Part shown: positions 1 to 37,241 of the stretch, one piece after another | How the letters are laid out: every line of letters begins with the position of its first letter | Numbering within the stretch: the first letter of the stretch is position 1 | Origin: Rhizomicrobium sp. | GTDB lineage: Bacteria; Pseudomonadota; Alphaproteobacteria; Micropepsales; Micropepsaceae | Direction: 5' to 3' | Assembly: GCA_025451875.1 (NCBI GenBank) | Contig: JANWJQ010000131.1 | Coordinates: 1-37,241 of the forward strand | DNA: 37,241 nucleotides | The notes under the pieces: generated by a model | What the model was told of the DNA's origin: nothing | Seen by the model: only the letters and a program-made list of their open reading frames with translations | Databases searched by the model: none | Position numbers and translations under genes: made by a program

Positions 1-1125
1 ACACCGGCCAACGATCAATATGCGACGCCCGCGCTCGGCCTCGGCGGCAATGCGGCGTTGCTCGGCAGCTTCGGCCATTTCCGCTGGGAAGCGGGCGGCG
101 ATCTTCGCGTGGATAGCGGCGAGTCGCGCGAATTCTACGCCTTCAATGGAACGGACTTCTCGAACAGGCGCCGCTCCGGCGGCATGATGACCGTCGGCGG
201 CGCATATGGCGAAGGCGCTTATGATGATGGCGCGTGGCTGGTCACGCTCGGCTTGCGGTTTGACTATTGGGCAACGGCACAAGGTCATCTCGTCCAGACG
301 GTGCGCGCCACCGACGCCGTTTTGCTCGACACCGACTACAAGGGCCGCGAAGGCACGGTGCCCACGGGTCGCTTCGGTGCGCGGCGCAATTTCGCCGACC
401 AGTATCTGCGCGTCGCAGCCTATGAAGGCTTCCGCGCGCCAAGTTTGAATGAGCTCTATCGCCCGTTCCGCGTCGGAAACAACAATACGGTGGCGAATGC
501 CGCGTTGAAGCCCGAGAAGCTCTACGGCGCCGAAATCGGTTGGGGCGGCGCTTTGCGCGACGTGACATGGAACATGACCGCGTTCTGGAACAATCTGCAC
601 GATGCCATCGCCAATGTGACCATCGCGTCGTCACTCGCAGGCGTGACATTCCAACGGGAAAATGCGGGCGATGTTAAGGCGCTGGGTCTTGAAGGCGATG
701 CCGCGTGGCGCGTGGCCGACGATCTCACCATGCGAACGGCCTTCTCCATCACCGACGCACGCGTGCATGAGAATCCGTCTGCCATTCCGCCGGGCCAGCC
801 ATCACTCACCGGCAATCGCCCCGCACAAGCGCCGCCGGTCACCATCACGGGCGGAGTCACGTGGCTGCCGTTCGAGAAGCTGTCACTCGATGCAAACTTG
901 CGTTGGGAAAGCGCGCGTTTCGAGGACGACCGGAACACAATGCGCCTGGGCTCCGCCTTCGTGCTGGATGTGAAGGCGTCCTATCGCCTGCTGGAATCGC
1001 TTTCCGCCTTCGTTGCCGTGGACAACGCAACGAATACCGATATCGCCACGGCACAGGCCGCAGATGGCACGATCAGCTACGGCCAGCCAAGAATGTATGA
1101 CGTGGGTTTGACCTATCAGCCCTAA
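1..1125 (+). CDS. TonB-dependent receptor, C-terminal part (5' truncated by window edge)
   Basis: The reading frame is open from base 1, so the gene begins upstream and only the last 374 codons are present. The fragment has the alternating short beta-strand character of an outer-membrane 22-stranded barrel. It carries the receptor-family signature GFRAPSLNELY near residue 144 of the fragment, then NAALKPEK and YGAEIGW, which match the usual 'NP.L.PE...G.E.G' strand. Receptors of this family take up siderophores, cobalamin or other ligands using TonB energy. The plug domain and TonB box that would narrow the substrate lie outside the window. The last residues are YQP rather than the aromatic residue commonly found at the end of barrel proteins. 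Its stop overlaps the stop of the convergent acyl-CoA dehydrogenase gene. Confidence 0.88.
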   Translation, partial: TPANDQYATPALGLGGNAALLGSFGHFRWEAGGDLRVDSGESREFYAFNGTDFSNRRRSGGMMTVGGAYGEGAYDDGAWLVTLGLRFDYWATAQGHLVQTVRATDAVLLDTDYKGREGTVPTGRFGARRNFADQYLRVAAYEGFRAPSLNELYRPFRVGNNNTVANAALKPEKLYGAEIGWGGALRDVTWNMTAFWNNLHDAIANVTIASSLAGVTFQRENAGDVKALGLEGDAAWRVADDLTMRTAFSITDARVHENPSAIPPGQPSLTGNRPAQAPPVTITGGVTWLPFEKLSLDANLRWESARFEDDRNTMRLGSAFVLDVKASYRLLESLSAFVAVDNATNTDIATAQAADGTISYGQPRMYDVGLTYQP

Positions 1126-2270
1126 CGCAAGCCCAAATCCCGCGCGATGATCCCGCGCAGGATTTCGCGCGTGCCGCCACGCAGGCTGAACGATGGCGCG
1201 GTCTGCAGCAGATAGGTCAGCACATCGGTGAAGGGATTGCTCACCGACAGATCGACCTCGTCGCGCGCGATGCTCTGAATCTCTTTCGGCATCGCCTGTT
1301 CCAGCGTGGTGCCGATGTCTTTCACGATGGATGCGGCGACAGCAGGTGATTTTCCGGCCTGCAACTCGCCCGTTACCGACAGCGACATCTGCCGCAAGGT
1401 CCACATCTCCGCCGTCATGCGGCCGATGAGCAGGCGTTCGGCTTCGGTCGGATTGTCGCCAACCATGCGCAAGAATTCGAGGAAGAGGCGCAACGACGAC
1501 AGATAGCGCTCCGGTCCGCTGCGCTCGAACGCCAGTTCCGCGCCGACCTGCATCCAGCCATCGCCGGGGCGTCCCACCACCATGCCGGCTGGCACGAACA
1601 CGTCGTCGAAGAACACTTCGTTGAAATGCGTGTTGCCCGCCATGTCCTCGATGGGACGAACGGTCAGGCCTTTGCTGTTCTTCACGTCGATGACCATCTG
1701 GGTCAGGCCGGTGTGGCGCGTCTCGCCTTCGCTGGTGCGCACCAACGCGATCATGTAGTCCGCGTGATGCGCGCCGGAGGTCCAGATCTTCTGGCCGTTC
1801 ACATACCAGCCGCCATTGCCTTCGCGCGCTCGCGTGCGCACCGACGCCAGATCGCTGCCGGAGTTGGGTTCGCTCATGCCGATGCAGAAGCAAAGCTCGC
1901 CCTTGGCGATGCGCGGCAGGAATTTCTGGCGCTGTTCTTCGGTGCCGAAACGCAGCATCAGCGGCCCACTCTGGCGATCCGCCACCCAATGCGAACTCAC
2001 CGGTGCGCCGGCCGCGAGCAATTCCTCCAGCACGACATAGCGCTCGGCATAGGATCGCTCATGGCCGCCATATTTCCTGGGCCATGTCATGCCGATCCAG
2101 CCCTTCGCGCCGAGCGCGCGGGAGAAGTCCTGCCCGTAGCCGCTCCACGACAAAGCGCGCTTCTTGGATGGCATGTCCTTGAGCTGGTCTTTCAGGAAGG
2201 CGCGCACCTCTCCGCGAAGCGCCTCGGCTTCGGGCGGAAGGTCATAGGGATCGAAAGCAAATTGCGGCAT
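1122..2270 (-). CDS. Acyl-CoA dehydrogenase family protein
   Basis: The 382-aa product is a full-length FAD flavoenzyme that would oxidise an acyl-CoA to the 2-enoyl-CoA. An N-terminal helical domain (about 1-120) is followed by the beta-barrel FAD segment CFCIGMSEPNSGSDLAS (about 127-143) and KIWTSGAHHA (161-170), then the C-terminal helical domain ending RGGTREILRGIIARDLG. At the place of the medium-chain enzyme's catalytic Glu (YEGT motif) this protein has R364-G365-G366-T367. A glutamate instead occurs at residue 249 (LAFERSGP), which lines up with the base of isovaleryl- and long-chain enzymes. It is therefore probably active, on a branched or otherwise unusual substrate. The gene stands alone between the receptor (convergent, stops overlapping) and the cfa-like gene. 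Confidence 0.9.
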   Translation of the reverse strand: MPQFAFDPYDLPPEAEALRGEVRAFLKDQLKDMPSKKRALSWSGYGQDFSRALGAKGWIGMTWPRKYGGHERSYAERYVVLEELLAAGAPVSSHWVADRQSGPLMLRFGTEEQRQKFLPRIAKGELCFCIGMSEPNSGSDLASVRTRAREGNGGWYVNGQKIWTSGAHHADYMIALVRTSEGETRHTGLTQMVIDVKNSKGLTVRPIEDMAGNTHFNEVFFDDVFVPAGMVVGRPGDGWMQVGAELAFERSGPERYLSSLRLFLEFLRMVGDNPTEAERLLIGRMTAEMWTLRQMSLSVTGELQAGKSPAVAASIVKDIGTTLEQAMPKEIQSIARDEVDLSVSNPFTDVLTYLLQTAPSFSLRGGTREILRGIIARDLGLR

Positions 2271-2307
2271 CGCGCCAGTGTGGCGTGGTGGGCGCGGCGG
2301 TGCAATG

Positions 2308-3540
2308 TCAGACGCGCGTCAGGCGGAATTGTCCCACGTCGATGTTTCCGGCGCGGAAGCTTCCTTCGCAGGACGCGAGGTAGTAATCCCACATGCGCTT
2401 GAAGCGCTCGTCGAAGCCCAGCGGCTGGATCGTCTCCCAGCGTGCATCGAACACTTCGCGCCAGCGCCGCAGCGTTTCCGCGTAGGAAAGGCCGAAGGTG
2501 CGCGCGGTCTCGAAACCGAGCCCCTGTTTCGTCACCGCATCTTTCAATGCAGATGGCGAGGGCAGCATACCACCCGGAAAGATGTAGAGCTGGATGAAAT
2601 CAGCTTGGCGGCGATAAAGATCGAAGCGCTGGTCTTCGATAGTGATGATCTGCAGCGCGGCGACGCCGCCCGGCTTCAGCCGGTCGCGTATGGTCTTGAA
2701 ATAAGCCGGCCAATGTTCCTCACCCACCGCCTCGAACATCTCGATGGAGACGATGCGGTCATAAGAACCCTGCACGTCGCGATAGTCGATGAGCTGGAAA
2801 TCCAGCAGGTGAGACAGCTGCGCTTCCTCAGCCGCCCTTCTGGCAAAGGCGAGCTGTTCGGTGGACAGTGTGATGCCGGTGACCTTGCAGCCATATTCGC
2901 GCGCCGCGAACATCGCGAACCCGCCCCAGCCGCAGCCGATCTCCAGAATGTGCAGGCCTTCGCGCAGATCCAGCATGTCCGCCAGCTTGCGCCATTTGTT
3001 GCGCTGCGCGTCTTCGAGTTTCTGGTCCGGGCTGTCGAATACCGCGGAGGAATAGGTCATCGTGGGATCGAGCCATTGCGAATAGAACGCGTTGCCCAGA
3101 TCGTAATGCGCCGCGATGTTCTTGCGGCTGCCCTTGCGCGTGTTGCCGCGCAGCTTGTGGGTGACCATGCGCGCCCATTCCAGCGGCGCGATGCCGGTCA
3201 ACGTGTCGGCCAGCCGGTTCATGTTGCGCGCGCCGAACTCGAACACCGATGCGAGATCGGGGCTCGACCAGTCGCCATCCATGTAGGATTCCGCAAGGCC
3301 GATCTCACCGCCCAAAAGCAGCCGCCGGAAGCTGCGGGCGCGGGCGATTTCGAGAACTGCTTTCGCGCCATGCTGCGCGGCCTTGATGGTGCGCTCGGCG
3401 CCGTTGGTGAAGCGAAGGACGACTTCGCCTTCCGCGATGTCGCTCACGGCGCGGGCCATCATGTTGCCCCACAGCGGCGGGCGGACGAGTCTGCTCGCCG
3501 CAGGCGAATGGCTTTTCTGTTCGTCACCCATGTCGCTCAC
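2308..3540 (-). CDS. cfa: Cyclopropane-fatty-acid-synthase-like SAM methyltransferase
   Basis: The 410-aa product is a soluble SAM-dependent methyltransferase acting on double bonds of membrane phospholipid acyl chains. Visible motifs: HYDLGNAFYSQWLD (about 146-159), the SAM loop ILEIGCGWGGFAMFAA (about 194-209), SIEMFEAVGEEHW, FIQLYIFPGGMLPS and the C-terminal active-site segment CEGSFRAGNIDVGQFRLT. The start is GTG at 3540, overlapping the TGA of the DUF1365 gene as GTGA, which indicates translational coupling. It is the third gene of a flavoprotein > DUF1365 > methyltransferase operon facing away from rpoE-chrR. In Rhodobacter sphaeroides related genes belong to the singlet-oxygen RpoE regulon, and some Cfa-family members make methylated acyl chains (furan fatty acid precursors) rather than cyclopropanes. 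The exact product here cannot be read from sequence. Confidence 0.9.
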   Translation of the reverse strand: MSDMGDEQKSHSPAASRLVRPPLWGNMMARAVSDIAEGEVVLRFTNGAERTIKAAQHGAKAVLEIARARSFRRLLLGGEIGLAESYMDGDWSSPDLASVFEFGARNMNRLADTLTGIAPLEWARMVTHKLRGNTRKGSRKNIAAHYDLGNAFYSQWLDPTMTYSSAVFDSPDQKLEDAQRNKWRKLADMLDLREGLHILEIGCGWGGFAMFAAREYGCKVTGITLSTEQLAFARRAAEEAQLSHLLDFQLIDYRDVQGSYDRIVSIEMFEAVGEEHWPAYFKTIRDRLKPGGVAALQIITIEDQRFDLYRRQADFIQLYIFPGGMLPSPSALKDAVTKQGLGFETARTFGLSYAETLRRWREVFDARWETIQPLGFDERFKRMWDYYLASCEGSFRAGNIDVGQFRLTRV

Positions 3541-4277
3541 AACCCCGCAGGTGTCGGTCTTTTAATGTGAGCATGAGAGGGCACGCGCTTCAACCAGAGA
3601 CGCACGGCCTCGAAGTGAATAGCCGCGACAATTTTAAGCGTCATCAACGGATGGCGGAGCACGGCCACGGCAAGGTTCCCATCGCTAAGTGTCTGTCTTG
3701 TCCCCGAAAACGCCGCGTTCAGCACCGGGTTCCCGCCTTCGCTCTCGCGAATGGCTATCAGCACCCGTTCGCCCGGCTGTTCGATGCGGAACTGGTAGGC
3801 GCAATCCATCGACAGGAAGGGCGAGACGTAGAAGTCCTTGTCGCAGGTCTGGTTGAGGGTATTGCCGTTCGCCATGGCGGGCAGGACATAAGTGTGGCGT
3901 TCGCCGAAAGTGTTGTGAACCTCGTAGATCACGGCGGCGAGTGTTTCGTCGGCGCGCCGGCAGAACCAGACGGATAGCGGGTTGAACACGAAGCCCCAGA
4001 GCCGCGGATAGCACAGCACTTCGATGCGCCCATCCGCTTGGATATTCGCATCGGACAGCTTCGCCTTTACCCATTCGCGCAGTGGGCGTCCGTCACCATG
4101 GTCCCCGTCGTGAAAGCTGACGATGCCGCGCTTGTTATGCGCGAACAGGCGCGAGCGCTTGGCGAAGGCGTCGATCTTGTCGAGATCGAGAAGTAAAGAG
4201 AACACGCGATAGCGGAAGGAATGGCGCGTGGGCGATATCCGCGTGTGAGTCACAAAGCCATTGTAAATGGCGTTCAT
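3537..4277 (-). CDS. DUF1365 family protein (COG3496), lipid-stress operon
   Basis: The product is 246 aa if translation starts at 4277, where ATG overlaps the upstream TGA as ATGA; a longer in-frame start at 4340 would lie inside the flavoprotein gene and is unlikely. The start reads MNAIYNGFVTHTR, typical of the family. Further signatures are HSFRYRVFSLLLDLD, GYRIG-like blocks around VLCYPRLWGFVFNPLSVWFC (split here by eye) and FGERHTYVLP. DUF1365 proteins have no established biochemical activity. They almost always sit between a COG2907 flavoprotein and a Cfa-like methyltransferase, so a role in modifying unsaturated acyl chains is inferred. In Rhodobacter, genes of this type are reported to be needed for ChrR turnover after singlet oxygen. 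Coupling at both ends implies fixed stoichiometry with its neighbours. Confidence 0.87.
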   Translation of the reverse strand: MNAIYNGFVTHTRISPTRHSFRYRVFSLLLDLDKIDAFAKRSRLFAHNKRGIVSFHDGDHGDGRPLREWVKAKLSDANIQADGRIEVLCYPRLWGFVFNPLSVWFCRRADETLAAVIYEVHNTFGERHTYVLPAMANGNTLNQTCDKDFYVSPFLSMDCAYQFRIEQPGERVLIAIRESEGGNPVLNAAFSGTRQTLSDGNLAVAVLRHPLMTLKIVAAIHFEAVRLWLKRVPSHAHIKRPTPAGL

Positions 4278-5638
4278 ACCGGAATGCCCGCCAGCTGGGG
4301 TATCCGCACAATGCGGCCCGACTCTTTCGCCACGCGCCATGGCCGCCTTGAGCCGGTCGCATCTTCGGCGGCGGCGAGGCCGGACTGCAGCGCATCCTCA
4401 TGGAAGCCCGAGCCGAAATAGCTGCCGCAGAACCAGGTGTTGCGAACGCCCTGCAGATGCCAGAGCCGCTGCTGCGCCTCCAGTGCCGCGGAATTGAACA
4501 GCGGGTGTGCATAGTGATCGACCCGGTAGATGGTGTCTTCACGCGGCATTTCCCGCGGATTAAGCGTGTTGAACAATTGTGCGGGGCTATCGATGTTCTG
4601 GAGCTTGTTCATCCAATAGGTGACGCACAAATCATCGTTGGGCTTGTCGCTGGTATGGCCGAGATAGTTCCAACTCGCCCAGGCCATCCGGCGTTTGGGC
4701 ATGAAGTTCGGATCGCAATGCAGTACCGCCTTGTTCGGCCGGTATTGAAAGCAGCCCAGCAGGCTGTGTTCTTCCGGGCTCGCATCGCCCAGCATGGCGA
4801 GCGCCTGATCGGCGTGCGCAGCGATGATCACGCCGTCATAGCGTGCGCTCTCGCCGTCATCATCGACAATAGTGACGCCGGTCGCGTCACGCAGGATTGC
4901 TTTTACACCACAGCGAAGGCGAATGCGGTCGGCATAATGCGCCGTGAGCTTCCTCACATATTCCTGCGATCCACCGCTGACCGTGCGCCATTGCGGCCGG
5001 TTTATGAGCTTGAGCAAGCCGTGATCGGCGAAGAAGCGCGCAAACGCCGCGACGGGATGCGCGCGCATGTCTTCGAGCGAGGACGACCAGATCGCCGCCG
5101 CCATCGGCAGCAGATGAAAGCGCGCGAAGGCTTCGGAATAGCCATGCGTATCCAGATAGGCGCCCAGCGTGGTGCGGGTATCGCCGGCGTCCATCGTCTG
5201 CGCCGCCTCGCGATAGAAGCGCACCAGATCGCGCCACATTCTCAGATAGTCGCCGCGCAGGAAATTCCGCGGCTGGGCCATTAGCCCGGCAATCAGGCTT
5301 GAATATTCCAGCGCGCCTTTGTCCAGCGACACGCCGAACGTCATTTCGCTCTTCTCAGTCTTCACGCCGAGATGGTCAAACAGCGCCGTGAGATTGGGAT
5401 AGGTCTGTTCGTTATAAACGATGAAACCGGTATCGACCGGGATGCGCCCTCCCGGTGTTTCGACATTGACGGTGTGCGAGTGTCCGCCCACGCGCAATTC
5501 GCGCTCATAGACGGTCACATCGTGGTTGCTCGACGCCAGCCAGGCGGCGGACATGCCGGAAATACCGGTTCCCACAATCGCGAAATGCCTCTTGTCGGAG
5601 ACAGGCTTGCCGGACGGGGTCGCATAGAGGGCGTGCAA
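4274..5638 (-). CDS. FAD/NAD(P)-binding oxidoreductase, COG2907 flavin amine-oxidase-like
   Basis: The 454-aa product has an N-terminal Rossmann FAD motif IVGTGISGMSAAW (G23, G25, G28), a glutamate at the end of strand 2 (VYERE, about residue 45) and the second dinucleotide segment GGHSHT. This is the amine-oxidase/phytoene-desaturase fold. No signal peptide is evident, so it is probably cytoplasmic or membrane-associated. The start is TTG at 5638: the frame is closed by TAG at 5666-5668 and no ATG or GTG lies between. The proposed sigma-E-type promoter would then give a leader of roughly 18 nt. It heads the three-gene operon. In the Rhodobacter furan fatty acid pathway a flavoprotein of this operon type is thought to desaturate methylated acyl chains; carrying that over is inference. 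Confidence 0.88.
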   Translation of the reverse strand: MHALYATPSGKPVSDKRHFAIVGTGISGMSAAWLASSNHDVTVYERELRVGGHSHTVNVETPGGRIPVDTGFIVYNEQTYPNLTALFDHLGVKTEKSEMTFGVSLDKGALEYSSLIAGLMAQPRNFLRGDYLRMWRDLVRFYREAAQTMDAGDTRTTLGAYLDTHGYSEAFARFHLLPMAAAIWSSSLEDMRAHPVAAFARFFADHGLLKLINRPQWRTVSGGSQEYVRKLTAHYADRIRLRCGVKAILRDATGVTIVDDDGESARYDGVIIAAHADQALAMLGDASPEEHSLLGCFQYRPNKAVLHCDPNFMPKRRMAWASWNYLGHTSDKPNDDLCVTYWMNKLQNIDSPAQLFNTLNPREMPREDTIYRVDHYAHPLFNSAALEAQQRLWHLQGVRNTWFCGSYFGSGFHEDALQSGLAAAEDATGSRRPWRVAKESGRIVRIPQLAGIPV

Positions 5639-5662
5639 GGGCGGGTTCCATGTTGAACATAC

Positions 5663-5692
5663 TGCCTACGCCGGCCAGCGGCTGCTGGATCA
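5663..5692 (-). promoter_or_regulatory. Putative ECF11 (RpoE) promoter for the flavoprotein operon
   Basis: Read on the minus strand, TGATCC occupies 5692-5687, an 18-nt spacer follows, and the -10 begins TAGGCA at 5668-5663. The -35 hexamer and 18-nt spacing match what I recall of the RpoE consensus of Rhodobacter sphaeroides (TGATCC, about 18 nt, TAAGA-like). The -10 is imperfect. A start near 5656 would leave a leader of about 18 nt before the TTG start at 5638. Confidence 0.6.
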
Positions 5693-5703
5693 GAAAATCT
5701 GGG

Positions 5704-5732
5704 TGATCCGGAATCGCACCGCTCGCGTAAAA
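5704..5732 (+). promoter_or_regulatory. Putative ECF11 (RpoE) autoregulatory promoter for rpoE-chrR
   Basis: TGATCC at 5704-5709 is followed by exactly 18 nt and then TAAAA at 5728-5732. It mirrors the divergent site: the two -35 elements are separated by only 11 bp (5693-5703). Transcription from about 5739 would give a leader of about 105 nt before the chosen rpoE start at 5844. ECF genes commonly autoregulate. Confidence 0.68.
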
Positions 5733-5843
5733 CTGTCTATGATGGCGCATGTTCAGCCCATTGCCGCACTTCGGCTCATTGATCCCTCCTGGCGCCGAAA
5801 GGCGAGGGCGGGTGTGCGCCGTCATGCTTTTCAACCGGCTCGG

Positions 5844-6410
5844 ATGACAGATCCCAAATCTGAACAACGGACCGACATGACAGCATTGCTCGCTACGCTT
5901 GCCGCGAAGCGTGATCGCGCTGCGTTTGAGATTCTTTTTGTTCATTTCGCGCCGCGGGTGAAAAGCTATTTGTTGCGCCTGGGTGCGAGTGCCGCGCTTG
6001 CCGACGATCTGGCGCAGGAAGCGATGCTAACGATGTGGCGCAAGGCGGAACTGTTCGATCCCGCCAAAGCGTCGGCATCGACCTGGGTGTTTACCATCGC
6101 CCGCAATCTGCGCATCGATGCGATCCGCCGCGAACGCCGCCCCGAATTCGACCCCAACGATCCGGCCTTTGTGCCAGACGATGAGCCGCAAGCCGACGCT
6201 CGCATGGTGCGTGAAGGCGAAGATGCCCGGTTGCGTGCGGCGCTAACGAAACTTTCAGCCGATCAGGCGCAAGTCATCCAGATGTCCTTCTTCTCCGAAA
6301 AGCCCCACAGCCAGATTGCCCGCGAGCTCGGTCTTCCGCTGGGCACCGTGAAATCCCGGCTGCGGCTGGCGATGGCGCGCATCAAAGGCGCATTGGGCGG
6401 TGAGGCATGA
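5844..6410 (+). CDS. rpoE: ECF sigma factor, RpoE/ECF11 type
   Basis: The product is 188 aa from the ATG at 5844. The frame is open back to 5703, but the promoter at 5704-5732 makes upstream starts implausible, and MTDPKSEQ matches the usual beginning of this group; ATG at 5877 is an alternative. Region 2 is visible as FAPRVKSYLLRLG, LADDLAQEAMLTMWRKA and ASTWVFTIARNLRIDAIRRE. Region 4 is LSADQAQVIQMSFF, HSQIARELGLPLGTVKSRL. The protein directs RNA polymerase to stress promoters. Its 3' end overlaps chrR by ATGA, so sigma and anti-sigma are translated together. By analogy with Rhodobacter it would respond to singlet oxygen or related oxidants; the inducing signal in this organism is inferred. 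Confidence 0.93.
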   Translation: MTDPKSEQRTDMTALLATLAAKRDRAAFEILFVHFAPRVKSYLLRLGASAALADDLAQEAMLTMWRKAELFDPAKASASTWVFTIARNLRIDAIRRERRPEFDPNDPAFVPDDEPQADARMVREGEDARLRAALTKLSADQAQVIQMSFFSEKPHSQIARELGLPLGTVKSRLRLAMARIKGALGGEA

Positions 6411-7048
6411 CGATCCTGCATCATCCTGGCGACGAATTGCTGTTGAGCTACGCGGCAGGGGCGACCGACGAAGCAATGTCACTGGTTTTGGCCACGCATC
6501 TGGCGCTTTGTCCGCAATGCCGCCGTACGGTCGCGGAAGCGGAGGCCGCGGGGGGGGCCATTCTGGAGGGCGACAGGCCGGTACTGTTGAGCGATGGCGC
6601 GTTGCAGTCCGTTCTTTCCCGTCTCGACACAGCGCCCACCGCGAAGTCTGCCGCGCCACTTGGGGCGTTCACGGCACCGGAACCACTGCGATCCTATCTC
6701 GGCGGCGATCTGGACAGCGTAAAATGGACCAATCTCGCCGGCGGGATTTATTTCAAGCCGTTATTTCAGCGTGGAAAGTCACGGTCCTATCTCATTCGCT
6801 CAAAGGCGGGATGTGGCGTGGGCTGGCATACGCATCATGGCGAAGAGCTGACGCTCTGCTTGGCCGGTGGGTATACCGACGAAACGGGCCAATATGCGCG
6901 TGGTGATCTACAAAGCACCACGCCGGACATTTTGCACCGTCCGGTTGCCGATGAAGGCGAAGACTGCATCGTTCTCGCCATGAGCGATGCACGGTTGAAA
7001 TTCAGCAGCCCCATTGTGGCTTTGATCGGCCGCTGGTTCGGGTTTTAG
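6407..7048 (+). CDS. chrR: ChrR-type zinc anti-sigma factor with C-terminal cupin
   Basis: The 213-aa product has an N-terminal zinc anti-sigma domain with H6, H31, C35 and C38 (HLALCPQC) and a C-terminal cupin domain. The cupin metal ligands appear as H141, H143, E147 and H177 (GWHTHHGEEL; ILHRP). As I recall the Rhodobacter sphaeroides ChrR structure, both zinc sites use the same residue numbers, so the two proteins appear colinear. The N-terminal domain should hold the sigma factor inactive and the cupin domain is needed for release during singlet-oxygen stress. The gene overlaps rpoE by 4 bp (ATGA), the standard arrangement. Identification is firm; the signal sensed is inferred from the family. 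Confidence 0.95.
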   Translation: MTILHHPGDELLLSYAAGATDEAMSLVLATHLALCPQCRRTVAEAEAAGGAILEGDRPVLLSDGALQSVLSRLDTAPTAKSAAPLGAFTAPEPLRSYLGGDLDSVKWTNLAGGIYFKPLFQRGKSRSYLIRSKAGCGVGWHTHHGEELTLCLAGGYTDETGQYARGDLQSTTPDILHRPVADEGEDCIVLAMSDARLKFSSPIVALIGRWFGF

Positions 7049-7108
7049 ACTCGCCTCAATTCCATCCGGCGTCTTATGCTCTTCTCCAGCGATATGGAGG
7101 AACGGCGC

Positions 7109-8092
7109 ATGGAACTCGTGAATCTCGGCAAGACGGGACTGAAAGTTTCCAAACTCTGCCTTGGCTGCATGACCTATGGCTCGAACAAATGGCGCGGATG
7201 GATTCTGGGCGAAGAAGAGTCCCAGCCCTTTTTCCGCGAGGCGGTGGAAGCCGGTATCAATTTCTTCGACACGGCCGACGTTTATTCCATGGGCGTAAGT
7301 GAGGAAGTGACTGGGCGCGCGCTGAAGAAATATGCCGGCAGCCGCGAAGCCTATGTGCTCGCCACCAAAGTATTCATGCCGATGGGCAAGTCGCCAAACG
7401 AAGGCGGTCTGTCCCGCAAGCACATCATGCATGCGATCGACAATTCGCTGCGCCGCCTCGGCCATGACTATGTGGATCTCTATCAGATCCACCGCTTCGA
7501 TCTGCACACGCCGATCGAGGAAACCATCGAAGCGCTGCATGACGTGGTGAAAGCGGGAAAGGCGCGCTATGTCGGCGCCTCGTCGATGTATGCCTGGCAG
7601 TTCGCGAAATATCTGTCGCTCGCGGATTCTCTGGGCAAGACGCGGTTCGTTTCCATGCAGAACCATTACAACCTGGTCTATCGTGAGGAAGAGCGTGAAA
7701 TGATGCCGCTCTGTCGCGATCAGGGCATCGGCGTTATTCCATGGAGCCCGCTGGCGCGCGGCTTCCTCACGGGTAATCGCCGCCGACAGGACAAGGGCGA
7801 AACCGCGCGCGCCCAATCCGATGATTTCGCGCATCAGATGTACTATCAGGACAGCGATTTCGACGTGGTGGATCGCCTGACCGAGATCGCGCAGAAACGC
7901 GGTGTCCCGAATGCGCAGGTCGCGCTTGCGTGGCTCATGCAGCAGCCGGGCGTCACCGCGCCGATCGTCGGGGCGTCGAAGCCGCACCATCTTCAGGACG
8001 CGGTCGCCGCAACATCGCTCAAGCTCGACGAGGCCGAACTGAAGGCGCTGTCGGAACCCTATAAACCGCACCCTGTATTAGGGCACCGTTGA
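7109..8092 (+). CDS. Aldo/keto reductase
   Basis: The 327-aa product is an NADPH-dependent aldehyde/ketone reductase of the (beta/alpha)8 AKR fold, cytoplasmic. The catalytic tetrad is D54, Y59 (FFDTADVYS), K87 (LATKVF) and H128 (YQIHRFD). The NADP-binding end is visible as VIPWSPLARGFLTG and PIVGASKPHHLQDAV. The start at 7109 is preceded by GGAGGAA at 7096-7102, which decides against the in-frame upstream start at 7076. It lies 60 bp after chrR on the same strand and may be read from the RpoE promoter, which would suit removal of oxidised lipid carbonyls; that is inference. It resembles the YajO/Tas-like group. Its stop is 3 bp from the stop of the convergent efflux gene. Confidence 0.92.
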   Translation: MELVNLGKTGLKVSKLCLGCMTYGSNKWRGWILGEEESQPFFREAVEAGINFFDTADVYSMGVSEEVTGRALKKYAGSREAYVLATKVFMPMGKSPNEGGLSRKHIMHAIDNSLRRLGHDYVDLYQIHRFDLHTPIEETIEALHDVVKAGKARYVGASSMYAWQFAKYLSLADSLGKTRFVSMQNHYNLVYREEEREMMPLCRDQGIGVIPWSPLARGFLTGNRRRQDKGETARAQSDDFAHQMYYQDSDFDVVDRLTEIAQKRGVPNAQVALAWLMQQPGVTAPIVGASKPHHLQDAVAATSLKLDEAELKALSEPYKPHPVLGHR

Positions 8093-8095
8093 CGA

Positions 8096-9667
8096 TCAGT
8101 GGCGTACGCGGCCCGGTTGTGGCTGCAGCGGGGTTGGCTCGTCCGGAATCTGGCTGGGCCCCGGCGTTGTGGGAATGCCCGACGCCGGAACTGTCCCCGG
8201 ACCCGGCTCGGCCGACGGCGTAACCGGCGCGGTTGCCGCCGGCATGGCCTGTGTCGCCAATTCGTCAGCTTCGGACCATCCGCCACCCAGAGCGCGATAG
8301 AGACCGACGTCTGCCTGAATGCGGGCCAGCTTGATCTGCACCAGCTGATCCTGCGCGGAGAACAATGTCTGCTGCGCGGTCAGCACGGTAAGCAGATCCG
8401 TGACGCCTTCGCGATACTGGATCTCCGAAATGCGGAACGCTTCGGACGCGGCGTTGACCTCATCGGTCAGCAGTTTCTCCTGTTGCGTCAGGCTCGCGAC
8501 CTGTCCGAGCGATGTTTCGACATCCTGGAACGCGGTCAGAACCGTTTTGCGATAGGTGGCAACGAGCTGGAGTTGCTGTGCTTTGCTGACGCGATACTGA
8601 CCTTGCAGGTTTCCACCATCGAAGATTGTTTGCAGCAGCGAGGCACCGATGCTCCAGCCGAAGTTTGAACCCTGAATCAGCGTTCCGATTGCCGCGCTGG
8701 CGAAACCGCCGGATCCCGTCAAACCGATTTGCGGGAAGAAGGCCGCGCGTGCCGCATCCACGTTGGCATGTGCGGCGGCAAGATTGGCTTCAGCTTCGGC
8801 AACGTCGGGGCGGCGGCGCAAAAGCTCCGATGGCAAGCCGGGACGAACTGCGGGAGCGACGATCTTGTCGAGATTTTGCGTCTGGACATCGAAACCTTCC
8901 GGCAGTTTTCCCAAAAGGATGGCGAGCGCGTAGCGCGCTTCACGCTCCGCCTCTCTGAGCGGCGGGATCTGCGCTTCCTGTCCCGAAACCTGAGCTTGTT
9001 GCTGCGCCAGATCGAGGCGCGACGAAACACCGTTCGTCACCTTGGCCTGTGTGATCGAAAGCACGCGCTTGGCGGCATCGATGTTGGACTGCGCAATGGC
9101 GACACGTTCGCGGAGCGCGAGAACATTGAAGTAAGTCGAACCGGTGCCGGAAATCACGGTGAGCGCGACAGCCTGCTTGGCAAACCGGGAGGCCTTCACG
9201 GCTTCATCCGCCGAGCGCAGCTGCGCTTGACCTTTGCCCCAAATATCGAGAGCCCAGCTTGCATTGCCGGTGAGACTGAAATTGTTGCTCGTGCTTTTTC
9301 CAAGGCCCGGCACGCCGCTGGGGTTTGTTCTGCTCTTGGACCGTTCGCCATCACCTGAAATGCCAATCTGCGGCCAGAGCACGGAACCGGCGATTTCCGC
9401 ATTCGCCTTCGCTTCCATCACCTGGGCTGCTGCGAGCGCGAGATCGAGGTTGTCGCGCTGGGCTTCATCGACGAGACTGTTCAGTTCGTCGCTCTGAAAT
9501 CCCTTCCACCAATCCGCCTTCGGCCAGATCGGAGCATCCGCGGTAATCGGCGCGGAGAAGTTGGAGGGGACATTCGCGGCCGTCAGCTGTTGCGGCACCG
9601 GGGTGGCGCATCCGGCGAGTGCCAGCGCGAGCACGATGGCGGAGGACGAGAGCAGAACATTCTTCAT
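8096..9667 (-). CDS. Outer-membrane efflux lipoprotein, NodT/OprM family
   Basis: The 523-aa product is the trimeric outer-membrane channel of a tripartite efflux pump. It has a lipoprotein signal (MKNVLLSSSAIVLALALAGC, lipidated C20) and the duplicated coiled-coil/beta repeat of the TolC fold. Family motifs include WWKGFQSDELNSLVDEA, LALRERVAIAQSNIDAAKRVL, LPSELLRRRPDVAEAEANLAAAHANVDAARAAFFPQ (read in blocks) and QEKLLTDEVNAASEAFRISEIQYREGVTDLLTVL. The last about 50 residues are a proline-rich tail. No membrane-fusion protein or RND pump is adjacent, so it is an orphan that may serve pumps encoded elsewhere. On the minus strand upstream, TTGTAT-N16-TATGAA (around 9722-9749) could be its promoter. 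Confidence 0.92.
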   Translation of the reverse strand: MKNVLLSSSAIVLALALAGCATPVPQQLTAANVPSNFSAPITADAPIWPKADWWKGFQSDELNSLVDEAQRDNLDLALAAAQVMEAKANAEIAGSVLWPQIGISGDGERSKSRTNPSGVPGLGKSTSNNFSLTGNASWALDIWGKGQAQLRSADEAVKASRFAKQAVALTVISGTGSTYFNVLALRERVAIAQSNIDAAKRVLSITQAKVTNGVSSRLDLAQQQAQVSGQEAQIPPLREAEREARYALAILLGKLPEGFDVQTQNLDKIVAPAVRPGLPSELLRRRPDVAEAEANLAAAHANVDAARAAFFPQIGLTGSGGFASAAIGTLIQGSNFGWSIGASLLQTIFDGGNLQGQYRVSKAQQLQLVATYRKTVLTAFQDVETSLGQVASLTQQEKLLTDEVNAASEAFRISEIQYREGVTDLLTVLTAQQTLFSAQDQLVQIKLARIQADVGLYRALGGGWSEADELATQAMPAATAPVTPSAEPGPGTVPASGIPTTPGPSQIPDEPTPLQPQPGRVRH

Positions 9668-9691
9668 GGAAATTCACTCGTTTGAATGCAA

Positions 9692-9704
9692 GGCCGGACC
9701 GGCC
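9692..9704. promoter_or_regulatory. 13-bp palindrome upstream of the efflux gene
   Basis: GGCCGGACCGGCC is a perfect 6-bp inverted repeat around a central A, 25-37 bp upstream of the efflux start codon. It lies between the proposed -10 and the ATG, so it could be a repressor operator or a leader hairpin. No regulator gene is adjacent. Confidence 0.35.
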
Positions 9705-10220
9705 ATCTTAGCCGACTTCATAGCCAGTAGGTTGCTGAATACAAGGTCGCCCCCGGGACGCAGATGTATATCCGATTGCGGCGTCCGCAAGGCTAATCCT
9801 TTTGTTAATTGCTGAATTTCGCCTGTCTCTGCGGGCGGAATCACTAGTGCGAAAATGTACTACGGGCTGTTCCCGGGCGCCGGTTGCAGTGGTCACAAAT
9901 GTGATGATTTCAGTGGCGAACCGGGTCGGAAGGCATTGTGGTTCTGAGCCTTGCCACCGGTGAAAGTGGGGGCCAAGCCAGCACCATGTTTCGGGGTCCA
10001 GGTGCTGGCTTGGCGCCCGCGCAACCTTGCCCATGTGGAGCGCCGATGCGGGCACGGTTACGATTCGAGAGCAGATCGGCGGGACTGGCCGATAGACCAA
10101 TTTCGATCACCACAGTGGAGCCGCGCACGCTCTGACAAAAGATGAGCGGAACGCAGAAATTGTATCAAACTGTCGCCCGTGGGCAGGGACGCAAACCGTG
10201 AAACAACTTTCTCGCCAAAG
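9705..10220. other. Long gene-free stretch with inverted repeats
   Basis: Together with its flanks, about 0.6 kb separates the efflux gene from the TPR gene. Open frames here are short, lack convincing ribosome sites and resemble nothing I recognise. What stands out is structure: TTGCGG-CGT-CCGCAA at 9776-9790, and a 14-bp perfect inverted repeat at 9972-10014. Local base composition is less GC-rich than in the neighbouring genes. I see no tRNA, riboswitch or mobile-element gene. Confidence 0.5.
9972..10014. repeat. Strong 14-bp inverted repeat (hairpin), no T-run
   Basis: GCCAAGCCAGCACC (9972-9985) and GGTGCTGGCTTGGC (10001-10014) are perfect reverse complements around a 15-nt loop. Allowing one bulged base at 10015 adds three more G-C pairs. 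Neither strand has a T-run after it, so it is not an ordinary intrinsic terminator. It may be a REP-like unit, a leader structure or a protein site. Confidence 0.7.
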
Positions 10221-10251
10221 AAAAACGCGGCGTGGAAGTTCCGCGCCGCGT
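10221..10251 (-). terminator. Intrinsic terminator of the TPR gene
   Basis: On the minus strand the stem ACGCGGCG pairs with CGCCGCGT (10251-10244 and 10232-10225) around an 11-nt loop, followed by TTTTC. It lies about 30 bp after the stop of the TPR gene. Confidence 0.78.
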
Positions 10252-10281
10252 TCTTCATCACACGCATATCTGCTCTGTGTT

Positions 10282-10863
10282 TTACGCTCCGTTGGTGTGC
10301 GTGCGCACGACCTTGAAGCGCGAGAGCTGTTCGGTGGCCAGTGCGAAATCGGGACGAATCTCCACAGCCTTCTTGTAGTCGATATAGGCGTCGCGGATGT
10401 TTCCAAGCGCTTCGTTGGCGATGGCGCGATCGTAATAAGCGATCTCGGGCCGGTTGGCGTTCAGCTCAAGGCCCTTGCTGATATCGGCGACGGCCGCCTT
10501 GTAGTTCTTGAGGAGAATATAGACTGCGCCGCGATCCACATAACCTTCGCCGAGCGTCCCATCGAGATCGAGCCCCCTGTTATAGCTGTTGAGGGCGCCT
10601 TCTGGATCGTTGTTGCGCGACTGAACGATACCGAGGTTGATGAGCGTTGCCGCCCGGTCATGTGCGCTGAGTGCGGTTTCCTCCAGCGCGCGCGCGCAGA
10701 GCCGAACGTCCTCGATGGATCCGGAGCCGCCGAATTCGGCGGCATCATAGCAGCTGTGTGCCAAAGTTCCGTTGAGAACGCTCACCGCTGCATTCGCAGA
10801 AGTTGCCAGTGCCGTAAGTCCAAAGCCCGCGATCGCGATCGTCGCCATCTTCCGAAACATCAT
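10282..10863 (-). CDS. Exported tetratricopeptide-repeat protein
   Basis: The 193-aa product has an N-terminal signal peptide (MMFRKMATIAIAGFGLTALA, cleavage after ANA), so it is probably periplasmic. The rest is helical repeats. Recognisable TPR units are ATLINLGIVQSRNNDPEGAL, GYVDRGAVYILLKNYKAAVAD and AYYDRAIANEALGNIRDAY, each followed by a partner helix. Two cysteines precede the repeats (SCYDAAE, RLCARAL), suggesting a disulfide. The start at 10863 is preceded by GGAGGG; ATG at 10860 is equally possible. TPR proteins are scaffolds and no partner can be named. A GTGCAAC dyad lies just upstream and an intrinsic terminator downstream, so it is a single-gene unit. Confidence 0.8.
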   Translation of the reverse strand: MMFRKMATIAIAGFGLTALATSANAAVSVLNGTLAHSCYDAAEFGGSGSIEDVRLCARALEETALSAHDRAATLINLGIVQSRNNDPEGALNSYNRGLDLDGTLGEGYVDRGAVYILLKNYKAAVADISKGLELNANRPEIAYYDRAIANEALGNIRDAYIDYKKAVEIRPDFALATEQLSRFKVVRTHTNGA

Positions 10864-10877
10864 GTCACCCTCCACAA

Positions 10878-10900
10878 GTGCAACGATATGATTGTTGCAC
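10878..10900. promoter_or_regulatory. GTGCAAC-N9-GTTGCAC dyad, possible operator
   Basis: A perfect 7-bp inverted repeat with a 9-bp spacer lies 15-37 bp upstream of the TPR gene start. Centre-to-centre arm spacing of 16 bp is compatible with a dimeric DNA-binding protein. The rest of the 190-bp intergenic region holds two weak hairpins (10936-10949 and 10955-10975). Confidence 0.4.
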
Positions 10901-11053
10901 CCGGTCTCTCTCCAGTAAAAGACACATCGCTGTGAAACCCCGCAGGGTTATCGCGGCTTTAGGCTCTACAAAGCCTTATCCAGTCAGTCTTTTTACCGTG
11001 TTACCCGCCTGAGAAGAATATTACGCCGGATACACGTAACCGTGAGGGTTTCC

Positions 11054-11398
11054 ATGAATTGGTCATTCGTCCTGCCGATCGTTCTGCTTTGTTGTTCGAA
11101 CGTATTCATGACATTCGCCTGGTACGGTCAGCTCAAATATCCGAACACCGCGCTCTGGATTCTTATCCCGTTAAGCTGGGGCGTCGCATTCTTCGAATAT
11201 TGTTTCGCAGTGCCGGCCAATCACATCGGCCATCGTGTCTATTCCGCGGCGCAGCTGAAGACGATGCAGGAAGTCATCACCCTCGTTGTGTTCGCCATCT
11301 TCTCGGTTACCTATCTGGGCGAGCCGCTGAAATGGAATCACGCGGTATCGTTTCTGCTGATCGTCCTTGCCGCCTATTTCGGCTTCACGAAGTTCTAG
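11054..11398 (+). CDS. DUF486 family small membrane protein
   Basis: The 114-aa product is an integral inner-membrane protein with four predicted membrane helices: WSFVLPIVLLCCSNVFMTFAW, ALWILIPLSWGVAFFEYCF (two blocks read by eye), TLVVFAIFSVTYLG and AVSFLLIVLAAYFGF. The layout, including EYCFAVPANHIGH and YLGEPLKWNH, matches DUF486, a small relative of the drug/metabolite transporter superfamily. No substrate is established for the family. ATG at 11054 with GAGGG just upstream is preferred over the GTG at 11042. The stop overlaps that of the convergent lipoprotein gene at a CTAG tetramer. Confidence 0.88.
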   Translation: MNWSFVLPIVLLCCSNVFMTFAWYGQLKYPNTALWILIPLSWGVAFFEYCFAVPANHIGHRVYSAAQLKTMQEVITLVVFAIFSVTYLGEPLKWNHAVSFLLIVLAAYFGFTKF

Positions 11399-11847
11399 CG
11401 CTTGCCGAACGGATTTGAGCTGAACTCTTTCACCGCGCGAAGCGGGATGTGCAGGCCGTCGCCCTTGTCGAGATAGACGACCAGCGTCATGCGGCGTGCC
11501 GCGCCGTCCCATTCCGCCTGCGGCGCGATCCCGCCGGGTTTGCGGAAGACCTTGCCGTCAAAATCCAGCTGATGGGGCGTCACGTCGTCCCAGCCTTGCA
11601 CCAGATCGTCGGTGAGGCGCTGACGAATAGCGGCGCGATCCTCGCTCGAGGAACTGGCGATGTTCTCTGCATTGGGCGCGCTCACGAATATCTGGCCCTT
11701 GTCCGTGATCTCCATGCGGGCGGTGACGATGGTGTTGCCGGCATCATAGGCGCCTTCCCAGCGGCCCACAGGCGGCGCCACCTGATGCGAGCATCCCGCG
11801 ACGGCGATGAGACAGAAGCAGGTGAGAAACGCTGCCAGGATTCGCAT
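11395..11847 (-). CDS. Hypothetical lipoprotein
   Basis: The 150-aa product begins with a lipoprotein signal peptide ending LIAVAGCSHQ (lipidated C19), so it is anchored in a cell-envelope membrane. The mature part reads VGRWEGAYDAGNTIVTARMEITDKGQIFVSAP, suggesting a small lipocalin-like or YceI-like beta sheet. A hydrophilic helical insert (SSSSEDRAAIRQRLTDDL) follows, then more strands. I do not recognise a named family. The start is preceded by AAGGGGAA. It is separated from the divergent aminotransferase gene by about 140 bp. Confidence 0.72.
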   Translation of the reverse strand: MRILAAFLTCFCLIAVAGCSHQVAPPVGRWEGAYDAGNTIVTARMEITDKGQIFVSAPNAENIASSSSEDRAAIRQRLTDDLVQGWDDVTPHQLDFDGKVFRKPGGIAPQAEWDGAARRMTLVVYLDKGDGLHIPLRAVKEFSSNPFGKR

Positions 11848-11958
11848 GCCATTCCCCTTCGGACTCGGCCCCCAATTCTAGCGCCTTTTTGGGTTGAGAA
11901 ATCCTAACGCATGGCTGCTGTGACATTGGTCTTCTTGCCCGCCCGCGCACGGGGTTGA

Positions 11959-13718
<1,760 letters not shown>

Positions 13719-13917
13719 GGAAATCCCCCAAAGTTCCCTGCGGGATATTACTCCAGCCGCGGCCCGCAGAAAGCCCACGTCAAGGCCTTGCGAGGTCTGC
13801 GAAACGGCGCGAGCATCATGGCGCTTAAGCGGGGCGCGTGACGCCGCCCAACGCCTTGGGAAAGAAGACGCCCGCCGCGCCTCGTACCCCGACCGATCCG
13901 GGGTAATGGAGGCGACT

Positions 13918-15951
13918 ATGTCCAAAAAAACTGGAGGAGTGGGGCCACGTGCAGTGGCCCTCGTGGGACCTTATGGCAGCGGAAAGACGACGCTGCTCGA
14001 ATCCATTCTTTCCGTCACAGGCGCGGTGCAGCGCAAAGGCTCTATCGCGCAGAAGAACACAGTGGGCGACTCCAGCGCCGAGGCGCGCACGCGGCAGATG
14101 AGCGTGGAAGTGAATTGCGCCAGCACGAAATATCTGGATGAAAGCTTCACCTTCCTGGATTGCCCCGGCTCCATCGAATTTCTCGCCGACACGCTGAACG
14201 TGCTTCCTGGCATCGACGCCGCCGTCGTGGTGTGCGAGCCGGAGCCGGCGAAGATTCAAATGTTGCAGCCTTATCTGAAGCGGCTGGACGATCTGAACAT
14301 TCCGCACTTTGTTTTCATCAACAAGATCGACAAAGCGAGCGGTGCGGTCCGCGATCTGCTCGGGCAGTTGCAGGACGTCAGCGCCAAGCCGCTGCTGATG
14401 CGCCAGATTCCGATTGCGGAAGGCGGGCAGGTGAAGGGTTTTGTCGATCTCGCGCTGGAGCGCGCGTTCCAATATGCGCCGCACGCCGAATCCAAAGTCA
14501 TCGAGCTTGGCCTGCTGGCCGATGCGGAGAAGCAGGCACGCTTCGCGATGCTGGAGAAGCTCGCCGATTATGACGAACACCTGATGGAGGAACTTCTCTC
14601 CGATCAGGAGCCGCCGCGCGATGAAGTCTTTGCCGATCTGTCGAAGGAGTTGGCGGACGGGCTTGTGGTGCCGGTGCTGCTCGGCTCAGCCGACGGGGAC
14701 AACGGCATTCGCCGGCTGCTGAAAGCGCTGCGCCATGAAGTGCCGGATGTCGCTGCGGCCGCGAGCCGTATCGGGATCAAACCCGGAAGCGACGCTGTCG
14801 TGCAGATTTTGAAAACCTACAATGGCGCACACGGCAAGCTTTCGCTGGCGCGCGTGATGGCAGGTTCGCTGAAGGACGGCGCGGTGCTGCATGGCCGCGG
14901 CGGCGATGCGCGCGTGGGCGGCCTGTTCGCGCTGAAAGGCGAAACGCAGAGCAAGCTCGCCGAAGCAAAGGCAGGCGATACGGTGGCCCTTGGGCGACTG
15001 GAAGGCATCTTCACGGGTGAAACATTGTCCGCCGCCAAAATAGCGTTGCCACGCGTGGAGATCGAAGAACTGCCGGTCGTCTATGGCTTCGCGATCGAGA
15101 CCACGGACCGCAAGGACGAAGTGAAGCTCACCGCCGCCATCCACAAATTGCAGGAAGAAGACCCGTCACTGCATTTCAAACAGGACGCAGACCTGCATGA
15201 GATGACGTTGTTGGGGCAGGGCGAGATCCATCTGAAGGTCGCGGTGGAAAAGCTGCAGAGCAAATATGGCCTGAAGATCGTCACCCATCCGCCCAAGACC
15301 CCGTACAAGGAAACGATCCGCAAGCCGGCGAAACAGCATGGCCGCCACAAGCGCCAATCGGGCGGACATGGCCAGTTCGGCGATGTGCATATCGAGATCA
15401 AGCCGCTGCCGCGTGGGACGGGCTTTGCCTTTCAGGATCAGATCAAGGGCGGTGTCGTGCCGCGCCAATTCATCCCGTCGGTGGAGAAAGGCGTCATCGA
15501 ATATCTGAAGCACGGGCCGCTCGGTTTCCCCGTGGTGGATGTCGGCGTGGCGCTGGTGGACGGCTCGTTCCACAGCGTCGATTCATCAGATGCCGCGTTC
15601 CAGACGGCAGCGCGTATCGCGATGAGCGAAGGCATGCCCAATTGCGCGCCAGTACTGCTGGAGCCGATCATGCGGGTGAAGATTCATGTTCCCAACGACG
15701 CCACATCGAAGGCCAACCAGGTGGTGAGCGGGCGGCGCGGGCAGTTGATGGGTTATGACGCGCGTGGCGGCTGGAAGGGCTGGGACACGGTGGAAGCGCA
15801 GATGCCGCTGTCAGAATTGCACGATCTCATCATCGACCTGCGCTCGCTCACGCAGGGCGTCGGCACGTTCGAGATGGAGTTCGATCATCTGGCCGAGTTG
15901 AGCGGCAAGCTGGCCGAACAGGTCGTGGCGACGCACAAGGTCGCGGCATAG
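13918..15951 (+). CDS. Elongation factor G-like translational GTPase
   Basis: The 677-aa product has the five-domain EF-G architecture: G domain with P-loop GPYGSGKTTL (17-26), D81-C-P-G84-S, NKID (about 135-138); domain II; domain III (LGQGEIHLKVAVEKLQ); domain IV (HKRQSGGHGQFGDVHIEI); domain V (ending FDHLAELSGKLAEQVV). The start at 13918 has GGAGG 5 nt upstream, so the long open frame before it is not coding. In classical EF-G the switch II motif is DTPGH, whose His triggers GTP hydrolysis; here it is DCPGS. This marks the EF-G-like paralog group rather than the main fusA, which would lie in a str operon. It stands alone, without rpsL, rpsG or tuf. Ribosome role is unproven. Confidence 0.88.
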   Translation: MSKKTGGVGPRAVALVGPYGSGKTTLLESILSVTGAVQRKGSIAQKNTVGDSSAEARTRQMSVEVNCASTKYLDESFTFLDCPGSIEFLADTLNVLPGIDAAVVVCEPEPAKIQMLQPYLKRLDDLNIPHFVFINKIDKASGAVRDLLGQLQDVSAKPLLMRQIPIAEGGQVKGFVDLALERAFQYAPHAESKVIELGLLADAEKQARFAMLEKLADYDEHLMEELLSDQEPPRDEVFADLSKELADGLVVPVLLGSADGDNGIRRLLKALRHEVPDVAAAASRIGIKPGSDAVVQILKTYNGAHGKLSLARVMAGSLKDGAVLHGRGGDARVGGLFALKGETQSKLAEAKAGDTVALGRLEGIFTGETLSAAKIALPRVEIEELPVVYGFAIETTDRKDEVKLTAAIHKLQEEDPSLHFKQDADLHEMTLLGQGEIHLKVAVEKLQSKYGLKIVTHPPKTPYKETIRKPAKQHGRHKRQSGGHGQFGDVHIEIKPLPRGTGFAFQDQIKGGVVPRQFIPSVEKGVIEYLKHGPLGFPVVDVGVALVDGSFHSVDSSDAAFQTAARIAMSEGMPNCAPVLLEPIMRVKIHVPNDATSKANQVVSGRRGQLMGYDARGGWKGWDTVEAQMPLSELHDLIIDLRSLTQGVGTFEMEFDHLAELSGKLAEQVVATHKVAA

Positions 15952-16854
15952 TCAGAGCGTTGCAGCGCCGAAGGTGTCGCAATCGCCCATTTCGCCGCGT
16001 TGAAGGCCGCGTTGGAACCAGCGCATGCGTTGTGCGCTGGTGCCGTGCGTGAAGGAGTCGGGAACGACGGTGCCTTGCGTCTGCTTCTCCAGCGTATCGT
16101 CGCCAACGGCGGCGGCAGCGCGCAGACCGCCTTCCACATCGCCATTCTGCAAGATGTGGAAGCGCTGATCGGCGTGATAAGTCCACACGCCGGCATAACA
16201 GTCGGCCTGCAATTCCAGGCGCACGGAAGCGCCGGTCGCGCCGCGCGCGCTGGAGCCCTGCAATTGCGATTCATGCTGGTCCATCGTGCCGACCAGATTC
16301 TGGATGTGATGGCCGTATTCATGCGCGATCACATAAGCCTGCGCGAATTGCCCCGGTGCGCCGAACTGATCGGCAAGCTGGTTGAAGAAGGACAGGTCCA
16401 GATAGATGCGCTTGTCGTTCGGGCAATAGAACGGCCCGGCGGACGACTGGCCTTCGCCGCACGCCGTTGGCGTGTCCTGCGTGTAGAAGGTGATGGTCGC
16501 GGGCGAGAACGTCACGCCGCGCGCCTGCAGGATTGGTGTCCACACATCTTCCGCGGAGCCGACGATCTTGCGCGCGAAATCCAGTTGCGCGTCATCGGTG
16601 TGATTGTCGGCCTGCGCGATCTGTTGCTGGCCGCCGCCGCCGAGAACGCTGTCCAGAAGTCCTCCGCCGCCATTCGATCCGAACAGCAGAACCAGGATGA
16701 TGAAGCCGACAAAACCCAAACCGCCGCCGCGCATGCCGAAAGCAGGAAGGCCGCCGAAACCGCCGCCCCAGCTGGGGCCTCCGAAACCGCCAAATCCGCC
16801 TTCGCCGCGCCGGTCGTCGAAATTGCTGGTTTCCCGCAGATTGTTCAGGTCCAT
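15952..16854 (-). CDS. Neutral zinc metallopeptidase, YpfJ-like
   Basis: The 300-aa product has a glycine-rich N terminus (FGGFGGPSWGGGFGG, about 21-35) and a single membrane segment (GLGFVGFIILVLLFG, 45-59). The zinc-peptidase domain that follows carries H178-E-Y-G-H182-H in VIAHEYGHHIQ. Two cysteine-containing segments (TACGEGQSSAGPFYCP) and the downstream LELQADCYAGVW, with the third ligand region, are characteristic of the putative neutral zinc metallopeptidase family. It is a membrane-anchored enzyme with the catalytic domain probably in the periplasm. No substrate is known. It abuts the EF-G-like gene with zero bases between stops and diverges from dps over about 90 bp. Confidence 0.92.
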   Translation of the reverse strand: MDLNNLRETSNFDDRRGEGGFGGFGGPSWGGGFGGLPAFGMRGGGLGFVGFIILVLLFGSNGGGGLLDSVLGGGGQQQIAQADNHTDDAQLDFARKIVGSAEDVWTPILQARGVTFSPATITFYTQDTPTACGEGQSSAGPFYCPNDKRIYLDLSFFNQLADQFGAPGQFAQAYVIAHEYGHHIQNLVGTMDQHESQLQGSSARGATGASVRLELQADCYAGVWTYHADQRFHILQNGDVEGGLRAAAAVGDDTLEKQTQGTVVPDSFTHGTSAQRMRWFQRGLQRGEMGDCDTFGAATL

Positions 16855-16942
16855 CGGCTTTTCTCTTTAGAATTACTCCAAACTACTTGATCCGCCCGTC
16901 CGGATGGCTATGTCCGTCCCAGCGACAAGACAGGAGCACGCC

Positions 16943-17413
16943 ATGGACGTGAACATTGGATTGAAACAGGCCGAGCGCAAGGCGATTGCGGAAGCCCTCT
17001 CCAAGGTGCTGGCCGACACTTACACGCTCTACCTCAAGACGCACGGCTATCACTGGAACGTCACAGGCCCGCATTTCGCCGCACTGCATGTGCTGTTCGA
17101 GGGCCAATATACCGAGCTGCACGACGCGGCGGATTTGATCGCGGAACGCATTCGCGCACTGGGCGAATATGCGCCCGGCAATTACCGCACCTACGCGAAG
17201 CTGACCGCGATCCAGGAAAGCGGCGACAACGTTCCGCCCGCCATGGAGATGGTGCGCGATCTGGCGGACGGAAATGAAATCCTCTCGCGCAGTTGCCGGG
17301 ACGCTTTCAAGATCGCCGAAGGCGCGGACGATCAGGGGACGATGGACCTTCTGATCCAGCGCATGCAGGCGAGCGAAAAGGCGGCGTGGATGTTGCGCAG
17401 CCATCTGGCCTGA
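16943..17413 (+). CDS. dps: Dps family DNA-protecting ferritin
   Basis: The 156-aa product forms the dodecameric miniferritin that oxidises Fe(II) with peroxide and can coat DNA in starvation or oxidative stress. The intersubunit ferroxidase residues H37 (GYHWNV), D64 and E68 (HDAADLIAERI) show the exact H-x26-D-x3-E spacing of E. coli Dps. The short N terminus before helix A has only two lysines nearby, so DNA binding may be weak. ATG at 16943 has CAGGAG 6 nt upstream and is preferred to in-frame starts at 16904-16910. The downstream region carries the small-RNA candidate on the opposite strand. A TGATCC at 16888 lacks a -10 at the correct distance. Confidence 0.94.
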   Translation: MDVNIGLKQAERKAIAEALSKVLADTYTLYLKTHGYHWNVTGPHFAALHVLFEGQYTELHDAADLIAERIRALGEYAPGNYRTYAKLTAIQESGDNVPPAMEMVRDLADGNEILSRSCRDAFKIAEGADDQGTMDLLIQRMQASEKAAWMLRSHLA

Positions 17414-17421
17414 ACGACGGC

Positions 17422-17460
17422 AAAAAAATCACCCGGAGCAGGGGGGCTGCTCCGGGTGAT
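17422..17460 (-). terminator. Strong intrinsic terminator, minus strand
   Basis: ATCACCCGGAGCA (17428-17440) pairs perfectly with TGCTCCGGGTGAT (17448-17460) around a 7-nt loop, GCCCCCC on the minus strand. The minus strand continues into seven T residues (17428-17422); the plus strand has no T-run. It therefore ends minus-strand transcripts, either lysR read-through or the small RNA proposed here. Confidence 0.88.
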
Positions 17461-17559
17461 AGTCGTCAACTTGGAGGCTTCCGCTTCAAAGGGGGATAAG
17501 AAGCAAAAGCCGTTGAGGGCGAACCCTCTTGCCGCTCTCCAGGGGGAGGAGAAGCGACA
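17422..17559 (-). ncRNA. Candidate small RNA with C-rich (anti-Shine-Dalgarno) loops
   Basis: This is inferred from promoter, structure and terminator; no database family was matched. From a start near 17559 the RNA of about 138 nt would contain four hairpins. Hairpin 1 is UCUCC/GGAGA with loop UCCCCCU (17552-17536). Hairpin 2 is GAGGG-UUCG-CCCUC (17528-17515). Hairpin 3 is GCUUC/GAAGC with loop UUAUCCCCCUUU (17504-17483). The last is the terminator, with loop GCCCCCC. A further CCUCC (17477-17473) is unpaired. Alphaproteobacterial stress RNAs such as the Rhodobacter CcsR set and rhizobial alpha-r14 RNAs carry CCUCC-type loop motifs, some under RpoH control. A 291-aa open frame across this strand has no coding support. 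Confidence 0.55.
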
Positions 17560-17565
17560 CCCCTG

Positions 17566-17593
17566 ATTTGGGGTTGGTGGCCGCTGTTTCAAG
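17566..17593 (-). promoter_or_regulatory. Sigma-32 (RpoH)-like promoter of the small RNA
   Basis: Read on the minus strand: CTTGAAA (17593-17587), 13 nt, CCCCAAAT (17573-17566). The heat-shock consensus I recall is CTTGAAA, 11-16 nt, CCCCATnT, so only one defined position differs. Transcription would begin about 17559, just before the first C-rich hairpin. Confidence 0.55.
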
Positions 17594-17627
17594 AACCTTT
17601 CCGCGTTTTCACGGACGTTGCGGAATC

Positions 17628-18518
17628 CTAGAAAGTCCACTCCTTCGCGGCTTTCACAAGGAAGTCGCGGAAGGCCGCCACGCGCTTGGATTGGCGCAGC
17701 GCGTCGCAATAGACCAGATGCACGTCGAAGGCGGGGCCTTCCGTGTCGGGCAGCACGCGCACCAGATTGGGACGATCCGCCGCGATGTAGTCCGGCAGCG
17801 CCGCAACGCCCACGCCTGCTTCCGTCGCATGCAGGATGCCTGTGAGATTGTTGATGCGCAGCGCGCGGTAGCCATCGGGCGAAATCTTGCGCACTGCGTC
17901 GATCAACCAGTTCACGTCGCGAATTTCTGGCGCGGCGCTTTCGCCATAAGCGACAAGCGTGTGCTTGGTCAGATCGCCGAAATTCTGCGGCGTTCCGGCC
18001 TTGGCCAGATATTTCTGGTCCGCATAGAGATGATAGTGGACCGTGAACAGCTTGCGCTGGATGAGATCGGCCTGCACCGGTGCGCGCATGCGGATGGCGA
18101 TGTCGGCTTCGCGCTGCGCCAGATCCAGCTCGCGATCCTCGAACACCAGATGCACCTGCAGCTCGGGGAATTCCACGAGGAAGGACTCGATGCGCGGCAG
18201 CACCCAATAGGTGCCAAGGCCATGACTGGTAGTGATCTTCAGCGAACCGCGGGGCGCGGACTGCGCGTTCTTGAGCGCTTCTTCGGCTTGTCCGAGGCGC
18301 GAAAGCACATCGCTCACCGCGAGGAAGAGCAATTCCCCTTCATCGGTCAGCGTGAGCCCGCGCGCATGGCGCTGAAACAGCGGCGTGGTGATTTCTTCTT
18401 CCAGCGCGCTGATCTGGCGGCTGACGGCCGATTGGCTCAGCGTCAGCATCTGTCCGGCATGTGTGAAACTTCCAGCGGATGCGACCGCGTGGAATATGCG
18501 CAACTTGTCCCAATCCAT
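17628..18518 (-). CDS. LysR family transcriptional regulator
   Basis: The 296-aa product has the N-terminal winged helix-turn-helix (MDWDKLRIFHAVASAGSFTHAGQ; LSQSAVSRQISALEEEI in the recognition region) and a C-terminal periplasmic-binding-like effector domain. The effector domain shows VEFPELQVHLVF, LAQREADIAIRM, GVGVAALPDYIAAD and a tail VAAFRDFLVKAAKEW, which is the standard LysR length. It binds DNA as a tetramer, with an unknown co-inducer. It lies 30 bp downstream of trxB on the same strand, so co-transcription is likely, and there is no divergent target gene of the usual LysR type. Its target could be the trxB promoter or a remote locus. Confidence 0.92.
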   Translation of the reverse strand: MDWDKLRIFHAVASAGSFTHAGQMLTLSQSAVSRQISALEEEITTPLFQRHARGLTLTDEGELLFLAVSDVLSRLGQAEEALKNAQSAPRGSLKITTSHGLGTYWVLPRIESFLVEFPELQVHLVFEDRELDLAQREADIAIRMRAPVQADLIQRKLFTVHYHLYADQKYLAKAGTPQNFGDLTKHTLVAYGESAAPEIRDVNWLIDAVRKISPDGYRALRINNLTGILHATEAGVGVAALPDYIAADRPNLVRVLPDTEGPAFDVHLVYCDALRQSKRVAAFRDFLVKAAKEWTF

Positions 18519-18548
18519 CTTCGCGCCCCTCCAGACGCTAAGTGGCTG

Positions 18549-19490
18549 CTAGTGACCTCCGGCCAGAAACCTCTCCGCTTCCAACGCCGCCATGCAGCCC
18601 ATGCCGGCAGCCGTGACGGCCTGCCGGAATATCTTGTCCTTCACATCGCCCGCGGCGAACACGCCGGGTACGCTCGTCTTCGTCGAATCCGGCGCGGTCT
18701 TGATATAGCCGTCGTCGTCCATCTCGACCTGCCCGCGAAACAGCTCCGTCGCCGGCGAATGGCCGATCGCGATGAACAATCCATCCACGTCGAGCTGTTG
18801 CGACGTGCCTTCCGAAAGATTGCGCAGCTTGATCGCGGTCACGCCGCGCGGGTTGTCAGTACCGACAACCTCATCGACAACCGAATCATAAATTATTTCG
18901 ATTTTCGGATTCTCGATAAGGCGCATCTGATTGGTCTTGTCCGCACGCAGGGTTGGCCGGCGATGGATGAGCGTTACCTTGTCGGCGAAATTTGTCAGGA
19001 AAAGGGCTTCCTCGGCGGCTGTGTTTCCGCCGCCGACAACCGCAACGCGTTTGCCGCGATAGAAGAACCCATCGCAGGTCGCGCAGGCCGACACGCCGAA
19101 GCCCTTGAACTTCTCCTCGGTCGCAAGTCCCAGCCAATTGGCGCTGGCGCCGGTGGCGATGATGAGCGTCTCGGCGATGTAGCGGTCGCCCGAGTCGGCA
19201 ACCAAGGTAAACGGACGTTTGGCAAGATCGGCGGAGACGATGATGTCCTGCACCAGCTTGGTGCCGACATGCTCGGCCTGCGCCTGCATCTGCTCCATGA
19301 GCCACGGGCCCTGGATGGCTTCCGCGAAGCCCGGATAGTTTTCGACTTCGGTGGTGATGGTGAGTTGACCGCCCGGCTGAATGCCCGCGATCATCGTCGG
19401 CTCCAGCATCGCGCGCGCGGCATAAATCGCCGCCGTAGCGCCCGCGGGACCGCTGCCCAGAATCACAACTTTTGAATGGATATCGGCCAT
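18549..19490 (-). CDS. trxB: Thioredoxin reductase (NADPH)
   Basis: The 313-aa product passes electrons from NADPH through FAD to thioredoxin. The FAD site is VVILGSGPAGATAAIYAARA (8-27), the redox disulfide is C136-A-T-C139-D, and the NADPH site is VAVVGGGNTAAEEALFL (about 149-165). The C-terminal FAD segment is GVFAAGDVKDKIFRQAVTAAGMGC. Length and motif order are those of bacterial low-molecular-weight TrxB. ATG at 19490 with GGAAG upstream is preferred over the in-frame GTG-type start at 19520, which would abut the preceding gene. The order on the minus strand is ELM1-like, trxB, lysR, with 30-bp gaps. Confidence 0.97.
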   Translation of the reverse strand: MADIHSKVVILGSGPAGATAAIYAARAMLEPTMIAGIQPGGQLTITTEVENYPGFAEAIQGPWLMEQMQAQAEHVGTKLVQDIIVSADLAKRPFTLVADSGDRYIAETLIIATGASANWLGLATEEKFKGFGVSACATCDGFFYRGKRVAVVGGGNTAAEEALFLTNFADKVTLIHRRPTLRADKTNQMRLIENPKIEIIYDSVVDEVVGTDNPRGVTAIKLRNLSEGTSQQLDVDGLFIAIGHSPATELFRGQVEMDDDGYIKTAPDSTKTSVPGVFAAGDVKDKIFRQAVTAAGMGCMAALEAERFLAGGH

Positions 19491-19520
19491 GGCGCTTCCG
19501 TGGGTAAACGGGACGCGCAA

Positions 19521-20519
19521 TCAGTCGCTGGCCCCTGCCTTCATATCGGTAGCGTTCGTGCAAACGTCAAGAAGTTCGGCAATACGCTTTGCCGCACGGC
19601 CAGTCTCATCCAGCGGCGCGTAATCCCATTGCTCGATTCGGCCCATGAAAGGTCGAGAAATACCCCGCGCCATCAGTGATTGGTGGAACCTGTCGAATTT
19701 TGCAGAACCGCCCGGCAACGGAAAAATATGCACCGGTTTTCCGGTGACGGCGGCGTCACAAGCCATATTCACCGAATCGGCGGTCACCAGAAATGCGTCG
19801 GCCCATCCGAGCACGCCGAGATACGGGTTCTCGCCTTCGCCATTCCAGAAATAGGCACTGCTGTCTTTCAGCGCGGCTGCGATGCGCGCGACGTTCTCTT
19901 CGCCGGTGCGCCGCGAGACGGTGACCATCAAGCCCATCGTCTTGCTTAATTCCACAAGCGCCGACGTGAGGTTTTCGACCGTGGCGGAATCGAATCGATA
20001 GGCTTTGCTTTTGCCGCCGATAAGCACGGCGAGACGCGGTGCGCGAAGCGTCTGGAATCGATCCTCGAACTGGGCTCTCGCGGCGGCAAGCTTTTCGCGC
20101 GTAATGCGGTTGGGACTGCCGAGGATCGAAAAGACATTGGGGCCGATCACCGCATCGTGTTCGGGCGGGATGACGAGGTCGAACGCGGACAGAGGCACAC
20201 GCGGGTCCTGACATTGGACGAGCAGGGTGCGGTCGCCGCTCGCTTTGCGGATCGCGATCATCAACGGAATGCTCTCGCGTCCCACACCGATAGCTAGCCT
20301 CGGCCAAGGCGGCGCGATCGGGTCGGACCCCGCGGCAAGCCTGGAAAAAGGTGATCCTGGACTGAAGGGGGCCAGCTTGTTCCACGGCCAGGCGAGGCGG
20401 ACCCGCTTGGCAATAATCGGCAAGCCCAAACGCTCCGCGAGACCCAGAGCCTGGTTTTCCATGCCGGCCGTGCCATTGGTCACGGTCCAGCAGGCATTCT
20501 CGAGGGGGGCTGCCGACAC
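19521..20519 (-). CDS. ELM1/GtrOC1-like protein (DUF1022), putative nucleoside-diphospho-sugar glycosyltransferase
   Basis: The 332-aa product matches the bacterial relatives of plant mitochondrial fission factor ELM1. The N terminus reads CWTVTNGTAGMENQALGLAERLGLP. Further motifs are LVIPPEHD (about 115), LIGGKSKAYRF and the C-terminal glycosyltransferase-like block TADSVNMACDAAVTGKPVHIFPLPG. The fold is probably GT-B. Some proteins of this family are annotated as glycosyltransferases of surface polysaccharide, but no reaction is established. The GTG start at 20519 has no strong ribosome site. It precedes trxB by 30 bp and diverges from the Lrp-type regulator across 87 bp. Confidence 0.85.
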   Translation of the reverse strand: MSAAPLENACWTVTNGTAGMENQALGLAERLGLPIIAKRVRLAWPWNKLAPFSPGSPFSRLAAGSDPIAPPWPRLAIGVGRESIPLMIAIRKASGDRTLLVQCQDPRVPLSAFDLVIPPEHDAVIGPNVFSILGSPNRITREKLAAARAQFEDRFQTLRAPRLAVLIGGKSKAYRFDSATVENLTSALVELSKTMGLMVTVSRRTGEENVARIAAALKDSSAYFWNGEGENPYLGVLGWADAFLVTADSVNMACDAAVTGKPVHIFPLPGGSAKFDRFHQSLMARGISRPFMGRIEQWDYAPLDETGRAAKRIAELLDVCTNATDMKAGASD

Positions 20520-20606
20520 GAAGTTTCTCGGTACCGAAATATTATTGCGTGGATGACGCGGCGGGAGGATAATGGTGGGTCACTTTCTAACCCTCCCGGA
20601 CCCTTC

Positions 20607-21083
20607 ATGGAACATCATAAGCTCGACTCCATAGACCTGCGTATTCTTTCCGAACTCCAGGCCGATGGCCGGATCACCAATGTCGAGCTTTCCCGGCGGG
20701 CCAAGATTACCGCGCCGCCATGCCTTCGCCGGATGCGGGCGCTGGAGAAGGCCGGATACATAAAAGGCTATCACGCCGATCTCGACGGCAAGCAGCTTGG
20801 TTACGAAGTGACGGCGTTCGTGTTTGTGGGCCTTTCCAGCCAGGCCGACGCCGATCTGAAGCGCTTCGAAGAACAGGCGCGTTCGTGGCCGCAGGTGCGC
20901 GAGTGCTACATGCTGTCGGGTGAGGTGGATTTCCTTCTGAAATGCGTGGCGAAGGATCTGTCGTCCTTCCAGTCCTTCATCACCGACACGCTGACGGCGG
21001 CCAAGAACGTGGCGGGCGTGAAGTCCTCGCTCGTCATCCACCCATCCAAGCGCGAACCCGGTGTGCCGGTGGAAGTGAAGTAG
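20607..21083 (+). CDS. Lrp/AsnC family transcriptional regulator
   Basis: The 158-aa product has the N-terminal helix-turn-helix (LDSIDLRILSELQADGRITNVELSRRAKITAPPCLRRMRALEKAG, read in blocks) and the C-terminal RAM ligand domain (VTAFVFVGLSS, VRECYMLSGEVDFLLKCVAKDL, GVKSSLVIH). It is of standard length. Such proteins regulate amino-acid metabolism and transport genes as octamers. An amino-acid permease lies about 2.4 kb downstream on the other strand and may or may not be a target. ATG at 20607 fits the family start; an upstream in-frame start at 20553 would add 18 unlikely residues. Its stop abuts that of the convergent MFS gene. Confidence 0.93.
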   Translation: MEHHKLDSIDLRILSELQADGRITNVELSRRAKITAPPCLRRMRALEKAGYIKGYHADLDGKQLGYEVTAFVFVGLSSQADADLKRFEEQARSWPQVRECYMLSGEVDFLLKCVAKDLSSFQSFITDTLTAAKNVAGVKSSLVIHPSKREPGVPVEVK

Positions 21084-22730
21084 CTACTCGATGCTGCGCT
21101 TGTAGGTTTCCGGCAGGAACAACAGCGTCACGATAAAGCCGATGCCGGAGACGATCGCCGGATACCAGAGTCCCGCATAGATGTCGCCCGTGGCCGCGAC
21201 GATGGCGAAAGCTGTCGCGGGCAGAAAGCCGCCAAACCAGCCGACGCCGACGTGATACGGCACCGACAATGCGGTGTAGCGGATGTTTGTCGGAAACAGC
21301 TCAACCAATGCCGCCGCCTGCGGCGCATAGAGCGCGGCGGCGGCCAGTCCCAAAATCAGCAGCAGGATCAGCACGCGTGTTTTATCGACGGCGTTCGGAT
21401 CGGCCTTGTCGGGATAGCCCGCATCGGCGAGCGCTTTCTTCAGCCGGACGTCGAAGTCCTTTTTCGCTGCCGTCAGATCAGTGGGATTCATCATGCGGCC
21501 GTCGGGGCTGGCGACATCCTCCGCGCCGATCTTCACCCGCGCGAAGCCTTCGCTCGCCGCTTCGTTGCGATAGGGAATGCCGGCGCTGGTGAGCGCGCTC
21601 TTCGCGATATCGCAGGAGCTGACATATTGCGCCTTGCCGATGAGATCGAATTGCACGGAGCAGTCGGCGGGCGCGGCGATCACGGTTACCGGCGATTTCG
21701 CGGCCGCCGCAGCGAGGGCCGGATTCACAGCTTCGGTCAACATCTGGAAAACCGGAAAGACGGCGAGCGTTGCGACCAGAAGCCCCGCCAGCATCACCGG
21801 CTTGCGGCCAATCTTGTCCGACAGCCATGCCAGGAAAACGTAGAACGGCAGCGTGATCACCGTGACGGTCATCACCAGCGTGTTGGCATCAGCCAGATCG
21901 AGCTTCAGAACATGCTGCAGGAAGAACAGCGTGTAGAACTGCGCCAGATACCAGACCACGCCTTGTCCCGTCAGAATGCCGATGAGCACGATGAAAATCG
22001 TCTTCAGATTGGCGCGGCTGGTGAAGGCTTCGCGCAGCGGTGCTTTCGAGACGCGGCCTTCGTCACGGATTTTCTTGAATAGCGGCGATTCATCCAGCTT
22101 CAAGCGAATCCACAGCGAGATGACCAGCAGCACCGCGGACAGCAGGAACGGCACGCGCCAGCCCCAATCGGCAAAAGCGCTTTCGCCCATCGCGCGCTGC
22201 ACGATGAGGATCACGCCGAGCGCGAGGATCAACCCGATGGACGCGGATAGCTGAATCCATCCGGTGGATGCGCCCCGTTTGTTCGCGGGCGCATGTTCGG
22301 CGACATAGATTGCTGCGCCACCATATTCGCCGCCGATGGCGAAGCCTTGCAGCACGCGCAAGCCGACCAGCAGCCATGGCGCGGCAAGGCCGATCATGTT
22401 CGCGTCCGGCAGAAGTCCTGCCACGAACGTCGCCACGCCCATCACCGTGATGGTGACGAGGAAGGTGCGCTTGCGGCCCGTGCGATCGCCGAGGCGTCCG
22501 AAGAACACAGCGCCGAAGGGGCGTGCGAAAAATCCGGCGGCGAAGGTCAGGAGCGTAAGGATGTAACCTTGCGTGTCACCGGCGCCTGCAAAGAAATGCT
22601 TCGCGATGATCGGCGCGACAGAACCGTAGATGAAGAAGTCATACCATTCGAACACTGCGCCTGCCGACGACGCGACAACGACGAGACCCATGCGGCCATT
22701 TTGCGCCGCAGCATTGGATGAATCGGACAT
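21084..22730 (-). CDS. MFS transporter, metabolite:H+ symporter (MHS) family, with large periplasmic insertion
   Basis: The 548-aa product is a 12-helix inner-membrane symporter. MHS signatures are FEWYDFFIYG, GRLGDRTGRKRTFL, GLRVLQGFAIGGEYGGAAIYVAEHAP and WGWRVPFLLSA. The second half has LSDKIGRKPVM. The family is usually about 430-450 aa. The extra length is a roughly 115-residue hydrophilic stretch between helices 9 and 10 (about residues 333-450 from the chosen start), which topology puts in the periplasm. It contains two cysteines (about 357 and 373), able to form a disulfide. Start ATG at 22730 has GGGGAGA upstream. It follows the PAS gene by 63 bp. Substrate is probably an organic acid or amino-acid derivative. 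Confidence 0.9.
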   Translation of the reverse strand: MSDSSNAAAQNGRMGLVVVASSAGAVFEWYDFFIYGSVAPIIAKHFFAGAGDTQGYILTLLTFAAGFFARPFGAVFFGRLGDRTGRKRTFLVTITVMGVATFVAGLLPDANMIGLAAPWLLVGLRVLQGFAIGGEYGGAAIYVAEHAPANKRGASTGWIQLSASIGLILALGVILIVQRAMGESAFADWGWRVPFLLSAVLLVISLWIRLKLDESPLFKKIRDEGRVSKAPLREAFTSRANLKTIFIVLIGILTGQGVVWYLAQFYTLFFLQHVLKLDLADANTLVMTVTVITLPFYVFLAWLSDKIGRKPVMLAGLLVATLAVFPVFQMLTEAVNPALAAAAAKSPVTVIAAPADCSVQFDLIGKAQYVSSCDIAKSALTSAGIPYRNEAASEGFARVKIGAEDVASPDGRMMNPTDLTAAKKDFDVRLKKALADAGYPDKADPNAVDKTRVLILLLILGLAAAALYAPQAAALVELFPTNIRYTALSVPYHVGVGWFGGFLPATAFAIVAATGDIYAGLWYPAIVSGIGFIVTLLFLPETYKRSIE

Positions 22731-22793
22731 GCATGTTCTCCCCGCGCAAAGTGCTAGCGGAGAGAAGGGCAAAGCTGCAAGTCTGAAAGGAAA

Positions 22794-23357
22794 TCAGGCG
22801 TCCGCGCGGGCGGGCGGAACATCGATGATCTGGCCGCCATTCGCGCGCGCCATTTCGCGCGCCAGCATCACGCTCTGCTTGTCGAAGACAAAGGCGTGCA
22901 GGATCATGTTGACGGTCTCGCCGTCATCCGACAGCGGCAGGCAGATGCATTCGAACGGCTCGTAGCCGCGGCCGATCCAGCCGCTGTCGCCCCGTGCATG
23001 CACGATGGCTTTGTCGCGCGCGCATTTGCGGAAGATGGCGGCGACGCCTTTGCCCGCAGCTTCATTGAAACCGGAATAGATCTCCTTGACGGTCTTGCCG
23101 GTGGAGTCCTTGAAGAAATACTGCGCGACCAGCGTGCCCATCAGGCGATAGCGGAAATCGACGATGCCGGGCAGTACCTCGACGAGCATCACCCAGCCCA
23201 GATGCTCTTTCAGTTCGGACGCCTTGACGTCGCCGCGCGACGGCATCGCGCGTTCTCCGCGCTTGCCATTCCAATAGGCGAGCAAAAATCCGAGCGTCTC
23301 GTTTTCGAGCGCGGCCGGATTGATCTGCGTTTCGACGCTGTGCAAACGGTCGTTCAT
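22794..23357 (-). CDS. PAS-domain protein (PAS_5 type)
   Basis: The 187-aa product is a single PAS-fold domain of the alphaproteobacterial PAS_5 type, with no kinase, cyclase or DNA-binding partner domain. Visible blocks are LLAYWNGKRGERAMPSRGDV, WVMLVEVLPGIVDFRYRLMGT, YSGFNEAAGKGVAAIFRKC and YEPFECICLPLSDDGETVNMILH. The family is often encoded as a stand-alone protein and its ligand is unknown. The start has AAGGA 7 nt upstream. It sits between an amino-acid permease and an MFS transporter on one strand; a sensory or regulatory role towards them is a guess. Confidence 0.82.
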   Translation of the reverse strand: MNDRLHSVETQINPAALENETLGFLLAYWNGKRGERAMPSRGDVKASELKEHLGWVMLVEVLPGIVDFRYRLMGTLVAQYFFKDSTGKTVKEIYSGFNEAAGKGVAAIFRKCARDKAIVHARGDSGWIGRGYEPFECICLPLSDDGETVNMILHAFVFDKQSVMLAREMARANGGQIIDVPPARADA

Positions 23358-23369
23358 CGGCGTCCTTCC

Positions 23370-23466
23370 CCGGCGGGAAACTACGCGCAGAGACTTAATT
23401 GCCGGTTAGGACGCAGTCGCACACGCCGCGCGGCCAACTTGACTGGGACGTCAGTTTCCCCGCCGG
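23370..23466. repeat. Long-range inverted repeat between permease and PAS genes
   Basis: CCGGCGGGAAACT (23370-23382) and AGTTTCCCCGCCGG (23453-23466) are reverse complements apart from one extra base, and lie 70 bp apart. The pair nearly fills the 117-bp intergenic gap. On the minus-strand transcript it would fold a large stem just upstream of the PAS ribosome site. There is no T-run. Confidence 0.5.
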
Positions 23467-23474
23467 CATGGCTT

Positions 23475-24893
23475 TTATTTGATCTTTGCCAGCTTGCTCG
23501 CGCGCATGCTGTAGGCGAAATACACAAGCAAACCAATGCCATTCCAGAGCAGGAACCACCACTGGGTGAACGTCGGCAAGCCGTTAAAGAAAAGATAAAC
23601 GCAGCCGATAATGCAGATGGGGCCGACGATCCAGGGCAGGGGCGTTTTGAACGCGCGGGGGCGGTTCGGGTCGCGCATGCGCAATACCAGCATTGAAACC
23701 GCGACGGCCACGAAGGCGCAGAGCGTCCCGGCATTGGCGAGCAGGGCGATTTCATCAAGGCGCAGCGTTGCCGCCATTGCGGCGACGACGACGCCTGTCA
23801 CCGCCGTCATGAGAACGGGCGTGCCGCGCGTTTTGTGAACCACGGAGAGTGACGCGGGCAGCAAGCCATCGCGTGCCATCACGAAGAAGATGCGGCTTTG
23901 CCCGTACATCAGCACAAGAATGACAGTCGGCAGCGCGATGATGGCCGCGCTCGCCACAAGCTGTGCTTCGAAGCCGCGATGAAGGTTGCTCAGGATATAG
24001 ACCAGCGGCGCGCCGCTCTTGGAGAAATCCAGGTAGGATGACGCACCGAGCGCTGTTCCGGCGACCCCGATATAGATCAGCGTGCAGATCGCCATCGAGC
24101 CGATGATGCCGATCTTCAGATCGCGGCTCGGATTTTTGGTTTCCTCCGAGGCGGTGGACACCGCGTCGAAACCGTAGAAGGCGAAGAAGACCAGTGCGGC
24201 CGCCGCCAGAACGCCGCGCTTCACGCCGTCCGGATCGACATGCGCCGAGAAGCCGTAAGGCATGAAGGGATGGAAGTTTGCGGAATTGAAACCCTGGCTC
24301 GCCAGGATCACGAACAGGATGAGCGCGGCAATCTTGATGCCGACGAGAACCAGATTGACCGTCGCGCTCTCGCGCGTGCCGATGATGAGCAGGATGGCGA
24401 CCGCCGCGGAAATGATGATCGCGGGCAAATCGACCAACCCGCCGGACATCACGCCATGCAGAAGCGGCGTTGGGATCGCCCAGCCGGCGTTCTGGATGAA
24501 CTCGGCCACATGGGCGGACCAACCCACGGCGACCGCCGCGGAGGCGACGGTGTATTCGAGAATAAGGCTCCAGCCCACGATCCAGGCCAGCAATTCCCCG
24601 AGCACCGCGTAGCTATAAGTGTAAGCGCTGCCCGCCGCCGGAATGATCGTGGCCATCTCGGCGTAACAGAGCGCCGCGCAAGCACAGATCACACCGCACA
24701 GAAGAAATGAAAGGATGACCGCGGGACCCGCGAGCCCGGCGCTGATGCCGGTGAGGGTATAGATGCCGGTGCCGACGATGGCGCCGACGCCCATCGCGAT
24801 CAGATGCCACCAGCTCAGGGTTGGGCGCAAACGGGCGCTGGCATCGACGGCGGCGAGTGCGTCCACGGATTTGCGGCGGTTCCAGAATGACAT
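23475..24893 (-). CDS. APC-family amino-acid permease
   Basis: The 472-aa product is a 12-13-helix inner-membrane amino-acid transporter. It has the first-helix signature LIAMGVGAIVGTGIYTLTG (about 30-48), then ALCYAEMATIIPAAGSAYTYSYA and GFDAVSTASEETKNPSRDL, the motif typical of the cationic/YfnA-like amino acid permease group. The start at 24893 has GAGGGGGAA upstream; an in-frame start at 24947 would overlap the intergenic spacer. It is 58 bp downstream of the amidohydrolase on the same strand, and the two may form a unit that imports and processes amino-acid derivatives. Substrate cannot be read. Confidence 0.92.
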   Translation of the reverse strand: MSFWNRRKSVDALAAVDASARLRPTLSWWHLIAMGVGAIVGTGIYTLTGISAGLAGPAVILSFLLCGVICACAALCYAEMATIIPAAGSAYTYSYAVLGELLAWIVGWSLILEYTVASAAVAVGWSAHVAEFIQNAGWAIPTPLLHGVMSGGLVDLPAIIISAAVAILLIIGTRESATVNLVLVGIKIAALILFVILASQGFNSANFHPFMPYGFSAHVDPDGVKRGVLAAAALVFFAFYGFDAVSTASEETKNPSRDLKIGIIGSMAICTLIYIGVAGTALGASSYLDFSKSGAPLVYILSNLHRGFEAQLVASAAIIALPTVILVLMYGQSRIFFVMARDGLLPASLSVVHKTRGTPVLMTAVTGVVVAAMAATLRLDEIALLANAGTLCAFVAVAVSMLVLRMRDPNRPRAFKTPLPWIVGPICIIGCVYLFFNGLPTFTQWWFLLWNGIGLLVYFAYSMRASKLAKIK

Positions 24894-24951
24894 GCGATTC
24901 CCCCTCGGCTGGCGCGCCAAGCTAGGGGGGACCGCCCGCCGCTGCAAACCC

Positions 24952-26310
24952 TCAGTGGTCGGAGAGTTCGTTCTTCGCTTCGTCTTTCGTGATCGGCGGA
25001 TATTTGCTGCGCCAGAATTCTTCGGAATCTTTCACCGTGAGGACCGTTGTGCGCAAGTTTTGGATATCGGCCAGCGGATTCTTGGCGACGAACAGAATGT
25101 TCGCGCGTTTGCCCACTTCCAGCGAGCCGAAGTTTTTGTCCTGCCCGACGGTTTTGGCTCCGACAAGCGTCGCGGCACGGATCGCTTGCATCGGTGTGAA
25201 GCCCGCGCTGTTTACCAGAAGCGCGATCTCGTCGAACACCGATGGCAGCGGTTTGTCCCAATCGGAATCCGCATCGGTGCCGGTGGAGACTTCGATGCCT
25301 GCCGCATGCGCAGCTCCGGTGATCCGCGCGGCAAGCTCGGTCTTGCAATAGGGCGGCGGCGATTTGGCACCGTTTTCATCCCACATCACTTCGTAAACAT
25401 AGATCGTCGCGTCGAGGATGGTATGATGCGCCTTCATGTCGGCGAACAGCGGATCGAGCACCGCCGTGTCATTCGCGAATTTGGCGTCATCGACCGGCGC
25501 ACGGTGATGATACTCCGGCGGCATCGTTGCGCTCGCCTGATAGGCCAGCATGCAGGCGTGACTTACGACATCCTCGCTCGCATCGATGACTTCCGTCGGT
25601 GAAGCCGGAAATGTCGCGGCATGTCCCCAGACCAGCATATTCTGGCGATGGGCTTCCGCGGTGATTTTCGCGTCCAGTTCTCCGGGCATATCGGCATAGA
25701 GTTTCAACGCGGTTGCGCCGGTGCCTTTCGCGCGCGCGACGGCGAGTGGAATATCGGTGTCATCCGTCATCGCCTGCATCCACGGAACGGCGCCGGGCGT
25801 CGCGCCTTGCGCGGAGGCAATGGTGCGCGGGTCGTGAAAGAATTGCGGCCCTGCCATCAGCGCCGAGTAATAGATGTCCGGTCCGTCGATCTGGTGCAGC
25901 ATCGTGCCGCGCGAGAAATCGGACAGCACGCGCGTGTCGCCGGCCATGTCGCGCACGGTCGTCACGCCGCTATAGAGGAAGCGCCGCAACTGCGCGCGGA
26001 TGAAGACGGGGTCGGGATCGGTCGCCAGATGGACATGCGTGTCGATCAGGCCGGGCAGAGCATAGTCGCCACGCAGATCGACCACATGCGCCGTGGCGGC
26101 AAGCTTGGCACCCAGTTTCTTGCGCCATTGCGAAGACGGCACGATGGAATCGATACGCCCGTCCCGCGTGATGATCGCCATGCCGGGTTTCGCCGCGGCG
26201 CCCGTGCCGTCGATCACCGTCACGCCGTTGTAGACAACCGGCGGCTTGGCGGCTTGCGCGATTGCCGGAGCGGCAAGCAGGCATGAGGCAAGCGCTATGC
26301 GGCGCAGCAT
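24952..26310 (-). CDS. Exported amidohydrolase (imidazolonepropionase/prolidase-like)
   Basis: The 452-aa product has a Sec signal peptide (MLRRIALASCLLAAPAIAQA, 1-20) and the metal-dependent TIM-barrel hydrolase fold. Metal ligands are H92 and H94 (DTHVHL), a likely carboxylated K203 (ALKLYAD), H230 (VWGHAA), H251 (VSHAC) and a late Asp in STGTDADSD. A terminal beta-sandwich completes it (GSLEVGKRANILFV). Periplasmic members of this group cleave peptides or amide compounds. The ATG at 26310 follows TTGGGGGATTTCC, the same leader seen before the carbonic-anhydrase-like gene. It probably heads the amidohydrolase > permease > PAS > MFS series. It diverges from the VOC gene over 68 bp. Confidence 0.9.
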   Translation of the reverse strand: MLRRIALASCLLAAPAIAQAAKPPVVYNGVTVIDGTGAAAKPGMAIITRDGRIDSIVPSSQWRKKLGAKLAATAHVVDLRGDYALPGLIDTHVHLATDPDPVFIRAQLRRFLYSGVTTVRDMAGDTRVLSDFSRGTMLHQIDGPDIYYSALMAGPQFFHDPRTIASAQGATPGAVPWMQAMTDDTDIPLAVARAKGTGATALKLYADMPGELDAKITAEAHRQNMLVWGHAATFPASPTEVIDASEDVVSHACMLAYQASATMPPEYHHRAPVDDAKFANDTAVLDPLFADMKAHHTILDATIYVYEVMWDENGAKSPPPYCKTELAARITGAAHAAGIEVSTGTDADSDWDKPLPSVFDEIALLVNSAGFTPMQAIRAATLVGAKTVGQDKNFGSLEVGKRANILFVAKNPLADIQNLRTTVLTVKDSEEFWRSKYPPITKDEAKNELSDH

Positions 26311-26378
26311 GGAAATCCCCCAATTGGCACGTTCGGTTGGCATGCTACACTTCCGGTAGGCAACCGGGAGTGTTCTGC

Positions 26379-26939
26379 ATGTCGCGGCCCAAGAACAAGG
26401 AATTCGAATTCGCCGGGATCAATCACCTCGCGCTCGTCTGCAAGGATATGGCGCGGACGGTGGAATTCTATTCCGGCGTTCTGGGCATGCCGCTGATCAA
26501 GACCATCGAATTGCCGCGCGAGATGGGCCAGCATTTCTTCTTCGACGTCGGCAATGGCGATTGCATCGCGTTCTTCTGGTTCGCGAACGCGCCTGACGCG
26601 GCGCCGGGCGTTGCCTCCGCGGCGAAGGGTCCGTTGCCCGGTCCGTCCGCGCATGGTTCGATGAACCATGTCGCCATCAACGTGCCGGCCGATCGCATCG
26701 AGGAATATCACGACAAGCTGGTTGCGAAGGGCATCGAATGCACGCGCGTGGTCAGCCATGACGACTCGCCCATGCAGGCGAGCCTGGAAATCACGCCGAC
26801 GACTTTCGTGCGTTCGATCTATTTCTACGATCCGGATGGCATTGCCCTGGAATTCGCGGCCTGGACGCGCGATCTGCCGCAAGATGGCGACGTGAAACAT
26901 TCCGGCCGCAAGGCGCGCCAGCTCGAAACCGCGAAATAG
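26379..26939 (+). CDS. VOC-family (glyoxalase/dioxygenase-like) protein
   Basis: The 186-aa product has two vicinal-oxygen-chelate half-modules. The first is GINHLALVCKDMARTVEFYSGVLGMPL (read in blocks), with a metal-binding His. The second is GSMNHVAINVP and ends YFYDPDGIALEFAAW, with the usual terminal Glu ligand. The H...E pattern supports a metalloenzyme such as a lyase, isomerase or ring-cleaving dioxygenase. The C-terminal about 25 residues are hydrophilic. ATG at 26379 with GGGAG upstream is chosen; the frame is open upstream to 26262 but that part is antisense to the amidohydrolase. No pathway partner is adjacent. Confidence 0.88.
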   Translation: MSRPKNKEFEFAGINHLALVCKDMARTVEFYSGVLGMPLIKTIELPREMGQHFFFDVGNGDCIAFFWFANAPDAAPGVASAAKGPLPGPSAHGSMNHVAINVPADRIEEYHDKLVAKGIECTRVVSHDDSPMQASLEITPTTFVRSIYFYDPDGIALEFAAWTRDLPQDGDVKHSGRKARQLETAK

Positions 26940-27064
26940 ATTCTGTTTGCGCGTTTTGCGTGTGTGGAACGGTTGTTCCATGCCGCGTGGATTTGTAATC
27001 CGCTTTTCCGGAACGTGTGGCGCGCATGCCGCGTTTTTATCACGTCACCAAGAAGGAGAACGCG

Positions 27065-27241
27065 ATGGGTCAGCAACACAACCCGAACCAGAACTCCCGG
27101 GACAGTCTGCACGATGAGCGCATGAAGAAAGCGCAGCAGGGTTCCGATCAGGAACAGAAACACGGCATGCCGGGCACGTTCAAGAACGATCCGGACAAGA
27201 AGGGGGAAAAATCCAAATCCCCGAATCCGGGCCGACACTAG
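27065..27241 (+). CDS. Small hydrophilic, probably disordered protein
   Basis: The 58-aa product starts at the ATG at 27065, with AAGGAGAAC directly upstream; an earlier in-frame start at 27017 lacks a ribosome site. The composition is extreme: rich in Gln, Asn, Lys, Asp, Gly and Pro, without cysteine, and with almost no large hydrophobic residues (MGQQHNPNQNSRDSL ... KSKSPNPGRH). It is very probably intrinsically disordered, resembling small stress or desiccation-type hydrophilins only in composition. Coding is supported by the ribosome site and by an intrinsic terminator starting 14 bp after the stop. I do not recognise the family. Confidence 0.72.
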   Translation: MGQQHNPNQNSRDSLHDERMKKAQQGSDQEQKHGMPGTFKNDPDKKGEKSKSPNPGRH

Positions 27242-27254
27242 CCCTTAGAGCCGG

Positions 27255-27286
27255 AGAGCCGCTGCAACAGCAGCGGCTCTTTTTTA
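27255..27286 (+). terminator. Intrinsic terminator of the small hydrophilic gene
   Basis: AGAGCCGCTGC (27255-27265) pairs with GCAGCGGCTCT (27270-27280) around AACA, followed by TTTTTT. It lies between the small gene and the convergent APH-fold kinase gene. On the minus strand there is no T-run, so it works in one direction only. Confidence 0.93.
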
Positions 27287-28303
27287 TTTCAGCGCGGCGC
27301 TCCAACTTTTTACGAGCGCGTCCAGCGTCGCGTATTTTGCCAGCAGCATTTTCTTCGCCGTTTCGCGCACGAAGGCTTTGTCCTTTTCCGCTGTCAGATA
27401 TTCCACCGGCGATTTTCCGTCGATGCGGGCGAGCAGGAGCGCCGGGACGAGCGCCGCCGTGCGCGCCTCGATGTCCGCCGATTCCTCCCACGTCACATTC
27501 TCCAGATAAGCGCTGGCGAGCGCGTCGAAGGATTGCAGATAATCGGCCTTGAACTTTTTGTGCCAGACGCATTTCAACAGCAGGTGATTGAGGCAGAAGG
27601 CGAGATCGAAGGCCGGATCGCCATAGCAAGCCGTCTCCGCATCGAGGAATACCGGGCCATCGGGGCCGATCAGTATGTTCTTCGGACTGACGTCGCCCTG
27701 CATCAGCGCGATGCGCGCCTTGGCAACGCCATCCACCAGCGCGCGGATGCGCGGCGCGACATCCGGATGCGCTTTCGCGGTATGCAGAAGATAGGGCTCC
27801 AGCCGCAGCGCGTGGAATTGGGTGTCGTGGGCGAAGTCGTGCATCAGGTCTTCACGGTTCGCGCTTGCGGCGTGGATATGCGCCAGCGTTTCGCCCACCC
27901 GCGCCGCGAATGCGGCATCGGCACGGCCGGCCGCCAGCTCCGCCTTCCAAAGCTTGTGCGTGTCGGCGGGCAGATATTCCATGGCGAAGATGTGGTGCGC
28001 ACGATCCTCGCCCAGCACCTCCGGCACAAGACGCGGATCGAATTCGGCGACTTGGCGAAACCAGTCGGCTTCCGTCGAGGCGCGTTCGGCGGGCGCGCGC
28101 CAGTCCGCTTCCACGCGCAGGCGCGGCAGCGCACGTTTGACCACCATTTCGCGGCCATCCGCTGTCTTCACATGCCACACATCGCAGGAAACACCGCCCG
28201 CCAACGTGCTGGCTGAAAACGCTTGACCCTCCGCCAGCAAATCCATGCGGCGGAGCGCGGCGGTTATCGTCTCTTTATCTTCTGCGTTGGGTGTGACGCT
28301 CAT
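27284..28303 (-). CDS. Aminoglycoside-phosphotransferase (APH)-fold kinase
   Basis: The 339-aa product has the protein-kinase-like APH fold: glycine loop TLAGGVSCDVWHV, phosphate lysine K56 (MVVKRA), hinge FAMEYLP (about 106-112), catalytic loop Q202-G-D204-V-S-P-K-N209 and metal aspartate D221 (FLDAETACYGDPAFDLA). The usual catalytic loop is HGD; here the His is Gln. The likely substrate is a hydroxyl-bearing small metabolite, and antibiotic resistance should not be assumed. The start ATG at 28303 lacks a clear ribosome site. It diverges from the CoA-hydrolase operon with only 53 bp between start codons, hinting at shared control. Confidence 0.88.
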   Translation of the reverse strand: MSVTPNAEDKETITAALRRMDLLAEGQAFSASTLAGGVSCDVWHVKTADGREMVVKRALPRLRVEADWRAPAERASTEADWFRQVAEFDPRLVPEVLGEDRAHHIFAMEYLPADTHKLWKAELAAGRADAAFAARVGETLAHIHAASANREDLMHDFAHDTQFHALRLEPYLLHTAKAHPDVAPRIRALVDGVAKARIALMQGDVSPKNILIGPDGPVFLDAETACYGDPAFDLAFCLNHLLLKCVWHKKFKADYLQSFDALASAYLENVTWEESADIEARTAALVPALLLARIDGKSPVEYLTAEKDKAFVRETAKKMLLAKYATLDALVKSWSAALK

Positions 28304-28356
28304 CTGGCGCGATCATCGGCGGCGCGCCAATATGCGGTGCATCGCGCGAGTCATCA

Positions 28357-30198
28357 ATGCCGCAAATCTTCAAAAATCCCGAAGACCTCTGCGCCGCGAC
28401 CATGGCCGCGCTGGGGCCGCGCGTGGTTCTGGCGCTGCCCCTGGGGCTGGGCAAGGCCAATCACATCGCCAACGCGATTTTCGCCCACGCCGCGGCGGAC
28501 AAGACGGTCGATCTCAAGATCTTCACGGCGCTGACGCTCGAAAAGCCGCGCTATGCGAACGAACTCGAAAAGCGCTTTCTGGCACCCGTGATCGAAAGGC
28601 TTTTCGGCGGATATCCCGAATTGGCCTATGCCGGGGCATTGCGGGCGGGGAAGCTGCCGCCGAACATCGAGGTCAACGATTTTTTCTTTCTGGCAGGCCG
28701 CTGGCTGAACAATCCCAACGCGCAGCAGAATTATATCTCCGCCAATTATACCCACGCGCTGCGCTATATCCTCGACATGAAGGTGAATGTCGTGGCGCAG
28801 CTCGTGGCGAAACGCGGCGACCGCTACAGCCTGTCCAGCAACACCGATATCATGGTCGATCTGTTGAAAGCCCGCCGCGAAGGCCGCGCGGATTTTCTCT
28901 TCGTGGGGCAGGTCAGTTCCGAAATGCCCTTCATGCCGGGCGACGGCGAAATCTCCGCCGAAGAATTCCATGCAATCCTCGATGCGCCGGAATACGATTT
29001 CCCACTCTTCGCGCCGCCCAAAGAGCCGATCGATCTTCATGAATATGCCGCCGGCTTTCATGTCGCGCGGCTGGTGCCGGATGGCGGCACCTTGCAGATC
29101 GGCATCGGGCAGGAAGGTGATGCCGCCGCACATGCCCTCATCCTGCGTCAGCGCGAGAACGCGGCGTTCCGCGAAGCTGTCCGCGCGCTCGCGCCCGATG
29201 AAACTAACAAAGCGTTCCTGGAACAGGAGCCTTTCGCCAAAGGTCTTTATGCGTCCACCGAAATGTTGGTGGATTCTTTTTTGGCGTTGATGGATGCGGG
29301 AGTCCTGAAGCGCGAAGTGGATGGCGTGCTCGTTCACGGCGGTTTCTTCCTAGGGCCAAAGAGCTTCTATCGCCGCTTACGCGAGATGCCGCCGGAACAG
29401 CTTGCCAGGATTCAGATGACGGCGGTGTCGTTCACCAACCAGCTTTACGGCGACGAAGACAAGAAGCGTGCCGCGCGTGTCGGTGCGCGCTTCGTCAACA
29501 GCGCGTTGATGGCGACGCTGATGGGCGCGGTGATCTCGGACGGCCTGGAAGATGGCCGCGTGGTGAGCGGCGTCGGGGGGCAATACAACTTCGTCGAGCA
29601 GGCTTTTGCCCTGCCGGATGCGCGCGCGATCATCACACTGAAAGCCACGCGCACCGCCGGCGGCAAAACCACGTCGAACATCCGCTGGGTCTATGGGCAT
29701 GAGACGATCCCGCGTCATCTGCGCGACATCATCATCACCGAATATGGGATAGCCGACCTGCGCGGCAAATCGGATCGGGATGTGATCGCGGCCATGCTCT
29801 CCATTGCGGATTCCCGGTTTCAGCCGGAACTGATGCAGGCCGCGAAGGATGCCGGCAAGCTTCCGCGTGGCTATGAAATTCCTGCGCCGCACCGCGACAA
29901 CACGCCGGAGAAGATCGCGCGGTTGCTCAAGCCTTTCGCGGATCGCGGGTTGCTTTCGGTCTTTCCATTCGGCAGCGATTTCACACCCGTCGAGCAGCGG
30001 TTGCTTCCGGCGCTCGATCTGCTGAAGGGTTCTTCGAAGTCGCACCTGGTCGGGCTGGCTTTGTCCGGTCTGTTTGCGGCGGATGTGCCTGGCGGACGCG
30101 AAGCTCTGCAACGCATGGGCATCGATAACCCCACGCGCTTTGCGGACAGGATTTACCGGCTTCTCCTCCGCGCGGCGCTGGCGCAGACTGCCGCTTAA
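28357..30198 (+). CDS. Acetyl-CoA hydrolase/CoA-transferase family protein
   Basis: The 613-aa product belongs to the 4-hydroxybutyrate CoA-transferase/acetyl-CoA hydrolase superfamily. The N-terminal part has LALPLGLGKANHIANAIF and ALTLEKPRY. The CoA-binding region reads LQIGIGQEGDAAAHAL, and a candidate catalytic Glu lies at LYASTEMLVDSF. The C-terminal domain has VVSGVGGQYNFVEQAF and IRWVYGHETIPRHLRDIIITEYGIADLRG (read in blocks). At 613 aa it is well above the usual about 430 aa, because of extra length around the domain junction. It moves CoA between acyl groups or hydrolyses acyl-CoA. It heads a three-gene operon, followed by the quinone reductase after 25 bp. ATG at 28357 lacks a strong ribosome site. 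Confidence 0.88.
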   Translation: MPQIFKNPEDLCAATMAALGPRVVLALPLGLGKANHIANAIFAHAAADKTVDLKIFTALTLEKPRYANELEKRFLAPVIERLFGGYPELAYAGALRAGKLPPNIEVNDFFFLAGRWLNNPNAQQNYISANYTHALRYILDMKVNVVAQLVAKRGDRYSLSSNTDIMVDLLKARREGRADFLFVGQVSSEMPFMPGDGEISAEEFHAILDAPEYDFPLFAPPKEPIDLHEYAAGFHVARLVPDGGTLQIGIGQEGDAAAHALILRQRENAAFREAVRALAPDETNKAFLEQEPFAKGLYASTEMLVDSFLALMDAGVLKREVDGVLVHGGFFLGPKSFYRRLREMPPEQLARIQMTAVSFTNQLYGDEDKKRAARVGARFVNSALMATLMGAVISDGLEDGRVVSGVGGQYNFVEQAFALPDARAIITLKATRTAGGKTTSNIRWVYGHETIPRHLRDIIITEYGIADLRGKSDRDVIAAMLSIADSRFQPELMQAAKDAGKLPRGYEIPAPHRDNTPEKIARLLKPFADRGLLSVFPFGSDFTPVEQRLLPALDLLKGSSKSHLVGLALSGLFAADVPGGREALQRMGIDNPTRFADRIYRLLLRAALAQTAA

Positions 30199-30223
30199 CG
30201 GAAATTGCAACAAGGAAACCGCC

Positions 30224-31180
30224 ATGAAAGCCGCTGTCTATTACGAGAACGGTCCGCCATCCGTCCTGAAATATGAAGACGTGCCCGATGCGAAAGTGTT
30301 TCCGGGCAGCGTTCTCATCCGCGTGGAAGCCATCGCCATCGAAGGCGGCGACACACTGAACCGTCTGCAAGGCGCGCTGATGAGCAAGCCGCATGTCGTC
30401 GGCTATCAGGCGGCGGGCGAGATTGTCGAAGTGGGTGAGGGCGTCACAGATCTGAAGGTCGGCCAGAAGGTCGTCACTACGAATGCTTACGGCTCGCATG
30501 CCGAATTGCGCGCGGTGCCGGCGCGTGTGGCTTGGCTGTTGCCGCCCGGCATGGATGTGAAGGAGGGCGCAGTCGTGCCGGTGCCGTTCGGCACGGCGGA
30601 TGATTGCCTGTTCGAATTCGGACGCCTCAAGAAAGGCGAGACGGTTCTCATTCAAGCAGGCGCGAGCGGTGTCGGCGTGGCGGCGATCCAGCTTGCCAAG
30701 CGCGCCGGCGCGCGCGTGCTGGCGACCGCGTCGAGCAATGAGCGGCTGGAGAAGCTCAAGCCGCTCGGCCTCGATCACGGTATCAATTACACGACCGAAG
30801 ACGTTGTGCAGGCGGTGATGAAGATCACCGGCAGCGGCGTCGATGTGGTGGTCGATCCCGTTGGCTCGACCTTGCAAACCTCCATCGCCTGCCTCGGCTA
30901 TCGCGGCCGCATTTCGCTGGTGGGGCAGGCGGGGCGCAATCCCACGAAAGTGGATGTGTCGTCGCTGATGGCCGGTAATCGCTCGCTGACCGGTGTGTTT
31001 CTCGGTGCGGAAATCGCGACCGATCGCGCACACAACAATATCCAACGGCTGATCAACGAAGTGGCGAAGGGCGAGCTGAAGGTGCTTATCGACAAAACCT
31101 TCCCGCTGAAGGAAGCCGCAGCGGCGCATGAATATATCGAAAGCCGCAAAGCCGTTGGACGCGTGCTGCTGATCCCCTGA
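30224..31180 (+). CDS. Zinc-independent quinone oxidoreductase (MDR family)
   Basis: The 318-aa product is a medium-chain dehydrogenase/reductase of the NADPH:quinone reductase (COG0604) type. The catalytic domain has MKAAVYYENGPPSVLKYEDV and VGYQAAGEIVEVGEGV, and lacks the zinc-binding GHE and cysteine motifs. The Rossmann domain shows IQAGASGVGVAAIQLAKRAG (about 141-160) and VDVVVDPVG. The C terminus is EYIESRKAVGRVLLIP. Start ATG at 30224 has AAGGAAAC upstream; the frame is open further upstream inside the CoA-hydrolase gene, which is not coding in this frame. It is the middle gene of the operon and reduces an electrophilic alkene or quinone substrate not identifiable here. Confidence 0.9.
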   Translation: MKAAVYYENGPPSVLKYEDVPDAKVFPGSVLIRVEAIAIEGGDTLNRLQGALMSKPHVVGYQAAGEIVEVGEGVTDLKVGQKVVTTNAYGSHAELRAVPARVAWLLPPGMDVKEGAVVPVPFGTADDCLFEFGRLKKGETVLIQAGASGVGVAAIQLAKRAGARVLATASSNERLEKLKPLGLDHGINYTTEDVVQAVMKITGSGVDVVVDPVGSTLQTSIACLGYRGRISLVGQAGRNPTKVDVSSLMAGNRSLTGVFLGAEIATDRAHNNIQRLINEVAKGELKVLIDKTFPLKEAAAAHEYIESRKAVGRVLLIP

Positions 31181-31191
31181 GGAGACTCCTG

Positions 31192-32430
31192 ATGCGTTTT
31201 CCTGCTCTCGCGTTTGCCACGCTGCTGCTTGCCATGCCCGCCTCCGCACAGGATGCGGCGCTGCCGCAATGGGTGCAGTTCGTGCCGGGCGGAGGTCAGG
31301 AAGCGCGCGTTGTCACCAGCGCAGCCGCCTGTCCGGCGCTCACGGTGGATGGCGCAAGCGTCGCGATGTCGGAGCGTGCGCCGCCGAATGCGAATTTTCC
31401 CGTGCGTTTGTGCAGCCTCGTGATTCCGCCGAAAGCAAAAGCCGTGTCGCTTGGCGGCACCGCGTTGCCGCTTGTCACGAAGGCACCGGAACGCATCATG
31501 GTGTTTGGCGACACGGGCTGCCGCATCAAAGGTCAGGTCATTCAGGACTGCGGTGACCCCAGGCAATGGCCGTTCCCGGAAATTGCCGCACAGGCGGCGA
31601 AGCTCAAGCCGGATCTGGTGATCCATGTCGGCGATTATCTCTATCGCGAAGCCGCTTGCCCGGATGGCGACAAGCGCTGTGCCGGAACGCCATGGGGCGA
31701 CAACTGGCCGGCATGGAATGCGGACTTCTTTGCGCCTGCCGCGCCGCTATTAGCTGCGGCGCCGTGGGTGATCGTGCGCGGCAACCACGAAGATTGCGAA
31801 CGCAGCGGACCGGGCTGGTTGCGTCTGCTTGGGCCTAATCCCGTCAATCCCATTGCGGGATGCGCGGGACATCTACCTCTCTACACCGTGCCGCTGGGCA
31901 ATGTGAATCTTGCTGTAATGGATGATGCAGACGCGCCGGATACGACAGTGGATGCCGATCTGCGCACGGAATACGAGGCCGACTTCACCGAGCTTTCCAA
32001 AAGCTCCGTGCCGCTGTGGCTCGTCACCCATCGCCCGATCTGGGGCGCGGTGACGCTGTATGGCGTGGGCGTCGGCGGCAACCGCACGCTGATCGCCGCG
32101 CTCACCAATCCCGGCTGGCTGAAAAGCACATCGCTCATGCTGGCGGGCCACATCCACACTTTCGAAGCTCTGAACTACGACAAGAGGGAATTGCCGCCGC
32201 AGCTCATCGCGGGCTTTGGCGGCGATGCGCTGGATGTCGCACCCGCCGATCTCTCCGGCGTCAATCTCAGCGGCACGCATGTGAAGGACGGCATCTCGCT
32301 CGGCGGCTTCGGCTTCCTGATGATGACGCGTGCGCATGGCGGCTGGCGGATCGATGTCCACAAGATGGACGGCTCCATCGAGAAAGTCTGCCGCTTCGCC
32401 AACCGCCGGCTGGATTGCCCGAAGGCCTGA
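31192..32430 (+). CDS. Exported calcineurin-like metallophosphoesterase
   Basis: The 412-aa product has a Sec signal peptide (ALAFATLLLAMPASAQD, cleavage after about residue 20). The dinuclear-metal phosphoesterase motifs appear in order: FGDTGC (D107), HVGDYLY (D148), RGNHEDC (N198, H199), VTHRPI and AGHIHTFEAL. An N-terminal about 80-residue domain precedes the catalytic part, as in purple-acid-phosphatase-like enzymes. Several cysteines in the mature protein fit periplasmic disulfides. The start has AGGAGAC upstream, 11 bp after the quinone reductase stop, so it is the last gene of the operon. It would hydrolyse phosphate esters in the periplasm. Its stop abuts the stop of the convergent gene (TGA next to TCA). 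Confidence 0.92.
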   Translation: MRFPALAFATLLLAMPASAQDAALPQWVQFVPGGGQEARVVTSAAACPALTVDGASVAMSERAPPNANFPVRLCSLVIPPKAKAVSLGGTALPLVTKAPERIMVFGDTGCRIKGQVIQDCGDPRQWPFPEIAAQAAKLKPDLVIHVGDYLYREAACPDGDKRCAGTPWGDNWPAWNADFFAPAAPLLAAAPWVIVRGNHEDCERSGPGWLRLLGPNPVNPIAGCAGHLPLYTVPLGNVNLAVMDDADAPDTTVDADLRTEYEADFTELSKSSVPLWLVTHRPIWGAVTLYGVGVGGNRTLIAALTNPGWLKSTSLMLAGHIHTFEALNYDKRELPPQLIAGFGGDALDVAPADLSGVNLSGTHVKDGISLGGFGFLMMTRAHGGWRIDVHKMDGSIEKVCRFANRRLDCPKA

Positions 32431-33429
32431 TCAGTACTTCACGCAGATCTTTCCGAAGTGACCGGCCGCCTGCATCGCGCGCAGGGCTTCGGGCACCTGA
32501 TCGAACGCGAAGGTCCGGTCGATCACCGGCTTGAGTTTCCAGCCGTCCATGGCCTTCGTCATGCTGGCGAACTGTTCGCGGCTGCCGACCGAGATGCCCA
32601 CGAGCTTGGCGTTCTTTCCGAACAGCGCGGGAATGAAGATATTGTTGGTGAAGCCGCCCAGCACGCCGATGACGACGATGCTGCCGCCGACGCGCACCGC
32701 TTCCAGCGATTTGCCCAGCGTGTTCTCGCCGCCCACTTCGACGACAACGTCGGCGCCGCGCCCGTTGGTAAGCTCCAGCGCCTTCTTTCCCCATTCGGGC
32801 GTCGTCTTGTAGTTGATGAGATAGTCCGCGCCGAGTTTCTTCGCGCGTTCCAGCTTCTCATCGCTGCTCGACGTTGCGATCACTTTCGCGCCGATGGCCT
32901 TGGCGAACTGCAATGCGAAAATCGAAACACCGCCGGTGCCCTGCACCAGGATGGTGCTCTTGGCGTCGATGGGCGCTTCCCAGGTGATGCCGCGCCATGC
33001 GGTGAGGCCCGCGCAAGGCAGCGTTGCGGCTTCCTCAAACGAGAGATAATCGGGAACGGCGATCACGCCTTCCGCTTCGAGCAACATTTTTTCCTGCAGC
33101 ACGCCGGGCACCGACCCGCCGAGCGCGAGGTTGCGCGCTTCCGCCGTCACCGGTCCGTCGATCCAGCTTTGGAAGAAGGTCGGGCACACCCGGTCGCCGG
33201 CTTTCACGCGGCTCACGCCTGCGCCCACCTGTTCGACCACGCCAGCGCCGTCGGAGAACGGGATCAGCGGCAGCGGCGTGCCGCCCATCGTGACATGCAA
33301 CAGGTCGCGATAATTCAACGACGCGGCCTTCATGCCGACGACGATCTGGCCCGGCCCCGGTTTGGGGTCCGGCTTCTCGACAAGTTTCAGATTGTCGATC
33401 CCGACCGCATTCAGTTCCCACACAAGCAT
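32431..33429 (-). CDS. Zinc-independent MDR alcohol/quinone oxidoreductase
   Basis: The product is 332 aa from the ATG at 33429 (AGGTG upstream); an in-frame start at 33498 would add 23 residues. Motifs are KAASLNYRDLLHV, IPFSDGAGVVEQVGAGV, LPCAGLTAWRGI and the Rossmann segment VQGTGGVSIFALQFAKAIGAK, then VVEVGGENTLGKSLEAV. The zinc ligands of true alcohol dehydrogenases are absent, placing it with COG0604-like reductases. It is the second such enzyme within 3 kb, but the two are dissimilar enough in sequence that recent duplication is unlikely. It diverges from the membrane-anchored unknown with about 90 bp between start codons. Confidence 0.9.
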   Translation of the reverse strand: MLVWELNAVGIDNLKLVEKPDPKPGPGQIVVGMKAASLNYRDLLHVTMGGTPLPLIPFSDGAGVVEQVGAGVSRVKAGDRVCPTFFQSWIDGPVTAEARNLALGGSVPGVLQEKMLLEAEGVIAVPDYLSFEEAATLPCAGLTAWRGITWEAPIDAKSTILVQGTGGVSIFALQFAKAIGAKVIATSSSDEKLERAKKLGADYLINYKTTPEWGKKALELTNGRGADVVVEVGGENTLGKSLEAVRVGGSIVVIGVLGGFTNNIFIPALFGKNAKLVGISVGSREQFASMTKAMDGWKLKPVIDRTFAFDQVPEALRAMQAAGHFGKICVKY

Positions 33430-33518
33430 GGCGCACCTGTTATCTCGTGACGTGCCGACGATAGCGCCTGACGCTGCGGACTGTGCAATAGTGGTCATGC
33501 CGAATTCCGGGGTGGGAC

Positions 33519-34127
33519 ATGGTTGGCCAGATCTTTGACGCAGCGGCAAACCAGAGCGCGGTGTGGGCCGTCATTTTGGGCGCGATGCTGGCAACGGCGG
33601 GCGGTTTCGTCGCCACGCAGATGGAACGCTATGTCGAGCATCGCCGCCGCGAACGCAATGCGGCGCTGTTCTTCGGCGAATTGCTGACGACGCTGCAGAT
33701 CATCCTTTATCACGCCCACAATGCGCATGGCCGCGGCGACCCGTTCGGGCCGATCACACTTCGAATGCTCAAATCCGCGCGTAAGGAAATCGACATCTAC
33801 GATCGCAATCGCGAGACGCTATTCGATCTGCGCCACGGCGATCTGCGCGCGCGAATCCAGAATCTCATCATCCGCATCGCCATGCCGATCGAAGGCGTGT
33901 TCGACGCGACGGACGAGATCCTGCGCTGCCAGGATCAGTTGCGCGACGCCGGCGCCATTCCGCGTCCCGATCTTGAAGGGCGCGTGGAATCGCTCCGGCA
34001 GCAGCGCGACAGCGGCTATGAATTCATCATGGAAACGGTGGAAGCCCTGCCCTCGATTATCGGCGATCTGGAACCTTTGGCGCATCAGAGCTTCCGCAAG
34101 CTCGGCGAAATCGGGCGCAATATCTGA
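33519..34127 (+). CDS. Membrane-anchored hypothetical protein with helical cytoplasmic domain
   Basis: The 202-aa product has one N-terminal membrane helix (AVWAVILGAMLATAGGFVA, about 14-32) followed by a basic-rich stop-transfer segment (EHRRRERN). The remaining about 150 residues are hydrophilic and strongly helical: ALFFGELLTTLQIILYHAH, ARIQNLIIRIAMPIEGVFD, RVESLRQQRDSGYEFIMETVEAL. The basic segment after the helix suggests the C-terminal domain is cytoplasmic. I do not recognise a family. It precedes the uup-like ABC-F gene by 43 bp on the same strand, so co-transcription is possible. The ATG follows GGGGTGGGAC. Confidence 0.78.
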   Translation: MVGQIFDAAANQSAVWAVILGAMLATAGGFVATQMERYVEHRRRERNAALFFGELLTTLQIILYHAHNAHGRGDPFGPITLRMLKSARKEIDIYDRNRETLFDLRHGDLRARIQNLIIRIAMPIEGVFDATDEILRCQDQLRDAGAIPRPDLEGRVESLRQQRDSGYEFIMETVEALPSIIGDLEPLAHQSFRKLGEIGRNI

Positions 34128-34170
34128 GCGGGTTGCCCGCGCGCGAGGGGTGCCATAAGAACCGGCCCCG

Positions 34171-35979
34171 ATGGCCGCCCCACTTCTCACCTTGCAGAAC
34201 ATCAAGCTTCGCTTCGGCAACACGCAGTTGCTGGATGGCGCGGAACTGTCCGTCAGCGCGGGCGAGCGGTTGTGCCTGGTCGGCCGCAACGGTTCGGGCA
34301 AATCCACACTGCTGAAGATCGCCGCCGGCCTGATCGAGCCGGACCACGGCACGCGCTTCGCGCAGCCGGGCGCGGTGATCCGTTACCTGCCGCAGGAACC
34401 GAACCTCGCGGGCTTCGCCACGACGCGCGACTATGTCGAGGCGGGATTGGGCGAAGGTTACGACTCCAACCGCACCTACTATCTGCTCGGCAAGCTGGGC
34501 CTCTCGGGCGACGAAGACCCCGCGCATTTGTCGGGAGGCGAGGCGCGGCGAACGGCATTGGCGCGCGCCCTGGCGCCGGAACCGGATATTCTTCTCCTGG
34601 ACGAACCCACCAACCATCTCGATCTTCCCGCCATCGAATGGTTGGAAGGCGAACTGCAAGCGCAGCGCGGCGCGCTGGTGCTCATCAGCCATGACCGGCG
34701 CTTCCTCGAAGACCTGTCGCGCGCGACGGTGTGGCTGGATCGCGGCGAGACGCGGCGGCTCGAACAGAGTTTCGCGCATTTCGAAAACTGGCGCGACGGG
34801 GTGCTCGAGCAGGAAGAGATCGAACGCCACAAGCTCGATCGCAAGATCGCGATGGAAGAAGACTGGGTGCGCTATGGCGTGAGCGGCCGGCGCAAGCGCA
34901 ACGTCAAGCGCATGGCCGATCTGCGTTCGCTGCGACAGGGCCGGCGCGAGCAGCTGCGTGTCGCGGGGCAGGTGAACCTCACCGTCAGCGAAGCGGAAGG
35001 TGGCGGCACGCGGGTGATCGACGCGAAGGGTATTTCCAAATCCTTCGGCGATCGGCTGATCGTCGGAAATTTCTCGGTGCGCATTCATCGCGGCAATCGC
35101 GTGGGCGTGGTGGGCGCGAATGGTGCGGGCAAGACCACGCTGCTGAACATGCTCATAGGCAAGCTGAAGCCCGACACTGGCAACGTGAAGATCGGCACCA
35201 ATGTCGTGATGGCCGCGCTGGATCAGAACCGCGTGACGCTGGAACCGGAAACGATGGTCAGCGCCGTCCTGACCGGCGGCAGCGGCGACACGGTATTCGT
35301 CGGCGGCGAGCCGCGCCATGTCACAAGCTATCTGAAGGACTTTCTCTTCACGCCCGCGCAGGCGCGCTCGCCGGTAAAAGTTCTCTCCGGCGGTGAGCGC
35401 GCACGGTTGTTGCTGGCGCGCGTGCTGGCGGCGCCGTCGAACCTGCTGGTGCTGGACGAACCGACCAACGATCTCGATCTGGAAACGCTCGATCTTCTAG
35501 AAGAGATGATCGCCAATTATCCCGGCACGGTGCTGGTGGTGAGCCATGACCGCGATTTCCTCGACCGCGTGGCGACCAGCGTGCTGATGGCGGAGGGCGA
35601 AGGCCGGTTCACCGAATATGCCGGCGGCTACAGCGATATGGTCGCGCAACGGGGCGACGGCGTGGAGGCGCGGCAGGCTCCAAAGCCGAAAGCGGAAAAA
35701 TCCGCGCCCAAGCCGCGCGTGAAATCCGATGCACCGGCGACGAAGCTGACCTTCAAGGACAAGCACGCACTGGAAACGCTTCCCGCGCGCATGACGGCGC
35801 TGGAAAAGGAAATCGGCGCGCTGCACGAAACACTCGCGGACAGCGCGCTCTATGCGCGCGACCCCAAGAAGTTCGCGGACGCTTCGGCGAAGCTGGAAAA
35901 GGCGCAGGCTGAATTGTCGGCTTCGGAAGAACGCTGGCTGGAGTTGGAAATGCTGCGCGAGGAATTGGAGAAACAATAA
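34171..35979 (+). CDS. uup: ABC-F family ATPase, Uup type
   Basis: The 602-aa soluble product has two ABC ATPase domains and no membrane segments. Domain 1 has Walker A GRNGSGKST (38-46), signature LSGGEARRTALARAL and Walker B ILLLDEPTNHLD. Domain 2 has GANGAGKTT, LSGGERARLLLARVL and LLVLDEPTNDLD. The linker carries the positively charged GRRKRNVKRMADLRSLRQGR segment expected for ribosome contact. The C terminus, after a Lys/Pro/Ala-rich stretch, is a coiled coil (MTALEKEIGALHETL; KLEKAQAELSASEERWLELE), which is the Uup C-terminal domain. ABC-F proteins act on the ribosome E site; Uup is also linked to DNA integrity. Its stop lies 1 bp before the inverted-repeat element. Confidence 0.93.
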   Translation: MAAPLLTLQNIKLRFGNTQLLDGAELSVSAGERLCLVGRNGSGKSTLLKIAAGLIEPDHGTRFAQPGAVIRYLPQEPNLAGFATTRDYVEAGLGEGYDSNRTYYLLGKLGLSGDEDPAHLSGGEARRTALARALAPEPDILLLDEPTNHLDLPAIEWLEGELQAQRGALVLISHDRRFLEDLSRATVWLDRGETRRLEQSFAHFENWRDGVLEQEEIERHKLDRKIAMEEDWVRYGVSGRRKRNVKRMADLRSLRQGRREQLRVAGQVNLTVSEAEGGGTRVIDAKGISKSFGDRLIVGNFSVRIHRGNRVGVVGANGAGKTTLLNMLIGKLKPDTGNVKIGTNVVMAALDQNRVTLEPETMVSAVLTGGSGDTVFVGGEPRHVTSYLKDFLFTPAQARSPVKVLSGGERARLLLARVLAAPSNLLVLDEPTNDLDLETLDLLEEMIANYPGTVLVVSHDRDFLDRVATSVLMAEGEGRFTEYAGGYSDMVAQRGDGVEARQAPKPKAEKSAPKPRVKSDAPATKLTFKDKHALETLPARMTALEKEIGALHETLADSALYARDPKKFADASAKLEKAQAELSASEERWLELEMLREELEKQ

Positions 35980-35980
35980 C

Positions 35981-36143
35981 TGTCATCCCGGGCGAGCCGA
36001 GCAACGCGAGGCGAGGGAAGGGACCCAGATATTTCCAATTCTGTGACATCGGACGTTGAGATAAATTACTCGAAGCAGTCCTCGGGGTGACCACCTGGGT
36101 CCCCTTCCCCTCGCTCCCTTCGGTCGCTCGGCCGGGGATGACA
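35981..36143. repeat. Intergenic inverted-repeat element (TGTCATCCC...GGGATGACA)
   Basis: The left arm (35981-36028) begins TGTCATCCCGGGCGAGC and ends GGGACCCAG. The right arm (36094-36143) is its imperfect reverse complement, beginning CTGGGTCCCC and ending GGGGATGACA. The arms are about 48-50 nt around a 65-bp centre. It fills the gap between the convergent uup and dusB genes and starts 1 bp after the uup stop. The layout is that of the non-coding palindromic repeats scattered between genes in many Alphaproteobacteria. The transcript would fold into a very stable hairpin and could act as the terminator for both genes. No other copy is in this window. Confidence 0.8.
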
Positions 36144-36150
36144 GGTTGTA

Positions 36151-37158
36151 TTAAGCGGCGAGTTTGAACCTCTCGCTCAGCCACAGCTCAGTCAACGCCG
36201 TCTCAACTTCTTTTGCTGACGTCATCTGGCACAACTGCGCACGCGCGGCGCGGCGGGCTTCCGTGTTTTCGGGACGCGGCGCGTTTTCGATGTACCAGCC
36301 CAGATGCTTGCGGAAGATCTTGAGTCCGTGCTTCTCGCCGTAGAAATCCAAGCTGTCCCGCAGATGGTCGAGCGCAATGGCGAGGCGCTCTTCCTGCGAC
36401 GGTTCTTCCATCGCGCCACCGTCGAGAGCCCGTTCGATGGCCGACGCGATCCATGGCTTTCCGTAGGCGCCACGTCCGATCATCACGGCATCGGCCTTCG
36501 ATTGCGCAAGCGCATCGCGCGCGCTTTGAGCGTCCACGATGTCGCCATTGACGATCACCGGGATGGACACGGCGGCCTTCACATCCGCCACCGCGCGCCA
36601 GTCGGCGACGCCCTTGTAGAACTGACAACGTGTCCGGCCATGCACGGTGATCGCTTTCACGCCCGCGCGTTCGGCCATTGCCGCGATTTCGGGCGCGTTG
36701 CGGCTACTGTCGTCCCAACCAAGACGCATTTTCAACGTGACCGGGCGCGATGTTCCGTTCACCGCCGCTTCGATCAGGCGCAACGCAAGCTCGGGATCGC
36801 GCATCAGTGCCGATCCGGACAGCACACCCGTCACTTCTTTGGCGGGGCAACCCATATTGAAGTCGATGATGTCCGCGCCCGCCTGTTCGGCCAGCTTCGC
36901 GCCCGCTGCGATCCAGTGCGGCTCGCGGCCGACAAGCTGGATCACCATCAACGGCAACCCGTCGCCCACCGCCGCGCGGCGCACGACATCCGGCCGCCCG
37001 CGCGCGAATGCATCGCAGGCGACCATCTCCGTCGCGACATACGCGGCGCCCTGTTTGGACGCCGCGCGCCGGAACGGAAGATCGGAGACGCCCGTCATCG
37101 GCGCGGTCAGAACGCGACCGGGTATTTGTACGCCGCCGATGTCGAGCGTCTGTTTCAC
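36151..37158 (-). CDS. dusB: tRNA-dihydrouridine synthase, DusB-like
   Basis: The 335-aa product is an FMN flavoenzyme that reduces uridines in tRNA to dihydrouridine with NADPH. It has the N-terminal TIM barrel with VLTAPMTGVSDLPFR (17-30), the catalytic C104 in DFNMGCPAKEV, LKMRLGWDD, ITVHGRTRCQFYKGVADW (FMN phosphate and tRNA contact) and PVIVNGDI. The GRGAYGKPW loop and a C-terminal helical domain follow. The start is GTG at 37158, overlapping the upstream FKBP stop as GTGA. In many alphaproteobacteria dusB precedes the ntrBC genes; here what follows downstream is the inverted-repeat element and uup. Confidence 0.94.
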   Translation of the reverse strand: MKQTLDIGGVQIPGRVLTAPMTGVSDLPFRRAASKQGAAYVATEMVACDAFARGRPDVVRRAAVGDGLPLMVIQLVGREPHWIAAGAKLAEQAGADIIDFNMGCPAKEVTGVLSGSALMRDPELALRLIEAAVNGTSRPVTLKMRLGWDDSSRNAPEIAAMAERAGVKAITVHGRTRCQFYKGVADWRAVADVKAAVSIPVIVNGDIVDAQSARDALAQSKADAVMIGRGAYGKPWIASAIERALDGGAMEEPSQEERLAIALDHLRDSLDFYGEKHGLKIFRKHLGWYIENAPRPENTEARRAARAQLCQMTSAKEVETALTELWLSERFKLAA

Positions 37159-37241
37159 TGTTGCGGCGGAGGAGTCGGCTGAACGGAGATCAGCGTCATG
37201 TCGAACACCAGCGTCTGGTTCGGGCCGATGGCGCTGCCGGC
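37155..37241 (-). CDS. FKBP-type peptidyl-prolyl isomerase, C-terminal end (truncated by window edge)
   Basis: Only the last 28 codons plus stop are in the window, entering from the right edge in frame. The peptide GSAIGPNQTLVFDMTLISV matches the final FKBP strands (classically 'IPPNATLVFDVELL'). A proline/glutamine tail (QPTPPPQQ) follows. FKBP proteins catalyse proline isomerisation during folding. The TGA overlaps the GTG start of dusB, indicating translational coupling. Location and length of the full protein cannot be judged. Confidence 0.72.
   Translation of the reverse strand, partial: AGSAIGPNQTLVFDMTLISVQPTPPPQQ

Follow-up and report, generated by a model that had tools for sequence, protein, structure and literature searches.

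Predicted divergent ECF11 promoters between rpoE-chrR and a putative furan fatty acid operon in Alphaproteobacteria, and a probable leaderless start of rpoE

Can a short intergenic region let one sigma factor drive both its own operon and a neighboring lipid-modification operon, and where does translation of that sigma factor begin? These questions are raised by a stretch of 37,241 nucleotides from Rhizomicrobium sp. (GenBank assembly GCA_025451875.1, contig JANWJQ010000131.1, positions 1 to 37,241 of the forward strand; hereafter the window), in which promoter-like elements lie back to back between rpoE-chrR and a minus-strand operon. We consider it very probable that this locus is an ECF11 (RpoE-ChrR) control center in which a single sigma factor reads both promoters. 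Comparison with relatives also points to a leaderless rpoE transcript and a sigma factor with an N-terminal extension. The features are collected in Table 1.

Table 1. Promoter elements and genes of the divergent locus (window coordinates)
Feature	Position	Strand	Basis
Acyl-CoA dehydrogenase	1122..2270	-	Profile match; 37 bp past the ufaM-like gene
CMAS/Cfa-family methyltransferase, probable ufaM	2308..3540	-	Profile matches; GTG start overlaps the ufaO stop
ufaO-like DUF1365 protein	3537..4277	-	PF07103, 277.4 bits (3537-4340 searched); overlap of ATG 4277 with the ufaD stop
ufaD-like FAD protein (Amino_oxidase/NAD_binding_8)	4274..5638	-	Profile matches; first in-frame start TTG 5638
-10 core CGTA, predicted ufa operon promoter	5667..5670	-	Motif match, dinucleotide shuffles
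-35 element TGATCC, predicted ufa operon promoter	5687..5692	-	Motif match, dinucleotide shuffles
-35 element TGATCC, predicted rpoE-chrR promoter	5704..5709	+	Motif match, dinucleotide shuffles
-10 core CGTA, predicted rpoE-chrR promoter	5726..5729	+	16 nt past the -35 element; consensus as printed in PMC5507510
Proposed translated N-terminal extension of RpoE, 35 codons	5739..5843	+	Start and frame comparison; otherwise a 5' leader
rpoE (ECF11 sigma factor), proposed full frame of 223 aa	5739..6410	+	Pfam Sigma70_r2/r4 (run from 5844); start position and open frame in relatives
chrR, anti-sigma factor	6407..7048	+	TIGR02451; PDB 2z2s_B and 2q1z_B matches; 4-bp overlap with rpoE

The plus-strand genes encode a two-domain ECF sigma factor (Sigma70_r2, 75.3 bits; r4_2, 51.9 bits), whose best PDB match is RpoE (2q1z_A, E 3.4e-49), and adjoining it a ChrR-type anti-sigma factor with a zinc ASD and a cupin domain. 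The anti-sigma factor scores 165.7 bits against TIGR02451 (cut-off 124.5), also matches Cupin_7, and aligns without gaps with ChrR of Rhodobacter sphaeroides. All eight metal ligands given for ChrR in PMC6852236 are present (H6, H31, C35, C38, H141, H143, E147 and H177 in window numbering). The promoter motif TGATCC-N16-CGTA, whose presence before the sigma factor's own operon is a mark of ECF11 membership, precedes rpoE-chrR.

On the minus strand, an FAD oxidoreductase, a DUF1365 protein and a CMAS protein occur together, the combination that characterizes a UfaD-UfaO-UfaM operon, and 4-bp overlaps among the three genes suggest that they form one operon. The initial annotation had called this a flavoprotein-DUF1365-Cfa operon; the genes are best read as UfaD-UfaO-UfaM on the basis of profile matches and of the gene order in Rhodopseudomonas palustris, where ufaD-ufaO-ufaM is RPA2571-2570-2569 (PMC7380195). 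According to the same source, UfaD of R. sphaeroides is RSP1091, and its UfaO is the DUF1365 protein RSP1090. The ufaM-like protein has a strong CMAS match, yet it falls under the cut-off of every NCBIfam Cfa equivalog shown, and a second CMAS gene lies elsewhere in the genome, at C52; the protein may be UfaM or a cyclopropane synthase. The acyl-CoA dehydrogenase gene is a possible fourth member of the operon.

Between the two operons, two opposed TGATCC elements stand 11 bp apart (gap 5693-5703), each with a TA 18 nt away (5668-5667 on the minus strand, 5728-5729 on the plus strand), as the initial annotation had proposed for the region 5663-5732, which covers both -10 regions. Both -10 cores read CGTA, and the shared motif is TGATCC-N16-CGTA, longer than the TGATCC-N18-TA first noted and the same as the consensus printed for the RpoE-ChrR system of Pseudomonas syringae, the PSPTO_1043 regulon (PMC5507510). 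That one promoter drives rpoE-chrR and the other the flavoprotein operon, as had been suggested, is strongly supported by motif, gene neighborhood and conservation.

Any one match to TGATCC-N17..19-TA is weak evidence by itself. The window holds three against 1.11 expected, 7 of 100 shuffles reach three, and TGATCC alone occurs 27 times against 24.2 expected. For the pair, the 205-bp intergenic region (5639-5843) was dinucleotide-shuffled 20,000 times: the loose pattern arose 18 times on the plus strand and 28 times on the minus strand, and TGATCC-N16-CGTA twice on each. Because none of the 20,000 shuffles held both orientations, with either pattern, the promoter pair is not expected by chance.

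The genome motif scan that the initial annotation had called for, run on a 2.98-Mb draft that is 81.6% complete, returned 92 loose matches (41 forward and 51 reverse), and we noticed no other close opposite pair in that list. The strict motif occurs 13 times against about 11 estimated by base counting, and therefore no regulon is defined by the motif on its own. Each of the other 11 strict sites overlaps an ORF of 120 aa or longer; only two of them, L222 and L028, also lie just 5' of a plausible ORF start. The first (G000:C123:17049-17074) is found about 60 nt 5' of a gene for a Fasciclin-domain protein in the same draft, and R. sphaeroides RSP_1409, a beta-Ig-H3/fasciclin protein, is listed as singlet-oxygen induced in PMC7074977. 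A reversed-pattern control (0 matches genome-wide) was judged unfair, as the reversed pattern contains CTAG. An Rfam scan of the window gave no match.

We followed both elements through relatives with the exact pattern TGATCY-N16-CGTA. TIGR02451 matched 116 times in 109 of 289 genomes of the class; 100 loci were taken and 16 matches left out, of which 15 were weak, partial or second matches or close to the end of a contig and one was that of the window itself. RpoE adjoined chrR in 85 of these loci by tblastn, and the other 15 had no RpoE match. Where ufaD is divergent (30 loci), the rpoE element was present in 27, the ufaD element in 25 and both in 22, rising to 28, 27 and 25 when one -35 mismatch was allowed. 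In the 53 loci with no divergent ufa gene, the rpoE element was found in 32 and an opposite-strand element in none (one with a mismatch); the remaining two loci of the 85 have ufaM or ufaO as neighbor. Within a narrower region the comparison was 21/30 versus 0/53 (Fisher p 5.8e-13), and when every one of the 30 ufaD-divergent regions was shuffled 200 times, no shuffle produced the pair.

A second set, of named genomes retrieved through their similarity in UfaD, supplied 78 usable loci out of 80, two having too little upstream DNA. Among the 66 with divergent rpoE, 56 carried the rpoE element, 44 the ufaD element and 38 both; the ufaD element was still present in 4 of the 12 without divergent rpoE. 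In a genus sample, the first divergent gene is either ufaD or ufaO, and the pair is kept in both cases. When class, named and genus loci were pooled and identical RpoE removed (L242, which repeats G140, L248, which repeats the window, L252, which repeats G239, and five identical RpoE rows were omitted), both elements occurred in 78 of 110 divergent loci, and 32 were without one or both exact elements. These locus counts are not independent, because the loci are related and were picked by ChrR or UfaD similarity.

Several loci show other layouts or motifs. At L112 (G140) ufaD is reversed, and two back-to-back elements with a gap of 3 bp lie between ufaD and a minus-strand gene; rpoE, as read from the sequence, has a separate element of its own. 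At L068 (G080) chrR stands opposite ufaD-ufaO-ufaM across 234 bp with no sigma gene between, and an ECF11-like element faces chrR. TGATCC-N16-CGTT replaces the CGTA form at both promoters of L232, L234, L250/L195 and L193, and on the rpoE side only at L170 and L171. The RpoE column that differs most between the CGTA and CGTT groups is the residue directly before the conserved Trp beside the specificity loop, T in 118 of 135 CGTA rows and A in six of seven CGTT rows; a concerted -10 change to CGTT has few independent origins and is not significant by independent pairs.

Identical 18-nt spacing had been presented as a feature of the pair. The spacing is present at both promoters, but it is the invariant spacer of the sigma factor and not special to the pair: when spacers of 13-19 before CGTA were scanned in the class sample, essentially 16 alone gave matches. 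ECF factors in general require a fixed spacer (PMC6411747). As a conserved geometry, the 11-bp gap was rejected, the distance between -35 elements running from 1 to 115 bp over 78 pairs (median 23.5 bp; at most 6 bp in 14 of the 78). Since the spacer is set by the sigma factor and the gap drifts, neither the 11 bp nor the equal spacers are a special device. Helical phasing of the two -35 elements was not significant across the 78 pairs (Rayleigh p about 0.06). In part of the genus, at seven loci with ufaO as first divergent gene (L230, L233, L236, L238, L241, L245 and L251), the gap between the -35 elements is exactly 6 bp.

Where the -35 elements lie as near each other as in the window, two holoenzymes might exclude each other so that the promoters compete. 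We hold this, a variant of the shared-sigma reading and not an alternative to it, to be possible if somewhat unlikely: it would suit the gap in the window and the 14 pairs separated by 1-6 bp, whereas the gap is unconstrained among relatives and has no clear helical phase. It is very improbable that GGATCA-N11-TGATCC serves a dimeric regulator as its inverted-repeat operator and is not two -35 elements; the inverted halves of those same 14 pairs do look operator-like, yet CGTA keeps its exact distance outside each half while the half-to-half distance varies, and loci without a ufa neighbor retain a single half. The idea that the pair is chance or a remnant, with one side or neither a working promoter, is scarcely credible, for although TGATCC is common and strict genome matches are near expectation, no shuffle holds both elements, the ufa-side element is present in the class sample at 25 of 30 loci with divergent ufaD and at none of the 53 that have no divergent ufa gene, and essentially no spacer but 16 occurs before CGTA.

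The part of the locus that a specialist would not expect is the start of rpoE, where comparison suggests that the messenger is leaderless. The predicted +1 was borrowed from another ECF sigma factor (T-9 numbering, SigH structure) on the presumption that it applies here. With the A of CGTA as -9, the rpoE ATG falls at +1 or +2. In the window, ATG 5739 sits 10 nt after this A and ATG 5742 comes next; the alternative in-frame starts are ATG 5742, 5844 and 5877. Among 138 unique alphaproteobacterial loci, 91 have an in-frame rpoE ATG past the A of CGTA at a distance of 9 nt (34 loci) or 10 nt (57 loci) and 47 do not; neither of the other frames ever has an ATG at these two distances. In 130 of 136 loci no stop interrupts the RpoE frame between the predicted transcription start and the core, compared to 24 and 41 for the other forward frames. 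Stops per codon in the RpoE frame number about 0.03 before the predicted +1 and 0.000-0.004 after it, with 0.026-0.079 in the other frames. An in-frame ATG at the predicted +1 thus makes the rpoE mRNA look leaderless, with about 35 extra N-terminal residues, and in the window leaderless translation would begin at ATG 5739.

A separately sampled family, found by similarity to R. sphaeroides ChrR, had ATG at +1 in 28 of the 29 motif-bearing loci among 30 (L331 and L335 being near-identical); R. sphaeroides' own locus was not found by its ChrR (best match 71% identity), and the leaderless counts cover relatives. For 16 further class loci the count was 12 of 15 motif-bearing ones, with some redundant rows (L268 and L269 share genomes with L046 and L047; L267 and L308 come from one record). 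Eight of 72 plasmid records with a match were taken, and all eight have an ATG 9-11 nt after CGTA; the annotation uses that ATG in two of them and starts 66-147 nt after CGTA in the other six.

A leaderless start of ufaD was rejected, with ATG at 9 nt in 2 of 69 loci. In other classes of the phylum, ATG fell at +1 in 1 of 13 motif-bearing loci, a further 16 of the 29 loci having no motif; in this respect the gammaproteobacterium P. syringae, for all its shared consensus, belongs to a group that differs from the window. By these two counts, an ATG at +1 does not generally come along with the motif, nor do all ECF11 systems have it. With ufaO as first gene, ATG stands at the predicted +1 in 7 of 11 loci.

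Alternatively, rpoE could be translated from ATG 5844 or 5877, with 5739-5843 an ordinary leader that is open by chance. We think this improbable, although the N-terminal sequence of the extension shows little conservation, the alignment with R. sphaeroides chain 2q1z_A (184 aa) begins only near the 5844 start, and most of the plasmid annotations also begin later. Against it stand the restriction of the ATG to the RpoE frame and the fall in stop rate past the predicted +1. In addition, differences between close pairs favor third codon positions within the extension (64/58/110 at positions 1/2/3; 12 disjoint pairs, p 6e-6), and neither 5844 nor 5877 has AGGA, GGAG or GAGG at the Shine-Dalgarno position. 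The third-position bias is far weaker than in the RpoE core, as expected if the stretch is translated and loosely constrained. Internal starts with a Shine-Dalgarno sequence, from which a short RpoE could be made, were rejected as too few (17 of 91 loci), and a search of 5600-5900 in the window for a second promoter that could make such a form found no sigma70-like site.

In family f22 (L309-L338), a conserved block GGATGC(A/G)-N18-TATGnT lies about 30-70 nt into the rpoE extension; it is possibly a second promoter, for which its form is only suggestive. DA-x-Y was rejected as a conserved peptide of the extension in this family: it occurs in 10 of 27 against 0.84 expected, with only GAT and TAT codons, and is therefore more likely a DNA element.

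We think it likely that the self-activated rpoE of alphaproteobacterial ECF11 systems is leaderless, its first codon coinciding with the start of transcription, and that RpoE made during stress has a fast-evolving extension of about 20-60 residues. Such an RpoE could be read straight from a 5'-terminal AUG and is possibly short-lived, which would produce a self-limiting pulse, as with SigR'. In Streptomyces coelicolor, SigR is held by the zinc anti-sigma factor RsrA, and a self-activated promoter yields SigR', an unstable form (about 10 min) with 55 additional residues, whereas another promoter, the mapped sigRp1, makes the stable short form (PMC4921905). If the extension is confirmed, the window would resemble SigR/SigR' in its working, though not as a member of that family, and would differ in the second promoter, of which 5600-5900 gave no sign. 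Going by the start codon and the frame, the window may encode an extended isoform of the SigR' type. The extension would be absent from many annotations and possibly from the RpoE protein studied so far. In the openly accessible literature, we found no description of a leaderless rpoE in an ECF11 system. In Bradyrhizobium japonicum ecfF, a different ECF, the mapped start overlaps the annotated ATG, and a start codon further downstream was favored, as reported in PMC3420878.

The divergent layout itself is already known from R. sphaeroides and is common in Alphaproteobacteria; it is ordinary architecture. RpoE-dependent promoters have been reported there before both RSP_1091-1087 and rpoEchrR, and the core regulon includes rpoEchrR and the furan-fatty-acid genes (PMC6852236); PMC7074977 gives R. 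capsulatus as without the divergent arrangement. The Rhodobacter (Cereibacter) sphaeroides locus, also ECF11, is like the window in its ChrR metal ligands and differs in its operon, which has three other genes (RSP_1089-1087), with ufaM elsewhere as RSP2144. R. palustris shares the three-gene order of the window, and its ufaD-ufaO-ufaM genes are enough to yield furan fatty acids once placed in a ufa triple mutant of R. sphaeroides (PMC7380195).

In the window organism we infer that RpoE drives transcription of both operons, one promoter serving rpoE-chrR and the other ufaD-ufaO-ufaM. If events run as in R. sphaeroides, damage, for instance by singlet oxygen, would cause loss of ChrR and free RpoE, and free RpoE would fire both promoters. 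The Ufa proteins, through furan fatty acids, may sustain ChrR turnover in a presumed positive loop that newly made ChrR would limit. Basal rpoE expression before stress would have to come from leakage or from another promoter, of which we found none in the window.

The promoter pair indicates that RpoE is wired, across many Alphaproteobacteria, to the furan-lipid genes needed for its own activation. If the leaderless start is true, annotations widely misplace where this well-studied stress sigma factor begins, and constructs made from the internal start miss a stretch that may set RpoE stability. Alphaproteobacterial ECF11 would then join SigR as a system whose induced form is unlike its resting form.

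Follow-up and report, generated by a model that had tools for sequence, protein, structure and literature searches.

The DNA that follows lysR on the minus strand of this Rhizomicrobium contig raises the question of whether it encodes an RNA of its own and, if so, what switches that RNA on and where it stands among the known alphaproteobacterial small RNAs (sRNAs). In the window, meaning the whole 37,241-nt stretch that was analysed, we identified a real and previously uncatalogued sRNA gene, which begins ~70 nt past the lysR stop codon. We consider it probable that this is a genuine trans-acting sRNA of ~139 nt with its own RpoH promoter and terminator, sitting in the position after trxB-lsrB, induced by stress and blocking Shine-Dalgarno (SD) regions with its C-rich loops. 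The features of the locus are as follows.

18549–19520, minus strand: trxB, thioredoxin-disulfide reductase (TIGR01292, 397.8 bits).
17628–18518, minus strand: lysR, regulator of the LsrB/VtlR type, immediately upstream of the sRNA gene (PDB 9HH1).
17588–17593, minus strand: promoter −35 element CTTGAA, RpoH-type (TTGAA in 45/45 genus promoters; first-ranked by position weight matrix, PWM).
17566–17572, minus strand: promoter −10 element CCCAAAT after a spacer of 15 (CCCAAAT also in the sister species; clpB-like).
17422–17560, minus strand: sRNA gene, ~139 nt, its start placed from promoter spacing and its end at the T tract.
17530–17559, minus strand: hairpin 1 with the C-rich loop UCCCCCU at 17547–17541 (from the fold; relatives have an equivalent GUCGC...CCCCC...GCGAC hairpin).
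17515–17528, minus strand: extra small hairpin, GAGGGUUCGCCCUC (not in sister L136, the closest relative).
17476–17511, minus strand: hairpin 2 with the loop UUAUCCCCCUUU at 17499–17488 (same loop in sister L136).
17473–17477, minus strand: linker CCUCC, anti-SD-like and partly paired in the fold ensemble.
17422–17460, minus strand: intrinsic terminator with a stem of 13–14 bp, the C-rich loop CCCCC at 17446–17442 and T7 at 17428–17422.

A direct reading of the sequence bears out the coordinates and the description of promoter, hairpins and terminator given in a first-pass annotation of this DNA: the promoter reported there as CTTGAAA-N13-CCCCAAAT corresponds to CTTGAA at 17593–17588 plus CCCAAAT at 17572–17566, the C-rich loops UCCCCCU, UUAUCCCCCUUU and CCCCC are present, and the reported 13-bp terminator stem with seven T residues is found at 13–14 bp with T7. 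The linker CCUCC, described as unpaired, is also there, but it is only ~41% unpaired in the ensemble, partly belonging to the second stem, at its base; the C run in the loop of hairpin 2 has an unpaired probability of 1.0. The RNA folds with a minimum free energy of −72.1 kcal/mol (z −6.97), which none of 200 shuffles equalled, and it contains three hairpin loops with a run of at least four C, whereas 400 dinucleotide shuffles had 0.40 such loops on average and in no case as many as three. The extra hairpin GAGGGUUCGCCCUC is a lineage-specific insertion, as it is missing from the sister species. A GTG reading frame of 24 codons that begins where the RNA is predicted to start (17560–17486, minus strand) is not kept as a frame in relatives.

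Plain DNA similarity searching returned no relatives above chance, because the primary sequence diverges too fast, and a genome-wide RF02344 scan with tighter filtering failed to recover even the window site, so we built our own covariance models, locating the locus in other genomes via relatives of lysR. Many congeners have a C-rich-loop RNA downstream of that gene. Model R1 was made from 13 RNAs with four to five hairpins and model R2 from 8 short RNAs, with the window and its sister left out of both, and each picked out exactly the sRNA site in the window (35.9 bits, E 4.3e-6 for R1; 30.8 bits, E 1.8e-4 for R2). In a set of 69 congeneric genomes the RNA mostly occurs as a single copy, and it lies on the same strand within 2.5 kb downstream of lysR in 43 of the 63 that have lysR (42 by position parsing, plus G078, which comes from a smaller search only). 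Hits within 174 nt of lysR number 31, and three more genomes have the RNA 6–12 kb downstream on the same strand; a linked copy went undetected in 20/63, where some contigs end early and stricter filters drop weak hits. Outside the genus, R2 had no match among 240 genomes sampled across the class. R1 has a second, weak match in the genome that the window comes from, beyond the window itself (G000:C54:4121-4225, minus strand; 28.2 bits, E 0.003), which may be a paralogue or chance.

The predicted stems covary. In the R1 (type A) alignment, 16 of 35 base pairs have both sides changed, compared with 6.2 in shuffles (0/500 as many) and 2–4 in slid-partner controls; the terminator helix has a counterpart in the type A alignment A2, with 100% of cells paired and 3 pairs double-changed, and hairpin 1 of type B is imperfectly aligned, its covariation being weak evidence. 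Having run the comparison that the first-pass annotation had proposed, looking for relatives without the promoter or the C-rich loops, we found promoter, loops and terminator conserved across the genus.

The flanking genes are conserved to different degrees. The only PDB match of the lysR product at E<=1e-30 is 9HH1, the structure of A. tumefaciens LsrB (E 1.2e-86), and lysR has trxB as its neighbour in 59 of 61 loci of the genus and in 78 of 80 across the class. By contrast, dps lies beside lysR in only 3 of the 61 genus loci (the window, its sister and one other), so that of the dps-lysR-trxB setting first described, lysR and trxB are the conserved neighbours and dps is incidental. Elsewhere in the window are a YpfJ-type neutral zinc metallopeptidase (15952–16854, minus strand; NF050010, 326.8 bits) and a 787-aa open reading frame (13588–15951, plus strand) that looks by eye, from its translation, like an elongation factor G paralogue.

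Next, we asked which sigma factor would transcribe the sRNA. All 45 promoters extracted from the genus have (C/A/G)TTGAA as the −35 element, followed at a spacing of 15 (33 promoters) or 16 (12) by a −10 element that is mostly CCTATCT, CCTATTT or CCCATTT; the extraction searched for TTGAA, which partly conditions the −35 composition, but neither the fixed spacing nor the −10. By a PWM from which the window and its sister were excluded, the window site ranks first over both strands of the 37 kb, at 15.1 bits vs 11.2 for the next. In its −10 element, CCCAAAT, an A stands where 42 of 43 other sRNA promoters have T, and together with its sister it is the weakest of the set. The clpB promoters of the genus tolerate other bases at this position; clpB is a classical heat-shock gene, and CTTG-N17/18-CCCANAT occurs upstream of it in 23 of 30 genus genomes, compared with 0/26 for groES and 0/981 random stretches. 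These clpB promoters back the earlier heat-shock reading, and clpB is a good control for RpoH in this genus whereas groES, with CIRCE and a sigma70-like promoter, is a poor one. Upstream of groES (L256–L284) we observed a CIRCE-like inverted repeat, GGCACTC...GAGTGCTGCC, along with the sigma70-like promoter, which suggests that groES in the genus is under HrcA rather than RpoH control. The sRNA promoters of the genus are also close to the RpoH1 consensus of Sinorhizobium meliloti, CTTGAA-N16-CCTATAT, which drives AbcR2 (PMC8844928).

Transcription from a housekeeping sigma70 promoter instead is unlikely: many relatives can be read as having a sigma70-like site, TTGAA-N17-TAT(C/T)T(C), but the form seen at groES, CTTGAC-N16-18-(C)TA(A/T)AT, is present in 14/26 of those promoters and in 0/45 of the sRNA promoters, which have GAA and not GAC in the −35 element and a C-rich −10 as in clpB, and the sigma70 −10 of the window would be very poor (AAATCA). 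The sRNA is thus most likely driven by RpoH, and the conserved promoter suggests that the heat-shock sigma factor, rather than LsrB, switches it on. At the thresholds used, the genome encodes one RpoH and one Hfq. Distant loci show no strong enrichment of RpoH-like promoters after lysR (4 in 53 kb). In a Rhodospirillales metagenome-assembled genome (MAG; L103), an RpoH-like promoter (19 bits) lies 92 nt after lysR, upstream of a SorX-like sequence, possibly an independent case of RpoH control at the trxB-lysR locus.

With RpoH as the probable activator, heat, oxidative or stationary-phase stress would raise RpoH, the sRNA would accumulate, and its C-rich loops would pair, probably with Hfq, with the G-rich SD regions of several mRNAs, blocking their translation. 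We infer such anti-SD silencing from the relatives AbcR and NfeR1. A search for targets of the form AAGGGGGA-N-ATG returned 11 places vs 1 in the reversed control, several of them unconvincing as genes, and the set showed no functional theme and nothing coherent. The C-rich loops could instead sequester G-rich sRNAs in the manner of a sponge, or bind protein, rather than pairing with mRNA SD regions; in Caulobacter, the sponge RNA CrfA, which is G/A-rich, pairs with the C/U-rich anti-SD seed of SisA (PMC12559287). We regard a sponge or protein-binding role as improbable, given that the closest studied relatives by position or structure, AbcR and NfeR1, silence mRNAs via anti-SD motifs.

Pairing with mRNA SD regions is thus the function we favour. 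The RNA stands near several described families, none of which it matches outright. At gathering thresholds, Rfam gave no match in the whole window; at loose thresholds the best was ar14 (RF02344; 32.2 bits, E 5e-4, cut-off 58.8), followed by sX13 and anti-hemB, and neither ar15 (RF02345; gathering 40 bits) nor SorX (RF02784; gathering 46.6 bits) matched the window at E<=10. The sRNA might accordingly be read as a diverged alpha-r14 (NfeR1-type) RNA, ar14 being its best Rfam match and both having three hairpins with C-rich unpaired loops, and NfeR1 is tied to LsrB by regulation (PMC10746234). We give this little credence: 32.2 bits is far below the cut-off, the motif CCUCCUCCC that defines alpha-r14 by its presence in all three loops (PMC10746234) is in none of UCCCCCU, UUAUCCCCCUUU and CCCCC, and the NfeR1 promoter is of another class, sigma70 with an LsrB box rather than RpoH.

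That the segment is merely the 3′ UTR of lysR with its intrinsic terminator, the C-rich stems arising by chance, is very improbable, since despite its place ~70 nt past the lysR stop and the strong terminator at its end, it is separated from lysR by a promoter that is conserved in 45/45 loci, 12 RNA hits follow an extra 0.5–2.4 kb (the extracted ones with the same promoter), and the upstream hairpins covary too.

An sRNA gene with its own promoter therefore remains the preferred reading, and its position has a well-described parallel: Rhizobiales have AbcR1/AbcR2 at this spot, and Agrobacterium and Sinorhizobium have the gene order trxB-vtlR-abcR1-abcR2 (PMC7486931, PMC8844928). In other orders, we found Rfam matches to ar15 or SorX after this lysR, many below the gathering score; at this locus in Pleomorphomonas (L074), ar15 scores 44.3 bits. 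The genus model R1 matches several of these ar15/SorX spots, which may be convergence, C-rich loops and a GC terminator being generic. The sRNA may descend from AbcR or may have replaced it at the same place, the distinction being blurred by possible cross-reaction of models through C-rich loops and terminators. Two Sneathiella genomes and a related MAG (L058, L059, L067) have tandem arrays of three SorX-like RNAs each, following trxB-lysR at ~150–750 nt after lysR, and the copies read carry CCUCCCUGUUAGACUUGCC and a terminator.

The LsrB box is TGCA-N6-GCAT (PMC10746234), and a dyad resembling it, of the type ATGC-N7-GCAT, is present in 34 of 62 distant loci vs 6.8 after shuffling, and, vs 4.1, in 9 of the 32 genus loci in which the RNA comes directly after lysR, where its place is not conserved. 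We tentatively propose, at somewhat less than even confidence, that trxB-lsrB-sRNA forms a module found across the class, whose sRNA changes in sequence while keeping its position and its C-rich anti-SD loops, with control here rewired from LsrB to the heat-shock sigma factor and an AbcR2-like RNA alone left. Such a locus, retaining an sRNA through changes of promoter type and sequence, offers a good test case for regulon rewiring, redox (LsrB) vs heat shock (RpoH). Present in ~50 genomes of one genus, this uncatalogued RNA would join the alphaproteobacterial anti-SD sRNAs, linked through its position to AbcR, and relatives of AbcR control both nutrient uptake and virulence.

Among the known systems, the Rhodobacter cuckoo RNAs CcsR1–4 are RpoH-dependent stress RNAs with C-rich loops. 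They are processed from the ccaF1 (DUF1127) mRNA (PMC10253847), whereas the sRNA has its own promoter and lysR, not a DUF1127 gene, upstream. SorX is RpoH-controlled in Rhodobacter (PMC8307010); its matches in Sneathiella, Oceanibacterium and others fall at the trxB-lysR position that the sRNA occupies here, but the window has none at E<=10. AbcR1 and AbcR2 share the position after trxB-lsrB/vtlR and are likewise ~115–140 nt long, with three stem-loops and C/U-rich anti-SD motifs (PMC8844928, PMC7486931, PMC7143759); the sRNA differs in being single copy rather than tandem, in its longer pure C runs and in having no ar15 match. AbcR1 has an LsrB box with sigma70, whereas no such box is conserved here, and AbcR2 of S. 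meliloti has an RpoH-type promoter (PMC8844928), like the sRNA. The comparison with CcsR and alpha-r14 drawn in the first-pass annotation thus holds for the alpha-r14-like loops, while the counterpart at this locus is AbcR (alpha-r15). Judged on these sequence comparisons, the sRNA is the counterpart of AbcR2 by position and promoter, resembles alpha-r14 in its loops, and is neither by sequence.
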